This document shows positions 1-64,000 of a stretch of 64,000 nt of DNA, one piece after another. The stretch comes from Motilibacter deserti (GTDB lineage: Bacteria; Actinomycetota; Actinomycetes; Motilibacterales; Motilibacteraceae): positions 204,121 to 268,120 of the forward strand of contig NZ_JAANNP010000003.1 of NCBI RefSeq assembly GCF_011250635.1, read 5' to 3'. A program made the translations under genes and the position numbers. The notes beneath the pieces were generated by a model. That model was given only the letters and a program-made list of their open reading frames with translations. It was not told where the DNA came from and made no database searches. Within the stretch, counting starts at the first letter, position 1. Every line of letters begins with the position of its first letter.

Positions 1-431
1 GGCATGCCGACCGCCGCGCACTCCTCCCACAGCATCGAGGTGGAAGCGTCCAGCCCATCCACGGCGGAGACCACGAAGAGCGCTGCGTCCGCCGCGCGCA
101 GCCCGGCCCGCAGGTCGCCCACGAAGTCGGCGTAGCCCGGGGCGTCGAGCAGGTTGACCTTGACTCCGTCGTGCTCGAGCGGCGCGAGCGCGAGGGAGAC
201 GGTGCGCTGCTGGCGGGCCTCGGCCTCGTCGAAGTCCGTCACGGTGCTGCCGTCCTCGACCCGGCCGGGGCGCGGGATCGTCCCGGCCGCGACGAGGACG
301 GCCTCGACCAGCGTGGTCTTCCCCGCGCCGGAGTGCCCGACGAGCACGACGTTGCGGACCTGCTCCGGTCGGTCGACGACAGGTGCCGGCCCGCCTCCCG
401 CGGCTCCTGACTGGCTCGCTGTGGGTGCCAC
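1..431 (-). CDS. Elongation factor G-like GTPase, N-terminal part (runs off the left edge)
   Basis: Translational GTPase of the EF-G-like type found as an extra paralogue in actinomycetes; only the first 143 residues are inside the window. The GTG start at 431 has GGAGGG just upstream. A Gly/Ala/Pro-rich leader of about 20 residues is followed by the G1/P-loop GHSGAGKTT, a switch I region with the sequence RTVSLAL and the G3 motif DAPGYADF. P-loop GHSGAGKT rather than the GHIDAGKT of canonical EF-G points to the EF-G-like paralogue rather than the ribosomal translocase itself. It is divergent from the phospholipid operon to the right, with about 175 bp between them. Exact function cannot be decided from the N-terminus. 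Confidence 0.85.
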   Translation of the reverse strand, partial: MAPTASQSGAAGGGPAPVVDRPEQVRNVVLVGHSGAGKTTLVEAVLVAAGTIPRPGRVEDGSTVTDFDEAEARQQRTVSLALAPLEHDGVKVNLLDAPGYADFVGDLRAGLRAADAALFVVSAVDGLDASTSMLWEECAAVGM

Positions 432-627
432 GAGGCCCTCCTCGGTGTGCGGTCGGACAGATCGGCTCGCGACGAAGCGTCCTCCGACCGCCCGGCCGCC
501 CGCAAGGGCCCCGGGGCGTGCCCGCGAGCGGGCGCGCTGCTAAGGCGGGCGTGCGCCGCGGCGCCGGCCCGTCGCCACGCCGCGGCCCGCCGGCGCGTGC
601 CCGGAGGTGCTCGACGCCGTCACTACG

Positions 628-1377
628 ATGGCAGACACCACCGCGCAGCTCAGCGAGGACGACCTGCCCGGCGCGGTGGCCGCCGGCGACAGGACGAGGA
701 TGCTCAATCGGTACGCGCGCGCCTTCTTCTCGCGCGTCATGACCCCGATCGCGCGCGGGCTGCTGCGGGCCGGCGTCAGCCCCGACGTCATCACCCTGCT
801 CGGCACGCTCGGCGTCTGCGTCGGCGCGCTGGTGTTCTTCCCGCGCGGGGAGTTCTTCTGGGGCAGCTTCTTCATCACCTGGTTCGTCTTCAGCGACATG
901 ATCGACGGGACCATGGCGCGGCTGTCGGGCCGGTCCTCGGTGTGGGGGGCGTGGCTCGACTCCTGCACCGACCGCGTCGGCGACGCGGCGATCTTCGCCG
1001 GGATCCTGCTCTGGTGGGTGGGCGACGGCGACAACCCGTTGCTCGCGGGGCTCGCGCTCTACGGCCTGGTCGCAGGCTCGGTCGTGTCCTACGTCAAGGC
1101 GCGGGCCGAGGGGCTCGGGATGCGCGCCGACGTCGGCGTCATGGAGCGCTCCGACCGGCTGGTGACCATCCTCGTCGCGACCGGCCTCGACGGGCTCGGG
1201 GTCCCCTGGATCCACACCGTCGCGCTGTGGCTGGTCGCCGTCGGCGCGACCGTGACGGTGGTGCAGCGCGCGCTGCTGGTCCGCCGCCAGGCGCTCGCGC
1301 GGGCCGATGCGACCCCCTCCGGGGGCCAGGGTGCGGGATCCCCGCGCACCGGTACGCCCGCCGGGCCCGGCGCCTGA
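628..1377 (+). CDS. pgsA: CDP-alcohol phosphatidyltransferase, phosphatidylinositol phosphate synthase type
   Basis: Integral membrane enzyme joining CDP-diacylglycerol to inositol phosphate, the first step towards phosphatidylinositol and PIMs. The 249-residue product carries the complete CDP-alcohol signature from about residue 90 (DMIDGTMAR, then G, then D...D: DxxDGxxAR-x8-GxxxDxxxD), which binds the metal and the cytidine nucleotide. About six hydrophobic segments follow the usual fold. It heads a compact operon with the acyltransferase and pimA, the order known from mycobacteria, and this context selects the inositol substrate. The start is uncertain: ATG 628 is chosen on homologue length, but a GTG at 607 in the same frame directly abuts the only purine-rich stretch (603-607). 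Confidence 0.88.
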   Translation: MADTTAQLSEDDLPGAVAAGDRTRMLNRYARAFFSRVMTPIARGLLRAGVSPDVITLLGTLGVCVGALVFFPRGEFFWGSFFITWFVFSDMIDGTMARLSGRSSVWGAWLDSCTDRVGDAAIFAGILLWWVGDGDNPLLAGLALYGLVAGSVVSYVKARAEGLGMRADVGVMERSDRLVTILVATGLDGLGVPWIHTVALWLVAVGATVTVVQRALLVRRQALARADATPSGGQGAGSPRTGTPAGPGA

Positions 1378-1388
1378 GGACGCCGGGG

Positions 1389-2330
1389 GTGCGCGAGCGG
1401 CTGGTCCAGCGGCTGACGCTCGCGGGCTACTCCGCGGGCTGGGCGCTCGTCCGCCGGCTGCCCGAGCGGGCGGCGTACGCGCTGTTCGGCGCGCTCGCCG
1501 ACGTGGCGGTGCGCCGCGGCGGGCGCGGGGTGCGCCGGCTCGAGGCGAACCTGCGCCGCGCCGCGCCCGCGGCCGGCCCCGACGAGCTCGCGGCACTGGT
1601 GCGGGCGGGCATGCGGTCCTACCTGCGCTACTGGTGCGACACCTTCCGCATGTCGGACTGGCCGCGCGAGCGTGTCATGGCCACGACGACCGTGGTGGAC
1701 GGCCACCACGTCAGCGAGGCGCTGGCCGCCGGCCGCGGGTTCATCGGCGCGCTCCCGCACATGGGCAACTGGGACCACGCCGGCGCCTGGGCCGCGGCCG
1801 TCCACGCGCCGGTGCTCAGCGTCGCGGAGCGGCTGCGCCCGGAGGAGCTCTACGACCGCTTCGTCGCCCACCGCCGGCGCCTTGGCATCAGCGTCCTGCC
1901 GCTGACCGGAGGCGGCGCGCTTGTGCCGGCGCTGCGCGACTGGCTGCGGGCCAACCGCATCGTGTGCCTGCTGACCGACAGGGACCTCAGCGCGACCGGC
2001 GTGGAGGTGCAGCTGCTGGGGGAGCGGGCGCGGGTCGCCCCGGGGCCGGCCATCCTCGCGCTGCAGACGGGCGCCCCGCTGCACCCGATCACCGTGGCGT
2101 ACGACGAGCGCGGCATCGTCGTGACCTTCCACCCGCGGGTGGTGCCGCCCGCGGCGGGCACGACCCGGCAGCGGGTGCAGGCGATGTGCCAGCAGGTGGC
2201 GGACGCGTTCGGGGCGGCGATCACCGCGGCCCCGCAGGACTGGCACATGCTGCAGCGGGTGTTCGTGGCCGACCTGTCCCAGGGCCACGCCCCGGGCGCC
2301 GCCGCCGACGACGCCGTGCCCGCGCGATGA
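1389..2330 (+). CDS. patA: Phosphatidylinositol mannoside acyltransferase (lauroyl/myristoyl acyltransferase family)
   Basis: Membrane-associated acyltransferase expected to move a fatty acyl chain onto the mannose of PIM. The 313-residue protein has the family HX4D catalytic motif in HMGNWD (H124, D129) and the following family pattern LTDRDLSATGVEV. The GTG start at 1389 is preceded by GAGGA at 1376-1380, which overlaps the pgsA stop. Its stop codon overlaps the ATG of pimA by 4 nt (ATGA at 2327-2330), so the two are probably translationally coupled. Family and operon context agree with the mycobacterial PIM acyltransferase; acyl specificity is not visible. Confidence 0.88.
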   Translation: MRERLVQRLTLAGYSAGWALVRRLPERAAYALFGALADVAVRRGGRGVRRLEANLRRAAPAAGPDELAALVRAGMRSYLRYWCDTFRMSDWPRERVMATTTVVDGHHVSEALAAGRGFIGALPHMGNWDHAGAWAAAVHAPVLSVAERLRPEELYDRFVAHRRRLGISVLPLTGGGALVPALRDWLRANRIVCLLTDRDLSATGVEVQLLGERARVAPGPAILALQTGAPLHPITVAYDERGIVVTFHPRVVPPAAGTTRQRVQAMCQQVADAFGAAITAAPQDWHMLQRVFVADLSQGHAPGAAADDAVPAR

Positions 2331-3499
2331 GGGTCGGGCTGGTGTGCCCCTACGCCTGGGACGTGCCGGGCGGGGTGCAGTTCCACGTCCGCGACCTCGC
2401 CGAGCAGCTCCTCGTGCTCGGCCACGAGGTGTCGGTGCTGGCGCCCGCGGACGAGGACATGCCGCTGCCGGCGTACGTCGTCCCCGCCGGGCGGGCCGTC
2501 CCGGTGCCCTACAACGGCTCCGTCGCACGCCTGAGCTTCGGCCCGCTGTCGGCCGCGCGGGTGCGCCGGTGGCTCGCGGTCGGCGAGTTCGACCTCGTCC
2601 ACATCCACGAGCCGGCGTCGCCGAGCCTGTCGCTGCTGGCCTGCTGGGCGGCGTCCGGGCCGATGGTCGGGACCTTCCACACCGCCTCGTTGCGCTCACG
2701 CGCCTACTCGGCGTTCTACCCCGTGCTCTACCCCGCGCTGGAGAAGCTCTCGGCCCGCATCGCGGTGAGCGAGCAGGCCCGCCGCACCGTCGTCGAGCAC
2801 ATCGGCGGCGACGCGGTGGTCGTCCCCAACGGCGTCTACGTCGACCGCTTCGCCGGGGCCGAGCCGCAGCCCGCGTGGCGCGGGGCGGGCGGGACGATGG
2901 CCTTCCTCGGCCGCCTCGACGAGCCGCGCAAGGGGCTGTCCACGCTGCTCGCGGCGTTCCCGCGCATCCTCGAGCGGCACCCGGGCGTCCGCCTGCTCGT
3001 CGCCGGCCGGGGCGACGTGGAGGAGGCCCGGGCCGCGCTCCCGGAGCCCGCCCGCCCCTGCGTCACGTTCCTCGGCCAGGTGAGCGACGAGGACAAGGCC
3101 CGGATGCTCGCGACCGCCGACGTCTACGTCGCGCCCAACACCGGCGGCGAGAGCTTCGGCATCGTGCTGGCCGAGGCGATGGCAGCGGGCGCCGTCGTCG
3201 TCGCCAGCGACCTGGACGCGTTCCGGCAGGTGCTGGACAACGGCACGGCGGGAGCACTCGTCCCGGTCGGCGACGCGCCGGCGCTGGCCGACGCCGTCGT
3301 GGGCCTGCTCTCGGACTCGACCCGGGCGGCCCGGCTGCGCGCCACGGCGTCGACCGTGGTGCGGCGCTACGACTGGCCCGGGGTCGCGGCCCGGGTCCTC
3401 GCGGTCTACGAGACCGTCACGGCCGGCGCCGGGAGCGTGGCGCCGCTGCCCCCGGGCCGCGGCGGCCGGCTGGGGCTGCGGGGCCGGGGGGCCGAGTGA
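2327..3499 (+). CDS. pimA: GDP-mannose-dependent phosphatidyl-myo-inositol mannosyltransferase
   Basis: GT4-family, GT-B fold glycosyltransferase that adds the first mannose to phosphatidylinositol at the cytoplasmic membrane face. The 390-residue protein starts with CPYAWDVPGGVQFHVRDLA, the PimA-type N-terminal donor/acceptor loop, continues with HIHEPASPS, and has the GT4 EX7E region in GESFGIVLAEAMAAG (about residues 275-288). The last 25 residues are a Gly/Arg-rich tail. It overlaps the acyltransferase upstream (ATGA) and the small membrane protein downstream (GTGA), so the four genes look like one transcript. PimA is the best reading because of its position next to pgsA; a related GT4 mannosyltransferase is less likely. 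Confidence 0.9.
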   Translation: MRVGLVCPYAWDVPGGVQFHVRDLAEQLLVLGHEVSVLAPADEDMPLPAYVVPAGRAVPVPYNGSVARLSFGPLSAARVRRWLAVGEFDLVHIHEPASPSLSLLACWAASGPMVGTFHTASLRSRAYSAFYPVLYPALEKLSARIAVSEQARRTVVEHIGGDAVVVPNGVYVDRFAGAEPQPAWRGAGGTMAFLGRLDEPRKGLSTLLAAFPRILERHPGVRLLVAGRGDVEEARAALPEPARPCVTFLGQVSDEDKARMLATADVYVAPNTGGESFGIVLAEAMAAGAVVVASDLDAFRQVLDNGTAGALVPVGDAPALADAVVGLLSDSTRAARLRATASTVVRRYDWPGVAARVLAVYETVTAGAGSVAPLPPGRGGRLGLRGRGAE

Positions 3500-4038
3500 T
3501 CCCCGACGCCGTGGCCCTCGTCGTCCTCGTCGTCGCCCTGCTCGGGCTGCTCGGGTGGTACCTCTCCTGGACGGCGACCAGGCTGGACCGGCTGCACGCC
3601 CGCGTGGAGGGCGCCCGGGCGGCGCTGGACGCCCAGCTCGTCCGGCGGGCCACGGCCACGCTGGAGCTGGCCGGCTCCGGGCTGCTCGACCCCGCCTCCA
3701 GCGTGATCCTCGCCGACGCCGCGCACGCCGCGTCCGTGGCGGACGACGAGCGCCGCGAGCTCGCCGAGTCCGATCTGTCCCGGTCGCTGCGGGCCGCGCT
3801 CGAGGCCGATGCGGTCGCCGCGCTCCACGACGAGCCGGGCGGGCCAGAGGCGGTCCGCGACCTCGCTGCGGCGACCATGCGCGTGCAGCTCGCGCGGCGC
3901 TTCCACAACGAGGCGGTCCGGGCCACGGGCGTCGTACGCCGCAAGCGCGTCGTGCGCTGGCTGCGGCTCGCCGGCCACGCGCCCATGCCCATGACGTTCG
4001 AGATGGACGACGACCCGCCGCCCGCGCTGGCCGCCTGA
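3496..4038 (+). CDS. Conserved single-pass membrane protein of the PIM operon, function unknown
   Basis: A 180-residue protein with one N-terminal hydrophobic segment (about residues 4-22, ending LLGWYLSWTA) followed by a charged, Ala/Arg/Glu-rich helical region likely to form a coiled coil. The pattern of a short anchor, RLDRLHARVEGARAALDAQL and a basic region resembles LemA-like and similar actinobacterial proteins, but I do not recognise a catalytic motif. The GTG start at 3496 overlaps the pimA stop (GTGA), so it should be expressed with the PIM genes. A role in envelope assembly is only suggested by the operon. Confidence 0.7.
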   Translation: MIPDAVALVVLVVALLGLLGWYLSWTATRLDRLHARVEGARAALDAQLVRRATATLELAGSGLLDPASSVILADAAHAASVADDERRELAESDLSRSLRAALEADAVAALHDEPGGPEAVRDLAAATMRVQLARRFHNEAVRATGVVRRKRVVRWLRLAGHAPMPMTFEMDDDPPPALAA

Positions 4039-4234
4039 CGGCCTCGCGGCGTACTAGGTTCAGGGGATCTTCGGAGCAGCCGAGCCACGCCTGCGCCCGC
4101 TGGACCGCGCGGCGGCCGAGCGGGCCCGAGCGCTGCGTGCGGCCGTCGACGAGGCCCGGCTGCGCGCGTTCGTCGATGCGCTGCCGGCCCCGCGCGTACG
4201 CCGCCTGGCTCCTGAGCTGCGCCGGCAGGCCGAC

Positions 4235-5098
4235 GTGCTGCTGCGCGACGAGCTGGCGGCCGCCGGCTGGCCCGCGCGCCTGCACGGCTTCACCGTCCGC
4301 GGGGCGAACGACTGGGACCCCGCCCGCCCCGGGCGGACCGAGCCCGTGGCCGAGCTGCCGGGCGTCAACGTCGTCGCCGTGAAGGAGGGCGAGCGGCCGG
4401 ACGCGCTGGTCGTCCTGGCCCACGCCGACACCGTCCCGGGCAGTGGAGGAGCCGACGACAACGGCAGCGGGCTCGCCGCGCTCGTCGAGGTCGCGCGGCT
4501 GCTCGCGCCCGAGCGGATGCGGCTGTCGGTGGTGCTGGCCGCCGTCGACCACGAGGAGCACGGCTTCTCCGGGTCGCGCCAGCTGGTCGCCTGGCTGGCG
4601 GCGCGGCGCCCGGTGCGCGCCGCGTACGTCTTCGAGATGCTCGGGTACGTCAGTGCCGAGCCGGGCTCGCAGCGCCTCCCGCCCGGCGTCGGCGCGCTCT
4701 ACCGGGGCCAGGTCGGCCGGCTGCGCGCCCGCGGCATGCCGGGCGACTTCCTCGCCCTGATCCACCAGAAGCGCAGCCGGCTCGCCGCCACCTGCCTGGC
4801 CTCCTGCCTCGCGGAGGTCGCCGGCCCGCGGGCCCCTGTGCTGCTTCGGGCGCCGACGGACCTGCCGGGCCTCGGGGTCGCCGCACGCCGGGTCGCGATG
4901 GCCCGCGACTTCGCGCGCAGCGACCACGTGCCGTTCTGGGAGGCGCGGCTGCCCGCGGTGCAGGTGACCGACACCGCCAACTTCCGCAACCCGCACTACC
5001 ACCGCGCCTCCGACCTGGCGGAGACCCTGGACTACGGCCGCATCGCGGACGTGGCCGCGGCGACCGCCCTCGCGCTGCTGGTCCTGTCCGGGCTCTGA
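4235..5098 (+). CDS. M28-family zinc aminopeptidase-like peptidase (start unresolved)
   Basis: Cytoplasmic metallopeptidase of the M28 type. From GTG 4235 the 287-residue protein shows the metal ligands in order: HAD (H63, D65), GADDNGSG (D74/D75), DHEEHGFSG (E107/E108), DHVPFWE and a late H in NPHYHRASD. Codon-like sequence continues upstream in the same frame to a TAG at 4055, encoding RAFVDALPAPRVRRL and similar charged residues, but that stretch has no ATG, GTG or TTG; only CTG codons (for example 4091, 4100) could extend the protein. Either a CTG start is used, a start was lost, or a short N-terminus is enough. No signal peptide is visible. Confidence 0.75.
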
Positions 5099-5160
5099 GC
5101 CGCGGCATCGCTGCGCCACCGGCCTTCAGCCGCCCCCGCGAGCTGCCGAGATGCAGCGTG

Positions 5161-6171
5161 ATGCGTACTCCGACCGCCCTTCGCCGCTCGCTGCTCGCCG
5201 TCGCCCTCGGCTGCGCCCTCGCCGGCTGCTCCGCGCTGCCGGTCGAGCTCGGTGCGGCCTCGTCCCCGGGACGGGAGGCCGCGGCGCCCGCGGCCCCGGC
5301 CAAGCAGGCCTCCGTGCTCTCGGGCCGGGCCAAGGCGGACGGACGGACGCTCGTCGTCAAGATCGACAACACGGCCGCGGCGCGCCCGCAGGCCGGGCTC
5401 GAGGACGCCGACGTCGTCTACGTCGAGCCGGTCGAGGGCGGCCTCACCCGGCTGGCCGCGGTCTTCTCGACCAAGCTGCCCAGGGTCGTCGGACCGGTCC
5501 GCAGCGCGCGGATCAGCGACGTCGAGCTCTTCGCGCAGTACGGGCGGCCGGCGTTCGCCTACTCCGGGGCGCAGAAGAAGTTCCTGCCGACGCTGCGCAG
5601 CGCCTCGCTGGCCCTGGTGTCGGCCGACGACGACCCGTCGCTGTACTACCGGCGCAGCAGCCGGCCGGCGCCGTACAACCTCTTCGCGAACGCCCGCACG
5701 CTGCTCGCGGCCGCCGACGGCGCGACCAAGGCGTCGGACATCGGCTTCCGGTTCGGCAAGCCTCCCGTCGGCGGGGCCCGCGCGCGCTCGGTGCGGGCGA
5801 CCTGGCGCGCCGCGAGCACCGGCTTCACCTGGTCGGCGAAGACGAAGCGGTGGCTCGCGACGACCGACGGCACCCCCGCGGTCTCGGCGGCCGGCGCCCG
5901 GCTCGGCGCCACCACCGTCCTGGTGCAGTACGTCGACGAGACCGACTCGGTCTACGTGGACAAGAACGGGTCGGTGACCCCGTACGCCCACACCGTCGGC
6001 AGGGGGAGCGGGCTGTTGCTGCGCGGGGGCAAGGCCTGGAAGGCGGAGTGGTCGCGGTCGAGCGCGGCGTCCGGCACGCGGTGGACCGTGGGCGGGGAGA
6101 CGGCGCGCTTCGCGGCCGGGCAGGTGTGGGTGCTGCTGGTGGACAAGGACCGTCCTTTACGCCTCGGCTGA
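5161..6171 (+). CDS. DUF3048 domain lipoprotein (YerB-like)
   Basis: A 336-residue secreted lipoprotein. The N-terminus has a basic stretch, a hydrophobic core and the lipobox LAGC (Cys at about 22), followed by an Ala/Pro-rich linker. The mature part contains the DUF3048 features [34 protein letters not shown] and [13 protein letters not shown], then a C-terminal half with [15 protein letters not shown]. The family is extracytoplasmic in Gram-positive bacteria and its biochemical role is unknown. ATG 5161 is preceded by an in-frame GTG at 5158; either gives the same signal peptide. It is not obviously co-transcribed with pdxS, which begins 130 bp downstream. Confidence 0.85.
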
Positions 6172-6302
6172 GCGCGCTGGGACGCGGCCGGTCGGGCCCG
6201 CGGCGGGTCGACCGGGCCAAGACCGTGTCATTGGCCCGGGTCACCACCTCACGAGTGGGCCTACCCTTATGGGGAGAGCAGTCCCCGACCAGCGAGGTCC
6301 CG

Positions 6303-7226
6303 TTGAGCGTCCCTTCCGCCCCTCTCGAGAACGAGTCTTCGTCCGGCAGCACCGGCACCGCGCGCGTGAAGCGCGGCATGGCCGAGATGCTCAAGGGCGG
6401 CGTGATCATGGACGTCGTCACGCCGGAGCAGGCCAAGATCGCCGAGGACGCCGGTGCCGTCGCCGTCATGGCGCTCGAGCGCGTGCCCGCCGACATCCGC
6501 AAGCAGGGCGGCATCGCCCGCATGAGCGACCCCGACATGGTCGAGGGCATCGTCAACTCGGTCTCGATCCCGGTCATGGCGAAGGCCCGCATCGGCCACT
6601 TCGTCGAGGCGCAGGTCCTGCAGTCGCTCGGCGTGGACTACGTCGACGAGTCCGAGGTGCTGACCCCGGCCGACGAGGCGCACCACATCGACAAGTGGGC
6701 CTTCACGGTCCCCTTCGTCTGCGGCGCGACTGACCTGGGCGAGGCGCTGCGCCGCATCGCCGAGGGCGCGGCGATGATCCGCTCCAAGGGCGAGGCCGGC
6801 ACCGGCAACGTCGTTGAGGCGACCCGCCACATGCGCCAGATCCGCTCCGACATCCGCCGCCTGGCGACGCTCGACGAGACCGAGCTGTTCGTGGCGGCCA
6901 AGGAGCTGCGCGCGCCGTACGACCTGGTCGCCGAGGTGGCCAAGCTCGGCAAGCTGCCGGTCGTGCTGTTCACCGCCGGCGGCATCGCGACCCCGGCCGA
7001 CGCGGCGATGATGATGCAGCTCGGCGCCGAGGGCGTCTTCGTCGGCTCGGGCATCTTCAAGTCCGGCGACCCGGCCAGGCGCGCCGAGGCGATCGTCAAG
7101 GCGACGACGTTCTACGACGACCCCGACGTGATCGCGAAGGTCTCGCGCGGCCTCGGCGAGCCCATGGTCGGGATCAACATCTCCGAGCTGCCCGCGGACC
7201 AGCGCTACTCCGACCGCGGCTGGTAG
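6303..7226 (+). CDS. pdxS: Pyridoxal 5'-phosphate synthase, PdxS (lyase) subunit
   Basis: Synthase subunit of the DXP-independent PLP pathway: it combines ribose 5-phosphate, glyceraldehyde 3-phosphate and ammonia supplied by PdxT. The 307-residue (beta/alpha)8 barrel shows [18 protein letters not shown], the lysine-bearing [26 protein letters not shown] and [14 protein letters not shown] phosphate-binding loop. TTG 6303 is chosen because the leader that follows ([19 protein letters not shown]) matches the usual short Ser/Thr-rich actinomycete N-terminus and GCGAGG lies upstream; GTG 6255 is in frame but would extend beyond the family length. The partner pdxT is 1.1 kb downstream, separated by an SDR gene. 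Confidence 0.96.
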
Positions 7227-7266
7227 TCCCTTTGAGCACGTCGCGGCCGGGGTATCCGCCCCGGCC

Positions 7267-8001
7267 GTGACTGCTTTCCAGGACCGGACGGTCCTTCTCA
7301 CCGGCGCTTCCGGCGGCATCGGCCGAGCCCTCGCCGAGCGCCTCGCTCAGGAGGGGGCGCGGCTCGCCCTCGCGTACTCCGGTGATCGTGCCGGCGCCGA
7401 GCGGACGGCCCAGCTCGTGCGGGAGGCAGGCGGGGAGCCCGTCGTCCTGCAGGCCGATCTCGCCGACGCCGAGGCCCCGCTGCGGCTGGCCGACGAAGCC
7501 GAGCAGGAGCTCGGGCCGGTCGACGTGCTCGTTTCGGCAGCCGGGGCGGGCGAGCAGCGCGAGCTCGCCGACGTCGGCCTCGAGCTCTGGGACCGCACGC
7601 AGGCGGTCAACCTGCGGGCGCCGTTCCTCCTGATGCAGCGCCTGGTGCCGCAGATGGCCGAGCGCGGGTACGGCCGGGTGCTGCTCTTCTCCTCGATCGC
7701 GGCCTTCACCGGCGGGGTGGTCGGCCCGCACTACGCGGCCTCCAAGGCCGGGCTGCACGGGCTGGTGCACTGGTTCGCGTCGCGCTACGCCGACCGCGGC
7801 GTGACGGTCAACGCGGTGGCGCCGGCGCTGATCGAGGACACCAAGATGCTTCCGGGCAACGGGCGCGACATGCCGCTGCCGATCCCGGTGGGCCGGCTCG
7901 GGCGCCCCGAGGAGGTCGCGGACCTGGCGCTCGCCGTGCTGCGCAACGGCTACGTCACCAACCACGTGCAGCTGGTCGACGGCGGGCTCTTCGCGCTGTG
8001 A
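7267..8001 (+). CDS. Short-chain dehydrogenase/reductase (FabG-like 3-oxoacyl-ACP reductase family)
   Basis: A 244-residue classical SDR. The Rossmann motif TGASGGIG is near residue 13, the NAG-equivalent is SAAG, and the catalytic Ser and the Y-x3-K pair (HYAASKAG) are present. The C-terminal part contains the family pattern NAVAPALIEDTKML. These proteins reduce a keto group with NAD(P)H; substrate is not deducible, and 3-oxoacyl-ACP or a related ketone is a family-level guess. GTG 7267 begins 40 bp after pdxS, so it could be read through from it. Confidence 0.88.
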   Translation: MTAFQDRTVLLTGASGGIGRALAERLAQEGARLALAYSGDRAGAERTAQLVREAGGEPVVLQADLADAEAPLRLADEAEQELGPVDVLVSAAGAGEQRELADVGLELWDRTQAVNLRAPFLLMQRLVPQMAERGYGRVLLFSSIAAFTGGVVGPHYAASKAGLHGLVHWFASRYADRGVTVNAVAPALIEDTKMLPGNGRDMPLPIPVGRLGRPEEVADLALAVLRNGYVTNHVQLVDGGLFAL

Positions 8002-8017
8002 GCCCGCCGCCGGGCGG

Positions 8018-8221
8018 TCAGTCGTGCCCGCCGCAGTCGTGCGCGACGTTCGCGTCGAACGGCTCGAGCCGCCCGTCCTCCTTGCGCACGCAGAGCAGGT
8101 ACGCCGTCCCGCCGTCCAGCCACGGGCGGACGTGGCCGCGGGTGACGACGACGGCGTCCGGCTCGGGCTCGAGGCGGTCGACCAGGTGAACGGATGGCGA
8201 GAGAATCGTTAGCTCAAGCAA
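8018..8221 (-). CDS. Possible small protein of 67 residues, unknown
   Basis: From a TTG at 8221 to a TGA at 8018 this frame encodes 67 residues ending DANVAHDCGGHD. The last 55 codons have almost exclusively G/C third positions, as real genes here do, whereas the first dozen codons fall in a much more AT-rich patch. Two cysteines and a His/Asp-rich tail are the only notable features. No convincing Shine-Dalgarno is present before the TTG. It could be a genuine small gene, a remnant of a longer gene whose 5' end was lost, or noise; I do not recognise the family. Confidence 0.35.
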   Translation of the reverse strand: MLELTILSPSVHLVDRLEPEPDAVVVTRGHVRPWLDGGTAYLLCVRKEDGRLEPFDANVAHDCGGHD

Positions 8222-8242
8222 CGTCAGGAACGTCGTCCCCGT

Positions 8243-8263
8243 AGTTGCGAACGGCTCGCAACT
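8243..8263. promoter_or_regulatory. Perfect 8-bp inverted repeat (operator or hairpin candidate) upstream of pdxT
   Basis: AGTTGCGA and TCGCAACT flank a 5-nt spacer in an unusually AT-rich intergenic patch between the possible small minus-strand gene and pdxT (start 8370). The symmetry is right for a dimeric repressor site, and it could serve either direction. No T-run follows, so it is not an obvious terminator. Confidence 0.4.
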
Positions 8264-8369
8264 GGTTCGCTCAGGAAAGCGGGCAGAGCGGCCGCCGCGG
8301 TCCTTGCGCGTGCCCCGCCGGTAGCATCGAAGGAGTTGGAACTGTCGTCGGACGAGCAAGGCGGAGCCC

Positions 8370-8972
8370 GTGCCGCAGCCGCAGATCGGCGTCCTCGCCC
8401 TGCAGGGGGACGTCCGGGAGCACCTGTACGCCCTGGAGGCGGCGGGCGCGCGCGCCGTCCCCGTACGCCGCCCGTCCGAGGTCGAGGCGGTCGACGCGAT
8501 CGTCCTGCCCGGGGGCGAGTCCACGACGATCAGCAAGCTGGCCCGCACGTTCGAGGTGCTCGAGCCGCTGCGCGAGCGGATCGGCGGGGGGATGCCGGCC
8601 TACGGCTCCTGCGCGGGGATGATCCTGCTCGCGGACCGGATCGAGGACGGGGTCGAGGGGCAGGAGACGATCGGCGGGTTGGACGTCACGGTCCGACGCA
8701 ACGCCTTCGGCCGCCAGGTCGACTCGTTCGAGGCCGACGTCGAGGTCGACGGGGTGCCGGGCGACCCGGTGCACGCGGTCTTCATCCGGGCGCCGTGGGT
8801 CGAGGCGGTCGGCGAGCGCGTGGAGCAGCTCGCCCGAGTGAAGGGCGGGCCGGCCGACGGTAGGATCGTCGCGGTCCGGCAGGGACACCTGCTGGCCACC
8901 TCATTCCACCCGGAGCTGACGGGTGACCTGCGCGTGCACGCGCTGTTCGTCGAGCTGGTGAAGGGCCGGTGA
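8370..8972 (+). CDS. pdxT: Pyridoxal 5'-phosphate synthase, PdxT (glutaminase) subunit
   Basis: Class I glutamine amidotransferase that releases ammonia from glutamine and channels it to PdxS. The 200-residue protein shows [12 protein letters not shown] at its start, PGGESTT (oxyanion region), the nucleophile in GSCAGM and the His-Glu dyad in SFHPEL. Length and motif spacing match the family. GTG 8370 is preceded by GCGGAG. It sits 10 bp before yebC and is probably co-transcribed with it, while pdxS lies 1.1 kb upstream rather than directly adjacent. Confidence 0.96.
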
Positions 8973-8982
8973 CCTCCGCGCT

Positions 8983-9735
8983 ATGAGCGGCCACTCCAAG
9001 TGGGCGACAACCAAGCACAAGAAGGCCGTCATCGACGCGAAGCGCGGCAAGCTCTTCGCGAAGATGATCAAGAACATCGAGGTGGCCGCGCGGACCGGTG
9101 GCGGTGACCCGGCCGGCAACCCGACGCTCTACGACGCCATCCAGAAGGCGAAGAAGTCCTCGGTCCCGAACGACAACATCGACCGCGCCGTCAAGCGCGG
9201 GTCGGGCGCCGAGGCCGGCGGGGCGGACTACTCGACGATCATGTACGAGGGCTACGCCGCCGGCGGGGTCGCCGTGCTCGTCGAATGCCTGACCGACAAC
9301 CGCAACCGCGCCGCGGCCGACGTCCGCATCGCCTTCACCCGCAACGGCGGCTCGATGGCCGACCCGGGCTCGGTGTCGTACATGTTCAACCGCAAGGGCC
9401 TCATCGTGGTGCCGAAGGCCGACGGGCTGACCGAGGACGACGTGCTCGGCGCGGTCCTCGACGCCGGCGCGGAGGAGGTCACCGACGACGGCGAGCAGTT
9501 CGAGGTCGTCTGCGAGGCGACCGACCTCGTCGCGGTGCGCACCGCGCTGCAGGACGCCGGCATCGACTACGACTCCGCCGACCCGACCTTCCTCCCGTCG
9601 GTCAAGGTCGAGCTGGACGAGGAGACCGCGCGCAAGGTCTTCAAGCTGATCGACGCGCTCGAGGACAGCGACGACGTCCAGGACGTCTACGCCAACTACG
9701 ACGTGTCCGACGAGGTCATGGAGGCTGTGGGCTGA
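8983..9735 (+). CDS. yebC: YebC/PmpR family DNA-binding or translation-associated regulator
   Basis: The 250-residue protein opens with the family signature [15 protein letters not shown] and contains [21 protein letters not shown], then [19 protein letters not shown] and RNAADVR-like segments across its three domains. Members are described as transcriptional regulators in some bacteria and as ribosome-associated factors relieving stalls in others; the sequence does not separate the two. The gene lies between pdxT and the ruvCAB cluster, the usual actinobacterial neighbourhood, and is followed by a strong hairpin terminator. Confidence 0.95.
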
Positions 9736-9752
9736 CGCCCTCTGCTGCTGAG

Positions 9753-9783
9753 CGCCGGCCGCCCCTCGGGTGGCCGGCGTTTC
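9753..9783 (+). terminator. Rho-independent-type terminator after yebC
   Basis: A 12-bp stem (CGCCGGCCGCCC with GGGTGGCCGGCG, one G-U pair) closes a 3-nt loop and is followed by TTT. It starts 17 bp after the yebC stop and ends the pdxT-yebC transcript. Confidence 0.8.
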
Positions 9784-10269
9784 TGCTCCGACACCACGCT
9801 CGACGCGGTCACCGACCCGGTGCAGCGGTCCCGGCAACCTCTGCGGCCGCATCGTCGATCCGTCGACGCGGACGGGCGCGAGAAGGGCCAGTTCCTCGGC
9901 GGCGCCGTCGACACCGCGTACCGAGCGATGCGGGCCCAGGCCGGGCGCGACGCGTCACGACAGCTGACCGGCAGTTCCTGAACCCGGCTTTGCCGTACTC
10001 GAACTCCGGCAACGCCCTTTTGGCGCCATGACGTGGCCCACCAGTCCGCCGACCGGCACCGGCGAGCGGCCGCGGCTCGGAGCACGCCCGGGTGGAGGAC
10101 TGACGCGCGGTCTTCGAGGTCGGCTCGGGCTGGACCGTGTTCACCCCCGGCGCGCGCTGACGACGGGACACGCCGGGCCGGCGCTCCGACCGGCCAGGCG
10201 GCCCGGCGGGTAGCGTCTGCTCGAACGCGTGTTCGGATCGGGCACGCCGCGAGCGAGGGGTGCGACACG
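9784..10269. other. 486-bp stretch with no intact gene, possible gene remnants
   Basis: No frame on either strand has a credible start and length. Short coding-looking pieces are present on the plus strand: one open stretch ending in a stop near 9979, and one from 10110 to 10160 encoding [16 protein letters not shown] before a stop. They are in different registers and lack starts, so this looks like decayed coding sequence between yebC and ruvC rather than an active gene. The last part must hold the ruvCAB promoter, which I could not place. Confidence 0.4.
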
Positions 10270-10875
10270 GTGACGGTGCGGGTGCTCGGCGTAGACCCAG
10301 GCCTCACCCGGTGCGGCATCGGCGTCATCGAAGGCGTCCCGGGCCGGCCGCCCCGGCTGGTCGCCGTCGGGGTCGTGCGCACCCCGCCGGACGCGGAGAT
10401 CGGCCCCCGCCTCGTCGCGCTGCAGCGCGGCGTCGAGGAGTGGCTCGACGAGCAGCGCCCCGACGCCGTCGCCGTCGAACGCGTCTTCAGCCAGAACAAC
10501 GTCCGCACCGTGATGGGCACCGCCCAGGCCAGCGCGATCGCCATCGCCGCCGCGGCGCACCGCGGGCTCCCGGTCGCGCTGCACACCCCCAGCGAGGTGA
10601 AGGCGGCGATCACCGGCAGCGGCCGCGCGGACAAGGCGCAGGTGGCCTCGATGGTGATGCGCGTGCTGCGGCTCGACGAGGCACCGCGCCCGGCCGACGC
10701 CAGCGACGCGCTCGCCCTCGCCGTCTGCCACTTGTGGCGCGGGGCCGCCCAGTCCCGGCTCGCCAGCCTGACCGCGCCCCGTCCCGCCTCCGCCGGGCAG
10801 CCCGCGGCGTCCGGGCAGACCCGGGCCCAGGCCCAGCTCGCGGCGGCGATCAAGGCAGCGGGGGCGCGCCGATGA
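10270..10875 (+). CDS. ruvC: Crossover junction endodeoxyribonuclease RuvC
   Basis: Holliday junction resolvase acting with RuvAB. The 201-residue protein has the first catalytic Asp in [13 protein letters not shown], the Glu in [10 protein letters not shown] and the C-terminal Asp pair in [13 protein letters not shown], all in RNase H-like order. The C-terminus adds about 30 Ala/Gln-rich residues beyond the minimal fold. GTG 10270 is chosen because GAGGGG lies 8-14 nt upstream and the next residues match the family start. It overlaps ruvA by 4 nt (ATGA at 10872). Confidence 0.95.
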
Positions 10876-11495
10876 TCGCCTTCGTCGCGGGCCGGGTGGC
10901 CGCGATCGGCCTGGACTCCGCCGTCGTCGAGGTCGGGGGCGTCGGACTCGCCGTGCGCTGCACGCCGGGGACGCTGGCGACGCTGCGGCCGGGGGAGCCG
11001 GCCCGGCTGTCGACGCACCTCGTCGTGCGCGAGGACGAGCTGACGCTCTACGGGTTCGCCGACGACGACGAGCGCACGGTCTTCGAGACCGTCCAGACGG
11101 TCAGCGGCGTCGGGCCTCGGCTCGCGCAGGCGATCCTCGCCGTGCTGTCCCCGGACGACGTGCGCCGCGCCGTCGCGACCGAGGACCTGGGAACCCTCAC
11201 CAAGGTCCCCGGCATCGGCAAGAAGGGCGCGCAGCGGCTCGTGCTGGAGCTCCGCGACAAGCTCGGCGCCCCGGTCGGCGGTGCGCCGGCGGCCCGCGCG
11301 GCGAGCGTCCCCGCGCAGGAGGGCTGGCGTACCCAGCTCGCCGAGGCGCTCACCGGGCTCGGCTGGGCCGCCCGCGAGGCGGAGGCGGCGGTCGACGCCG
11401 TCGCGCCCGAGGCGCAGGCCGCCGTGGACGCGGGGTCCGCTCCTGACGTCGCGGCGCTGCTGCGGTCGGCACTGCGCGGGCTGAGCCGCGCATGA
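10872..11495 (+). CDS. ruvA: Holliday junction DNA helicase subunit RuvA
   Basis: Junction-binding subunit that targets the RuvB motor. The 207-residue protein has the N-terminal OB fold ([10 protein letters not shown] ... GVGLAVRCT), the acidic pin region, two helix-hairpin-helix motifs ([12 protein letters not shown] and [12 protein letters not shown]) and a C-terminal RuvB-contact domain ([12 protein letters not shown]) after an Ala-rich linker. Overlaps ruvC upstream and ruvB downstream by 4 nt each, so the three subunits are probably translationally coupled. Confidence 0.95.
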
Positions 11496-12541
11496 GCGAC
11501 AGCCTGCGGCTGGTCGACGGGGCCTCCGACGAGGAGGAGCGCGCCGCCGAGCTTGCGCTGCGCCCGAAGTCGCTCGACGAGTTCATCGGCCAGGAGCGCG
11601 TGCGCGACCAGCTCGGCCTGGTGCTCGACGCGGCGAAGGGGCGCGGCCGCCCGGCCGACCACATCCTGCTCTCCGGCGGCCCGGGCCTGGGCAAGACGAC
11701 GCTCGCGATGATCGTGGCCGCCGAGATGGAGGCGCCGCTGCGCATCAGCAGCGGCCCGGCCATCACCCACGCCGGCGACCTGGCCGCGGTCCTGTCCAGC
11801 CTCGCCGAGGGCGAGGTGCTCTTCCTCGACGAGGTGCACCGCATGGCGCGACCGGCCGAGGAGATGCTCTACATGGCGATGGAGGACTTCCGGGTCGATG
11901 TCGTCGTCGGCAAGGGCCCGGGCGCGACCGCGATCCCGCTCGACCTGCCGCACTTCACGTTGATCGGCGCGACGACGCGGGCGGGCCTGCTCCCCGCCCC
12001 GCTGCGCGACCGCTTCGGCTTCACCGCGCACATGGACCTGTACGAGCCGGCCGAGCTCGAGCGCGTGCTCGCCCGGTCGGCCCGGCTGCTCGGCATCGAC
12101 CTGCGCAAGGACGGCGGGCGCGAGGTCGCGCTGCGCTCACGCGGCACGCCGCGCATCGCCAACCGGCTGCTGCGCAGGGTCCGCGACTTCGCCGAGGTCC
12201 GCGCCAAGGGCGTCGTCACCGGGCCGGTCGCCGCCGCGGCCCTGGAGATCTACGAGGTCGACGCGCTCGGGCTGGACCGGCTCGACCGCGCCGTCCTCAC
12301 CGCGCTGGTCAAGCTCTTCGGCGGCGGGCCGGTCGGGCTGTCCACGCTGGCCGTCGCGGTCGGGGAGGAGGCCGAGACCGTCGAGGTCGTCGCCGAGCCC
12401 TTCCTCGTGCGCGCCGGGCTGCTCGCGCGTACGCCGCGCGGGCGCATCGCGACCCCGGCGGCCTGGGCGCACCTCGGGCTCGCCCCGCCGGGGGCGGACC
12501 GGGTCACCGGCGCGATGACGCTGCCGCTCGACGAGGACTGA
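11492..12541 (+). CDS. ruvB: Holliday junction branch migration ATPase RuvB
   Basis: AAA+ motor of branch migration. The 349-residue protein begins its core with [12 protein letters not shown], has Walker [10 protein letters not shown], Walker B LFLDEVHR, sensor 1 GATTRAGLL, the arginine-finger region LRDRFGF and the C-terminal winged helix with [16 protein letters not shown]. All catalytic elements are intact. The ATG at 11492 overlaps the ruvA stop. About 270 bp separate it from yajC, so this is the end of the ruvCAB operon. Confidence 0.97.
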
Positions 12542-12692
12542 TCGGCGGCCCCCGACGCGACCGGCGCGAGGGCGTGGCGGTGATGCAGGGGCCGCCGCTG
12601 CAGAACCGCCCGGGCAGGAGTGCCCATGAGTCAGGGGTATTCGCGCCGCGCGCTCGGCGCACGTCGATTCTTCGGTATTCGTTGTGTCTTCG

Positions 12693-12723
12693 TTGTCCAG
12701 CCCCGGGCCCGCCGCACTAGACT
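12693..12723 (+). promoter_or_regulatory. Candidate promoter of the yajC-secDF operon
   Basis: TTGTCC at 12693-12698 and TAGACT at 12718-12723 resemble -35 and -10 boxes of the housekeeping sigma factor, but the 19-nt spacing is longer than usual. The preceding 60 bp are clearly richer in A/T than the neighbourhood. A start near 12730 would give a leader of about 85 nt before yajC. Confidence 0.35.
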
Positions 12724-12814
12724 TCCCCGTTGGCTGGCGACCGGAAATCCTCCGGCGCGGCCTGAGCCCTGCCGGAGACCCGGCGCCACCGGGGAACCGA
12801 CTGGGAGGACGTTG

Positions 12815-13198
12815 GTGCGATCACTCGCAAGCCTGCTGCCGTTCGTGCTGATCGGCCTGGTGTTCTGGCTGCTGCTCATCCGCCCCGCGCAGTCGCGTCA
12901 GCGGCGGCTGGCGCAGATGCAGGCCGAGCTGCTGCCGGGGGCGCGGGTCATCACGACGGCGGGCCTCCACGCCACGGTGGTGGCCCTCGAGGACGACGTC
13001 GTCGTGCTCGAGACGTCCCCCGGCATCACCAGCCGCTGGGCACGTGGCGCGGTCGGCCAGGTGCTTCCCAGTAGCTCCGGCTCCGGCGCGGACGACACCA
13101 CCCACCGGGCCTCTGACGAGGCTCCCGGCGCGGGGGAGGGCCCGGTGTCGTTCGACAAGCGCGACAAGCCAGCTCCTCCCGACAGCGCCACCGGCTGA
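12815..13198 (+). CDS. yajC: Preprotein translocase accessory subunit YajC
   Basis: Small membrane protein associated with SecDF. The 127-residue product has one N-terminal transmembrane helix (LLPFVLIGLVFWLLLI) followed by RPAQSRQRR and the conserved cytoplasmic segment LLPGARVITTAGLHATVVAL. The C-terminal 45 residues are Ser/Asp/Pro-rich and variable. GTG 12815 is supported by GGGAGG at 12803-12808; a TTG at 12812 is in frame and adjacent. It precedes secD by 65 bp. Confidence 0.92.
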   Translation: MRSLASLLPFVLIGLVFWLLLIRPAQSRQRRLAQMQAELLPGARVITTAGLHATVVALEDDVVVLETSPGITSRWARGAVGQVLPSSSGSGADDTTHRASDEAPGAGEGPVSFDKRDKPAPPDSATG

Positions 13199-13263
13199 CG
13201 CCCGCCGGCACGTACGTTCCCGCAGTTCCTCCGTCTGAAGCACGCACAGGAGACACGACAGCA

Positions 13264-14955
13264 GTGGCTACGAAGAAGGGCCCGGCGACGGCCTCCCGGC
13301 CGGGGCGCACCTTGCTGGTGCTCCTGGTGATCATCGTCGCGATCTTCGGCGGCATCGTCGCCAGCGGGGACTACGAGCCGCGCCTGGGGCTCGACCTGCA
13401 GGGCGGCACCAGCGTCGTGCTGCTGCCGCGCACCGACACCGGTGCGGCGCCGACGGACGACCAGCTCGACCAGGCGGTGGACATCATCCGCCAGCGCGTC
13501 GACGCGCGCGGTGTCACCGAGTCCGAGATCCAGACGCAGGGCGACAACATCGTCGTCTCCGTGCCGGGCGCGACGGGCGCCGAGACGGTCAAGCTCATCG
13601 CCTCGACCGCGAAGCTGACCTTCCGGCCCGTCCTTGCCGTGACCGGGGCGGCCCCGATCGCCGAGCCGACCCCGACGCCGTCGGGAGAGGCCAGCGCGCC
13701 CGCCGCAGAGCCGAGCCCGACCGCCTCGTCGAACGGCCGCGTGGTCCCGAACGCCCTGCGCGCCGCGGAGCCGACGCCGGCCGCGACGCAGACGGCGCCG
13801 GCCCCCGAGCCCGCTCCCGTGCCCACCGAGGACCCGGCCGCGGCCGACCCGACGGCCAACATCCCGCCCGAGGTGCAGCAGGAGTTCACCGACAAGGACT
13901 GCACCGCGGCCGAGAACCGCGGCGGCGGCGTCGAGTTCCCGGCCGAAGAGACGGTGGTGGCCTGCGACCGCGAGGGGTCGGCGAAGTACCTCCTCGGCCC
14001 GGTGCTCGTGCAGGGCGAGAACGTCGACGACGCCACTGCGGGCCTGACCCCGAACACCGCCAACGACTGGCTCGTCCAGCTCGACTTCGACGGTGAGGGC
14101 ACCCGCCAGTTCTCCGACGCGACGCAGAGCCTGGTCGCCAAGGCCGCGCCGGAGAACGCGTTCGCCATCGTCCTCGACAACGCGGTCATCTCCGCGCCGA
14201 CCGTCCAGGGCGCCATCACCGACGGCAACGCGCAGATCACCGGCGATTTCAGCGAGACCGAGGCCCGCGACCTGGCCAACGTGCTCCGCTACGGCGCGCT
14301 CCCGCTCGCGTTCGAGCAGGGCGAGGTCAACACGATCTCCGCGACGGTCGGCGAGGACCAGCTCGACAAGGGCATCCTGGCCGGCGCCATCGGCCTCGTG
14401 CTCGTCCTCGTCTACTCGCTGCTCTTCTACCGCGGCCTCGGCCTGGTCAGCGTCGCGAGCCTGGTGGTCGCCGGCGTCCTCACCTGGGGCCTGATCGTCC
14501 TGCTCGGCAGCCTCATCAGCTTCACGCTGATCCTCGCCGGCGTCGTCGGCGTCATCGTCTCGATCGGCATCACCGCCGACTCGTTCGTCGTCTTCTTCGA
14601 GCGGCTGCGCGACGAGATCCGCGAGGGCCGCACGATCCGCACCTCCGTCGAGCACGCGTGGCGCCGCGCCCGGCGCACGATCCTCGTCGCCGACGGCGTC
14701 ACGATCCTGGCCTCGGCCACGCTCTACTTCCTGGCGATCGGCCGCGTGCAGAACTTCGCCTTCACCCTCGGCCTGTCGACGCTCATCGACCTCGTGGTCG
14801 TCTTCCTGTTCACCAAGCCGCTGGTGTCCCTGCTGGTGCGCACGAAGTTCTTCGGCAACGGCCACCCGCTGTCCGGCCTCAACCCCGAGGCCGTCGGCCG
14901 CCACACCTCGCCCGCCGCTCCGGCGGCCCGCGTCCGCACGGCCAAGGAGGCCTGA
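13264..14955 (+). CDS. secD: Protein translocase subunit SecD
   Basis: RND-family component that uses the proton gradient to support late steps of Sec export. The 563-residue protein has an N-terminal helix (LLVLLVIIVAIFGGIVAS), the SecD signature RLGLDLQGGTSVVL, a large extracytoplasmic domain, and five C-terminal helices beginning LDKGILAGAIGLVLVLVYSL, with the loop SIGITADSFVVFFERLRDE. Between about residues 135 and 205 the extracytoplasmic domain carries a Pro/Ala/Thr-rich insertion, seen in several actinomycete SecD proteins. GTG 13264 has AGGAGA upstream. secF follows after 2 bp. Confidence 0.95.
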   Translation: MATKKGPATASRPGRTLLVLLVIIVAIFGGIVASGDYEPRLGLDLQGGTSVVLLPRTDTGAAPTDDQLDQAVDIIRQRVDARGVTESEIQTQGDNIVVSVPGATGAETVKLIASTAKLTFRPVLAVTGAAPIAEPTPTPSGEASAPAAEPSPTASSNGRVVPNALRAAEPTPAATQTAPAPEPAPVPTEDPAAADPTANIPPEVQQEFTDKDCTAAENRGGGVEFPAEETVVACDREGSAKYLLGPVLVQGENVDDATAGLTPNTANDWLVQLDFDGEGTRQFSDATQSLVAKAAPENAFAIVLDNAVISAPTVQGAITDGNAQITGDFSETEARDLANVLRYGALPLAFEQGEVNTISATVGEDQLDKGILAGAIGLVLVLVYSLLFYRGLGLVSVASLVVAGVLTWGLIVLLGSLISFTLILAGVVGVIVSIGITADSFVVFFERLRDEIREGRTIRTSVEHAWRRARRTILVADGVTILASATLYFLAIGRVQNFAFTLGLSTLIDLVVVFLFTKPLVSLLVRTKFFGNGHPLSGLNPEAVGRHTSPAAPAARVRTAKEA

Positions 14956-14957
14956 AC

Positions 14958-16166
14958 ATGTCCCGCCTCGGACAGCTCGGACACCGGCTCTACACCGGCG
15001 AGGTCGCCTACGACTTCGTCGGCCGCAAGCGCACCTGGTACGCCGTGTCGGCGGCGATCCTCGTCATCACGCTGCTCGCGTTGTTCTTCCGCGGGCTGAA
15101 CTTCGGCATCGAGTTCAAGGGCGGGGCGGAGTTCCGCGTACCCAACGCGAACTGCTCGATCGAGGACGCCCGCGGCGCGGTCGGCGAAGAGGTCGAGGGC
15201 GAGACGATCGTCCAGAAGCTCAACGACAACACGCTGCGCGTGCAGACCGGCGACCTGACCGGCGAGCAGCCCGACGCCGTGACGAACGCGCTCGCCGACG
15301 CGTGCGGCGTCGCCGCGTCCGAGGTCAACGTCCAGGTCGTGGGCCCCTCGTGGGGAGGCGCGGTCACCGAACGCGCGGCGTGGGGGCTGGTGGTCTTCCT
15401 CATCCTCGTCGCGGTGTTCATCGCCATCGTCTTCGAGTTCAAGATGGCCATCGCCGCGTTCGTCGCGCTGTTGCACGACATCCTCATCACGGTCGGCGTC
15501 TACGCCCTCGTCGGCTTCGACGTCACGCCGTCCACCGTGATCGGCTTGCTGACGATCCTGGGTTATTCGTTGTACGACACGGTCGTCGTCTTCGACTCAC
15601 TACGGGAGAACTCGGCCGGCCTGCAGGGCAGCAGCCGGATGACCTACAGCGAGGCCGCGAACCTCTCGGTCAACCAGACCCTGGTGCGCTCGATCAACAC
15701 CTCGCTGCTGGCGCTGCTGCCGATCGGCGCGATCCTGTTCGTCGGCGCGTTCCTGCTCGGCGCGGGCACGCTCAAGGACCTGTCGCTGGTGCTCTTCGTC
15801 GGTATCGCGGCGAGCACCTACTCCTCGATCTTCATCGCCACGCCGCTGCTCGCCGACCTCAAGGAGCGCGAGCCCGGCATGAAGGCGCTCGCCAAGCGTG
15901 TGGAGATGCGGCGTGCGGGCGGGGCGGCTCCGCGCCGCACTGGCCAGCCCCGGGCGGCGGCCGCCGGCCAGGCCGCGCCCGCCTCCGGCGGGGGTGCGAC
16001 CTCGCTCGCGACGCTCGAGGAGGCGGGCGCCGGTCCGGACGACGACGTCCCGCCCACCCCGGGCCCGACGCGTCCGCGCCCCGGCGGCGCCGCCGGGCAG
16101 CGCCCCCAGCCGCGCCGCGGCGGAGGCTCGCGCCCCGGTAGCGGCCCCCGCGGCAAGCGCAGGTAG
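14958..16166 (+). CDS. secF: Protein translocase subunit SecF
   Basis: Partner of SecD. The 402-residue protein shows FVGRKRTWYAVSAAILVIT, the signature LNFGIEFKGGAEF in the first periplasmic segment, and the RND helices with TVIGLLTILGYSLYDTVVVFDSLREN (catalytic-type Asp) and NTSLLALLPIGAIL. The last 120 residues are an Arg/Pro/Gly-rich cytoplasmic tail (GGAAGQRPQPRRGGGS) much longer than in E. coli SecF, common in actinomycetes and possibly RNA- or ribosome-contacting by charge. A strong hairpin follows 25 bp after the stop. Confidence 0.95.
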   Translation: MSRLGQLGHRLYTGEVAYDFVGRKRTWYAVSAAILVITLLALFFRGLNFGIEFKGGAEFRVPNANCSIEDARGAVGEEVEGETIVQKLNDNTLRVQTGDLTGEQPDAVTNALADACGVAASEVNVQVVGPSWGGAVTERAAWGLVVFLILVAVFIAIVFEFKMAIAAFVALLHDILITVGVYALVGFDVTPSTVIGLLTILGYSLYDTVVVFDSLRENSAGLQGSSRMTYSEAANLSVNQTLVRSINTSLLALLPIGAILFVGAFLLGAGTLKDLSLVLFVGIAASTYSSIFIATPLLADLKEREPGMKALAKRVEMRRAGGAAPRRTGQPRAAAAGQAAPASGGGATSLATLEEAGAGPDDDVPPTPGPTRPRPGGAAGQRPQPRRGGGSRPGSGPRGKRR

Positions 16167-16175
16167 GGCTCGTAC

Positions 16176-16748
16176 GTGACGCACGACCTCAGCGAAGGCC
16201 CGGCCGGTCAGGCCGGGCCTTCGCGTCAGCCCGTCGGCCGGGACGGGCTGGCGGCGTACATCCGCGACGTCCCGGACTATCCGCAGCCGGGGGTGCTCTT
16301 CAAGGACATCACCCCGCTGCTCGCCGACGCCGCGGCCTTCGCCGCGACCGTCGACGCCCTGGCGGAGCTGGCCGGTGACGTCGACGCCGTGGTCGGGATC
16401 GAGGCCCGCGGCTTCATGCTCGCGGCGCCCGTCGCGTTCCGGGCCGGCGCGGGCTTCGTCCCGGTGCGCAAGGCGGGCAAGCTGCCGGCCCCGACGCTCT
16501 CCGCCGCCTACGCGCTCGAGTACGGCGAGGCCGTCCTGGAGCTCCGCGAGGGCACGCTCGCTCCCGGAGCCCGGGTGCTCGTCGTCGACGACGTGCTCGC
16601 CACGGGCGGCACGCTCGCCGCGACGGTCGGGCTGCTCGAGCGCAGCGGCGCGCAGGTCGTCGGCATCGCCGTGCTGCTCGAGATCGCGGCGCTTGGCGGC
16701 CGCCAGGCGCTGCCCGGGCGCTCGATCTCCGCGCTGCTGCAGGCCTAG
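16176..16748 (+). CDS. apt: Adenine phosphoribosyltransferase
   Basis: Purine salvage enzyme making AMP from adenine and PRPP. The core IRDVPDYPQPGVLFKDITPLL, the substrate loop VGIEARGFML, and the PRPP-binding motif VLVVDDVLATGGT are intact. From GTG 16176 the protein has 190 residues, with an extra 20-residue N-terminus (HDLSEGPAGQAGPSRQPVGR) that is encoded by a perfect hairpin. No other start codon exists between this GTG and the conserved core, so the hairpin must be inside the coding sequence. The gene lies between secF and rel, as in many actinomycetes. Confidence 0.93.
   Translation: MTHDLSEGPAGQAGPSRQPVGRDGLAAYIRDVPDYPQPGVLFKDITPLLADAAAFAATVDALAELAGDVDAVVGIEARGFMLAAPVAFRAGAGFVPVRKAGKLPAPTLSAAYALEYGEAVLELREGTLAPGARVLVVDDVLATGGTLAATVGLLERSGAQVVGIAVLLEIAALGGRQALPGRSISALLQA
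16192..16224 (+). terminator. Perfect 14-bp hairpin between secF and apt, inside the apt N-terminus
   Basis: GCGAAGGCCCGGCC pairs exactly with GGCCGGGCCTTCGC around the loop GGTCA. It begins 25 bp after the secF stop and looks like an intercistronic terminator, but no T-run follows and it lies 16-48 nt into apt. It may attenuate secDF read-through into apt or only stabilise the secF 3' end. Confidence 0.55.
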
Positions 16749-16829
16749 GCTCGCCCTCCCTGCCCGGCAGCCCGCACGGATGCTTCCCCGCGCATAGACT
16801 GATGGCTCGAGGCGACGAGGGGGTAGCGC

Positions 16830-19301
16830 GTGGGCGAAGACCGGGCAGGCGCAGCGGTCGAGGTCGGCCGCGCCTCCGCCGGGACGTCGGGCAACGGCGC
16901 CGCCGCTAGAGCCGGCGGTGCGTCCGAGAGCGCGCCGGCCGCGCTCGCCCCGTCGGCACGCCCGTCGCGTCCCGCGCCCGAGCCCCCGGCGCCGCCGGCC
17001 CGGCCCGAGGCGCCGGCGACCGCCCGCGTACGCAAGCGGCTCGCGCGGCTCGGCGCCCAGCGCAGCGGCACCAACCCGGTCCTCGAGCCGCTGTTCCGGC
17101 TCGTCCGCGAGACCCAGCCCAAGGCCGACCTACGCGACCTCGAGCGCGCCTACGCCGTGGCCGAGCGATGTCACCGCGGCCAGCGGCGCAAGAGCGGCGA
17201 CCCCTACATCACCCATCCGCTGGCGGTCGCGACGATCCTCGCCAGCTTCGGCATGAACCCCCCGACCCTGTGCGCGGCCCTGCTGCACGACACGGTCGAG
17301 GACACCGACTACACCCTCGAGCAGCTGCGGGCCGACTTCGGTGACGAGGTCGCCGGCCTGGTCGACGGCGTGACCAAGCTCGACAAGGTCAAGTACGGCG
17401 ACGCCGCCCAGGCCGAGACCGTGCGCAAGATGGTCGTCGCGATGTCGCGCGACATCCGCGTCCTCGTCATCAAGCTCGCCGACCGGCTGCACAACGCCCG
17501 GACCTGGCGCTACATCCCGGCCGAGAAGGCCGAGCGCAAGGCACGCGAGACGCTGGAGATCTACGCCCCGCTGGCCCACCGGCTCGGCATGAACAAGGTC
17601 AAGTGGGAGCTCGAGGACCTCTCGTTCGCGACGCTCTACCCCAGCCTCTACGAGGAGATAGTCAACCTCGTCCGCGATCGGGCGCCGAGCCGCGACGAGT
17701 ACATCGCCGGCGTCATCGACTCGGTCCAGCAGGACATGACGGCGGCGAAGATCCGCTGCACGGTCACCGGTCGGCCGAAGCACTACTACTCCGTCTACCA
17801 GAAGATGATCGTGCGCGGCCGCGACTTCGCCGACATCTACGACCTGGTGGGCATTCGCATCCTCGTCGACACGGTCCGCGACTGCTACGCCGCCCTCGGC
17901 ACGGTCCACGCCCGGTGGAACCCCGTTCCCGGGCGTTTCAAGGACTACATCGCGATGCCGAAGTTCAACATGTACCAGTCGCTGCACACGACGGTGATCG
18001 GCCCCGAGGGCAAGCCCGTCGAGCTGCAGATCCGGACGCACGCGATGCACCGGCGGGCGGAGTACGGCGTCGCCGCGCACTGGAAGTACAAGGAGGACGC
18101 CACCGCGGTCAGCGGCGGCGGCAACGACGACGGCTCGACCGGCGACATGAGCTGGCTGCGGCAGCTGCTCGACTGGCAGAAGGAGACCGAGGACCCGGGA
18201 GAGTTCCTCGACTCGCTGCGCTTCGACCTGTCCAGCGGCCAGGTCTACGTCTTCACGCCGAAGGGTGAGGTCGTCGCGCTGCCGACGGGCTCGACCCCGG
18301 TGGACTTCGCCTACGCCGTCCACACCGAGGTCGGCCACCGCACGGTCGGCGCCCGGGTCAACCAGCGCCTCGTCCCGCTCGAGTCCAAGCTCGAGAACGG
18401 CGACACCGTCGAGATCTTCACCTCCAAGGCGACCAACGCCGGGCCGTCGCGGGACTGGCTGACCTTCGTCGCGTCCCCCCGGGCGCGCAACAAGATCAAG
18501 CACTGGTTCTCCCGCGAGCGGCGCGAGGAGGCCATCGAGCACGGCAAGGACGCGCTCGCCCGCACGCTGCGCAAGCAGGGCCTGCCGCTGCAGCGGCTGC
18601 TGTCCAGCGAGGCGCTGACCGCGCTGGCCAACGAGCTGCGCTACCCGGACATCTCGGCGCTCTACGCCGCCATCGGCGAGAACCACGTGAGCGCCCAGTC
18701 CGTCGTCGCCAAGCTCGTCCAGTCGCTCGGCGGCGAGGAGGCCGCCGAGGAGGACATGGCCGAGGCCACGGTCCCGACCGCGAGCCACCTGGCTCGCGGC
18801 CGCGCCCGCCCGGCCGGCGACCCGGGCGTCGTCGTCAGCGGCGCGCCCGACGTCTGGGTCAAGCTCGCCCGTTGCTGCACTCCGGTGCCCGGCGACCCCA
18901 TCGTCGGCTTCGTGACCCGCGGCAACGGCGTCTCGGTGCACCGCGCCGACTGCGTCAACGTCGCCAGCCAGTCCCTCTCGCCCGAGCGCATGGTCGGGGT
19001 CGAGTGGGCGCCGACGTCGCAGAGCGTCTTCCTCGTCCAGATCCAGGTCGAGGCGCTCGACCGCAGCCGCCTGCTCTCGGACATCACGCGGGTCCTCTCG
19101 GACCAGCACGTCAACATCCTGTCCGCGTCGGTCACGACGACGCGTGACCGGGTGGCGGTCTCCCGCTTCACCTTCGAGATGGGCGACACCACCCACCTCG
19201 GCCACGTGCTCAAGGCGGTCCGCGGCATCGAGGGCGTCTATGACGTCAACCGGCTCACCAGCCCCGGCGCCGGCTCCACGCCCGCCCCGACCCCGGTCTG
19301 A
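16830..19301 (+). CDS. rel: Bifunctional (p)ppGpp synthetase/hydrolase, Rel family
   Basis: Stringent-response enzyme that makes and degrades (p)ppGpp. The 823-residue protein has an 85-residue Ala/Pro-rich disordered N-terminus, the HD hydrolase domain ([22 protein letters not shown] at about 153), the synthetase domain ([17 protein letters not shown] at 369-372, the signature of bifunctional enzymes), TGS ([21 protein letters not shown]), the zinc-finger/CC region ([19 protein letters not shown]) and a C-terminal ACT domain. Both catalytic centres look intact. GTG 16830 is 80 bp after apt; TAGACT at 16795-16800 could be its own -10 box. Confidence 0.96.
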
Positions 19302-19353
19302 CGCCCGTACGGACCCGGTCTGACGCGCACGGGCCCGGACTGCACCCCACCCT

Positions 19354-19379
19354 CGCTGATCATGCACATGTGGCGAGTT
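19354..19379. repeat. Left arm of a perfect 26-bp inverted repeat flanking the AbiEi-like gene
   Basis: Its central 20 nt, TGATCATGCACATGTGGCGA, recur in reverse complement at 20372-20397, and all 26 positions match. The 12 bp inside this arm (TGTCTATAGACC) are a degraded version of the TATCCACAGC inside the other arm. A C-rich flank (CCCCACCCT) on the outside is also shared. Confidence 0.85.
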
Positions 19380-19395
19380 GTCTATAGACCACGGG

Positions 19396-20313
19396 TCACC
19401 GCCAGTCGCTGGCCGGCCCGCGGGTAGGAGGCATGCCGAGCAGTTCGGCGACGACCTGCTCGAAGCCGGTGCCGCCGCCGAGCACGTGCTCCTTCGTGAC
19501 GACGGCGACGTCCCAGCCAGCCCTCCGCAACAGAGCGCGCCGCTCCTGGTCGGAAGCGCGGTCGTCCGCCGACGAGTGATGGGCCTCGCCGTCGTACTCG
19601 AGCGCCTTGCGCCTCGCCTTCCACCCCATGTCGAGACGGAAGCTGCGGTCCCCGATGCGTACGCAAATCTGCAGCTCGGGGGCCGGGAAGCCGGCGTCGT
19701 GCAGGCGCAGCCGGCAGCGTGACTCGCCCCACGACTCGCTGCCCGCGTCGGCAAGGACAAGCACTTCCCGCGCCTGCACCACGAAGGCGTGCTCCGCCCA
19801 GCGGACAATTCCCGCGCGCGCCTCGTCCAGGTCGAGTACGCCGGTGTGGGCCAGCGCGTCGAGCGCGCAGAGCGCGTCCGGTCGTGGCAGCCAGCGGGCG
19901 AGATCGATGCCGGTCCGCAGCGGCGAGGTCACGGCGACGCCGTCAAGCAGCCGGAGGTCGACGGGGGAGAGGTCTTGGACGAAGCACCTGATGCCACGGC
20001 GCCGGACGATCGTCGTTCCCCGAGGCACCGCGATGTCGAGACGGGGTGGGTCGTCGCGGCGGGCCGGGTCGCGGGTGTCGACGCCGTACAACCACGCGGC
20101 ACCTTCGCGGCAGAGCGCCGCACCGGCCGGCAGTGCCAGCGCGACGGCGGCGCATCGCAGCTCGAACGAGTCCGGTACGTCCGCCCCCACGTACACGCCG
20201 TCCAGCACGCGACGGACGAGCCGGGCAGAGACCAGCCCCCGGAGCTCGCCGGGCGTGAGGCCGGCAGCCAGCGCGGATCTGCGGGAGAAGGGGCGGTCGA
20301 GCAGAAGGGGCAT
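19396..20313 (-). CDS. AbiEi-like / DUF559 (very-short-patch-repair-endonuclease-like) protein
   Basis: The 305-residue protein has an N-terminal AbiEi antitoxin-type winged helix (FSRRSALAAGLTPGELRGLV, then GVYVGA), a central region typical of actinobacterial AbiEi/DUF559 proteins (TSPLRTGIDLARWLPRPDALCALDAL) and a C-terminal PD-(D/E)XK-like domain: ESRCRLRL, then RLDMGWKARRKALEYDGEAHH with D and E-x-D, ending RRAGWDVAVVTKEHV. Such proteins are abundant, often solitary and of unknown role; no toxin gene is adjacent. It sits alone inside a 1.04-kb unit bounded by a 26-bp inverted repeat, and its ATG is inside a perfect hairpin with no clear Shine-Dalgarno. Expression may be very low. Confidence 0.75.
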   Translation of the reverse strand: MPLLLDRPFSRRSALAAGLTPGELRGLVSARLVRRVLDGVYVGADVPDSFELRCAAVALALPAGAALCREGAAWLYGVDTRDPARRDDPPRLDIAVPRGTTIVRRRGIRCFVQDLSPVDLRLLDGVAVTSPLRTGIDLARWLPRPDALCALDALAHTGVLDLDEARAGIVRWAEHAFVVQAREVLVLADAGSESWGESRCRLRLHDAGFPAPELQICVRIGDRSFRLDMGWKARRKALEYDGEAHHSSADDRASDQERRALLRRAGWDVAVVTKEHVLGGGTGFEQVVAELLGMPPTRGPASDWR

Positions 20314-20341
20314 GGGGCCACGGTGGTGGCCCCATGCCCCT
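20306..20341 (-). promoter_or_regulatory. Perfect 16-bp hairpin covering the start codon of the AbiEi-like gene
   Basis: AGGGGCATGGGGCCAC pairs without mismatch with GTGGCCCCATGCCCCT around a 4-nt loop. The start codon of the minus-strand gene (20311-20313) lies inside one arm, so the mRNA would hide its own initiation site unless it is unfolded or transcription starts inside the hairpin. Confidence 0.65.
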
Positions 20342-20364
20342 GCAGAACGCCGTCCGCCGTCAGC

Positions 20365-20373
20365 TGTGGATAA
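20365..20373 (-). promoter_or_regulatory. DnaA-box-like 9-mer at the right inverted repeat
   Basis: Read on the minus strand this is TTATCCACA, identical to the classical DnaA box, and it overlaps the inner edge of the right repeat arm by 2 nt. A single box outside an origin may titrate DnaA or be coincidental. Confidence 0.4.
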
Positions 20374-20397
20374 CTCGCCACATGTGCATGATCAGCG
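20372..20397. repeat. Right arm of the 26-bp inverted repeat
   Basis: Exact reverse complement of 19354-19379. Together the arms enclose 1044 bp with one gene. On the outside lies an uninterrupted run of eight G followed by GA-rich sequence, so a target duplication cannot be recognised. Confidence 0.85.
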
Positions 20398-20422
20398 GGG
20401 GGGGAGGGAGGGTGGGGGAGGG

Positions 20423-21652
20423 TCAGCGCGAGAACTCGGCGAGCGCGCGCTCGGCCTCCTCCAGCCACGAGCGACGGGCCTCGATGGCCGACTCGGCGTC
20501 CGTGGCCTGCTTCTCCTTGCCGGCGGCGCGGGCCTTCTCGGCCTGGTCGGTCAGCTTGTCGATGGCTGCCCGCAGCTGCGTGACGGTGGCCTCGGCGCGG
20601 GCGCGCGCCTCGGGGTTGGTCCGCCTCCACTCGTCCTCTTCGGCGGCGCGCACGGCGTCCTCGACCCGGCGCAGCCGGCCCTCGACGCGGTCACGGTCGC
20701 CGCGCGGGACGTGGCCGACCGCCTCCCACTTCTCGGAGATGGCGCGGAGCGCACGGCGCGCAGCCCGGTGGTCGGTGATCGGGAGCAGCTGCTCGGCCTC
20801 GGCGGCGATCGCCTCCTTGGCCTCGAGGTTGGCCCGCTGGTCCGAGTCACGCTCGGACATCACCGCGTTGCGGGCGCTGAAGAAGGCGTCCTGTGCGGCG
20901 CGGAAGCGCGTCCACAGCGCCTCCTCGTCGTCGCGGCCGGCCCGGCCGGCGGCCTTCCACTGCGACATGAGGTCACGGAAGCGGCCGGCCGTCGGGCCCC
21001 ACTCGGTGGACTCGGAGAGCTCCTCGGCCTGCTTGACCAGGGCCTCCTTGCGCACCTTGGCCTCGGCCCGCTCGGCGTCGAGGGCCGCGAAGTGCTGGCG
21101 GCGGTTGCGGTCGAAGGTGGACCGCGCCCCGCTGAAGCGCTTCCACAGCTCGTCGTCGGTCTTGCGGTCGAGCCGCGGCGCGGCCTTCCACTCGTCGAGC
21201 AGCGTGCGGAACCTCTCGCCCGTGGCCTTCCACGCCGTCGCCTCGGCCAGGGACTCGGCCTCGGTGACGATGTGCTCCTTCGTCTCACGGGCCTCGTCGC
21301 GCGCCTTCGCGCGGGCGGCGTCGGACTCGGCCCGGCGCTGCTCGGCGAGCGAGGAGAGCGAGTCGAGCCGGCCGCTGAGGGCGTCGAGGTCACCGACGGC
21401 GTTGGCCGTGGCGATCGCGATGCGCAGCCGCTCGATCGAGGAGCCCGCGTCCTTGGGGCCCAGCTCGGCCTTGCGGACCCGCTGCTCGAGCAGCGCGACC
21501 TCCGCCACCAGCGCGTCGTACTTGCGGGCGAAGTAGGCGAGGGCCTCGTCGGGCGTGGCACCGGGGTAGGAGCCGACCGGGCGCTCCACCTCCCCGACAC
21601 GCACATAGACGGTGCCGTCCTCGGCCACCCGGCCGAAGTCGCTGGTTGTCAT
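20423..21652 (-). CDS. DUF349 domain protein, helical repeat
   Basis: A 409-residue soluble, almost entirely helical, highly charged protein. After an N-terminal segment (VAEDGTVYVRVGEVERPVGSYPGATPDEALAYFARKYDAL) come three to four DUF349 repeats recognisable by the recurring pattern W-K-A-x3-G/A-R-x3-D-D-E-L-W-x-R-F (for example DELWKRFSGARSTF, EEALWTRFRAAQDAF, KWEAVGHVPRGDRDRVEGRL). The family is widespread in actinomycetes and has no established function. It begins 5 bp after the cyclophilin gene and is expected to share its transcript. Confidence 0.88.
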   Translation of the reverse strand: MTTSDFGRVAEDGTVYVRVGEVERPVGSYPGATPDEALAYFARKYDALVAEVALLEQRVRKAELGPKDAGSSIERLRIAIATANAVGDLDALSGRLDSLSSLAEQRRAESDAARAKARDEARETKEHIVTEAESLAEATAWKATGERFRTLLDEWKAAPRLDRKTDDELWKRFSGARSTFDRNRRQHFAALDAERAEAKVRKEALVKQAEELSESTEWGPTAGRFRDLMSQWKAAGRAGRDDEEALWTRFRAAQDAFFSARNAVMSERDSDQRANLEAKEAIAAEAEQLLPITDHRAARRALRAISEKWEAVGHVPRGDRDRVEGRLRRVEDAVRAAEEDEWRRTNPEARARAEATVTQLRAAIDKLTDQAEKARAAGKEKQATDAESAIEARRSWLEEAERALAEFSR

Positions 21653-21657
21653 GGGAG

Positions 21658-22485
21658 TCAGCCCCCTGCCTTGGCGACGGTGACGGTGTTGAGGGTGACG
21701 GGCTGGTTCGGCTTGCCGTCGCCACCGCTGTCGTCACCGGCGGCCGCGACCTTCTCGAGGATGTCGAGGCCCTTGGTGATCTTGCCGAAGACGGAGTAGT
21801 TCGGCGGGAGCTGCGTGTCCTTGTAGACCAGGAAGAACTGGCTGCCGTTGGTGCCCGCGCCGCTGTTGGCCATGGCGACGGTGCCGGCCGGGTAGTTCGC
21901 GGCCCCGTCCTTCGGCAGGTTCTCGTCCTGGAACTGGTAGCCCGGCCCGCCGGTGCCCGTGCCCGTGGGGTCGCCGCACTGGAGGACGAAGATGCCGCTC
22001 GTCGTGAGGCGGTGGCAGGACGTGCCGTCGAAGTACTTCTCCCCGGCCAGGAAGGCGAAGGAGTTGACGGTGTGCGGCGCCTTCGCGCCGTCCAGCGTGA
22101 GCTCGATGGTGCCGCAGTTGGTGTCGAGAGTGGCGGTGTAGTCCGCCTTCTCGACCGTGAGCTCGGGCTCCTTGTCGAAGCTCGGAGCATTCAGGCTGCC
22201 GGCGGCGCTCGTCGCCGTGCAGCCGGCGACGACCGGCGCGGCGGGAGTGGCCTCGGCGGAGGCGGTGGTGTCGGGCGCGGCGGCCGGGGTGTCGAGCGTG
22301 TCGTCGTCGTTGTTCAGGATGAACGAGAGCACGGCCACGCCGGCGATGACGGCGACTACTGCGACGACGGCGGCGATCACCTGGGTCCGCTGGCGGCGTC
22401 GCCGCCGAGCCTCGGCCCGGCGGGCCTGCTGGCGGACGTAGCGCTCGCGCGCCAGCTGACGCTCCCTCTTGTTGCTGGCGGCCAA
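21658..22485 (-). CDS. Membrane-anchored cyclophilin-type peptidyl-prolyl cis-trans isomerase
   Basis: The 275-residue protein starts with a very basic cytoplasmic stretch (RRRRRQRTQ), one transmembrane helix (VIAAVVAVVAVIAGVAVLSFIL), an Ala/Thr-rich linker and an extracytoplasmic cyclophilin domain: GTIELTLDGAKAPHTVNSFAFLA, FDGTSCHRLTTSGIFVLQCGDP, AMANSGAGTNGSQFFL and SVFGKITKGLDIL. In the F-x-x-Q-x-G-D motif V and L flank the Gln normally, so the active site appears conserved apart from H/R substitutions typical of bacterial forms. Likely assists folding of exported proteins. Divergent from the MBL-hisS-aspS operon. Confidence 0.9.
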   Translation of the reverse strand: MAASNKRERQLARERYVRQQARRAEARRRRRQRTQVIAAVVAVVAVIAGVAVLSFILNNDDDTLDTPAAAPDTTASAEATPAAPVVAGCTATSAAGSLNAPSFDKEPELTVEKADYTATLDTNCGTIELTLDGAKAPHTVNSFAFLAGEKYFDGTSCHRLTTSGIFVLQCGDPTGTGTGGPGYQFQDENLPKDGAANYPAGTVAMANSGAGTNGSQFFLVYKDTQLPPNYSVFGKITKGLDILEKVAAAGDDSGGDGKPNQPVTLNTVTVAKAGG

Positions 22486-22719
22486 GGCCGGCCCTCCTCG
22501 CGCCTCACGGCGTTACACCTGACGGATGACGGGCACAGTCTAGGCAGCCCCGCCCCTTCCGCACCGGCCGTCCCCGCACCCGGCGTGGTCGCGAGGTAGT
22601 CTCGGCGCGCCCGCCGTCGTTCCCGACGTCCGTCGCCGCGGGAGCCCGGACCGAGGAACGCGCCGCCCGGGCGGCCGCGACGGACGGCTCTCGAGACACT
22701 GTGGAAGCGGAGGACGCCA

Positions 22720-23394
22720 GTGCTGGTCGCCGCACTCCCGGCTGCGGCCTTCGGCACGAACTGCTGGGTCCTCGCGCCGGGCCCCGGGGAGGAGTGCGTC
22801 GTCGTCGACCCCGGCATCGGCGTCGTCCCCGGGCTGGACGAGCTGCTCGCGCAGCACCGGCTGCGGCCCGCGGCGGTGCTCCTGACCCACGGTCACATCG
22901 ACCACGTCTTCTCCGTCGTCCCGGTCTGTCATGCGCGCGGCGTCTCGGCCTACCTGCACGATGACGACGGCTTCCTGCTGCGCGACCCGCTCGCCACGAT
23001 GAGCCCGCAGACCCGCGCGGCGTTCACCGCCGCCGGGCTGGAGTGGACCGAGCCGGAGGACGTACGCCCGCTCGAGGACGGCGCGGAGCTCGAGGTCGCG
23101 GGCCTGCGCCTGCGCGTCGACTCCGCTCCTGGGCACACGCCGGGGTCGGTGCTCTTCGGGCTCGCCGAGGACGGGCGCCCCACCTACCTCACGGGCGACG
23201 TGCTGTTCGCCGGCTCGATCGGCCGCACCGACCTGGCCCGGGGGAGCGCCGCGGACATGCGCCGCAGCCTGGAGACGAAGATCCTCCCGCTGCCCGACGA
23301 GACCCGGGTGCTGCCCGGGCACGGGCCGGAGACCACCATCGGCGCGGAGCGCGCGTCGAACCCGTTCCTGCTCGACCTCGCGGAAGTGCGCTGA
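22720..23394 (+). CDS. Metallo-beta-lactamase fold hydrolase (glyoxalase II-like)
   Basis: The 224-residue protein has the metal-binding motif THGHIDH (family THxHxDH), the later ligands in APGHTPGS and [16 protein letters not shown], and the terminal His in LPGHGPET. This pattern and length match the small glyoxalase II-like hydrolases located before hisS in many actinomycetes; the substrate, probably a thioester, is not determined by sequence. The stop codon is 1 bp before the hisS ATG, so the genes are coupled. Confidence 0.88.
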
Positions 23395-23395
23395 C

Positions 23396-24694
23396 ATGGC
23401 CGGCTCCTCGACGTTCCAGGCCCCCAAGGGGGTCGCGGAGTACGTCCCCCCCGACTCGAACGCCTGGCTCGCCGTGCGCGACGCGCTCAGCGCGCCCGCC
23501 CGCCGCGCCGGCTACGGCTACGTCGAGCTCCCGGTCTTCGAGGACACCGGCCTCTTCGTCCGTGGCGTCGGCGAGTCAACCGACGTGGTGAGCAAGGAGA
23601 TGTACACCTTCGAGGACCGCGGCGGCCGCTCCATCACGCTGCGCCCCGAGGGCACGGCGGGCGTGATGCGCGCGGTCATCGAGCACGGCCTCGACCGCGG
23701 TCAGCTGCCCGTGAAGCTCTGGTACGCCGGGCAGTTCTTCCGCGCGGAGCGGCCGCAGGCCGGGCGCTACCGCCAGTTCTCACAGGTCGGCGTGGAGGCG
23801 ATCGGCACCGACGACCCTGCGCTGGACGCCGAGGTGGTCGCGATCGCCGACGAGGGCTTCCGCTCGCTCGGCCTTTCCGGCTACCGGCTCGAGCTCACGT
23901 CGCTGGGATGTGCGCAGTGCCGGCCCGCCTACCGCGAGCGCCTGCAGGAGTTCCTCAGCGCGCTCGACCTCGACGAGGCGACCCGGGCCCGTGCGGCGCT
24001 GAACCCGCTGCGCGTGCTCGACGACAAGCGCGAGGAGGTCCGCCGCCAGCTCGTCGACGCGCCGCTGATGCTGGACAACCTTTGCGCCGAGGACGCAGCG
24101 CACTTCAGCGAAGTGCGCGTCCACCTCGACGCGCTCGGCGTCGGCTACGACATCAACCCCCGCATGGTCCGCGGCCTGGACTACTACACCCGCACGACCT
24201 TCGAGTTCGTGCACCCCGGCCTCGGCGCCCAGTCCGGCATCGGCGGCGGCGGCCGCTACGACGGCCTGATGGAGTCCCTCGGCGGCCAGGCCCTGTCGGG
24301 CATCGGCTTCGGGCTCGGCGTGGACCGCGCGCTGCTGGCTTGCCGCGTCGAGGGCCTGATGCCGGCCGACGAGTCCCGCTGCGACGTCTACCTGGTGCCC
24401 CTCGGCGCGACCGCCAAGGCGCGGCTGGTCACGGTCGCCGGCGCGTTGCGAAAGGGCGGCGTCCGGGTGGACATGGCGTACGGCGACCGCGGCATGAAGG
24501 GCGCCATGAAGGGCGCGGACCGGAGTGGCGCCGCCTACGCCGTCGTCCTCGGCGAGCGCGACCTCGACGCGGGCTCCGCGCAGGTCAAGGACCTGCGCTC
24601 CGGCGAGCAGGCCGCCGTCCCGCTCGACAGCCTGACGAACCACCTGACCGAAGCCGTCGCACAAGCACACGTCCCGCAGGGAGAGCCCCAGTGA
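23396..24694 (+). CDS. hisS: Histidyl-tRNA synthetase
   Basis: Class II aminoacyl-tRNA synthetase. The 432-residue protein shows [13 protein letters not shown] at the start, motif 1 region [11 protein letters not shown], motif 2 [20 protein letters not shown], the HisRS signatures [10 protein letters not shown] and GGGGRYDGL, and motif 3 [13 protein letters not shown], followed by the C-terminal anticodon-binding domain. The GTGA overlap with aspS at 24691 and the 1-bp gap to the upstream hydrolase make a three-gene operon. Confidence 0.97.
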
Positions 24695-26421
24695 TCCGCA
24701 CGACCGAAGCAGGCACGCTGCGCGCCGAGCACGCCGGCCAGCCCGTGGTGCTCGCCGGATGGGTCGCGCGCCGTCGCGACCACGGGGGCGTCGCGTTCCT
24801 CGACCTGCGCGACGCGTCCGGCATCGTCCAGGTCGTCGTCCGCGAGTCCGACGTCGCGCACGACCTGCGGGCGGAGTACTGCGTCAAGGTCACGGGAGAG
24901 GTCCGCACCCGCCCCGAGGGCAACGAGAACACCGAGATCCCGACCGGCGCCGTCGAGGTCGTCGCGTCCGAGGTCGAGGTGCTGAGCGAGGCGGCTCCGC
25001 TGCCGTTCCAGCTGGACCAGCAGGAGGTCAACGAGGAGACGCGGCTGCGCTACCGCTACCTCGACCTGCGCCGTGAAGGCCCCGCCCGCGCGCTGCGCAT
25101 GCGCAGCGAGGTCAGCCGGATCGCGCGCAACGTCCTGGCCGAGCGCAACTTCGTCGAAATCGAGACCCCGACCCTGACGCGCTCCACCCCTGAGGGGGCA
25201 CGCGACTTCCTGGTCCCCGTACGCCTGCAGCCTGGTTCCTGGTATGCGCTTCCGCAGTCGCCGCAGCTCTTCAAGCAGCTGCTCATGGTCGCCGGCATGG
25301 AGCGCTACTACCAGATCGCCCGCTGCTACCGCGACGAGGACTTCCGGGCCGACCGGCAGCCGGAGTTCACCCAGCTCGACATCGAGATGAGCTTCGTCGA
25401 GCAGGAGGACGTGATCGAGCTCGGCGAGGCCGTGATCCGGGCGATCTGGCAGGGCGTGCTCGGCCACGACATCGGCGAGGTGCCGCGCATGACCTACGCC
25501 GAGGCGATGACGCGCTACGGCTCGGACAAGCCGGACCTGCGCTTCGGCAATGAGCTCGTCGACCTGACCGGCTACTTCAAGGACACGCCGTTCCGCGTCT
25601 TCCAGGCCCCGCACGTCGGTGCCGTCGTGATGCCGGGAGGCGCCGCCCAGCCGCGCAAGACGTTCGACGCGTGGCAGGAGTGGGCGAAGCAACGCGGCGC
25701 GCGCGGCCTCGCCTACGTCACCTTCGGCCAGGACGGGGAGCTCGGCGGCCCCGTCGCCAAGAACCTCTCGGAGCAGGAGCGCGCCGGCCTGCGGGAGGCG
25801 GTCGGCGCCCAGCCGGGCGACTGCGCGTTCTTCGCGGCTGGCGAGCGCAACAGCGCGCTGGCCCTGCTCGGCGCGACGCGGCTCGAGGTCGGCAAGCGGA
25901 CCGGCCAGATCGACGAGTCCGCGTGGTCCTTCCTCTGGATCGTCGACGCGCCGATGTTCGAGCAGACCGAGGAGGGCGGCTGGACCTCACTGCACCACCC
26001 GTTCACCTCGCCGAAGGCCGAGTGGCTCGACCGGCTGGAGGAGGCCCCGGGCGAGGCGCTCGCCTACGCGTACGACATGGTCTGCAACGGCAACGAGATC
26101 GGCGGCGGCTCGATCCGTATCCACCGCGGCGACGTCCAGCGCCGCGTCTTCACGCTGCTCGGCATCTCCGACGAGGAGGCGGCGGACAAGTTCGGCTTCC
26201 TGCTCGACGCGTTCGCGTTCGGCCCGCCTCCGCACGGCGGCATCGCCTACGGCTGGGACCGCATCTGCATGCTCCTCGCCGGGGTGGACTCGTTGCGCGA
26301 CGTCATCGCCTTCCCGAAGACCGGGGCGGGCTACGACCCGCTCACCGGCGCGCCGACCCCGATCACGCCGCAGCAGCGCAAGGAGGCCGGCGTCGACGCC
26401 GTGCCGGAGCCGAAGGGGTAG
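24691..26421 (+). CDS. aspS: Aspartyl-tRNA synthetase
   Basis: Class IIb synthetase of the bacterial type, 576 residues. The N-terminal OB fold ([23 protein letters not shown]) binds the anticodon; the catalytic core has [20 protein letters not shown], motif 2 [18 protein letters not shown] and motif 3 GGIAYGWDR, with the bacterial GAD insertion between (about residues 310-420). Whether it discriminates against tRNA-Asn cannot be told here. GTG 24691 overlaps the hisS stop. Confidence 0.97.
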
Positions 26422-26570
26422 CCGCCGGCCCCGCATCGAGGTGTGGATCCTCGGCGCGGGGGCTATACCCTCCAGTCAGTACCAACGGTCGAGACACGGC
26501 CTGGCCGCCGACCCGGCGGCCTGCTAGCTCCTCCCTCCTAGCCGCCCGTCCGCGGGCTGAGGGGACCGTG

Positions 26571-27293
26571 GTGACCGAGCCTTCGCAGTTGGCCGACGAG
26601 CTCACCGGTGTGTTCGCCCGGATGTCGGGCCTGCTGATGACCGAGGAGACGGTCCAGACCGCGCTCCGCCTGGTGACGTCGCTCGCGGTCGAGGCGGTTC
26701 CCGGTGCGTCGGGCTGCGGTGTGTCCCTCATGGGAGCGCGTGGCGAGCGCTCGTCGTGGGCGGCCACCGACGAGTTCGTCGAGCAGGCCGACGCGGTGCA
26801 GTACGAGCTCGACGAAGGGCCGTGCCTCGCCGCGTGGGCGGGACGGATGCTCGTGCGGGTGGACGACACGGCGGGCGAGGGCCGGTGGCCGCGCTGGGCC
26901 GGGCGCGCGGTCCAGCTGGGGCTGCAGTCCTCGCTCAGCGCACCGCTGGTGGCCGGGGACCAGGGGCTGGGCGCGCTCAAGGTGTACGCCCGGGAGCCGA
27001 AGGCCTTCGACGCGCACGCCGAGCGCATGCTCGTGCTGTTCTCCGCGCAGGCCGCCATCCTCGTGGCCAACATGCAGGCCTACGACTCGGCGCAACGGCT
27101 GTCCGAGCAGCTGAAGGAGGCGCTGCGGACGCGGGATGTGATCGGTCAGGCGAAAGGCGTCCTCATCGCCGCGCGCGGCGTCGACGAGGAGACCGCCTTC
27201 GCCCTGCTGGCCGCGACGTCCCAGCGGGAGAACCGGAAGCTGCACGACGTGGCCCGGGCCCTGGTGGAGACCTACACCCGCCGCCGCCGGTGA
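26571..27293 (+). CDS. GAF-ANTAR domain protein, putative RNA-binding antiterminator
   Basis: The 240-residue protein has an N-terminal GAF sensor domain (LRLVTSLAVEAVPGASGCGVSLMG ... GLQSSLSAPLVAGDQGLGALKVYA) and a C-terminal ANTAR domain (LREALRTR-like LKEALRTRDVIGQAKGVLIAARGVD), the module that binds paired hairpins in nascent RNA and prevents termination. The GTG at 26571 is favoured over 26568 because GAGGGG at 26560-26565 gives better spacing. A hairpin with GGCCGCCG/CGGCGGCC arms lies at 26503-26521 in its leader. It overlaps the phosphatase gene downstream by 4 nt. Confidence 0.88.
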   Translation: MTEPSQLADELTGVFARMSGLLMTEETVQTALRLVTSLAVEAVPGASGCGVSLMGARGERSSWAATDEFVEQADAVQYELDEGPCLAAWAGRMLVRVDDTAGEGRWPRWAGRAVQLGLQSSLSAPLVAGDQGLGALKVYAREPKAFDAHAERMLVLFSAQAAILVANMQAYDSAQRLSEQLKEALRTRDVIGQAKGVLIAARGVDEETAFALLAATSQRENRKLHDVARALVETYTRRRR

Positions 27294-28798
27294 CGGACGG
27301 GCAGCGGGACCGGCCGGACTTCGCCGTCGAAGGCCACCGACGTGCGATGAAGGCCGTCCTGCGCCGCGGTGCCGTGAGCCCGGAGCAGCTGTGGCTGCGC
27401 TACTTCGCCTGCGGCGGCAGCGCCGGGATGCTCGAGGTCGAGGGCTACCTGCAGGAGGCCCTCGAGCTCCCGGCGCTCGAGCGCGACATGCTCGCCCAGG
27501 CGGCGAACGAGCTGCTCGACGAGCTCGCCGGGCGGCTCCGGGTGCCGTACAGCCGCCAGTTGCGCGACCCGCTGCCCGCGGCCGGGCCGTTGCCCGCCTT
27601 GGTCCGCCTGCTCCGGGAGACCCCGCGCGCGCTCGCCGGCGAGATCGACGACGCCATCGGCGACTCCATCGCGATGCTCGGCCAGGGGGTCGAGGCCGCC
27701 GTCTACGTCGCGGACTACGGGCAGACACGGCTGGTCCCGCTGCCGGGGCGCCGGCACGACGGCCGCCCGCCTCTGAGTATCGAGGGGACCCTCGCGGGCC
27801 GCGCTTTCCAGCTGGTCGAGACCCAGGCCGCGTTCACCGACCCGCAGCCGCGCTTCTGGGTGCCGCTCGTCGACGGCGTCGAGCGGCTGGGAGTGCTCGA
27901 CGTCATGCTGCCGTCCGCCAGCGAGCTGACGGACCCGCTGCTGCGCGAGCAGTGCGAGTGGGTGGCCTCGCTGGCCGCCCACCTGATCACGAGTGCCGAC
28001 GCCCACGGCGACGCCGTCGACCGGGCCCGGCGCGGCCGGCCGAGGGGCCCGTCCGCGGAACTGCTCTGGAGCCTGCTGCCGCCCCTGACGGCCGGCAGCC
28101 AGGCCTTCACGCTCAGCGGGCGGCTGGAGCCGGCCGAGCAGGTGGGCGGGGACGCCTTCGACTACAGCCTGGGCCCGGAGCGGGTGCAGCTCGCGGTGTT
28201 CGACGCGATGGGGCACTCGCTCGGCGCGGGGCTGATCGCGGCCACGGCGCTGGCCGCGTACCGCGCGGCCCGCCGGTCCGGGGCCGGGCTGTTCGGGCAG
28301 GCGGCGGCGCTCGACGATGCGATCGCGGAGCACTTCCCCGACGCGTTCGCCACGGGGGTGCTCGCCGAGCTCGACCTCGGCTCGGGGACGCTGCGCTACA
28401 TCGCGGCAGGGCATCCGGAGCCGCTGCTGCTGCGCGGTGGGCACGTCGTCGCGGGCCTCGAGGGCGGTCGACGCCTCCCCTTCGGCCTCGGCATCGGGGA
28501 GATGTCGGTGGGTGAGGCCGCGCTCGAGCCGGACGACTGGGTCGTCCTCTACACCGACGGGCTGGTCGAGGCTCGGGACGCGGGCGGCGAGTTCTTCGGC
28601 CTGCCGCGGCTGGTGGACCTGCTCGAACGGGAGGCGGCGGCCCAGCAGCCGCCGGCCGAGACCGTGCGGCGGCTGACCGCGTCGGTGCTGCGGCACCAGC
28701 ACGGCGTCCTGCAGGACGACGCGACCGTGCTGGCCGCGCACTGGGGCCCGCCGCCGCCCGTGCCCGGAGCGTTGGCCGATGCCTCCGGATGGCGCTGA
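27290..28798 (+). CDS. SpoIIE/PP2C-type serine phosphatase with N-terminal extension
   Basis: The 502-residue protein carries a C-terminal PP2C-like SpoIIE domain with the metal-binding residues in GGDAFDYSLG, VFDAMGHSLGAGL, LYTDGLVEARD and QDDATVLA. The N-terminal 270 residues include a helical region common to actinomycete SpoIIE proteins (WLRYFACGGSAGMLEVEGYLQEAL) and a GAF-like central part. Such enzymes normally dephosphorylate anti-anti-sigma (STAS) proteins. GTG 27290 overlaps the GAF-ANTAR stop, suggesting a shared signalling pathway; no STAS or anti-sigma kinase gene is adjacent. ATG 27347 is an alternative start. Converges on the histidine kinase gene. Confidence 0.87.
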   Translation: MTDGQRDRPDFAVEGHRRAMKAVLRRGAVSPEQLWLRYFACGGSAGMLEVEGYLQEALELPALERDMLAQAANELLDELAGRLRVPYSRQLRDPLPAAGPLPALVRLLRETPRALAGEIDDAIGDSIAMLGQGVEAAVYVADYGQTRLVPLPGRRHDGRPPLSIEGTLAGRAFQLVETQAAFTDPQPRFWVPLVDGVERLGVLDVMLPSASELTDPLLREQCEWVASLAAHLITSADAHGDAVDRARRGRPRGPSAELLWSLLPPLTAGSQAFTLSGRLEPAEQVGGDAFDYSLGPERVQLAVFDAMGHSLGAGLIAATALAAYRAARRSGAGLFGQAAALDDAIAEHFPDAFATGVLAELDLGSGTLRYIAAGHPEPLLLRGGHVVAGLEGGRRLPFGLGIGEMSVGEAALEPDDWVVLYTDGLVEARDAGGEFFGLPRLVDLLEREAAAQQPPAETVRRLTASVLRHQHGVLQDDATVLAAHWGPPPPVPGALADASGWR

Positions 28799-28820
28799 CC
28801 GGCGGCCGGGCGCGCTGTCG

Positions 28821-30008
28821 TCAGGCGGGCACCTCCACGGTGACGCGGGTTCCCTCGCCCCGTGCGGTCGCCAGCGTGAGCCGTCCGCCCGCGGTCGCGA
28901 CGCGCAGCCGCTGGGACGCGAGCCCGATGTGCCCCTCGCGGAGCCGGTGCACCTCGACACCGGTGTCGAAGCCGACCCCGTCGTCGGCCACCACCAGCCG
29001 CCGCCCGTCGGCTGCCCGGTCCAGGCGGACGCAGACCTGTGTCGCCCGGCCGTGCTTGACCACGTTGGTCAGGAGCTCACGGGCCACGCCGTAGAGCAGG
29101 TCGTCGGTCTCGTGCGGCTCGACGTCGTCGACGTGCAGGTCCAGCTCGAGCCGGCCGCGCCGCGCCTGCTGACCCGCCAGCTCGCGGACGGCCGGGCCGA
29201 GCCCGAGGCGGCCGAGCACCTGCGGGTGCAGGACGGTGACCGCGGCCCGCAGCTCTCCGGCGGCCCCGCGCAGCAGGTCCTCGGCGCGTGCGAGGCCTTC
29301 GCCCTCGTGCCGGTCGCGGGCGCCCTCGACGTCCATCCGGGCGGCGAGGACGCTCTGCAACGGGCCGTCGTGCAGGGTCTCTGCGATGCGGCGGCGCTCG
29401 CGCTCCTCGGCGGTCAGCGCGTCCGCGACGAGCCGTTGCCGCGCATCGAGCAGCCCCAGGACGGCGGCCGACCGGCGCACCAGCAGGACGGAGAGCCCGG
29501 TCGTGGCCGCCGCGAGCCAGAGCAGGAAGCCGAAGTGAAGCCACACGACCGGCGCCGCGGTGCCACCGGCGTACGCGGGGGTCTGCAGCGAGACGACGAG
29601 GTAGCCGACCGACGTCGCCACACCCACCGCCGCGGTCAGGGCGGGCCGGTACTGGAAGGCCAACACGATCGGGAGCAGGAAGAAGACCGGCTGCAGCAGC
29701 GAGCCGGACCCTCCGCTCGCTGCCGCGAGACCGGCGAGCGCGACCACGTCCACCGCGGTCGTCATCCAGCTCGTCCACGGCCGCGCCGCCGCCCGCGCCG
29801 GGACGAGCAGCCACGCTGTGGACCAGGCCGCGTACGCCGCGAGCACGAGGCGGAAGGCGTCCGCGTGGAAGTGCTCGACGGGCACCGCCCAGCCGAGCAG
29901 CGAGAGCAGCGCCAGCAGGGGCAGCCGGAGGCCGGCGGTGACCCGGGCGGCGCCGCTCGCGTAGCGGGCCAGCACGTCCTGCTGCTCTGCGACAGGGAGC
30001 GGGCTCAT
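28821..30008 (-). CDS. Sensor histidine kinase, HisKA_3 (NarL/DesK-like) type
   Basis: The 395-residue membrane kinase has five to six N-terminal transmembrane helices (about residues 25-170), a short linker, the HisKA_3 dimerisation helix with the phospho-acceptor His in RRRIAETLHDGPLQS, and a HATPase domain with the N box ELLTNVVKHG and G1 box VADDGVGFD. There is almost no extracytoplasmic domain, so the signal is probably sensed in the membrane. Its ATG overlaps the stop of the response regulator gene, and the two form a cognate pair. Confidence 0.92.
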   Translation of the reverse strand: MSPLPVAEQQDVLARYASGAARVTAGLRLPLLALLSLLGWAVPVEHFHADAFRLVLAAYAAWSTAWLLVPARAAARPWTSWMTTAVDVVALAGLAAASGGSGSLLQPVFFLLPIVLAFQYRPALTAAVGVATSVGYLVVSLQTPAYAGGTAAPVVWLHFGFLLWLAAATTGLSVLLVRRSAAVLGLLDARQRLVADALTAEERERRRIAETLHDGPLQSVLAARMDVEGARDRHEGEGLARAEDLLRGAAGELRAAVTVLHPQVLGRLGLGPAVRELAGQQARRGRLELDLHVDDVEPHETDDLLYGVARELLTNVVKHGRATQVCVRLDRAADGRRLVVADDGVGFDTGVEVHRLREGHIGLASQRLRVATAGGRLTLATARGEGTRVTVEVPA

Positions 30009-30652
30009 TCGAGCATCCGGCGGCGCATGGCCTCGGCGACGGCGGCGCCTCGGTCGGACACCCCGAGCTTCTCGTAGAGCCGCTGGACGTGGGTCTTGAC
30101 GGTGGAAGGGGCCAGGAACAGCTCCCTGGCCATGGCCGGCACCGACCGGCCTTCCGCGATCAGCGCGAGCACCTCGCGCTCGCGCTCGCTCAGCGCCGGC
30201 CGGTCGTCCTCGCGCCGCTGCCGGATCTCGGAGACGAGGGCGGACGCGAGCTCCGGAGGCACCACGTCGCGGCCCTTGGCGCAGGCGAGGACGGCCGCGA
30301 CGAGCTCGGCGCGGCTGGACTCCTTGGGCAGGAAGCCGGCCGCGCCCTCCTGCAGGGCGTGGTAGACGATCGCGCTCTCGGTGTGGGCCGACAGCAGCAG
30401 CACCCGGGTCGTGGCCCCGTCGCGCTTGAGGGCGCCCACGACCTCGGCGCCGTCCAGCTCGGGCATGCGGAAGTCGAGGACGGCCACCTGCGGCGTCTCG
30501 CGCCGGATCGCCTCCAGCGCGGCGCGGCCGTCGTCGGCCTCGGCCACGACGTCCACGTAGCCGCTGGACGTCAGGGCCCGGACGACCCCTTCGCGGAACA
30601 TCGGGTGGTCGTCACCGACGACCACGCGCAGCCGCTCGGCGGCCCCCCTCAC
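30005..30652 (-). CDS. LuxR/NarL-family response regulator
   Basis: The 215-residue regulator has a receiver domain with the acidic pair in GDDHPMFREG, the phosphorylatable Asp in VAVLDFRMPELDG, conserved S and K in LLLSAHTES and LPKESSR, and a C-terminal LuxR helix-turn-helix (LSEREREVLALIAEGRSVPAMARELFLAPSTVKTHV). The GTG start at 30652 leads directly into the receiver and overlaps the stop of the upstream membrane protein gene. Expected to be phosphorylated by the overlapping kinase and to bind DNA; targets are unknown. Confidence 0.93.
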   Translation of the reverse strand: MRGAAERLRVVVGDDHPMFREGVVRALTSSGYVDVVAEADDGRAALEAIRRETPQVAVLDFRMPELDGAEVVGALKRDGATTRVLLLSAHTESAIVYHALQEGAAGFLPKESSRAELVAAVLACAKGRDVVPPELASALVSEIRQRREDDRPALSEREREVLALIAEGRSVPAMARELFLAPSTVKTHVQRLYEKLGVSDRGAAVAEAMRRRMLE

Positions 30653-31194
30653 GAGACGCTCCCCGGCGCGGTAGCCAGCTCGGGCCCGGCCTGCGGGCAC
30701 CAGCGCGGAGGGCCGCCGCGCAGGGCCGCGAGGCGGCGCTCCGCCGCCCGGCGCACGCGCAGGTGGACGACCTGCGCCTGCAGCGCCAGGAGCACCGCGA
30801 CCACGGCCAGCGTCTCGCCCAGCCCGCTGGAGCCGCTGCGGTCGAGGGCGTACGCGGCGGTGCCGAGCGCGACCTTGAACCCGATCAGGCCGAGGAACAG
30901 GCCGGCCGTCACCCGCGTCCCGCGCGCCCAAGCCTGCCCGTCGGCGTCGACCTCGACCTCGGTGAGCAGCCCGCGGGCGACGCCGACCACCACGCTGGCT
31001 GCCAGGCCGGGAAGGAGCAGGGCGGTCGCGACCTCCCCTTCGGGTGGCCGGAAGCCGCCGATCACCAGCCCTGCACCTGCGTAGCAGAGGGCGGACCGGA
31101 AGCGCCCGGCTCGGCTGAAACGGGTACGCCGGGTCTGGCGGCGAAGGCTCAGGGCCAGCAGGGGCAGGGCGACGGCGAGCTCGAGGGCGAGCAT
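30649..31194 (-). CDS. Multi-pass membrane protein of the two-component operon, unknown function
   Basis: A 181-residue protein with about five hydrophobic segments (for example ATALLLPGLAASVVVGVARGLL and GLFLGLIGFKVALGTAAYAL) and basic loops. I do not recognise a catalytic motif; it could be a DUF1453-like small membrane protein. ATG 31194 has a perfect AGGAGG 6 nt upstream. It is the first gene of an overlapping three-gene minus-strand operon with the response regulator and kinase, so it may be part of the sensing or output of that system. Confidence 0.65.
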   Translation of the reverse strand: MLALELAVALPLLALSLRRQTRRTRFSRAGRFRSALCYAGAGLVIGGFRPPEGEVATALLLPGLAASVVVGVARGLLTEVEVDADGQAWARGTRVTAGLFLGLIGFKVALGTAAYALDRSGSSGLGETLAVVAVLLALQAQVVHLRVRRAAERRLAALRGGPPRWCPQAGPELATAPGSVS

Positions 31195-31617
31195 CTGGGG
31201 CCTCCTGGGACAGGTGAGATACGCGGCGGTCGAGCCGACGGGAACGCTTCCGGCGGCCGGAAGGGACTCTGCCGGCGCACGGCGGCGGCGTCTGTCATCC
31301 GCCGAACACCCGGACCGACAGGGGGCGGACAGTCCGGGCCTCGCTCCGCGCACGAACGCGGCCCGCGTCAGCGACGGTGTCAGCGGGCGCTCGCGGTTCG
31401 CTCGGGGCCTGCTCGGGTCGTCCCGCGCGGGCAGCGCGAGCCCTGGCAACCGCGGCTTTCGCGTACACCTCGGCCGCTCTTCTACAACTACGGAGGAGGT
31501 TCGCGATCCGTCACGGAACTCGCGCGAGTGCGCTATGTGGCTGAGCGCGTACACAGCGGTACCTTCTGTCTCACAGATCTTCTCGGGCATCCGGCACGGC
31601 TCCTCCCGCGGGCGCCG
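31195..31617. other. 423-bp divergent intergenic region
   Basis: No credible gene is seen. The region separates the minus-strand two-component operon from the plus-strand EAL gene and must carry both promoters. The nonamer CGCGTACAC occurs twice (31460-31468 and 31546-31554), each followed by nnCGG; this spaced direct repeat could be a regulator site. The 120 bp nearest the EAL gene are relatively AT-rich. Confidence 0.4.
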
Positions 31618-33273
31618 ATGAAGGGCGGCGGCGTGGGCGTACGAGCGGTGCGCGGCTGGACCGCGTCACCGGCCGGACGGCCGATCGCCCTGCTGACCGG
31701 CGGCGCCGGGCTCGCGGCGCTGGTCTGGACGGTGTTCGCGACGGCGTGGGACGGGCCGCAGCGCGAGGCGACGAGCGTCGTCCTGATCGGCCTGACGTCG
31801 TTCGCGCTGCTCGTCAGCGCGGGCCTGCTCGCGGTCCGCGTGCCGGCCGACGGGCGCGTCGCGTGGATGCTCACCGGCTACCTCGCCGTCGGGGTGCTGA
31901 TGATGCTCCGGTCCACACTGATGCCCCGCTCCGCGGACCTCACCGCGCCGCTGCGCTCGCCGGAGCAGCTGTGGGCCAACGCCGCCGGCACGAACGCCGC
32001 GGTGACCGCCGCCGTGCTCGTCGGGGCTGCGCTGCTCGCGGCGTTCCGGCCCTATCCGCGGGCGCGCACGTGCCTCGTCGTGGGCACGGCGGCGGCCGCC
32101 GCAGGGGTCTACGCGTGCGTACGGGACCAACCGCTGCTCGTGCTGGCCGACGCACACGGCCACGCCACCGCGTACGCGCTGGCCGCGCACGGCACGCTGG
32201 CGGTCCTCGGCGCGGTCGCGCTCGTGCGGATATGGCGAGCGGCCGGCCCGGCTCCGGACTTCGCGGCGTTCTGGCCGGCCTGCCATCTCGGGCTCCTCGT
32301 GGGCTGCATCGCGCTGCGCGCCGTGTCGCACGAGGTCTTTGGCGCCGCGTGGTGGACCGCGCTGGTGCTGCAGGCGCTGGCCTCCGTGCTGCTGGTCACC
32401 GGGCTCCTCGTCGGGGTCGCGAGGCTCGTGCTGGTGCTCGAAGGCCGGAGCGGCTCCCGCACGGGGCCCCTCGTGCGCGGCGTCCGCGCCGAGCCCCGGC
32501 AGGGGGCCGCGGCGGCGGAGCGCCCCGTCACTCGCCGTGAGGTGCTCGAGGTGCTCACGGCCGGGCAGCTCGACCTGGCCGTCCAGCCGGTCGTCAGCCT
32601 GCCGTGCGGCAAGCCGGTCGGCTGGGAGGCGCTCTCGCGCTTCCACCGGGGCCCGTCGTCCGCGCCGCTGCCGCCCGCCGCCGTCTTCGCGGCTGCGGCC
32701 GACGCCGGGGTCGGGGTCGAGCTCGAGGTGCTGGCGGTCGGCCGTGCGCTCGACGTGCTGGCCCGGCTGCCCGCCCCGCTCTGGCTGTCGGTGAACGTGT
32801 CGCCGTCGACCGCCGCCAGCGGGCGGCTCGCGCGCGAGCTCCGACGGGCCGGCCCGGAGACGCTGCGCCGGGTCGTCCTCGAGCTCACCGAGCACTGTGC
32901 CGTGGCGGAGTACGACCAGCTCGTCGACGCCCTGGCTCCGCTGCGCGCCGCGGGTGTGCGGGTCGCGGTGGACGACGCCGGTGCGGGCTTCGCCAGCTTC
33001 CGCCACGTCGTGCGGCTGCGCCCGGACATCGTCAAGCTCGACATGAGCCTCATCGCCGGGATCGACGCGGACCCGGTCCGGCGCTCGCTCGTGTCGTCGC
33101 TGCTGGTGTTCAGCGCCGACATCGGCGCCACCGTCGTCGCGGAGGGGATCGAGACCAGGCAGGAGCTCGACACTCTCCTGGAGCTCGGGGTGTCGTGGGG
33201 GCAGGGCTACCTGCTCGGCCGGCCCGTGGCGGCGCCGGCCGCCCTGGAGGCGCTGCTCGCCGAGCGCGTCTGA
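31618..33273 (+). CDS. Membrane-bound EAL-domain cyclic di-GMP phosphodiesterase
   Basis: The 551-residue protein has about seven transmembrane helices in its first 285 residues and a C-terminal EAL domain without a GGDEF partner. All catalytic and metal residues look present: E in GWEALSRF, N in LSVNVSPS, E in ELTEH, DD in [13 protein letters not shown] in VKLDMSLI, E in AEGIET and Q in QGYLLGRP. It should hydrolyse c-di-GMP to pGpG in response to a membrane or transported signal. ATG 31618 is preceded by only weak purine sequence. It is monocistronic, and rarA follows after 35 bp. Confidence 0.9.
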
Positions 33274-33308
33274 CCTCGCTGGGACCGCTGGGCCGTAGCC
33301 TGGCGCGG

Positions 33309-34718
33309 GTGACCGACCTGTTCAGCTCCGCCGGGGAGGACGTCGCCCGGGCCAACGCGCCGCTGGCGGTGCGCATGCGGCCACGGGCCCTCGACGAGGT
33401 CGTCGGCCAGGCCGGCCTGCTCGGGACGGGCGCCCCGTTGCGCCGCCTGGCCGAGGGCGGGCCCGCACCGGCGTCGGTCGTGCTGTGGGGCCCGCCGGGC
33501 ACGGGCAAGACGACCCTCGCGCACCTCGTCTCGGCGGCCGGCGGCCGGCACTTCGTCGAGCTCTCGGCGGTCATGGCGGGGGTCAAGGACGTCCGTGCGG
33601 TGGTGGAGGACGCGCGCCGCCGGCTGGGGTCGACCGGGCAGGAGACGGTCCTGTTCGTCGACGAGGTCCACCGCTTCTCCCGAACCCAGCAGGACGCCTT
33701 GCTCCCGTCGGTGGAGAACCGCTGGGTCGTCCTCGTGGCGGCGACGACGGAGAACCCCTACTTCTCCGTGGTCTCGCCGCTGCTGTCCCGGTCACTGCTG
33801 CTGACCCTCTCCCCGCTGGGCGACGAGGACGTCCGCGTGCTCGTCCGCCGGGCGCTCGAGGACGAGCGCGGGCTGGGCGGCGCCGTACGCCTCGACCCGG
33901 CCGCGGAGGAGCACCTGCTGCGCATCGCCGGTGGGGACGCCCGGCGTGCGCTGACCGCGCTGGAGTCGGCCGCCGGGGCGGCGCTCGAGGCGGGCGTGGA
34001 GGAGATCGACGTCGAGACGCTCGAGCGCGCCGTCGACCGGGCCGCGGTGCGCTACGACAAGACCGGGGACCAGCACTACGACGTCGCGAGCGCCTTCATC
34101 AAGTCGATCCGTGGCTCCGACGTGGACGCCGCCCTGCACTACCTCGCGCGCATGGTCGAGGCGGGGGAGGACCCGCGCTTCATCGCCCGACGGCTGATGA
34201 TCTCGGCGAGCGAGGACATCGGCATGGCCGACCCCACCGCGCTGCAGACCGCCGTCGCCACCGCCCAAGCCGTCGCCCTCATCGGAATGCCGGAAGCCCG
34301 CATCATCCTTGCCCAGGCCGTCGTCGCCCTAGCGCTCGCGCCGAAGTCCAACGCGGTGATCCGCGCCGTGGACGCGGCCCTCACCGACGTACGCCGGGGG
34401 CTGGCCGGCCCGGTCCCGTCCCACCTGCGCGACGCGCACTACTCCGGCGCCAAGCGCCTCGAGCACGGCGCCGGCTACCGCTACGCCCACGACTACCCGC
34501 ACGGCGTCGTCGCGCAGCAGTACGCGCCGGACGCCGTCGTCGGGCGCAACTACTACGACCCCACCACCCATGGCGCCGAGCGCGTGATCGGGGACCGGGT
34601 CGACCGGCTCCGCCGAGCGGTCCGTGGCCTGCCCGCGCCGGAGCCAGCGGCCGGAGAGCAGCAGCCCGCGCCGGGCGCCGCACCGTCGGCACCGGAGGAG
34701 CCGGGGGCCACGGGGTAG
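33309..34718 (+). CDS. rarA: Replication-associated recombination protein A (RarA/MgsA) ATPase
   Basis: AAA+ clamp-loader-like ATPase acting at stalled forks. The 469-residue protein shows [11 protein letters not shown], Walker [10 protein letters not shown], the RarA-typical [15 protein letters not shown], Walker [17 protein letters not shown], sensor 1 [12 protein letters not shown], and the C-terminal tetramerisation part [31 protein letters not shown] and later [16 protein letters not shown] Pro/Ala-rich tail of 30 residues ends the protein. GTG 33309 gives the usual N-terminus. Confidence 0.96.
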
Positions 34719-34728
34719 GGTTCCCGCC

Positions 34729-35127
34729 ATGTCCCCAGGGGAGATCGCCGGCCTCGTGGCGGCGTTCGCATTCGTGCTGCTCGTCGGCGTCGTGGCGATC
34801 CCGCTCGTCAAGCTCGGCCGCCTGATCGACGAGGCCCGCGGCACGGTCCGCGGGCTCACCGACGAGACCGTCCCGCTCGTGCGGGAGGTCACCACCACGG
34901 TGTCGACGACCAACGGCCAGCTCGTGAAGCTCGACGGCATCACGGGCAACGTGCAGGAGATGTCCACCAACGTCTCCGCCTTCACCGCGCTGCTGGTCTC
35001 GACCCTCGGGCGCCCGATGCTGAAGGCCTCGTCGTTCAGCTACGGCGTGCGCCAGGCGCTGGCCGAGCGCCAGCGCCCCGCCGGCGCCCGTCGCGTCGAC
35101 CGCCGGCCGACCCGCGGGAGGGGATGA
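34729..35127 (+). CDS. DUF948 domain membrane protein
   Basis: A 132-residue protein with one N-terminal helix (GEIAGLVAAFAFVLLVGVVAIPLVKLG) and a following region of predicted coiled coil with repeated Thr/Val residues (DETVPLVREVTTTVSTTNGQL), typical of DUF948 proteins. Family members in Gram-positive bacteria are described as general-stress-type proteins, but the function is unresolved. It precedes the small DUF6167-like gene and alaS in an arrangement common in actinomycetes. Confidence 0.82.
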   Translation: MSPGEIAGLVAAFAFVLLVGVVAIPLVKLGRLIDEARGTVRGLTDETVPLVREVTTTVSTTNGQLVKLDGITGNVQEMSTNVSAFTALLVSTLGRPMLKASSFSYGVRQALAERQRPAGARRVDRRPTRGRG

Positions 35128-35128
35128 C

Positions 35129-35404
35129 GTGATCCGCAGGCTGTTCTGGCTCGGGCTCGGCGCCGCGCTCGGTGCTCTGATCGTCCGCCGCCTCACGCGC
35201 GCCGCGCAGGCGCTCACCCCGCAGAGCGTGGCCGCGTCGCTGGCCGACGCCATGCGCGAGCTCGGCTCCGGAATCCGCGACTTCGGCCAGGACGTACGCG
35301 CCGCCATGTCCGACCGCGAGGTCGAGCTGCGCGAGGCGCTCGGCATCGAGGACGCCGTGACGCCCGAAGACGGAATCCGGAATCGCGGAAGGACGAATTA
35401 CTAG
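35129..35404 (+). CDS. Small conserved membrane-associated protein (DUF6167-like)
   Basis: A 91-residue protein: an N-terminal hydrophobic, Gly-rich segment ([20 protein letters not shown]) followed by a charged amphipathic region ([35 protein letters not shown]). GTG 35129 starts 1 bp after the DUF948 stop, with AGGGG upstream, and the gene ends 2 bp before alaS. The position directly before alaS is conserved in the phylum; its role is unknown. Confidence 0.75.
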
Positions 35405-35406
35405 TC

Positions 35407-38085
35407 ATGGAGTCGGCCGAGATCGCCCGCCGCTGGCTGTCGTTCTTCGAGGAGCGCGGGCACCGGGTCGTGCCCTCCGCGTCGCTCATCGCGGACGACC
35501 CCACGCTGCTGCTCGTCAACGCGGGCATGGTGCCGTTCAAGCCGTTCTTCCTCGGCGAGCAGACGCCGCCGTCGCCGCGCGCGACGAGCATCCAGAAGTG
35601 CGTCCGCACGCTGGACATCGAGGAGGTCGGCAAGACCACGCGCCACGCCTCGTTCTTCCAGATGTGCGGCAACTTCTCCTTCGGTGACTACTTCAAGGAG
35701 AAGGCCATCCCGATGGCCTGGGAGCTGTTGACGCGCTCGCAGGCCGACGGCGGGTTCGGCTTCCCCGAGGACCGGCTCTGGGTGACGGTCCTGCACGAGG
35801 ACGACGAGTCCGCCGAGCTGTGGGCCAAGGAGGTCGGGGTGCCGCGCGAGCGCATCCAGCGCCGCGGCCCCAAGGACAACTACTGGCACATGGGCGTCCC
35901 CGGGCCCGGTGGGCCCTGCTCGGAGATCTACTACGACCGCGGCGCCGAGCACGGCCGCGAGGGCGGGCCCGAGGCCGACGAGGAGCGCTACCTCGAGGTC
36001 TGGAACCTCGTGTTCATGCAGTACTCCCTCAGCCAGGTCCGCAGCAAGGTGGACTTCGACGTGGCGGGCGAGCTGCCGGCCAAGAACGTCGACACCGGCA
36101 TGGGCCTCGAGCGGATGGCGACGATCCTGCAGGGCGTCGACAACCTCTACGAGATCGACACCACCTGGCAGGTGCTGGACCGCGCCGCCGGCCTGGCGGG
36201 CAAGAAGTACGGCTCGGACACCCGGACCGACGTCGGCCTGCGCGTCGTCGCCGACCACGCGCGCACGGCCGTCATGCTCATCGGCGACGGCGTCGCGCCC
36301 TCGAACGAGGGCCGTGGCTACGTCCTGCGCCGCATGATGCGCCGCACCATCCGCAACATGCGGCTGCTCGGCGCTCCCGACGTCTCCATGGGTGAGCTCG
36401 TCGACGCCTCCATCAAGGCGATGGCGCCGCAGTACCCCCAGCTCGAGCAGGACCGCGAGCGCATCACGAAGACGGCGGTCGCCGAGGAGTCCAGCTTCCT
36501 GTCCACGCTGCGGTCGGGCACCCAGCTGTTCGACCTCGCCGCCGGCCAGGCCAAGAGCGCGGGCGCCGCGAGCCTGTCGGGCGAGGAGGCCTTCCGGCTG
36601 CACGACACCTACGGCTTCCCGATCGACCTCACGCTCGAGATGGCCGAGGAGCAGGGGCTCAGCGTCGACGCCGACGGGTTCCGCCGGCTCATGCAGGAGC
36701 AGCGCGACCGGGCGAAGGCCGACGCGCGGGCCAAGAAGACCGGCCACGCCGACGTCTCGGCCTACCGCGGCGTCGCGGACGCGATGGGGTCGGCGGTCAC
36801 GTTCACCGGCTACAACGAGGTGGTCGGCGAGGGCACGGTGCGCGGCCTGCTCCGCGACGGCTCGGCGGTCTCGGTCGCCTCCGAGGGTGACGTCATCGAG
36901 GTCGTCCTGGACCGGACGCCGTTCTACGCCGAGGGCGGCGGCCAGCTCGCCGACGCCGGCTACCTCCAGCTGGCCAACGGCGCGCAGATCGAGGTCTACG
37001 ACGTCCAGCAGCCGGTGCCCGGCGTCATCGTGCACCGCGGCAAGGTCATGGCCGGCGAGGCAGTGCTCGACCTCGGGGCGCAGGCGGTCGTGGACATCGA
37101 GCGGCGACGGGCCATCTCCCGCGCGCACACCGCGACGCACATGGTCCACAAGGCCTTCCGGGAGGCGCTCGGGGAGACGGCGACGCAGGCCGGGTCCGAG
37201 AACGCCCCGGGCCGCTTCCGCTTCGACTTCCACGCGGCGGGCGCGGTCCCGCAGACCGTCCTGCGCGACGTCGAGCAGACCGTCAACGAGCTGCTGGCGC
37301 AGGACCTGCCGGTCCACGCCGAGGTCATGACCCAGGCCGAGGCCGTCTCCTCCGGCGCGATGGCGCTGTTCGGCGAGAAGTACGGCGACGAGGTCCGCGT
37401 GGTCTCGGTCGGTGACTGGGCGCGCGAGCTCTGCGGCGGCACGCACGCCCAGCGCTCCGGCCAGCTCGGCCTCGTGACGCTGCTCGGCGAGTCCTCCATC
37501 GGCGCCGGCACCCGCCGGGTCGAGGCGCTCGTCGGCACCGACGCCTACCGCTTCCTCGCCCGCGAGCACCTGCTCGTCAACCAGCTCTCCGACGTGCTCA
37601 AGGCGCGGCCGGAGGAGCTGCCCGAGCGCATCGGGGGGATGGTCGAGCGGCTGCGCGAGGTCGAGAAGGAGCTGCAGCAGGTCCGGTCGGCCCAGGTGCT
37701 CGCCGCCGCGGGCGGGCTCGCCGCGAGCCCGGCGGACGTCTTCGGGGTGGCGGTCGTCACGCACCACGCCCCTGACGGCACGAGCGCCGACGACCTGCGC
37801 CGGCTCGCGCTCGACGTGCGCGGCCGCATCCCGGCCGAGCGCCCCGCCGTCGTCGCGGTCGCGGCGCAGGCGGGGGAGCGCCCGGTGGTCGTCATCGCGG
37901 TCAACCCGGCTGGGCGCGAGTGGCGGCTCAAGGCCGGCGCGCTCGTCCGCGTCGCGGCCCAGGTGCTCGGCGGCGGGGGTGGCGGCAAGGACGACGTCGC
38001 CCAGGGCGGCGGCACCGACGCGAGCAAGATCGACGAGGCGCTGCGCCAGGTCGAGCACACCGTGGGGTCGACGGTCACCGGCTGA
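35407..38085 (+). CDS. alaS: Alanyl-tRNA synthetase
   Basis: The 892-residue class II enzyme shows [19 protein letters not shown], motif 1-2 region [14 protein letters not shown] and [19 protein letters not shown], motif 3 region [28 protein letters not shown], and the editing domain zinc ligands HTATHMVH and CGGTH. The C-terminal domain has a Gly-rich stretch ([16 protein letters not shown]) typical of AlaRS. All parts are intact. It begins 2 bp after the small upstream gene and is followed by ruvX. Confidence 0.97.
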
Positions 38086-38096
38086 GGCGAGCGGTG

Positions 38097-38765
38097 ATGG
38101 AGCCCGACCAGGGCACGGCCGGTTCCGACTCGGGGGACGAGGCCGCTGCTGGCAGTGTCGTCCGCCCGGGTGCGCGCCTCGGCATCGACGTCGGCAGCGT
38201 CCGCGTCGGGGTCGCCGTCAGCGACCCGCGGGCGAGCCTCGCGGTGCCGCTGGAGACGGTGCCGCGGGCCTCGGCCCGCTCCGGCGCGGACCTGGACCGC
38301 ATCCGCGGCCTCCTGGACGAGTACGACGTGGTCGAGGTCGTGGTCGGCCTTCCCCGCTCGCTGAGCGGGGAGGAGGGGCCGGCGGCGGAGGCGGCGCGCG
38401 CGTTCGCGAAGCGGCTCGCACGCCGGATCGACCGACCCGTCCGCCTCGTGGACGAGCGGCTCTCCACCGTGGCCGCCGCCCGCGACCTGCGGTCGGCTGG
38501 GATCGACGCCCGCCGCGGCCGTACAGTGGTCGATCAGGCAGCGGCTGCGATCGTGCTCCAGACCGCGCTCGACCTGGAGCGCTCCACCGGCCACCCGCCG
38601 GGGGAGGCGGTGGCTGGGCGGTCGCGCGGAACCGGCGGCTCGACGGGCACGTTCGCAACCGTGGGTGTCGAGCGCGGCACCATCGACCGCGCAGACGCCC
38701 GCGGCGCGACTGGCGATCGCACGGTCGCCGACGGAGCAGACACCGACCCCCAGGTGGAGGAATGA
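38097..38765 (+). CDS. ruvX: RuvX/YqgF family Holliday-junction-resolvase-like nuclease with long tail
   Basis: RNase H-fold protein linked to rRNA processing or junction resolution. The core contains RLGIDVGSVRVGVAVSDP, VVGLPRSLSGEEGP, VDERLSTVAA and the final Asp in VVDQAAAAIVLQ. At 222 residues it is longer than the usual 140-160: about 25 extra residues at the N-terminus and about 60 at the C-terminus that are Gly/Asp/Thr-rich and look disordered. ATG 38097 is used, with a GTG directly before it. Overlaps mltG by 4 nt. Confidence 0.9.
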   Translation: MEPDQGTAGSDSGDEAAAGSVVRPGARLGIDVGSVRVGVAVSDPRASLAVPLETVPRASARSGADLDRIRGLLDEYDVVEVVVGLPRSLSGEEGPAAEAARAFAKRLARRIDRPVRLVDERLSTVAAARDLRSAGIDARRGRTVVDQAAAAIVLQTALDLERSTGHPPGEAVAGRSRGTGGSTGTFATVGVERGTIDRADARGATGDRTVADGADTDPQVEE

Positions 38766-39820
38766 GCGGAACGAGAGCGACCGGACGCCGGCGCCGGGAG
38801 AGCCGCAGCAGCGCGATCGCCGTGGTCGTCTCGCTCGTCGTGGTCCTCGGCCTGCTCGGCGGCGCCTTCCTCGGCGTGCGCGCCCTCGTCGACGGCGTCG
38901 ACCTCGCGGGCAGCACGGCGGACGACTTCGCCGGCCCGGGCAGCGGGACGGTGCTGGTCGAGGTGCACGAGGGCGACACCTCCTCGAAGATCGGCCGCAC
39001 GCTCAAGGCCGAGGGCGTGATCAAGACGGTGGGCGCCTTCGTCGACGCAGCCACCGAGAACGTCGAGTCCAAGTCCATCCAGCCCGGGTTCTACAACCTG
39101 CGCAAGGAGATGGCCGCGGCCGACGCGCTCACCCTCATGCTCGACCCGACGTCGCGGGCCGAGAAGAAGGTGACGGTCCCGGAGGGCCTGCGGGTCACGG
39201 AGATCCTTCCGATCCTGGTCAAGAAGACCGGCATCGCGCGCGCGAAGTTCAACGCGGCCCTGAAGAGCCCCAAGCTCGGCCTGCCGGACTACGCCGACGG
39301 CAACCCCGAGGGCTTCCTGTTCCCGGCCACCTACACGGTCGCCCCCGACGCCACCGCGCTGTCGGTCCTGCAGCAGATGGTGAAGCGCTTCAACCAGGCG
39401 GCGAAGGAGGTCAACCTCGACGGGCACCCGCTCGAGCCGTACGACCTGGTCAAGATCGCCAGCATCCTGGAGAAGGAGGTCAACAACGAGGCCGACTTCG
39501 GCAAGGCCTCGCGGGTGATCTACAGCCGCCTGGAGCAGGGCATCACGCTCGGCATGGACTCGACGATCGTCTACCACTTCGACAACAAGCGGATCACCGA
39601 CGACATGCTCGCGGCGGACACCCCCTACAACACCCGCCGTTTCCAGGGCCTGCCGCCGACGCCGATCAGCAACCCGGGCGAGGCCACGCTGCGCGCGGCC
39701 GCGAACCCGCCCGAGGGGCCGTGGCTCTACTTCATCACCATCGACGAGTCGGGCAAGACGCTGTTCACGACCAACCTCGACGACCACAACGCGCTGAAGC
39801 AGAAGTACGGCGTGCAGTAG
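38762..39820 (+). CDS. mltG: Endolytic murein transglycosylase MltG
   Basis: The 352-residue single-pass membrane enzyme cleaves nascent glycan strands to end their growth. It has an Arg-rich cytoplasmic tail, one helix (AIAVVVSLVVVLGLLGGAFLGV), a LysM-like N-terminal domain and the YceG/MltG catalytic domain with GFLFPATY, the catalytic Glu in IASILEKEVN, YSRLEQGITLGMDSTIVY and the C-terminal YNTRRFQGLPPTPISNPG. ATG 38762 overlaps the ruvX stop; aroE starts immediately after the TAG. Confidence 0.95.
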   Translation: MSGTRATGRRRRESRSSAIAVVVSLVVVLGLLGGAFLGVRALVDGVDLAGSTADDFAGPGSGTVLVEVHEGDTSSKIGRTLKAEGVIKTVGAFVDAATENVESKSIQPGFYNLRKEMAAADALTLMLDPTSRAEKKVTVPEGLRVTEILPILVKKTGIARAKFNAALKSPKLGLPDYADGNPEGFLFPATYTVAPDATALSVLQQMVKRFNQAAKEVNLDGHPLEPYDLVKIASILEKEVNNEADFGKASRVIYSRLEQGITLGMDSTIVYHFDNKRITDDMLAADTPYNTRRFQGLPPTPISNPGEATLRAAANPPEGPWLYFITIDESGKTLFTTNLDDHNALKQKYGVQ

Positions 39821-40696
39821 GTGGCGCCGCCGCCCGAGGCGGCCCGGCGGGCCGCCGTGCTCGGCTCGCCGATCGCACACTCGCTCTCCCCGGTCCTGCA
39901 CCGTGCGGCCTACGCCGCCCTCGGGCTCGACGCCTGGTCCTACGACGCGTACGACGTGGACGAGGCGGCGCTGCCGGGCTTCGTCGAGCGGCTGGACGGG
40001 TCGTGGGCTGGGCTGTCGTTGACGATGCCGCTCAAGCGGGCGGTGCTGCCGCTGCTCGACGAGGCGTCCCCGACCGTCACGGCCACGGGGGCGGCCAACA
40101 CGCTCGTGCTGCGCGAGGGCCGGCGGGTGGGCGACAACACCGACGTGCCGGGGCTCGCCGCCGCGCTGCGCGAGCGGGGCGCGGCCCGCGCCGAGGCCCC
40201 CGTCGTCCTGGGCGGGGGAGCGACGGCCGCGTCGGCAGTCGCCTCGCTCGCCGTGCTGGGCGCGCGGGAGGCGCGCCTCGTCGTCCGCCGGCCCGAGGCC
40301 GCCGGCCCGCTCCGCGAGGTCGGGGACCGGGTCGGGGTGCGTCTTGCGGTCCAGCCCTGGGACGACCCCGGTCGGGTGGCCCGCGAGCTGGCCGGAGCGG
40401 ACGTCGTCGTCGCGACCACACCGGCCGGAGCGGCCGACGGCGTGGCCGCCGTGCTGGCCGCCGTGCTGGCCACCGTGCCGCAGGGCGTGCTCCTGGACGT
40501 GGTCTACGCGCCTTGGCCGACCGCCCTCGCACTGGCGTGGGAGCGGGCCGGCGGCCCGGTCGCCGGTGGGCTCGACCTGCTCGTCCACCAGGCCACCCTG
40601 CAGGCAGTGGCGATGACCGGCGCCGCCGTCGAGGCGGCGCAGCTGGTCGCCCCGATGCGCGCCGCCGGGCTGGCCGCCCTCGCCGCCCGGGGCTAG
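39821..40696 (+). CDS. aroE: Shikimate 5-dehydrogenase
   Basis: Aromatic amino acid pathway enzyme reducing 3-dehydroshikimate with NADPH. The 291-residue protein has the substrate motif GSPIAHSLSP, the catalytic Lys in TMPLKRAVLP, Asn in GAANTLV, Asp in GDNTDVPG, the dinucleotide loop LGGGATAAS and the C-terminal LLVHQATLQ. GTG 39821 directly follows the mltG stop. The ruvX-mltG-aroE order is common in actinomycetes, and the pilus genes follow. Confidence 0.94.
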   Translation: MAPPPEAARRAAVLGSPIAHSLSPVLHRAAYAALGLDAWSYDAYDVDEAALPGFVERLDGSWAGLSLTMPLKRAVLPLLDEASPTVTATGAANTLVLREGRRVGDNTDVPGLAAALRERGAARAEAPVVLGGGATAASAVASLAVLGAREARLVVRRPEAAGPLREVGDRVGVRLAVQPWDDPGRVARELAGADVVVATTPAGAADGVAAVLAAVLATVPQGVLLDVVYAPWPTALALAWERAGGPVAGGLDLLVHQATLQAVAMTGAAVEAAQLVAPMRAAGLAALAARG

Positions 40697-40725
40697 CGGC
40701 CCTCCGGCTGGTCCGTCCGCTCGGC

Positions 40726-40752
40726 TCAACCTTCGCCCGGTCCGGCCGATCC
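40726..40752 (+). promoter_or_regulatory. Sigma-28 (FliA/WhiG)-like promoter of pilTC
   Basis: TCAA at 40726-40729, a 15-nt spacer and GCCGATCC at 40745-40752 closely match the flagellar-type consensus TAAA-N15-GCCGATAA. It lies between aroE and pilT and predicts a leader of about 50 nt. Confidence 0.55.
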
Positions 40753-40810
40753 CTCCGGGGAGACCTGCTGCCGTCCGGGCGTGCGGGCGAGCCGCGAGGA
40801 GGGCCACGGC

Positions 40811-42115
40811 GTGGAGCAGCGTGGGCAGTCGACGGACCCGGGGGCCACGTCCTTCGCGTTCTATGCCGAGCCTTCCACCACCGGGCCTGCGGCCAGCCCC
40901 GCCGCAGCGGCGGCCGCCCCTGCGTACGCCTTGGCCCCGGCGCTCGCGCCCGTCGTCCCCGTGCCGGCCCAGCCGGTCGCCGCGCGCGCCGAGGCCGTGG
41001 CGCCGGCAGGCATCGCCGGCAAGCACGCCGCCGACCCGGCCGCCGAGCCCGAGGTCGACCTGCCCGCGCTGCTGGTCCGGACGCTCGACTCCGGCGCGTC
41101 CGACCTGCACCTGACCGCCGGGGCGCGGCCCGCGCTGCGCGTGCACGGCGAGCTCCGCCAGCTCGAGGGGGAGCCGCTGCTCAGGCCCGGGACGCTGCAG
41201 CGGGCGGTCTACGGGATGCTGACCCAGCGCCAGCGCGAGCGGCTCGAGGAGACCCTCGAGCTGGACCTGGCCTACAGCCTGCCCGGCCGGGCCCGCTTCC
41301 GCGTCAACGTCTTCCGCCAGCGCGACTCGCTCGGCGCGGTCTTCCGGGTGATCCCGTTCGAGATCCGGCCGCTCGAGCAGCTCGACGTGCCGCCCGCGGT
41401 GGCTGGCTTCGCCGCCCTCGAGCGGGGCTTCGTGCTCGTCACCGGCCCGACCGGCTCGGGCAAGTCGACGACGCTCGCCGCGCTGCTCGACCTGGCGAAC
41501 CGGACGCGCAACGACCACATCGTGACCGTCGAGGACCCCATCGAGTTCCTCCACAGCCACCAGCGCAGCCTGGTCAATCAGCGCGAGGTCGGCGAGGACA
41601 CCCTGTCGTTCCAGGACGCGCTCAAGCACGTGCTGCGCCAGGATCCCGACATCATCCTCGTCGGTGAGCTGCGCGACCTCGAGACGATCAGCGTCGCGCT
41701 GACCGCGGCCGAGACCGGGCACCTGGTGCTGGCCACCCTGCACACCCAGGACGCCGCCCAGACCATCGACCGGCTCATCGACGTCTTCCCGCCGCACCAG
41801 CAGCAGCAGGTACGCACCCAGCTCGCGGCGGCGCTGCAGGGCGTCGTCTGCCAGACCCTGGTGAAGCGGGCCGACGGCACGGGGCGCGTCGTCGCCGCCG
41901 AGGTGCTCGTCGTCACGCCCGCCGTGCGCAACATGATCCGCGACGGCAAGACCCACCAGATCTACTCCGCCATGCAGGCCGGCGCGGCGCACGGGATGCA
42001 GTCGATGGACCAGTCGCTCGCCCAGCTGGTGCGCCAGGGGCGCGTCACGTACGACACGGCGCTGGAGAAGTGCCACAACGTCGAGGACTTCAAGCGCCTC
42101 ACCGGCCGGGCCTGA
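40811..42115 (+). CDS. pilT: Type IV pilus retraction ATPase PilT
   Basis: Hexameric motor that depolymerises pili. The 434-residue protein has a 75-residue Ala/Pro-rich N-terminal extension, then DLPALLVRTLDSGASDLHLTAG, Walker A GPTGSGKST (about residue 212), Asp box VTVEDPIEF, Walker B PDIILVGELRD, His box LATLHTQDAAQTIDR and the C-terminal AEVLVVTPAVRNMIRDGK. These are PilT rather than PilB features (no zinc tetracysteine, short N1 domain). GTG 40811 is preferred because GAGGAGGG lies about 8 nt upstream; GTG 40781 is an in-frame alternative. pilC follows 13 bp later. Confidence 0.93.
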   Translation: MEQRGQSTDPGATSFAFYAEPSTTGPAASPAAAAAAPAYALAPALAPVVPVPAQPVAARAEAVAPAGIAGKHAADPAAEPEVDLPALLVRTLDSGASDLHLTAGARPALRVHGELRQLEGEPLLRPGTLQRAVYGMLTQRQRERLEETLELDLAYSLPGRARFRVNVFRQRDSLGAVFRVIPFEIRPLEQLDVPPAVAGFAALERGFVLVTGPTGSGKSTTLAALLDLANRTRNDHIVTVEDPIEFLHSHQRSLVNQREVGEDTLSFQDALKHVLRQDPDIILVGELRDLETISVALTAAETGHLVLATLHTQDAAQTIDRLIDVFPPHQQQQVRTQLAAALQGVVCQTLVKRADGTGRVVAAEVLVVTPAVRNMIRDGKTHQIYSAMQAGAAHGMQSMDQSLAQLVRQGRVTYDTALEKCHNVEDFKRLTGRA

Positions 42116-42128
42116 GGAGGCAGCAGCG

Positions 42129-43352
42129 ATGGCATCCACCACCACGTTCGAGTACAGCGTCCGCGACCGCTCCGGGACCATGGTCAAGGGCAAGCTCGAC
42201 GGCGAGTCCCAGGCCGCGGTCGTCGCCCGGCTGCGGGCGCAGGGCTACGCCCCGGTGAGCGTGAAGAAGGCCGGCTCCGGGCTGCAGAAGGAGCTGTCGA
42301 TCCCGGGCCTGGGCAAGCGGGTCACGCTCAAGGACCTCGCGGTCATGTCGCGCCAGTTCGCCACCATGATCAACTCGGGCCTGTCACTGCTGCGCGCGCT
42401 CGACATCCTCTCCTCCCAGACCGAGAACCAGGAGCTGGCCCGCATCCTGGGCCTCGTCCGCTCCGACATCGAGTCCGGCGTCTCGCTCTCCACCGCGCTC
42501 GGCAAGCACCCGCGCGCCTTCCCGCCGCTGTTCGTCAGCATGTGCCGGGCGGGCGAGGTCGGCGGCTTCCTCGACTCGGTCCTGCTGCAGGTCGCCGAGA
42601 ACTACGAGTCCGAGGTGAAGCTGCGCGGCAAGATCAAGTCGGCGATGACCTACCCGGTCGTGGTCTTCGTGATCGCGATCCTCGCCGTCGTCGGCATGCT
42701 GCTCTTCGTCGTCCCCGTGTTCGCGAACATGTTCAGCGACCTCGGCGGCGAGCTGCCCGCTGCGACGAAGGCGCTCGTCTTCCTGTCGACCGCGTTGAAG
42801 TACGCCGCGCCCGCGCTGCTCGTCGCCGCCGTCGCGTACGTCATCGCGTGGCCGAAGGTGAAGCACAAGCCGCAGGTGCGCAACGTGCTCGACCCCATCA
42901 AGCTGAAGCTCCCGATCTTCGGCAAGCTGACGCAGAAGATCGCCCTCAGCCGATTCACGCGCAACCTGGGCACGATGATGAGTTCCGGAGTTCCGATTCT
43001 GCAGTCGCTGGAGATCGTCGGAGCGACGGCCGGCAACGTGGTGCTGCAGCGCGCCGTGACGGACGTGCAGGAGGCCGTGCGCCGCGGTGAGTCTCTCGCC
43101 CGCCCGCTCGAGCGGCACGCGGTCTTCCCGCCGATGGTCGTGCAGATGCTCGTCGTCGGCGAGGACACCGGTGCGCTCGACACGATGCTGCACAAGATCT
43201 CGGACTTCTACGACCAGGAGGTGGAGGCGACCGCGGAGGCGCTGACCAGCCTCATCGAGCCGCTGATGATCGCGGTGCTCGGCGGGATCATCGGCTCGAT
43301 GATCATCGCGCTCTACATGCCGATCTTCGGGGTGTTCGACCTTATCCAGTGA
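42129..43352 (+). CDS. pilC: Type IV pilus inner-membrane platform protein PilC (T2SSF family)
   Basis: The 407-residue protein has two GspF/PilC repeats: the first with LAVMSRQFATMINSGLSLLRAL and the second with SRFTRNLGTMMSSGVPILQSLEIVG, each followed by hydrophobic helices (VVFVIAILAVVGMLLFVVPVFA and IEPLMIAVLGGIIGSMIIALYMPIF). The start ATTFEYSVRDRSGTMVKGKLDG is the usual PilC N-terminus. It transmits force from the ATPases to the pilin. pilB and the prepilin peptidase are not in the window. Confidence 0.94.
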   Translation: MASTTTFEYSVRDRSGTMVKGKLDGESQAAVVARLRAQGYAPVSVKKAGSGLQKELSIPGLGKRVTLKDLAVMSRQFATMINSGLSLLRALDILSSQTENQELARILGLVRSDIESGVSLSTALGKHPRAFPPLFVSMCRAGEVGGFLDSVLLQVAENYESEVKLRGKIKSAMTYPVVVFVIAILAVVGMLLFVVPVFANMFSDLGGELPAATKALVFLSTALKYAAPALLVAAVAYVIAWPKVKHKPQVRNVLDPIKLKLPIFGKLTQKIALSRFTRNLGTMMSSGVPILQSLEIVGATAGNVVLQRAVTDVQEAVRRGESLARPLERHAVFPPMVVQMLVVGEDTGALDTMLHKISDFYDQEVEATAEALTSLIEPLMIAVLGGIIGSMIIALYMPIFGVFDLIQ

Positions 43353-43389
43353 CGGTCGTCGGTCCTCCAGCTCTCATCGGCTCCTGGGC

Positions 43390-43429
43390 CTGCCGCCCAG
43401 CCGTCGACTCGACACCGGCTGGGCGGCAG
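43390..43429 (+). terminator. Hairpin terminator candidate after pilC
   Basis: A perfect 14-bp stem, CTGCCGCCCAGCCG with CGGCTGGGCGGCAG, around a 12-nt loop begins 37 bp after the pilC stop. No T-run follows. Confidence 0.6.
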
Positions 43430-43481
43430 ATCGGCGTCCTGCTGACGCGGCCTCCGCCTCGTCCGCGGGTAGCACGCCTCC

Positions 43482-45041
43482 GTGTCGACCTTCGAGCTCT
43501 GTGCCGTCCTCGTTGCGGGCATCGTCGTCCTGACGCCCCTCAGCCGGCGGCTGGGCGTGCCGCAGCCCGTCGTGATCACGGTCTTCGGCGTGCTGCTCGC
43601 GCTCGTGCCCGGCGTCCCCGAGCTGCACGTCCCTCCCGAGCACATCCTCCCCGTAGTGCTCCCGCCGCTGCTGTTCGCGGCGACGCTACGGACCTCGCCC
43701 CGGGAGTTCCGCGAGAGCGCGCTGCCAGTTGCGTTGCTGGCGGTGGGGCTGACCATCGTCACTGCCGCCGTGGTGGCGGTCGCGGTCCACGCGGTCGGGC
43801 TGCCGTGGCCGGCAGCCTTCGTGCTCGGCGCCATCGTGTCGCCCCCGGACCCGGTGGCGGCGACGAGCGTGGCGCGCGGGCTCGGGCTCCCGGCGCGACT
43901 GGTGACGATCCTGGAGGGCGAGGGGCTGTTCAACGACGCCACGGCGCTGGTCCTCTTCCAGGTGGCCCTGTCAGCAGCCCTCGCGGGCGCCCTGTCGCCC
44001 GAGGACGCGGCCGTGGAGCTCGTCGTCGGGATTCTCGGCGGAGCAGCGATCGGCCTGGCCGGGGGCTACGGCGCCCGCCTCGCCCTTGCGCGTCTTCATG
44101 ACGCCACGACCGAGACGACCGTGAGCCTCGTGCTTCCGTACGCTGCCTACCTGCTCGCCGAGCAGGTCGGCGGCTCTGGAGTGCTCGCGGTGCTCGGCGC
44201 CGGGCTCTACCTGCGGACCGGTGCGGCGCACCGGGCGCTCACCTCTCGGGGGTGGCTGGACGGGCGAGCCGTCTGGCGTTTCGCCGACTTCGCGTTGACC
44301 AGCCTCGCGTTCTCCTTCGTGGGCCTCGAGCTCACCGATGTGCTCGGCCGGGCAGACCTGACCAGAGAGTCTTGGATGGTCCTGATCAGCGCGCTGGCCG
44401 CGGTCGTGCTGACGCGGGCGGCCTGGGTCTTCCCGGCGTCCGCTGTGCTGCGTAGGCGCTCGCGCGAGGACGGAGTCGGGGTGTACGGAGGACGAGAGAC
44501 GGCCGTGGTGGCCTGGTCGGGGATGCGTGGCGTGGTGACCGTCGCCACCGCGCTCGCGCTGCCGACGACCACCGACGACGGCGGCCCCTTCCCCCGGCAC
44601 GACGACATCGTCCTGACCGCTCTCGGGGTCGTGCTCGTCACCCTCCTCCTGCAGGGTCTGACGCTCGCCCCGCTCGTCCGTGCGTTGCACGTCGGCGGCG
44701 CCGGCGACGGTCACGTCGCCCTGCTGACGCTGCGTCGGCGGGCGGCCGAGGCGGCGCAGGAGCGGCTGCACGGGCTCCGTGAGGCAGGCGTCGATCCCGA
44801 GGCGGTGGACGTCGTGGCCGCACGCTACGAGGCGATGCTGCGAGCCGCGCGATCACTACACGATGCAGGTCAGGACGAGCGGCGGCAGGAGGAGATCGCC
44901 CACGTGCTCGAGCAGGCGATCGACGCAGAGCGGGAGGCGCTACTCGAAGCACGGCGCAACGGGTCCGCCGGAGCGGAGGTCGTGGACGAGGTGCTCGCCG
45001 AGGTCGAGGCACGCTCGCTGCGGCAGGCGGAGTCCCTGTGA
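43482..45041 (+). CDS. CPA1-family sodium/proton antiporter
   Basis: The 519-residue transporter has about 12 membrane segments and the CPA1 functional motifs ILPVVLPPLLFAATLR, GAIVSPPDPVAATSVA (usually S-P-T-D-P; here a Pro replaces the Thr) and ILEGEGLFNDATALVLF. A 110-residue cytoplasmic tail after the last helix is charged and helical (RRRAAEAAQERLHGLREAG). Expected to exchange cytoplasmic Na+ or K+ for protons. It overlaps the downstream phosphatase gene by 4 nt, an uncommon pairing that suggests joint stress regulation. Confidence 0.88.
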   Translation: MSTFELCAVLVAGIVVLTPLSRRLGVPQPVVITVFGVLLALVPGVPELHVPPEHILPVVLPPLLFAATLRTSPREFRESALPVALLAVGLTIVTAAVVAVAVHAVGLPWPAAFVLGAIVSPPDPVAATSVARGLGLPARLVTILEGEGLFNDATALVLFQVALSAALAGALSPEDAAVELVVGILGGAAIGLAGGYGARLALARLHDATTETTVSLVLPYAAYLLAEQVGGSGVLAVLGAGLYLRTGAAHRALTSRGWLDGRAVWRFADFALTSLAFSFVGLELTDVLGRADLTRESWMVLISALAAVVLTRAAWVFPASAVLRRRSREDGVGVYGGRETAVVAWSGMRGVVTVATALALPTTTDDGGPFPRHDDIVLTALGVVLVTLLLQGLTLAPLVRALHVGGAGDGHVALLTLRRRAAEAAQERLHGLREAGVDPEAVDVVAARYEAMLRAARSLHDAGQDERRQEEIAHVLEQAIDAEREALLEARRNGSAGAEVVDEVLAEVEARSLRQAESL

Positions 45042-46096
45042 GCTCGAGGTCTCTGCGCTGGGCCGCACGACTGCTCGCTCCGGCTGCGGTGCTCGTCGTG
45101 GTGGCGCTCGCCGACATCGCCACCGGCCAGCGCGCCGTGGTGCTGTCCCTCGTCGTCGTCGCGCCTCTGCTGGCCGCCAGCCTGCTCGGACCGCTGCTCA
45201 CCGCCGGCTACGCGTTCGCCGCGCTCGTCGTGGGCGCGGTGCTCGGTGCCGCCTCCGAGCTGTACGTCGAGCGCAGGCTCGGCGACCAGCTCGTGCGCCT
45301 GCTCACCATCGCCCTCGGCGGCGTGCTCGCCGTCGCCACGGCGTACGCACGCGTCCGACGAGAGGAGCGCCTGGCTCGCGTGCTGCGGGTCGCCGCAGTC
45401 GCCCAGCAGGCGATCCTCCCCGCGGTGCCGGAGCAGATCGGGCCGCTACGGCTCGCGGCCTCCTACGACAGCGCCGCGCAGGAGGCTGCGATCGGCGGAG
45501 ACCTCTACGCCGCGGTGCCGAGCCCGTTCGGCGTCCGGCTGCTCATCGGGGACGTGCGCGGAAAAGGGCTGGACGCGGTACGCCTCGCCTCGGCGGTGGT
45601 GGGCGCGTTCCGTGAGCGCGCGCACGACCGCTCGGAGCTGGCCGAGCTCGTCCGGGACCTCGACCGGGCCGTGATCCGTGCAGCGGGGGACGAGGACTTC
45701 GTCACTGCGGCCGTCGCGCAGGTGAGCGGGGGCGAGCTGCTCCTCGTCAACGCCGGGCATGTCCCGCCGCTGCTCGTCCGAGCCGGAGTCGCCGCAGCGC
45801 TCGCTCCGACATCCGCGTCGTCACCGCTGGGCCTGGGGGTGAGCGCTCGTCCTGTCCCCGTGGCGCTCGAGCCCGGGGACCGTCTGCTGCTCTACACCGA
45901 CGGCATCACCGAGGCCCGCCGTCCCACGGACCGCTCCTTCTTCCCGCTGGACCGCGTCGTCGTGCCGTGCCTCGGGTCGGGCACCCTGCCCGACGCGCTG
46001 CAGTCGCTGCGGGCGGCCGTGACCGAGTGGGTGGGCGGGACGCTGCAGGACGACGTCGCCCTCCTCGCCGTCGAGTACGCGCCGGGCGACGGCTGA
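45038..46096 (+). CDS. Membrane SpoIIE/PP2C-type serine phosphatase
   Basis: The 352-residue protein has three or four N-terminal transmembrane helices (VLVVVALADIATG onward to about residue 100) without a recognised sensor domain, then a PP2C/SpoIIE catalytic domain with GGDLYAAVPSPFG, LLIGDVRGKGLDAV, YTDGITEARRP and QDDVALLAVEY. Metal-coordinating Asp residues are intact. GTG 45038 overlaps the antiporter stop, so membrane-linked phosphatase and antiporter are probably made together. Its substrate, most likely a STAS-type anti-anti-sigma factor, is not encoded nearby. Confidence 0.9.
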   Translation: MSSRSLRWAARLLAPAAVLVVVALADIATGQRAVVLSLVVVAPLLAASLLGPLLTAGYAFAALVVGAVLGAASELYVERRLGDQLVRLLTIALGGVLAVATAYARVRREERLARVLRVAAVAQQAILPAVPEQIGPLRLAASYDSAAQEAAIGGDLYAAVPSPFGVRLLIGDVRGKGLDAVRLASAVVGAFRERAHDRSELAELVRDLDRAVIRAAGDEDFVTAAVAQVSGGELLLVNAGHVPPLLVRAGVAAALAPTSASSPLGLGVSARPVPVALEPGDRLLLYTDGITEARRPTDRSFFPLDRVVVPCLGSGTLPDALQSLRAAVTEWVGGTLQDDVALLAVEYAPGDG

Positions 46097-46125
46097 CACC
46101 TCGGAGCGGCCGGGCCAAGGGGCGG

Positions 46126-46676
46126 TCAACGGGCTGTCGAGGCAGTGCAGGGACAGTCAGCCGGACCGACCTGCTTGGCGTCCCCGGTCCCGCTCAGGTG
46201 CCGCGCAGCGTCGACCAGCCCGACGTGGCTGAAGGCCTGCGGGTGTTGCCGACCTGCCGCCCACCCCGGTGTCGTACTCCTCGCTGAGCAGGCCGAGGTC
46301 GCTGAGCAGGCCGAGCAGCCGATCGAAGAGGCCTCGGGCCTCGCGCGTGCGGCCCAGGCGGGTCTCCGGCGACCGCCCGCAGCAGCCACTCGCGCCACGC
46401 CTTGGCCTGGTCGATGTAGCCCGTGCCGAGCAACGCTTGCAGGGTGAACGTGGCGTCGCGCAGCCAGCAGAGGCGGTATTCCCAGTTGTGCGGCCCGCCC
46501 AGCTGCTCGGGAAGCGAGGTCGTGGCCGCCGCGACGATGCCACCGGTGGGGGCGTGGGCCAGCGCCTCGAGCCCAACGAGTGACCGGCGGACGGCGTCGT
46601 CCCACTCGCCGTCGTGGTCGCACTGAGCGGTCCAGTCCTGCCAGAGCTGCTGCGCGGTGGTGCCCAGGCGCACGAG
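46126..46676 (-). pseudogene. Remnant of a GH15 glucoamylase/trehalase-like gene
   Basis: Three pieces of a family 15 glycoside hydrolase can be read in different frames. The first (from 46673 downwards) gives APTGGIVAAATTSLPEQLGG and NWEYRLCWLRDATFTL up to RAVAGDP; the second gives EARGLFDRLLGLLSDLGL and LLSEEYDTGVG; the third gives PQAFSHVGLVDAARHL near the C-terminus. In intact relatives about 200 residues precede the first piece and over 100 lie between the first and second. The gene has therefore lost its 5' end, an internal block, and reading frame. No product is expected. Confidence 0.85.
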
Positions 46677-46839
46677 TCAACGCCCGAAGGTCACAGGCGA
46701 CACGAAGTCGACCTGAACCTCTTCAGGCCGGGATGGCGCTCGGCGACGTGTCGGGTTCGTGACGAATCCGGGCTCGGCGGTCCTTCGGGGTCTTGGCGGG
46801 TACGCCCGCGCCAGGTGCCGAGCGGGAGGCGGATGCAGC

Positions 46840-47355
46840 ATGTGGTTCGACACGTGGTCCGATCTGGGGCGAGTGCTGGCGGTGGGCGCTGCGGCGTACG
46901 CCACCGTCGTGCTGGTTCTGCGGGCGTCGGGCAAGCGGACACTGGCCAAGCTGAACGCGTTCGACCTGATCGTGACGGTGGCCCTCGGTTCCACGCTCGC
47001 GACGATCCTGCTCAACGCGGACGTGTCGTGGGCCGAGGGCGCTGTGGCGCTCGCCTTGCTCGCGGCCCTGCAGTTCCTGGTGGCGTGGACGACGGTGCGG
47101 CTTCCCGGTGGCCGCCCGGTCGTCACGGCGCGTCCCACGCTGCTGCTCCTGGACGGTGCTCCGTTGCAGGCCGCGCTGCGCGCGCAGCGGGTGACGCTGG
47201 ACGAGGTGCGCCAGGCGGTGCGCGCCTCCGGTTCCGGCGACCTGTCGAGCGTCGCGGCGGTCGTCCTGGAGAGCGACGGGACGCTCAGCGTCATCCCGGC
47301 GAGCAAGGCCGGCGACCGCTCCGCCCTCGAGGGTGTGTCGGGGGTGGTGCGGTGA
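46840..47355 (+). CDS. DUF421 (YetF-like) membrane protein
   Basis: The 171-residue protein begins with three transmembrane helices, includes the family pattern VLRASGKRTLAKLNAFDLIVTVALGSTLA, and ends with a small cytoplasmic domain having LLLDGAPLQAALRAQRVTLDEVRQAVRASG and a final V-x-E-x-D-G-T-L-S-V-I motif (VVLESDGTLSVI). DUF421 proteins are widespread and functionally unassigned. ATG 46840 is supported by GGGAGG at 46824-46829. It follows the GH15 remnant, which is on the other strand. Confidence 0.88.
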   Translation: MWFDTWSDLGRVLAVGAAAYATVVLVLRASGKRTLAKLNAFDLIVTVALGSTLATILLNADVSWAEGAVALALLAALQFLVAWTTVRLPGGRPVVTARPTLLLLDGAPLQAALRAQRVTLDEVRQAVRASGSGDLSSVAAVVLESDGTLSVIPASKAGDRSALEGVSGVVR

Positions 47356-47406
47356 GCGGGCAGGCGGGTGAGGCCGCATTGCTCGCCCAGCGGGTGGGCA
47401 GCCCCC

Positions 47407-48564
47407 GTGAGTGAGCCCTCCGCAGCGCGCCGGGACACGGTGCTCGCCGTGGCTTTGGGGCGGGTCGCGCTGTGGAGCCTGCGGCTGCTGGTCATCGCGG
47501 CAGGGCTGGCGGTGCTGGCCTGGGCGCTCGGGGTGCTGTGGATGGTCCTGCTCCCGGCGCTGCTCGGGCTCTTCCTCGCCGCGGTCCTGTGGCCTGCGAC
47601 GAATGTGCTGCGCCGGCATTCCGTGCCTCCCGCGCTGGCTGCGCTCGGGGTCCTGCTGGCGGCCGTCGTCGTGCTCGTCGGGCTGGGCGCCGCGCTCGCG
47701 CCTCGGGTCGTCGACGAGACCCAGGAGCTCGCCGACTCGGTCACCGGCGGGTTGGAGCAGGTGCAGGGCTACCTCGAAGGCCCGCCGCTGAACCTGGACG
47801 ACGAGCAGCTCGGCGGCGCGGTCAGTGACGTGGTGGGACGGTTGCAGGCGAACGCGCAGACCGTGGCGGCGCGCGTGCTGTCGGGCGCCGCGGCCGCCGG
47901 GTCGGCCTTGCTCACGGCGTTCCTTGCGGTCGTCCTGTGCTTCTTCTACCTCAAGGACGGCCCCCGGTTCGTCCCCTGGCTCGCGGGCCTGTCCGGCCCG
48001 CGCGCCGGGCCGCACGTCGCCGAGCTGTGCGGCCGGGTCTGGACGATGCTCTCGGGGTTCGTCCGGGCGCAAGCCGCGGTCGGCCTCGTCGACGCAGTCT
48101 TCATCGGACTCGGGCTCGTCGTGCTGGGCGTGCCCCTCGCCCTGCCGCTGGCCGTCCTGGTCTTCTTCGGCGCGTTCATCCCGATCGTCGGGGCGGTCGT
48201 GACCGGTGCCCTCGCGGCACTCGTGGCGCTGGTGTCCGACGGGTTGGTGACCGCCCTGATCGTCGTCGGGATCGTGCTGGTCGTGCAGCAGCTCGAGGGC
48301 AACGTCCTGCAGCCGGTCCTCGTCGGCCGCTCGCTCGACCTGCACCCGGCCGTGGTCATCCTCGCCGTCACCGCCGGCGGCACGCTGCGGGGCGTGGTGG
48401 GCGCGTTCCTGGCGGTCCCGCTCGTCGGGGCAGTGGCTGTTGCCGTCCGGTACGCCCGCCTGCAGCTCGCCGACACCGTTCCCGGACCGGAGTCGCCCCC
48501 GATGCCGGCCGGGCAGCCCATGAGCGCCGAGGAGGCCGGCGCGGAGGCTCGCGACGCGGGCTGA
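47407..48564 (+). CDS. AI-2E family (PerM/TqsA-like) transporter
   Basis: The 385-residue protein has about eight membrane segments with the family landmarks LLPALLGLFLAAVLWPATNVLRR, FFYLKDGPRF, and the C-terminal LPLAVLVFFGAFIPIVGAVVTGALAALVAL and QQLEGNVLQPVLVGRSLDLHP. Family members export small molecules or ions; the AI-2 label is historical and the substrate is unknown. GTG 47407 gives a start close to the first helix; GTG 47368 is an in-frame alternative adding 13 residues. It follows the DUF421 gene by about 50 bp and is probably in the same transcript. Confidence 0.87.
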   Translation: MSEPSAARRDTVLAVALGRVALWSLRLLVIAAGLAVLAWALGVLWMVLLPALLGLFLAAVLWPATNVLRRHSVPPALAALGVLLAAVVVLVGLGAALAPRVVDETQELADSVTGGLEQVQGYLEGPPLNLDDEQLGGAVSDVVGRLQANAQTVAARVLSGAAAAGSALLTAFLAVVLCFFYLKDGPRFVPWLAGLSGPRAGPHVAELCGRVWTMLSGFVRAQAAVGLVDAVFIGLGLVVLGVPLALPLAVLVFFGAFIPIVGAVVTGALAALVALVSDGLVTALIVVGIVLVVQQLEGNVLQPVLVGRSLDLHPAVVILAVTAGGTLRGVVGAFLAVPLVGAVAVAVRYARLQLADTVPGPESPPMPAGQPMSAEEAGAEARDAG

Positions 48565-48773
48565 GGAGCGCCACCGGGAAGCCTCACTACGGCCGCTGCC
48601 GGCTCGGCCTCCCGCCGGACGCAGCCTCGTCCCGCACGTCGAACACCCATTGGAGCCCGGTACCTGCCCAGCAGGTCCAGGACCTTCGGTCCGTGTTGCA
48701 GCGATAGGGGCTGGCGTCGCCCGGCAGGCCGGGCCGGAGGAGCGGATCGAGCTCGTCGCAGCGCCGGACCGCC

Positions 48774-49097
48774 TCAGGACGGCCGGACGCTCTTCCGCGT
48801 ACGCGGCTGCAAGCAGTTGCACACGTCACGGACCCCCGTGGCACGCCAAGCCGCGAGCCCCGCCGCCCGGGCGGTCTCGGCGTCGGGCACTTCTCCTTCG
48901 AGCACGACGACCCCGGTCAGGGCCTGGAGGGAGATGTCGCAGCCACGGAGGCGGCGGTCGGCCGCGAGTGATTGCAGCGCGGAACGGCGAAGGGACTCGT
49001 CCGCCGACGCCGTGCGACTGTGGCCCTCATCGCTGCTTGCACCGTCGCGCGCCACGTTGCCGTGTTCGGCATTCAGCGCGCTCTCGAGCCCGCTCAT
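48774..49097 (-). CDS. BON-domain protein
   Basis: From ATG 49097 the product has 107 residues: a polar N-terminus and one BON domain (DESLRRSALQSLAADRRLRGCDISLQ, then GVVVLEGEVPDAETARAAG with the invariant Gly), ending in a basic tail with two Cys. BON domains bind phospholipid surfaces or act as small periplasmic/cytoplasmic modules; no signal peptide is evident. The start is uncertain (ATG 49184 would add 29 residues) and no Shine-Dalgarno is seen. It is divergent from a second BON gene 400 bp to the right. Confidence 0.6.
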   Translation of the reverse strand: MSGLESALNAEHGNVARDGASSDEGHSRTASADESLRRSALQSLAADRRLRGCDISLQALTGVVVLEGEVPDAETARAAGLAAWRATGVRDVCNCLQPRTRKSVRPS

Positions 49098-49501
49098 GTA
49101 CCAGGACCAGAATTTGAACACTCGGCCTCCAGGACGGGTCGCGCCGGTCGGGGTCCCCGGTCTCCTGCGGCTCAGCGTGTCCACCGTGTGTTGCGATCGG
49201 ACGTGCGAGGCTCGGTCGATTCCGTGACAGCCTCAGGGAGGGCGACGGTGCACGCCGGGGGGCGGCCGCAACAGGAACGTCGCCCTGCGACCAGGCGCCC
49301 GGAGCCACCACGTCCTCCGCACGGGCGTCGGCAGCATCGTGGCCGGCGAGGCAACGCCGCCATGGGGTCTGCGCCTCGCAACAGAGCCGTCAAGACATCG
49401 TCATCGAAATGATCGAGTAGCCGAGCCCCCGCGCGGCAAGGCAGGCTTCGAGCGCCTGTGGCGCGCTCACCGTCGCCGCGGGAGAAGCAGGAGGAGGAAC
49501 C
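49098..49501. other. 404-bp region between two divergent BON genes
   Basis: No gene is supported here. It probably holds both promoters. On the plus side TCAT at 49401-49404, 15 nt and GCCGAGCC at 49420-49427 weakly resemble a sigma-28-type promoter upstream of the right-hand BON gene; a strong AGGAGG lies at 49490-49497 before its start. Confidence 0.35.
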
Positions 49502-49789
49502 GTGTCCCTGACCCCCTGGTCCGACGAGGACCCGGCGTTGGAGTACGCCGTGCTGGCTCAGCCGTTGATCGGCTCGCTCCCGGACGCCGACCTCAAGGCG
49601 GACGTGGTGGACAAGGTCCGGGCAGCCGTCGACGGCGTGCCTGCTGACCTCGAGGTGGACGTCCGGGACGGGCTGGTCGTCGTCTCGGGGACCATCGGGT
49701 CGTGGAGCGGCAAGCAGGCCGTGAGCGAGGCCGTGAGAAGCACTCCCGGAGTGGTCGACGTCCGCAACGAGCTGTGCCCGACGACGTAG
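49502..49789 (+). CDS. BON-domain protein, small
   Basis: The 95-residue protein is essentially one BON domain: LKADVVDKVRAAVDGVPADLEVDVRDGLVVVSGTIGSWSGKQAVSEAV in which the pattern of a helix, two strands and the conserved Gly (SGTIGS) is clear, ending GVVDVRNEL. GTG 49502 has AGGAGGAGGA just upstream. It lacks a signal peptide, so is probably cytoplasmic. Paired divergently with the other BON gene and located next to membrane stress-type genes; function unknown. Confidence 0.8.
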   Translation: MSLTPWSDEDPALEYAVLAQPLIGSLPDADLKADVVDKVRAAVDGVPADLEVDVRDGLVVVSGTIGSWSGKQAVSEAVRSTPGVVDVRNELCPTT

Positions 49790-49915
49790 CCCAGCGCCAT
49801 GAGCACCGTGGAGGGCGGCTGCGCCTGGTCTGCTCGGCTTGACATGGCACGGTCGCCGGCCGACGGCGAGAGGCTCCCCACCAGGACGGTGCGGAGCCTC
49901 CCGCCATGGGTCTCG

Positions 49916-50698
49916 CTAGCGCTCCGCGCCGAGGTACGCCAGCACGCCCTCGGCCACTGCCCGCGCGACCTTGCCACGACCTGAACCTGAGCTCAGGAAT
50001 CGCGCATCGGTGGAGTTGCGCATGTTGCCGCACTCGATCATCGCTGCGGGCTGACGGGCGAGGTTGAGCCCGGCAAGGTCGGAACGGCGGGCCAGGCCCG
50101 GCTCCCTGATGCCCCCCGGGTAGGTGGCGCGGGGCAGCCCGGTGACCGAGGAGAACGACGCGCGCAGCGCGCGGGCCAGGCCGTCGGAGGAGGTGAGGAT
50201 CCTGCGGTTGCCCTTGTCCGGGGCGAGCGCGGGCTCGATCACATGGAAGCCCCGGGCCCGTGCGGATGCCCCGTCGGCGTGGATCGAGACCACGACCTCG
50301 GCCCGGCGGGAGTTGGCGATCCGGGCGCGGCGGTCCACGCATGGGCCCACGCCCTTGTCGTCCGGGCGGGTCAGCGTGACAGTGGCGCCGAGGCCGCGCA
50401 GGATGCCCGCCGCGCGCACGGCCACGTCATAGGTGAACGCATGTTCGGCGTAGCCGGCGTTGGTAGAAGTCCCCGTGGTGTTGCACGGCTTCTTGAAGCC
50501 CCCGGCTTCCACCAGCCGGTTGATGATCTCGGGGTGGCGGGCGTTGGCGCCATTGTGCCCGGGGTCGAGCACGATGCGCCGCCCGTCCAGCGGGAGCGGG
50601 GCCGGTGGCCGCTCGGCGGCCGAGACCCCGCCGGGAGCTCCGGTCGCGACGGCCAGGGCGATCAGCGCCGACAGGGCGGGGCCGCGGGAGATGCGCAC
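49916..50698 (-). CDS. Secreted N-acetylmuramoyl-L-alanine amidase (Amidase_3)
   Basis: Zinc amidase that releases peptides from peptidoglycan. The 260-residue precursor has a signal peptide (about residues 1-27, ending VSAAE) and the Amidase_3 ligands: His in LDPGHNG, Glu in the AEHAFTYDVA helix, His in VSIHADGA, and the catalytic Glu in IECGNMRN. The pair C-N/C-V (KKPCNTTG and GPCVDRR) could form a disulfide, as in related actinobacterial amidases. Starts with ATG 50698, 77 bp from the divergent chemoreceptor gene. Confidence 0.92.
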   Translation of the reverse strand: MRISRGPALSALIALAVATGAPGGVSAAERPPAPLPLDGRRIVLDPGHNGANARHPEIINRLVEAGGFKKPCNTTGTSTNAGYAEHAFTYDVAVRAAGILRGLGATVTLTRPDDKGVGPCVDRRARIANSRRAEVVVSIHADGASARARGFHVIEPALAPDKGNRRILTSSDGLARALRASFSSVTGLPRATYPGGIREPGLARRSDLAGLNLARQPAAMIECGNMRNSTDARFLSSGSGRGKVARAVAEGVLAYLGAER

Positions 50699-50775
50699 CG
50701 GTCCATTAGACCGGGTGGGTGAAAGGCGGTGCCCTGTGCTTCAGGCAACGGCTCTAGAAGCCCGACACCCGAGCC

Positions 50776-52896
50776 ATGAGCACTCTGCGCGCCCGCGCCC
50801 GGCGGGGCATCCGCTTCCGGGTCACCGCCCTGCTGGTCGGGGGGACCGTACTGACGTCTGTCGTGCTGACCGCATTCGGCGCGCTGCAGGCCGGGGGCAT
50901 GGGGGCTGACGTCCGCGACGAGGTCGCGGGGCTCACCGACCAGCAGCTCGACCGGGTGGCCGACGGCGTCTACGACGTCGTGTCGACCCAGGGCGACCTG
51001 ACCAGCCTCAAGCTCGACAGCGACCTGCGGGTGGCGAGCGACGTGCTGCGCCGGGCCGGCGGGTTCGGCACCGGCGGGGGCACGGTCACCTGGGACGCGA
51101 AGAACCAGGTGACCCAGGAGCAGGAGCGGGTCCGGCTGCCGCGCGCGGTCGCCGGGGACACCTGGCTCGGGCAGAACACCGACGCCGACCGGGCCACGCC
51201 GGTCGTCGACGAGGTCAAGCGCCTCGTCGGCGGGACGGCGACGATCTTCCAGCGCATGCCCGACGGCGGTATGCTCCGCGTCGCCACCAATGTCCTGGGC
51301 AAGGACGGCAAGCGCGCGATCGGCACCTATATCCCGGCCGTCGGCGCCGACGGCAAGCCCAACGCGGTCGTCTCGACCGTCACGGCGGGCAAGACCTACC
51401 GCGGCATCGCCTTCGTCGTCGACAGCTACTACGTCGCGGTCTACGAGCCGCTGAAGGACGAGCGCGGCCGCGTCGTCGGCATGCTGTACGTCGGGGCCAA
51501 GCAAGAGAGCATCCCCACGCTGCGGGAGGCCCTCATGCAGGCGAAGGCGGGCGAGCACGGCACGGTCGCCATCGTCGGCGGCAGCGGGGACCGGCTCGGC
51601 AAGGTCATGATGAGCACCTGGCCGGAGGGCACGGATCCGCTGACGGTCGCGGACGCCGACGGGAAGAAGTACCTCGCCGACGCCGTGGCCGCGGGCGCGA
51701 CCCTCGACGCGGGGGAGCTGGCGACCGTGGCCTACCGCGACGGAGCGACGGGCGGCCACACCATCCGCGTGAGCTACTACCAGCCCTGGGACTGGGTGAT
51801 CCTCGTCGACTCCCAGGACAGCGACTTTGCGACGGTGGACAAGGACGTGGCGGACGGGACGCGCGGCCTGATCCTGTCGCTCGTCGTCGCGGCACTGCTC
51901 GTCGCCGTCGTGGCCGCCGTCGTCGCGGGGCTCGTCGGCGCCCGCATGGCGCGCCCGCTCGAGCGGCTCCACGAGCGGCTGCGCGCGGTCTCGGACGGCG
52001 ACGGCGACCTCACGGCTCGGCTCGACGAGGACGAGCCGGGGGAGGCCGGGCAGCTGGCGCGCGCCTTCAACGCCTTCGTGGCCAAGGTCGCCACCACCGT
52101 CGACGGCGTGGCGCGGGTCGCGGCGAAGCTGCAGGCGAGCGGCGCTGAAGTCGGCACGATCGCCGAGGACCTCGGCCGGGCGGCGAACCGTTCGGCCGAG
52201 CACGCGGCGCAGGCCGAGGGCGCCGCTCGCGACGTGAGCGCCAACGTCCACGAGCTGACGATGGGGGCCGAGGAGATGTCGTCCTCGATCACCGAGATCT
52301 CGCGCAACGCGGCGGAGGCGGCGGCGGTCGCGGGCGACGCGGTGCGGACCGTCGAGCGCACCACGGTGACGGTCGACAAGCTCGCGACCTCGAGCGCCCG
52401 GATCGACGAGGTGGTCAAGGCGATCACCTCCATCGCCGAGCAGACCAAGCTCCTCGCGCTCAACGCGACCATCGAGGCGGCCCGCGCGGGTGAGGCCGGC
52501 AAGGGGTTCGCGGTCGTCGCGAACGAGGTGAAGGAGCTGGCGACCGAGACCGCCCGCGCGACGGACGACATCAGCCGCCGCGTCGGCGCCATCCAGGAGG
52601 AGACCGGCGAGGTCACGGCGGCCATCACGCGGATGGGCGAGGTCATCGCGTCGATCGACAGCTTCCAGACCAACATCGCCGGCGCCGTCGAGGAGCAGAC
52701 GGCGACGACGGCCGGCATGCAGCAGCAGATGGCCGGCACCCGCGACGCGGCGACCCAGATCGCGGCCGGCATCGCCGACGTGGCGGCGGCGGCGTCCTCG
52801 ACCGACGAGCGTGCCGGGCAGGCGCAGCGGACCGCCGCCGAGCTGGCCGAGCTGACCGACGAGCTCGGGCGCCTCGTGTCCAGCTTCCGGCGCTGA
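50776..52896 (+). CDS. Methyl-accepting chemotaxis protein with Cache-type sensor
   Basis: Transmembrane chemoreceptor of 706 residues. N-terminal helix ([22 protein letters not shown]), an extracytoplasmic double-Cache-like sensor (about residues 40-355, with [23 protein letters not shown] and [15 protein letters not shown]), a second helix ([23 protein letters not shown]), HAMP ([25 protein letters not shown]) and a signalling domain whose tip reads [21 protein letters not shown] and [15 protein letters not shown]. No CheR-tethering pentapeptide is seen at the C-terminus. No other che genes are in the window. A weak sigma-28-like box lies right before the ATG. Confidence 0.95.
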
Positions 52897-52921
52897 CGAG
52901 CTCACCTGGACGCCCACCACG

Positions 52922-52959
52922 GGGCCGGCTCGCACCCGCACGGGTGCGGGCCGGCCCTT
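52922..52959 (+). terminator. Terminator after the chemoreceptor gene
   Basis: A 16-bp GC-rich stem (GGGCCGGCTCGCACCC with GGGTGCGGGCCGGCCC, one U-G pair) with a 4-nt loop, followed by TT, starts 25 bp after the stop. Confidence 0.75.
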
Positions 52960-53191
52960 CGTCGTCGCGGAGTGACTTCCGCAGGACCGTGCGTAGCCGA
53001 TTGCGCTGGCAACGCGTTGGTCCCGCGTCCATGACGCGAGATCAGTCGGGTTTTTCCGGTTTTTCGCGCTGACGTGTCGGGGATCGACACCTCCGTCACG
53101 AGATCGCGAGTCGCGGACAGTCGCGACGGGAGCCGTCGAGCGGGAGGCCCGCTCCGGCACGAGACCCCACAGCACGGAAGGACGGACACCC

Positions 53192-54046
53192 ATGATCGGA
53201 ACGACCGACATCTCCGGCGTCATCGGCGGGACGCTGTACGGCAGCGACGGCGAGAAGATCGGCAAGATCGGCCAGGTCTACCTCGACGACCAGACGGGGC
53301 AGCCCGAGTGGCTGACGGTGCACACCGGTCTGTTCAGCACCAAGGAGACCTTCGTCCCGCTCGCCGAGGCGAGCACCACGGGTGACGAGGTGCGGGTGCC
53401 CTACACGAAGGACCAGATCAAGGACGCGCCCAACGTCGACCCCGAGGGCGGGCACCTGTCCGAGGCCGAGGAGGGCGAGCTGTTCCGCTACTACGGCGTG
53501 CAGCAGACGGGCACTGCCGGGTACGCCGGCGGCACCGAGGGCTACGCCGGCACCGAGCGCACCGAGGGCTACACCGGCACCGAAGGCTTCGCCGCGACCG
53601 AGGGCCGGGCGGGCTACGACGAGGCGGGCACAGTCGGGCACGACACCTCCGGCCCGACGACGGACGACGCGATGACGCGCTCGGAGGAGCGGCTGCGGGC
53701 CGGCAAGGAGACGGTCACCGCGGGCCGCGCCCGGCTGCGCAAGTGGGTCGAGACCGAGCAGCAGACGGTCACGGTGCCGGTCACCACCGAGCGCGCGACG
53801 CTCGTGACCGAGCCGATCACCGACGAGAACTACGACCGCGCCACCTCCGGCCCCGCGATCAGCGAGGAGGAGCACGAGGTCGTCCTGCACGCCGAGCGCC
53901 CGGTCGTCACGACCGAGGCCGTCCCCGTCGAGCGCGTGCGGCTCGACGTGGAGAGCGAGACGGTCGACGAGACGGTCACCGGTGACGTGCGCAAGGAGCG
54001 CATCGAGCTCGAGGGCGACGTCGACGCGGGCACCACGCGCCGCTGA
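53192..54046 (+). CDS. PRC-barrel and DUF2382 domain protein
   Basis: The 284-residue protein has an N-terminal PRC-barrel (LYGSDGEKIGKIGQVYLDD ... EWLTVHTGLFSTKETFVPL), a low-complexity middle (about residues 108-150) with repeated GYAGTE/GYTGTE-like units, and a C-terminal DUF2382 domain (EERLRAGKETVTAGRARLRKWV, then VTVPVTTERATLVTEPI and VVTTEAVPVERVRLD). Such proteins are common in actinomycetes and suspected of stress roles; nothing catalytic is visible. ATG 53192 has GGAAGGA upstream. It is flanked by strong terminators, so is monocistronic. Confidence 0.9.
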   Translation: MIGTTDISGVIGGTLYGSDGEKIGKIGQVYLDDQTGQPEWLTVHTGLFSTKETFVPLAEASTTGDEVRVPYTKDQIKDAPNVDPEGGHLSEAEEGELFRYYGVQQTGTAGYAGGTEGYAGTERTEGYTGTEGFAATEGRAGYDEAGTVGHDTSGPTTDDAMTRSEERLRAGKETVTAGRARLRKWVETEQQTVTVPVTTERATLVTEPITDENYDRATSGPAISEEEHEVVLHAERPVVTTEAVPVERVRLDVESETVDETVTGDVRKERIELEGDVDAGTTRR

Positions 54047-54059
54047 GCCAGGCACGAGG

Positions 54060-54087
54060 AGCGGTGGCCGGACGTCCGGCCACCGCT
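54060..54087 (+). terminator. Palindromic terminator after the DUF2382 gene
   Basis: A perfect 28-bp palindrome (AGCGGTGGCCGGAC and its complement) 13 bp past the stop, then TTCC. In RNA the innermost bases form the loop. Confidence 0.7.
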
Positions 54088-54124
54088 TCCGTGTGCCCGG
54101 GCTCCTATCGGGCAGGGAGGACAC

Positions 54125-55357
54125 ATGTCCGAGGAAGCCTGGAGCGCTGCTGGGGTCGCCGAGCTGTCCGGCCGGCTGCGCGCGTTCCTGCTGGGCTACC
54201 TGCGCGACCGCAGCGCCGAGGTCGACCTCGACGACGTCGTGCAAGAGGCGCTGGCGCGGACCTGGGCGGCACGCGACCGGCTCGGTGAGGAGTCGGTCGC
54301 GGCGTTCGCGCTCGTGACCGCACGCAACCTCGCCCTCTCCCAGCTGCGCGCCGTGGCGGCGGCCGGTCGGGCGTACGACCGGATCCCCGTGCCCGAGCAG
54401 CCACGCGCCCCCCACGACGTCGCCGAACGGGCCGACCGCGCACGGATCCTGGCCGAAGCGCTCGCGGGCCTCCCCCTTCGCGACCAGGAGGCGCTGCTCC
54501 GGCACGACGTGGAGGAGGAGCCGCTCTCGGCGATCGCCGGGGACGAGACCTCTCCGACGGCACTGGCCGCGCGGCTCGCGCGGACCCGTGCCCAGCTGCG
54601 GGTCAACTACGTGCTGGCGGCGCAGCGCGTGCGGCTCCCCACGCCGCGCTGCCGTCCCGTCCTCGTCGCCCTGTCCGCGTCCGACCAGCGCCGCCTGCGC
54701 GAGACCCGGGCCGTCGCGCATCTCGCCGAGTGCGAGGCCTGCGCCCGCCTCGCGGAGCCGCTCTCCGCCCGGCGGCTGCCCGCCGGGTGGCTGGTCCCGG
54801 GGGCCGCCCCGCTCGCGTCGGTCGACGGGCCGCCGCCCTGGTGGCGGACGGCCACCCGCCGGGCGCTCCGGCCGCGCAACGTCACCGTGGCGGCGGTGGT
54901 GGCAGGTGCCGTCGTGGCCGGCGCCTTCGCGGCCGACCGGTCGCCCGAGCCCGTGCAGCAGGCCGCTCCTGCGCCCTCTCCCGGGATGCTGCCGGTGCTC
55001 GCGGCGCCGACGCCGCCGCAGCCACGGGCGACGACTACCGAGGTCCGCCTCGTCGGGGCCCGTGTGCTCGCCGTGCCCGCCGACGAGGGCTTCTGGGTGC
55101 AGGCTCCGCCGCAGGTGCGGCGGCTGCCCGGCCAGTCCGACCGCCTCTGGGTCCAGCTGCGCATCGCCGGTGGCGAGTCGCCCGCGCAGGTGGACGCGGG
55201 AGACCTCGTCGACGGGACCGGCCGCCTGGAGCCGACGCCGTCCCGCTTCGCCGCACGGGTCGGGGTCACCGCGGCGGAAGGGGCGCGGGACCTGGACCGG
55301 CAGCCGCTGCACCTCGTGATGCCGGTGGGCGGCCTGCGCGTCACGGCGGGCGGGTAG
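54125..55357 (+). CDS. ECF-like sigma factor fused to a zinc-binding anti-sigma-like module and membrane segment
   Basis: A 410-residue protein in four parts. Residues 12-75 resemble sigma region 2 (LSGRLRAFLLGYLRDRSAEV, VDLDDVVQEALARTWAA, VTARNLALSQLRA); 110-160 resemble region 4 (LAEALAGLPLRDQEALLRHD). Around residue 199 HLAECEAC gives the H-x3-C-x2-C motif of ZAS-type anti-sigma factors. A hydrophobic helix (VTVAAVVAGAVVAGAFAA, about 253-270) is followed by a Pro-rich linker and an outer domain of about 110 residues. So sigma, anti-sigma-like and sensor parts lie on one chain. Region 4 has an unusual helix-turn-helix (SAIAGDETSPTALAARLAR), so DNA binding is not certain. ATG 54125 has GGGAGG upstream. 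Confidence 0.72.
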   Translation: MSEEAWSAAGVAELSGRLRAFLLGYLRDRSAEVDLDDVVQEALARTWAARDRLGEESVAAFALVTARNLALSQLRAVAAAGRAYDRIPVPEQPRAPHDVAERADRARILAEALAGLPLRDQEALLRHDVEEEPLSAIAGDETSPTALAARLARTRAQLRVNYVLAAQRVRLPTPRCRPVLVALSASDQRRLRETRAVAHLAECEACARLAEPLSARRLPAGWLVPGAAPLASVDGPPPWWRTATRRALRPRNVTVAAVVAGAVVAGAFAADRSPEPVQQAAPAPSPGMLPVLAAPTPPQPRATTTEVRLVGARVLAVPADEGFWVQAPPQVRRLPGQSDRLWVQLRIAGGESPAQVDAGDLVDGTGRLEPTPSRFAARVGVTAAEGARDLDRQPLHLVMPVGGLRVTAGG

Positions 55358-55385
55358 CCGTACCGCAGGGTGCGACGATGCACGC

Positions 55386-56237
55386 ATGAGCGTGTTGATC
55401 TCGGTCGAGGAGCTGGCCGCCCGTGTCCTTCCGTCGCACCGCGGCGACGTGCGCCTGCTCGACGTGCGCTGGGCACTCGGCGGCCCGCCCGGGCGCGAGG
55501 AGTTCGAGGCCGGGCACGTCCCCGGCGCGGTCTACGTCGACCTGGACACCGAGCTGTCCGCCGCACCCGGCGAGGGCGTGGGCCGGCACCCGCTGCCGAC
55601 ACGGTCGGCCCTGCAGGAGGCCGCGCGCTCGTGGGGGCTGCGCGCCGGAGTGCCGGTCGTGGCGTACGACGGCGGCAGCGGCGCCGCGGCCCGGGCCTGG
55701 TGGCTGCTGCGCTGGGCGGGGCACGGCGACGTCCGGCTGCTCGACGGCGGGCTGCCCGCGTGGAGGGCGGCCGGGCATCCGCTGGAGGCCGGCCCGGCTC
55801 CCGTCCCCGAGCGCGGGGACGTGACGCTCACCGCGGGCCGGCTGCCGACACTCGACGCCGACGCGGCCGCGCGGCTCGTCACGGAGGGCGGGCTGCTGCT
55901 CGACGCCCGGGCGGCGGAGCGCTACCGCGGCGACGTCGTCTCGGTCGACCCGAAGCCGGGGCACATCCCCGGCGCGGTCAGCGCGCCGTACCTCGAGAGC
56001 CTCGGCGCGGACGGGCGCTTCCGGTCGCCGGCCGAGCTGGCCGAGCGCTTCGCCGCCCTCGGCGCCGCAGCGGGCAGGCCGATCGGCGTCTACTGCGGTT
56101 CGGGGGTGACCGCCGCGCACGAGATCGCCGCGCTGGCGGTCGCGGGCTACGAGGACGTGGCGCTCTACCCCGGCTCGTGGTCGCAGTACGCGACGCTGCC
56201 CGACCGCCCCGTCGCGACCGGACCGGAACCCGGCTGA
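55386..56237 (+). CDS. Sulfurtransferase (thiosulfate / 3-mercaptopyruvate type), two rhodanese domains
   Basis: The 283-residue protein has an inactive N-terminal rhodanese domain (RLLDVRWALGG, AVYVDLDTELS, VVAYDGGSG without Cys) and an active C-terminal one with LLDARAAERYRGD, PGHIPGAVSAPY and the catalytic Cys in VYCGSGVTAAHEI. It transfers sulfur from thiosulfate or mercaptopyruvate to an acceptor such as cyanide or a thiol; the loop CGSGVT fits either. ATG 55386 lies 28 bp after the sigma-like gene and the stop converges on the P450 gene with a 4-bp gap. Confidence 0.93.
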   Translation: MSVLISVEELAARVLPSHRGDVRLLDVRWALGGPPGREEFEAGHVPGAVYVDLDTELSAAPGEGVGRHPLPTRSALQEAARSWGLRAGVPVVAYDGGSGAAARAWWLLRWAGHGDVRLLDGGLPAWRAAGHPLEAGPAPVPERGDVTLTAGRLPTLDADAAARLVTEGGLLLDARAAERYRGDVVSVDPKPGHIPGAVSAPYLESLGADGRFRSPAELAERFAALGAAAGRPIGVYCGSGVTAAHEIAALAVAGYEDVALYPGSWSQYATLPDRPVATGPEPG

Positions 56238-56241
56238 CGGG

Positions 56242-57435
56242 TCACACCGTCAGCGGCAGCTCGCGCAGGCGGGGGCCGGACTCGCGCAGCGGGGCCGGGT
56301 CGGCCAGTAGAGCGAGCCCGGGCAGTTGCTCGGCGACCTGCTCGAAGACGACGCGCGCCTCGAGCCGCGCCAGCGGTGCGCCCAGGCAGAAGTGGATCCC
56401 GGAGCCGAAGCCGATGTGGTGGCGCACGTGGGGACGGAAGATGTCGAAGCGCTCGGGGTCGGCGAAGACCTCCGGGTCGTGGTCGGCGCCGAGGATCGAC
56501 AGCGCGACGAGGTCGAGCGCGGGGATCACGCCGCCGCCCAGCTCGACGTCGGTGAGGGCGTGCCGCGGAGGAGCGATCTCGACGGGCCCGTCGTACCTCA
56601 CGGTCTCCTCGACGACCGCCGCCGCGAGGGAAGGGTCCGCGCGCAGCGCCTCCCACTGCTCGGGATGGGGCAGCAGCGCGGCGAGGCCGTTGACGACGAC
56701 GTCGACGGTGGTCTCCTGGCGGGCCACCAGCAGCAGGACGACCATGGCGACGAGCTCGGAGCGGTCGAGCGCGTCACCCGTCGTCTCCTGCGCTACCAGC
56801 GCCGACAGCAGGTCGTCCTGCGGGTCGGCCCGTCGCCGAGCCGCCAGCTCGTCGACGTAGCGGCCCAGGGCGACGGTCGCCTCCGGGTTGTCCGGCCCGC
56901 CGGAGACGATCGCGGCCGAGCACTGCCGGAAGCGCGCCCGGTCCCGCTCGGGCACACCAACGAGCTGGGCGATGACGTTGACCGGCACCGGGTCGGCTAG
57001 GTCGCGTACACCGTCGGCGGAGCCACGCGCGCGGACGTCCGCGAGCAGCCGGTCGACGAGCTCGCGGATCGCGGGCTCGAGCCCCGCGACCATCCGTGGC
57101 GTGAAGGCCCCGCTGACCAGCCGCCGCAGCCTTGTGTGGTCCGGCGGGTCCACGGAGATGAGCTGGCGGGCGCCGATCCACTCCGCCTCGGTCAGCGTGT
57201 CCGGGCTCGGCGGGGGCGGGCCGCACGGGTCGTGGCGCCACGCCTCGTGGCCGAGGCCGGGGGAGAGCAGGCCCTGGCGGACGTCCGCGTGCCGAGCGAC
57301 CACCAAGAAGCGACGCCCGCTCGCCGGGTCGATCTGGGGCACCGGCCCACCGGGCGCGCGCACCCGTGCGTAGAACGCGTGCCGGTCGCGTCGCACGGCC
57401 GGGTCCCACAGCTCCGAGGGCTCGAACGCGGCCAC
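56242..57435 (-). CDS. Cytochrome P450
   Basis: The 397-residue soluble bacterial P450 has the I-helix motif VARQETTVD (AGxET-like, with Arg replacing Gly), the K-helix EETVRYDGP (ExxR), HDPEVFADPERFDIFR and the heme loop FGSGIHFCLGAPLARLE with the Cys ligand. It should oxidise a small hydrophobic substrate using ferredoxin and reductase encoded elsewhere; the substrate is unknown. GTG 57435 has GCGAGGA 7 nt upstream. It is divergent from the thioredoxin-like gene. Confidence 0.93.
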   Translation of the reverse strand: MAAFEPSELWDPAVRRDRHAFYARVRAPGGPVPQIDPASGRRFLVVARHADVRQGLLSPGLGHEAWRHDPCGPPPPSPDTLTEAEWIGARQLISVDPPDHTRLRRLVSGAFTPRMVAGLEPAIRELVDRLLADVRARGSADGVRDLADPVPVNVIAQLVGVPERDRARFRQCSAAIVSGGPDNPEATVALGRYVDELAARRRADPQDDLLSALVAQETTGDALDRSELVAMVVLLLVARQETTVDVVVNGLAALLPHPEQWEALRADPSLAAAVVEETVRYDGPVEIAPPRHALTDVELGGGVIPALDLVALSILGADHDPEVFADPERFDIFRPHVRHHIGFGSGIHFCLGAPLARLEARVVFEQVAEQLPGLALLADPAPLRESGPRLRELPLTV

Positions 57436-57565
57436 CGGCGCATCCTCGCACCGCCCGACGTCACCGACCCGTAAGGCCGAAGCGGCTTCCGCTCGACTCC
57501 CCGAGAGGGCGCAATGGGACACGAGGTCGCGAGGACGTACGCGGCCCGAGGCGAGGAGGCACCCC

Positions 57566-58153
57566 GTGGCACGTCGTTGGCTCGTCCCGCTCGTGGCCGC
57601 CGGAAGCGCGCTCGCGGGGTGCGGCGGCACGGCCGAGCCGTCGGCGGCCCCGGCCCCGCCGGCGGGTGCCGGCACCTCAGCCGCGAGCAGCGCCCCGGCC
57701 GCCGGCCGCACCCCCGCCCCCGGCAGCACTTCGCAGCCCGCCGCCGCACCGGGCGGGGCGCTCGACTTCGCTGCCACGACCCTCGACGGCGCGGCTTTCT
57801 CCGGCGCCTCGCTGCGCGGCAAGCCGACGGTGCTCTGGTTCTGGGCGCCCTGGTGCCCGACCTGCCTGATGCAGGCGCCCGGCGTCCGCGAGGCGATCAC
57901 TGCCCACGGGGACGACGTCAACCTCGTCGGGGTCGCCGGGCTGGACAAGGCCGCCAACATGCCCGCCTTCGTGGAGATGGCGAAGATCTCCGCCATCCCC
58001 CACCTCTCCGACGAGCCGGGCGAGCTCTGGAAGCGCTTCGAGGTGGTCGAGCAGAGCACGTTCGTCATGCTCGACGCGGACGGGCAGGTGGTGTTCCGGG
58101 GCACGCTCGACCCCGACGAGATCGCCGGCCGCGTCGACGCGCTGGCCGGCTGA
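57566..58153 (+). CDS. TlpA/ResA-like thioredoxin-fold lipoprotein
   Basis: The 195-residue precursor has a lipoprotein signal peptide ending LAGC (about residue 19), an Ala/Pro/Ser-rich linker to about 65, and a thioredoxin-like domain with the redox motif in WFWAPWCPTC and later TFVMLDADGQVVFRG. It acts outside the membrane as a disulfide reductase or oxidoreductase. Its neighbour is a CcdA-like membrane protein, which supplies electrons from the cytoplasm in such systems. GTG 57566 follows GAGGAGG. Confidence 0.92.
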   Translation: MARRWLVPLVAAGSALAGCGGTAEPSAAPAPPAGAGTSAASSAPAAGRTPAPGSTSQPAAAPGGALDFAATTLDGAAFSGASLRGKPTVLWFWAPWCPTCLMQAPGVREAITAHGDDVNLVGVAGLDKAANMPAFVEMAKISAIPHLSDEPGELWKRFEVVEQSTFVMLDADGQVVFRGTLDPDEIAGRVDALAG

Positions 58154-58166
58154 GGCAGAGGCTCGC

Positions 58167-59048
58167 ATGACGGACGCCCCGCTCGCGCTCGCCGCCGCGG
58201 CCGGGATGCTCGCGGCGCTGAACCCCTGCGGCTTCGCGCTGCTGCCGGCGTACCTCTCGCTGGTGCTCGCGGACGCGCCGGGCCGGTCGCGCGCCGCGGC
58301 CACCGGGCAGGCGCTGCGCTTCGCGGCCGCGATGACGCTCGGCTTCGTCGCCGCCTTCGGGGTCTTCGGGCTGGCGCTGCGCCCGGTGGCCGGGCCGGTG
58401 CAGCAGCGGCTGCCCTGGCTCACGGTGACGCTCGGCGCGGCCTGCGCCCTGCTCGGCGTCTGGCTGCTGCTCGGCCGCAGCCTGCGCCTGCGCGGTGTCC
58501 GGGCACGCGGCGGCTTCCGGGTGGACGGCTCGTTCCCGGCGACGGTGGGCCTCGGCGTCGCGTTCGCGGCCGCCTCGCTCGGCTGCACCGTCGGCCCGTT
58601 CCTCGCGATCGTCGTGAGCAGCCTGCGGGCCGGCTCCCTCGTCGAGGGAGTCGCGCTCTTCCTCGCGTACGCCCTCGGCATGGGCGCGGTCGTCGCCACC
58701 GTCGCGGTCGCGGTCGCGCAAGCCCGCTCCTGGCTCGTACGCCGGATGCGGGCGGCGGCGCCCTTCGTCAGTCGGGCGGGCGGCGCGGTCGCGCTGGTGT
58801 CGGGGGCCTACGTCGCCTACTACGGCTGGTACGAGCTGCGCGTGCTCGGTGGGGACCTCGACGGCGACCCGGTGGTGCGGGCCGCCGGCCGCGTCCAGGG
58901 CGCGCTCGCGGACGCGCTCGACGCGATGGGCCTGGGCGCCGTCCTGGGCGTCCTGGCGCTGCTCGTCCTCCTCGGCGTCGGCACCGGCCGGGTGCGCCGA
59001 GCCGTGGCGGCCCGCAAGCTTCGGAAGCCGCTTGACCCGGTGAGCTAA
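58167..59048 (+). CDS. CcdA/DsbD-beta-like electron-transfer membrane protein
   Basis: The 293-residue protein has six or more helices with the first-helix signature LNPCGFALLPAYLSL and a second cysteine in SLGCTVGPFLAIV, the pair that relays reducing power across the membrane in CcdA proteins. The gene lies 13 bp after the TlpA-like lipoprotein, its expected partner. The C-terminal 60 residues extend past the minimal six-helix fold. Likely substrates include extracytoplasmic thiol proteins or cytochrome c maturation factors; no cytochrome genes are nearby. Confidence 0.9.
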   Translation: MTDAPLALAAAAGMLAALNPCGFALLPAYLSLVLADAPGRSRAAATGQALRFAAAMTLGFVAAFGVFGLALRPVAGPVQQRLPWLTVTLGAACALLGVWLLLGRSLRLRGVRARGGFRVDGSFPATVGLGVAFAAASLGCTVGPFLAIVVSSLRAGSLVEGVALFLAYALGMGAVVATVAVAVAQARSWLVRRMRAAAPFVSRAGGAVALVSGAYVAYYGWYELRVLGGDLDGDPVVRAAGRVQGALADALDAMGLGAVLGVLALLVLLGVGTGRVRRAVAARKLRKPLDPVS

Positions 59049-59059
59049 GAGCATTAGCT
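59043..59059. promoter_or_regulatory. 17-bp palindrome, likely TetR operator
   Basis: AGCTAA-GAGCA-TTAGCT is a perfect 6-bp inverted repeat with a 5-nt centre, in an AT-rich spot 9 bp before the hydrolase ATG and overlapping the stop of the ccdA-like gene. The downstream operon encodes a TetR regulator. Confidence 0.5.
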
Positions 59060-59067
59060 TTTCGGCT

Positions 59068-59874
59068 ATGACGCCTAGCTACCTCGACCGCGGCACCGGC
59101 CGCATCGCGTACGACGTGGTGGGGGCCGGCCCACTCGTGGTCTGCCTGCCCGGGATGGGCGACCTGCGCTCGGCCTACCGGTTCCTCGTCCCGCAGCTGG
59201 TCGAGGCGGGCTTCCGGGTTGCGACGATGGACCTGCGCGGCCACGGCGACAGCGACGTGAGCTTCGACCGCTTCGACGACGTCGCGGCCGGCGGCGACGC
59301 GCTCGCGCTCGTCGAGCACCTCGGCGGCCCCGCAGTCCTGGTGGGCAGCTCGATGGGCGCGGGCGCGGCGGTCTGGGCTGCGGCGGAGGCGCCGGCAGCC
59401 GTGTCTGGCCTCGTCCTGGCCGGCCCGTTCGTCCGCGACCCCGCCGCCGGCCACCTGACGAGGCTGGCGCTGCGGCTCGCCCTGCTCCGGCCGTGGGGCC
59501 CCAGCGTGTGGCGGGCCTACCACCGCAAGCTCTACCCGACGCGGCCGCCGGCCGACCTCTCCGACCACCTGCGGGGCATCGCCGCCGCCCAGCGCCGTCC
59601 GGGCGCCTGGCGGGCGTTCGCCGCGACGACCCGCACGAGCCACGCGCCGGCCGAGGCGCGCCTGGGGCAGGTGGCGGCGCCGGTCCTCGTCGTCATGGGC
59701 GACAAGGACCCCGACTGGCGCGACCCCGAGGCCGAGGCCGCCTGGGTCGCCGAGGCGCTGCACGGCGAGCTGCTCATGGTGCCGGGGGCGGGGCACTACC
59801 CGGCAGCGGAGCGTCCCGAGCTCGTCGGCCCGGCGGTCGCCGCACTCGCCGCAAGGGCGTCGGCGCGTGCCTAG
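59068..59874 (+). CDS. Alpha/beta hydrolase
   Basis: The 268-residue alpha/beta hydrolase has GMGDLRSAYRF (oxyanion region), MDLRGHGDSDVS, the nucleophile elbow VGSSMGAGAA, the acid in MGDKDPDW and the terminal catalytic His in GAGHYPAAERPE. These are complete. Substrate is not evident. The start ATG 59068 overlaps an AT-rich promoter/operator patch without a clear Shine-Dalgarno, so its mRNA may have a very short leader. It overlaps the TetR gene by 8 nt. Confidence 0.92.
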   Translation: MTPSYLDRGTGRIAYDVVGAGPLVVCLPGMGDLRSAYRFLVPQLVEAGFRVATMDLRGHGDSDVSFDRFDDVAAGGDALALVEHLGGPAVLVGSSMGAGAAVWAAAEAPAAVSGLVLAGPFVRDPAAGHLTRLALRLALLRPWGPSVWRAYHRKLYPTRPPADLSDHLRGIAAAQRRPGAWRAFAATTRTSHAPAEARLGQVAAPVLVVMGDKDPDWRDPEAEAAWVAEALHGELLMVPGAGHYPAAERPELVGPAVAALAARASARA

Positions 59875-60466
59875 GGCCGGCCTCACCCCGGGCCGGGTGG
59901 TCGAGGAGGCCGCCGTCCTCGCGGACGAGGCCGGCCTCGACCGCCTCACGCTCGCCCTCCTCGCACAGCGGCTCGGGGTCGCCCTTCCCAGCCTCTACAA
60001 GCACGTCAAGGGCCTCGACGACGTACGTCAGCAGCTGGGCGCGCTCGCGACCGCAGAGCTCGCGGCGCAGCTGGCCGACGCCGCCGCCGGCCGAGCCGGG
60101 CTGGACGCGCTCCTCGCCGTCGCGGTGGCCTACCGCTCCTACGCGCGGCGGCACCCTGGCCGCTACGCGGCGGCACAGCGAGCGCCCGACCCCGAGGACC
60201 CCGTCCACGTGGCGGCGGGGGAGCGGGCGGTCGGAACGATCTTCGCGGCGCTGCGGGGCTACGGCCTGGACGGCGACGACGCCGTGGACGCGACCCGCGG
60301 GCTGCGCAGCGCGCTGCACGGCTTCGTCTCTCTCGAGCAGGCCGGCGGGTTCGGCCTGCCGCAGGACGTCGACCGCTCGTTCGACTCGCTGGTGCGTTCG
60401 TTCGACGTCGCGCTGCGCGCGTGGCCGCGTGACCGGACCGTCGAAACTGTTGGCCCAAGGGGCTAA
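59867..60466 (+). CDS. TetR-family regulator with WHG-type C-terminal domain
   Basis: The 199-residue protein has an N-terminal TetR helix-turn-helix (RVVEEAAVLADEAGLDRLTLALLAQRLGVALPSLYKHVKGLDDV) and a ligand-binding C-terminal domain typical of the WHG/TetR_C_33 group (AVAYRSYARRHPGRYAA and LRSALHGFVSLEQAGGFGLPQDVD). GTG 59867 overlaps the hydrolase gene by 8 nt, so the two are co-expressed, and the palindrome upstream of the hydrolase is its likely binding site. The stop codon coincides with the -35-like box of the following pilin promoter. Confidence 0.92.
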   Translation: MPRAGLTPGRVVEEAAVLADEAGLDRLTLALLAQRLGVALPSLYKHVKGLDDVRQQLGALATAELAAQLADAAAGRAGLDALLAVAVAYRSYARRHPGRYAAAQRAPDPEDPVHVAAGERAVGTIFAALRGYGLDGDDAVDATRGLRSALHGFVSLEQAGGFGLPQDVDRSFDSLVRSFDVALRAWPRDRTVETVGPRG

Positions 60467-60490
60467 ACCCGACCTCCCCGGAACCGATGA
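60464..60490 (+). promoter_or_regulatory. Sigma-28 (FliA/WhiG)-like promoter of the prepilin operon
   Basis: TAAA at 60464-60467, exactly 15 nt, and ACCGATGA at 60483-60490 fit TAAA-N15-GCCGATAA in 10 of 12 positions. It predicts a start near 60497 and a leader of about 160 nt before the prepilin ATG. Confidence 0.6.
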
Positions 60491-60528
60491 CCTTTGTGTC
60501 AACGAGCTGCACCGGCCAGAAGGGGCGC

Positions 60529-60614
60529 CCCACCCAGGTGGGAGCCAAGTCAGGGGTCACGGCGACCCGCTGCGTCCCTGACGCCTCGGCCGGCACCGAC
60601 ATGGTGCCGCGAGG
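60529..60614 (+). other. Structured 5' leader of the prepilin operon
   Basis: Three consecutive hairpins can be drawn in the leader: CCCAC/GTGGG at 60529-60542; GTCAGGG/CCCTGAC at 60549-60582 with an inner GTC/GAC pair; and a two-part stem at 60584-60614 (CCTCG/CGAGG enclosing GGCACC/GGTGCC). The ribosome binding site (GGAAGGA, about 60647) lies downstream in a less paired region. A regulatory role is possible but the sequence does not match a riboswitch family I know. Confidence 0.4.
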
Positions 60615-60659
60615 GACCGGCGGGGCAGCTCACGCACGGTCCTCTGGGAAGGAACCCCA

Positions 60660-61112
60660 ATGCTCGCTCGTCTCCGCAACGCGCAGGAGAAGAAGGACTC
60701 GGGCTTCACGCTCATCGAGCTCCTCGTCGTCATGATCATCATCGGCATCCTCGCCGCGATCGCGATCCCGGTCTTCCTCTCGCAGAAGAGCAAGGCGCGC
60801 GAGACCTCGGCGAAGTCCGACGTCACGAGCCTCAGCAAGGAGGTCGCCGCCTACTTCGTGGACGGCCCGGCCAAGCTCAACGTGACCGGCTCGAGCGGCT
60901 CGTGGACCGCCACCGAGACCGGCACCGGCGCGTCGACCCCGGCGTGGACCACGACCGGCAAGCTCAGCTCCGGCAACGTCATCGACTCCTCAACGCACGT
61001 CGACGCCGCTGACAACTGGTGCGTCGCTGTCAAGACCTCGGACAGCGCGATCTGGACCTACAGCAGCACGCAGGGCCTGAAGAAGCTCACGACCTGCACC
61101 GGCGTCAACTAA
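60660..61112 (+). CDS. Type IV prepilin, major-pilin-like
   Basis: The 150-residue prepilin has a short leader cut after Gly in DSGFTLIELL (mature protein starts with Phe; Glu at +5), and the long hydrophobic N-terminal helix LLVVMIIIGILAAIAIPVFL. The C-terminal domain is Ser/Thr/Ala-rich and contains two cysteines (NWCVAV and TTCTGV) able to form the closing disulfide loop. Its place first in the operon, strong Shine-Dalgarno and terminator after it suggest it is the abundant subunit. The prepilin peptidase is not in the window. Confidence 0.93.
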   Translation: MLARLRNAQEKKDSGFTLIELLVVMIIIGILAAIAIPVFLSQKSKARETSAKSDVTSLSKEVAAYFVDGPAKLNVTGSSGSWTATETGTGASTPAWTTTGKLSSGNVIDSSTHVDAADNWCVAVKTSDSAIWTYSSTQGLKKLTTCTGVN

Positions 61113-61130
61113 TCGTCACCGCTCGCAGGA

Positions 61131-61162
61131 GGGGTGGCCGCTTCGGCGGCCACCCCTTCTTC
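61131..61162 (+). terminator. Terminator or attenuator after the major prepilin
   Basis: A perfect 12-bp stem AGGGGTGGCCGC/GCGGCCACCCCT with a TTCG tetraloop (61143-61146), followed by TCTT. It likely limits read-through into the minor pilin genes. Confidence 0.75.
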
Positions 61163-61228
61163 GCGTTCCGCGGCCCTCAAGCCGCCGCGGATCCGACCGA
61201 CACACATCTCGTGACCACGGACGAAGGG

Positions 61229-62557
61229 ATGTCGCGCGTGCTCTCCCGGCTGCGGCGTGACGACGGGTTCACCCTCGTCGAGGCCGTGCTGTCGCTCGTG
61301 ATCTTTGCGCTGCTCGCCTCGATCACCGCGTCGCTCCTGATCGGGATCCTGGCCGTGACCAAGGCGAACGACAACCGTTCCGTCGCGTCGAGTCTGGCCT
61401 CGCAGCAGATCGAGGCGGTCCGGGCGAGCAAGGCGGTTGACATCCCCGACGGACTGGTCACCAGCAGCTCGACCGTCAACGGGACGACATACACCGTGCG
61501 GCAGAACGCGAACTTCGTCTCCTCCGGAGCGTCCGGCTCGCTCTGCACGTCGTCAAGCTCCACCCTCGCCTACAAGCTGGTCACCGTCGAAGTGACGTGG
61601 CCCGGCATGCGGTCGGAGAAGCCGGTACGCATGGAGACGCTCGAGGCGGTCGGCCTCGGTGCCGACGCGCTGGACGCCACGAAGGCGACGATCGCCGTAC
61701 TGGTGCGGACACCCGCGGGAACGCTTGTGTCCGACGCGCTGGTGACCCTCGGGAACGGGCTGAGCCGGCTGACGGGGCTCGACGGATGCGCCGTCTTCAC
61801 CGGTGTCGCGGCGGACACGTCCTACTACCCGTCGGTGTCCAAGTCCGGCTACGTCAATCGTGACGGGCAGGCGACGTGGACCGCGGGCTCGTCCGGGGTG
61901 AGCGCTGCGAGGGGCGAGGTCGGCCGCATGACGGTGGACACGTACGCCCCGAGCGGGTCGCTCGCCGTCACCCTGCGCTCGGCCAACGGCTTCCCGGTGC
62001 CGTCCTCCCTCGGCCTCACGATGCAGAGCACTATCTGGACGACGTCGCCCGTTCGTTCCTTCCCCGACTGCACGAACGCGCCGACGCCGCCGATCAGCTG
62101 CGTGTCTTGGGGATCGTCGGCTGACCCGACGGTCCAGGCACGGCCTCGGGTCGCGACCGCGCTCTTCCCGGATCGCTACACAGCCTGGGCCGGGACCTGC
62201 ACGCCGGGTGCCCCGGCCACCAGTGCCACCACGGGGCTGCAGCGGGTGAACGAGGGGGCGACGACCCCGGCCACCCTGCAGCTCGTCGATCTGCTCGTGC
62301 GTCCTCCGGGCGTCACAGGCGCCAACCGCGTATGGCTGCAGAACACAGGGACCGGATGCGCGAGCGAGCAGTGGGCCCTCACCGAGGACGCGTCGACTCC
62401 GGGCACCTACCGGATCGCCCTGCCGGCGGGCACCACGACGTGGCGCGTCGTCACCACCGCGACGAGCGCACCCCCTACGTCGACCGCGCAGGTGGTCGTC
62501 GCGCCACGGCAGTTCCCGACCGCTTCGACGGTCGGGAACCCGGTGGTCCTGCCATGA
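61229..62557 (+). CDS. Large minor prepilin with carboxypeptidase-regulatory-like (Ig-like) insert
   Basis: The 442-residue prepilin-like protein has the cleavage motif DDGFTLVEAVLSLVIFALLA at its N-terminus (G/F, Glu at +5). After the first 130 residues comes a carboxypeptidase-regulatory-like beta domain (AVLVRTPAGTLVSDALVTLG, then LDGCAVFTGVAADTSYYPSV), then a second Thr/Ser/Pro-rich beta part to the end. It resembles PilV-type minor pilins enlarged by an adhesin-like module. Start ATG 61229 has AAGGG too close upstream, and GTG 61211 is an in-frame alternative. Its stop overlaps the next gene (ATGA). Confidence 0.8.
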   Translation: MSRVLSRLRRDDGFTLVEAVLSLVIFALLASITASLLIGILAVTKANDNRSVASSLASQQIEAVRASKAVDIPDGLVTSSSTVNGTTYTVRQNANFVSSGASGSLCTSSSSTLAYKLVTVEVTWPGMRSEKPVRMETLEAVGLGADALDATKATIAVLVRTPAGTLVSDALVTLGNGLSRLTGLDGCAVFTGVAADTSYYPSVSKSGYVNRDGQATWTAGSSGVSAARGEVGRMTVDTYAPSGSLAVTLRSANGFPVPSSLGLTMQSTIWTTSPVRSFPDCTNAPTPPISCVSWGSSADPTVQARPRVATALFPDRYTAWAGTCTPGAPATSATTGLQRVNEGATTPATLQLVDLLVRPPGVTGANRVWLQNTGTGCASEQWALTEDASTPGTYRIALPAGTTTWRVVTTATSAPPTSTAQVVVAPRQFPTASTVGNPVVLP

Positions 62558-63273
62558 CCCTCCTCCAACTGCTCCGGCGACGTCGACCGAACGGCGATTC
62601 CGGCATTACCCTTGCCGAGCTCGTCGTCGCGATGTTCGTCGGCGGGATCGTGCTGTCCGGAGTGACAGCCCTGAGCATCGCGGTTCAGGGGTCCGTGGGG
62701 AAGGCCACCGCGCGGTCCTCCGCGACCTCGGACGTACGCATCGCGCTCGGATACATGACCGCGCGGCTCCGGGTCGCCGTGTCGCCGGACGGCGGGGCCA
62801 CGCCGGCATTCACGTACGCCGGGCCGGACAAGGTGGTCTTCTACGCCAGCCTTTCCAAGCCCTCGAACCGTCCCACGCGATGGGACAAGCCCCGGCCAGT
62901 GAAGGTGGAGTACTGGGTCGACTCCGGCACCGGCTGCCTGATGCAGGCGGAGACCGCGCCGACGGAGGCGGCGGCGCCGTATTCCTGGACCAGTGGCCGC
63001 ACGACCACCTGTCTCGCCCGCGGGACCGTCAACCCTCCGGACTCGACGGGGACGCGGCGACCGATCTTCACCTACTACGCGCAGAACGTGCTGGCAATGA
63101 AAGAGTTCGTCGCCGTGACGCCCGACGCGACGGGCGCCGTGGCCGACGCGGCCCGGCCGAGCATCGCCAGCGTCGCCATCGACCTCTCCCTCCAGCCGGC
63201 CAAGCCCGCGGGCGTCACGCCCGCCCGGGCGCAGACCCGGCTGACCCTGCCCAACCTGCTGAAGCTGTCATGA
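62554..63273 (+). CDS. Minor prepilin, PilW-like
   Basis: The 239-residue protein has a basic leader, the prepilin site GDSGITLAELVVAMFVGGIV (cleavage after Gly, Glu at +5) and a beta-rich C-terminal domain with VKVEYWVDSGTGCLMQAE, as in PilW minor pilins where this region binds neighbouring subunits. Cys pair C-L-M-Q and T-C-L-A-R may form a disulfide. It overlaps the upstream and downstream genes by 4 nt each, so the minor pilins are coupled. Confidence 0.85.
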   Translation: MTLLQLLRRRRPNGDSGITLAELVVAMFVGGIVLSGVTALSIAVQGSVGKATARSSATSDVRIALGYMTARLRVAVSPDGGATPAFTYAGPDKVVFYASLSKPSNRPTRWDKPRPVKVEYWVDSGTGCLMQAETAPTEAAAPYSWTSGRTTTCLARGTVNPPDSTGTRRPIFTYYAQNVLAMKEFVAVTPDATGAVADAARPSIASVAIDLSLQPAKPAGVTPARAQTRLTLPNLLKLS

Positions 63274-63293
63274 GCCGTCGAGGAGGAACTCCT

Positions 63294-64000
63294 GTGCGTC
63301 CGCGCCTGCTGTCGCGTGCCCGCCGCGCCGACGACTCCGGCTTCACCCTGGTGACCGTCACCGTCTCGATGGTCGTGCTCTTCCTGCTCCTGTCCGCAGC
63401 GATGGTCGTCGTGGTCAACGACCTGGGCCCGGAGCGCAGGAACCAGAGCGACCTGTCGGCGGTGGCCGCCGCGCAGGCGGGGGTCGACGAGTTCACGTCG
63501 CGGTTGAACGTCAACTCGAACTACTACCGTGACGACGAGATCGCGAAGACGACGAACGCCGCTCTTGCGACCGCAGCACAAATGTCCTCGAAGACGTTCC
63601 TCGGCGCGCCCGTGCCGGGCACCGGCACGTCCGGTGGCTACTTCAAGTATCGCCTGCTGAGCTCCACGGCGGACACGACCAAGAACGGCATCATCCGGCT
63701 GCAGGTCACCGGCACCAGCGCGTCCGGCTCGGGCGGGCGCTCGCACACGCTGACCGTCGAGTACCGGCGCAACCCGCTGCTCAACTACCTGTGGAACACG
63801 CAGTACGAGGCGCTGTACCCGGGCGCCTACAAGAACTCGGCCTCGGCTGTCGTCGACGGCGCGCCCTCCACCAACCGGACGTCCTACCGGGCGGACCCGA
63901 GGATGGTGGAGGAGCTCTGCGCCGCACGCTACTTCACACCGCGAGGCTCCAGCCAGATCGGCCGCGCCAACGTCCGCTACACCAGCGGCGTGCAGACGAC
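63294..64000 (+). CDS. Minor prepilin / PilX-like pilus assembly protein (cut by window end)
   Basis: At least 235 residues with no stop before the edge. N-terminus: RRADDSGFTLVTVTVSMVVL, a type III-like signal in which Glu +5 is replaced by Thr (GFTLVTV), a feature of PilX/PilK-type minor subunits. The helix is followed by NDLGPERRNQSDLSAVAAAQAGVDEF, typical of PilX-like proteins, then a Ser/Thr/Asn-rich domain. GTG 63294 is preferred because AGGAGG lies at 63281-63286; ATG 63270 in frame overlaps the previous stop. Confidence 0.8.
   Translation, partial: MRPRLLSRARRADDSGFTLVTVTVSMVVLFLLLSAAMVVVVNDLGPERRNQSDLSAVAAAQAGVDEFTSRLNVNSNYYRDDEIAKTTNAALATAAQMSSKTFLGAPVPGTGTSGGYFKYRLLSSTADTTKNGIIRLQVTGTSASGSGGRSHTLTVEYRRNPLLNYLWNTQYEALYPGAYKNSASAVVDGAPSTNRTSYRADPRMVEELCAARYFTPRGSSQIGRANVRYTSGVQT

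Follow-up and report, generated by a model that had tools for sequence, protein, structure and literature searches.

A gene for an AbiEi-like protein with a predicted nuclease domain lies, in Motilibacter deserti, between the two halves of a short palindrome that is scattered through the same genome. AbiEi-Vsr-type genes are associated with lineage-specific inverted framing repeats in many actinomycete lineages, and where this was tested, copies of the framing repeat are scattered through the respective genome, usually as inverted pairs. Since related genes across actinobacteria are framed likewise by different scattered repeats, gene and repeats have the look of selfish partners, a "repeat plus enzyme" pair. 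We consider it probable that a partnership resembling REPIN/RAYT, but assembled from unrelated components, has its source locus in this gene and its arms, with an AbiEi-Vsr-type nuclease standing in for the HUH tyrosine transposase. From these associations we infer that the protein binds, cuts or spreads the repeats.

Layout of the window locus

The window is the 64,000-nucleotide stretch of M. deserti DNA (genome G000) that was analysed; positions are those of the window. The features of the locus are as follows.

16830..19301, + strand: left neighbour, relA/spoT, convergent with the nuclease gene (open reading frame list and neighbourhood comparison)
19354..19379, + strand: left perfect 26-bp arm, forming one half of the scattered palindrome (inverted-repeat match; 49 genome copies)
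19354..19387, + strand: left 34-nt REP-like unit, ending in TTGTCTATAG, consensus TTGTCCACAG (consensus of 23 full palindromes)
19396..20313, − strand: gene for a 305-aa protein with an AbiEi-like N-terminal part and a predicted Vsr/EDxHD-like PD-(D/E)XK nuclease domain, about residues 190-295 (open reading frame, profiles, alignment and model domain)
20306..20341, no strand: 16-bp perfect palindrome with a 4-nt spacer over the start codon of the nuclease gene, AGGGGCATGGGGCCAC / GTGGCCCCATGCCCCT (inverted-repeat match)
20364..20397, − strand: right 34-nt REP-like unit, ending in the DnaA-box-like TTATCCACAG (consensus of 23 full palindromes)
20372..20397, − strand: right perfect 26-bp arm (inverted-repeat match)
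20423..21652, − strand: right neighbour, gene for a DUF349 protein, co-directional with the nuclease gene (open reading frame list and neighbourhood comparison)

The initial annotation had described perfect 26-bp inverted arms with imperfect similarity beyond them, and this description stands: CGCTGATCATGCACATGTGGCGAGTT at 19354-19379 (+) recurs as its exact reverse complement at 20372-20397, within a wider match of 48 nt at 83% identity (19347-19394 / 20357-20404). The 20-bp arm core has exactly two matches in the window and none in window shuffles. The annotation was likewise correct in placing a single AbiEi-like gene between the arms (305 aa, PADLOC AbiEi 2e-12), in assigning to its product a PD-(D/E)XK-like domain (fold Z 10.3 to I-Bth0305I and 9.0 to Vsr), and in reporting neither toxin partner nor transposase. 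The genes flanking the nuclease gene are relA and DUF349; no toxin or transposase was found as a neighbour, nor, specifically, an AbiEii nucleotidyltransferase toxin, and with no toxin the gene is not part of an AbiE pair. Further arm copies, for which it proposed a genome search, do exist (49 matches, mostly gene-free palindromes), and its view that the arms mean more than the gene annotation proved sound.

The start-codon palindrome (20306-20341) is retained in the related genome G001 with symmetric changes on both sides, and is a candidate self-operator or translation control. A separate 13-bp direct repeat, CCCGGTCTGACGC, sits by the stop of relA, a little ahead of the left arm (19292-19326; copies at 19292 and 19314, 22 bp apart).

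A palindrome dispersed through the genome

Allowing up to three mismatches, the 22-bp arm core has 49 matches in the M. deserti genome (5.0 Mb, 269 contigs), while a reversed control has none. Most matches form inverted pairs about 47 bp apart, giving palindromes of about 69-78 bp (∼76 bp) at some 25-30 scattered sites, from which 23 full palindromes were collected; some sites carry single arms only. In each palindrome CGCTGATCATGCACATGTGGCGAGTTGTCCACAG is joined to its reverse complement through a short loop, 6-10 nt long as a rule and 1 nt in a single case. In the 34-nt unit consensus of the 23 full palindromes, positions 13-17 are variable and the stretches 5-12 (GATCATGC) and 18-34 (TGGCGAGTTGTCCACAG) nearly invariant; the consensus carries no GTAG tag, and one unit by itself does not make a stem-loop. 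At the window locus both palindrome halves are present in this orientation, and the gene stands in place of the loop: the inverted repeat there is the split form of the genome-wide short palindrome.

By a rough gene call, 15 palindrome sites lie between tandem genes, 12 between convergent and 2 between divergent genes, with none inside genes, and many directly follow stop codons. Such dispersal through intergenic space as inverted pairs was seen here and also in other lineages. Intergenic sites, often between convergent genes and directly after stop codons, are also what would be expected of transcription terminators or RNA hairpins, selected for structure and having no special link to the gene. 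However, a search for co-variation between the arms of one element, as a test for RNA hairpins, found none: arms share 29.1 matches within one element and 28.9 between different elements, and this lack of extra likeness within an element means that base pairing is not what selection keeps. Furthermore, copy number is higher in genomes with a framed gene, and the tandem direct arrays in which repeat copies often stand in genomes G002, G004 and G033 are unable to fold as hairpins. We regard the terminator explanation as scarcely credible.

The inner end of most units is TTGTCCACAG or TTATCCACAG, both in the window (19378-19387, 20364-20373) and in the dispersed copies. This end is DnaA-box-like, and thus dozens of such boxes have been spread by the repeat.

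A predicted nuclease with a homing-endonuclease fold

Pfam matches of the window protein all fall below curated cut-offs (MTES_1575 REase 6e-7, AbiEi_1 0.0013, DUF559 0.064). Among 20 aligned homologs, MTES_1575 (REase) is found in 18, DUF559 in 11, AbiEi_1 in 10 and AbiEi_4 in 7. The invariant residues of this alignment include E197, E239, G242 and D255, with D228 and D241 near-invariant and a histidine at 245/246 in most sequences; these probably map onto an E-D-x-H-D active site.

A phmmer search of PDB with the single protein gave no meaningful match; the alignment profile alone found one, I-Bth0305I (3r3p), at 5e-4. The full-length structural model is poor (mean pLDDT 45.8) and only its C-terminal nuclease domain is usable, but this domain matches I-Bth0305I with Z 10.3 and Vsr with Z 9.0. 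On the strength of the model, the C-terminal domain is a predicted nuclease with the Vsr / I-Bth0305I homing-endonuclease fold. Likeness to TnsA (Z 5.9) and other distant matches in the fold list were too weak to use. The genome holds no near copy of the protein, its closest relatives there being three distant paralogs at 34-37% identity. Y1_Tnp (PF01797), the RAYT family, has no match in the five Motilibacteraceae genomes (0/5), compared with 5 of 14 control genomes.

Gene position and repeat change in the Motilibacteraceae

In four of five family members (G000, G001, G004 and G002) relA and DUF349 flank the nuclease gene, which is absent from G003; given this shared site, it has mostly been inherited in place. 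Its frame changes among the four. The arms are kept in G001; in G004 four direct copies of CGTGATCATGCAC(n)TGG flank the gene at one end and three inverted copies at the other; and in G002 the frame consists of 22-bp units in tandem, whose core is GATCATGCA. The G002 gene (L100, G002:C2, 2244-3150), which lies between inverted repeat arrays, is reversed relative to DUF349 when compared with G000, G001 and G004.

These results bear on whether the locus is a non-autonomous cassette or an invertible segment, its arms being the ends and an unrelated recombinase or transposase moving or flipping it. Perfect inverted arms around a single gene, and an orientation that differs in G002, are as this would predict, yet the gene has no near copy in its own genome, keeps its position across the family, and is outnumbered by a gene-free palindrome in many copies; the cassette would moreover need a separate unrelated recombinase in each lineage, all acting on one gene family. 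We judge it very unlikely. The initial annotation's 1-kb mobile cassette moved by another enzyme must accordingly be given up, as the dispersed item is the short gene-free palindrome and the gene stays at its relA-DUF349 site in all four genomes. A 1-kb cassette in many copies is ruled out, there being no near protein copy in the genome and the gene keeping its place in the family. Gene and arms kept in place, with no other copies, had been named there as the sign of an immobile unit: a relative does keep both in place, but 49 arm copies exist. For the invertible segment that it also considered, the reversed G002 gene, an orientation difference between genera, gives weak support, although at 42% identity this could also be an independent insertion. 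What we retain, as a conditional statement, is its suggestion that an endonuclease product may assist spread.

Repeat loss accompanies both gene loss and gene decay. There are 358 copies of the core GATCATGCA in G004, against 14 in its gene-less sister G003, and over 200 kb of syntenic DNA 14 against 0; this comparison yielded no clean empty site, as the stretches that hold the sites are unaligned or rearranged. Arm decay has gone further in G001 (2.8 versus 1.7 core mismatches). Orthologous sites in G000 and G001 carry elements that are shared, missing, half or full; this species-level sampling shows differences of presence or absence and of half or full elements only, and it captured no insertion that shows both a target duplication and a clean empty site.

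The G001 ortholog (L087/L103, G001:C6, ∼1856-2830) seems damaged, with about 60 codons missing internally and its stop codon lost, and its open frame extends into the right arm. In G003 the relA-DUF349 interval (G003:C10, ∼473-478.5 kb; L119, 12.9-18.5 kb) holds, among others, an amidase and a short-chain dehydrogenase gene, both named by eye from the sequence with no family search, and no nuclease gene.

Homologous genes framed by repeats in other actinobacteria

As a framing score we took the best inverted repeat between the 450-bp flanks of a gene, with a threshold of at least 18. In a first set of 33 homolog loci, which were selected for protein similarity alone and include the window locus, 15 reach the threshold; in a replication set of 14 loci, drawn later by protein similarity alone and scored by the same rule, 9 do so, with scores up to 60. 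Random positions reach it 0-8 times per 2000 (0-0.4%), and the outer flanks of the loci in both sets never score above 14. About half of the homolog loci are without a flanking repeat at this threshold.

The framing persists between lineages while the repeat sequences turn over completely: repeats of the GATCATGCA type occur in several families, CTTCTCCATGATCAAC in family f20, AAACCCTTCACTCG in G060, TGAGAGAGCRATCC in Cellulomonas avistercoris and GATCTTGACCTTTTCGGGG in G180. Outside the Motilibacteraceae, four repeat families are spread across the whole of the genome to which each belongs, mostly in the form of inverted pairs. The framing repeat of G061 has 148 copies, in 46-bp pairs, and frames two paralogs; one repeat of G060 has 68 copies, in 43-bp pairs, and frames one paralog, while a second repeat family frames another; and that of C. 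avistercoris (G098), the single relative returned by a protein scan of genome contigs, has 150 copies. In the other genomes tested the framing repeats have 0-2 copies, with the exception of G044 and G076, which belong to the same genus as G061 and share its repeat. The density of the core GATCATGCA is higher in genomes with a GATCATGCA-framed gene (Mann-Whitney p = 4e-5, a value that serves only as a guide since the genomes are related and not independent).

Recurrence of this kind weighs against the idea that the palindromes belong, as miniature elements, to some other transposase (an IS family) and that the gene was merely caught between two copies. Their size, near-perfect arms and the single arms at some sites are indeed MITE-like, but with about 30 sites among thousands of genes a two-sided capture is unlikely even once, and here one gene family is framed again and again, in many lineages, by unrelated repeats. 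Accidental capture is, in our opinion, highly improbable.

The repeats might instead be binding sites of an AbiEi-like DNA-binding regulator, comprising self-operators and a dispersed regulon or nucleoid sites, in which case the nuclease domain would be defensive or secondary and the repeats would not be mobile. AbiEi is linked to inverted-repeat operators, a link that would fit self-regulation only. Regulator domains do occur in these AbiEi-type proteins (AbiEi_4 7/20, AbiEi_1 10/20), arms without co-variation (29.1 vs 28.9) fit recognition of DNA sequence and not RNA pairing, and the tandem direct arrays of G002, G004 and G033 would suit such a protein. However, just 2 of the 29 sites have divergent genes on either side, and many directly follow stop codons; the gene has repeats on both sides, its 3' side included; and complete turnover of the repeats with persistence of the framing is the behaviour expected of self-propagating repeats. 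A regulator is thus an unlikely explanation of the whole pattern.

Relation to known systems and proposed mechanism

The closest parallel to the partnership that we favour is with REPIN/RAYT (TnpA-REP) systems and REPtrons, which share short intergenic repeats that are for the most part inverted pairs, an enzyme gene of low copy number with repeat copies on its flanks, lineage-specific repeats, and paralogs with separate repeat families per genome (PMC3116915, PMC8266576, PMC3733652). The enzyme there is an HUH tyrosine transposase, whereas here the enzyme is MTES_1575/AbiEi-like and includes a Vsr/EDxHD-type nuclease domain; the units there are GTAG-tagged and palindromic, whereas here they are untagged and singly form no stem-loop. 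With the wrong enzyme and no GTAG tag, this is not a RAYT system by membership. TIRYTs and TIRtrons also have an enzyme gene between long inverted repeats and moderately abundant dispersed families, but their enzymes are tyrosine transposases related to RAYTs (PMC3733652), in contrast to the PD-(D/E)XK-fold nuclease here. EDxHD/Vsr-like homing endonucleases such as I-Bth0305I share the C-terminal nuclease fold (Z 10.3; profile E 5e-4) and a gene inside its apparent, putative own recognition palindrome; the present gene differs in having no intron or intein, a fused AbiEi-like part, and dozens to hundreds of dispersed repeats. With the AbiE type IV toxin-antitoxin system the protein shares its AbiEi-like N-terminal and central region, but here a nuclease domain is present and AbiEii is not a neighbour. 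There is a fair chance that this is a separate class of system, distinct from known kinds. In the open-access papers searched, no precedent was found linking AbiEi/DUF559-type proteins with REP-like repeats.

In the mechanism that we propose, the AbiEi-like N-terminal part would recognise the repeat and the Vsr/homing-type nuclease domain would nick or cut there, after which host repair or copying of the released palindrome could spread it to new intergenic sites. By analogy with REPIN/RAYT, paired inverted copies would be the spreading form and the enzyme gene would live among copies of its substrate repeat; linkage between enzyme and substrate would be maintained by the flanking copies, which could double as self-regulatory sites.

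More tentatively, these loci could represent an actinobacteria-wide selfish class in which an AbiEi-Vsr (EDxHD-type) nuclease, with no transposase, creates and maintains dispersed palindromes through cutting and host repair. Such a class may have arisen independently of RAYT/REPIN and would link homing endonucleases, AbiEi-type antitoxins and REP elements; we think this possible, if somewhat doubtful. DUF559/MTES_1575/AbiEi genes occur several per genome in many actinobacteria and are annotated only as unknown, antitoxin-like or restriction-like, and if they are partners of dispersed palindromes, this large orphan family would gain a function. The proposal would also provide a source of REP-like repeats in genomes without a RAYT, and would mean that unrelated enzymes gave rise to the REPIN life-style on two occasions. 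The question of how REPs spread would then become testable with a different type of enzyme.

Further framed loci and repeat arrays

In C. avistercoris, contigs C10, C17 and C22 have runs of tandem repeat units at their ends, at a spacing of ∼24-34 bp; given this position, longer arrays may break the assembly. A second distant paralog in M. deserti (L047, C244:17802-18407) is framed by another inverted repeat, TCACCACGGCCGAGC, which has few dispersed copies (12 versus 2 in the control).
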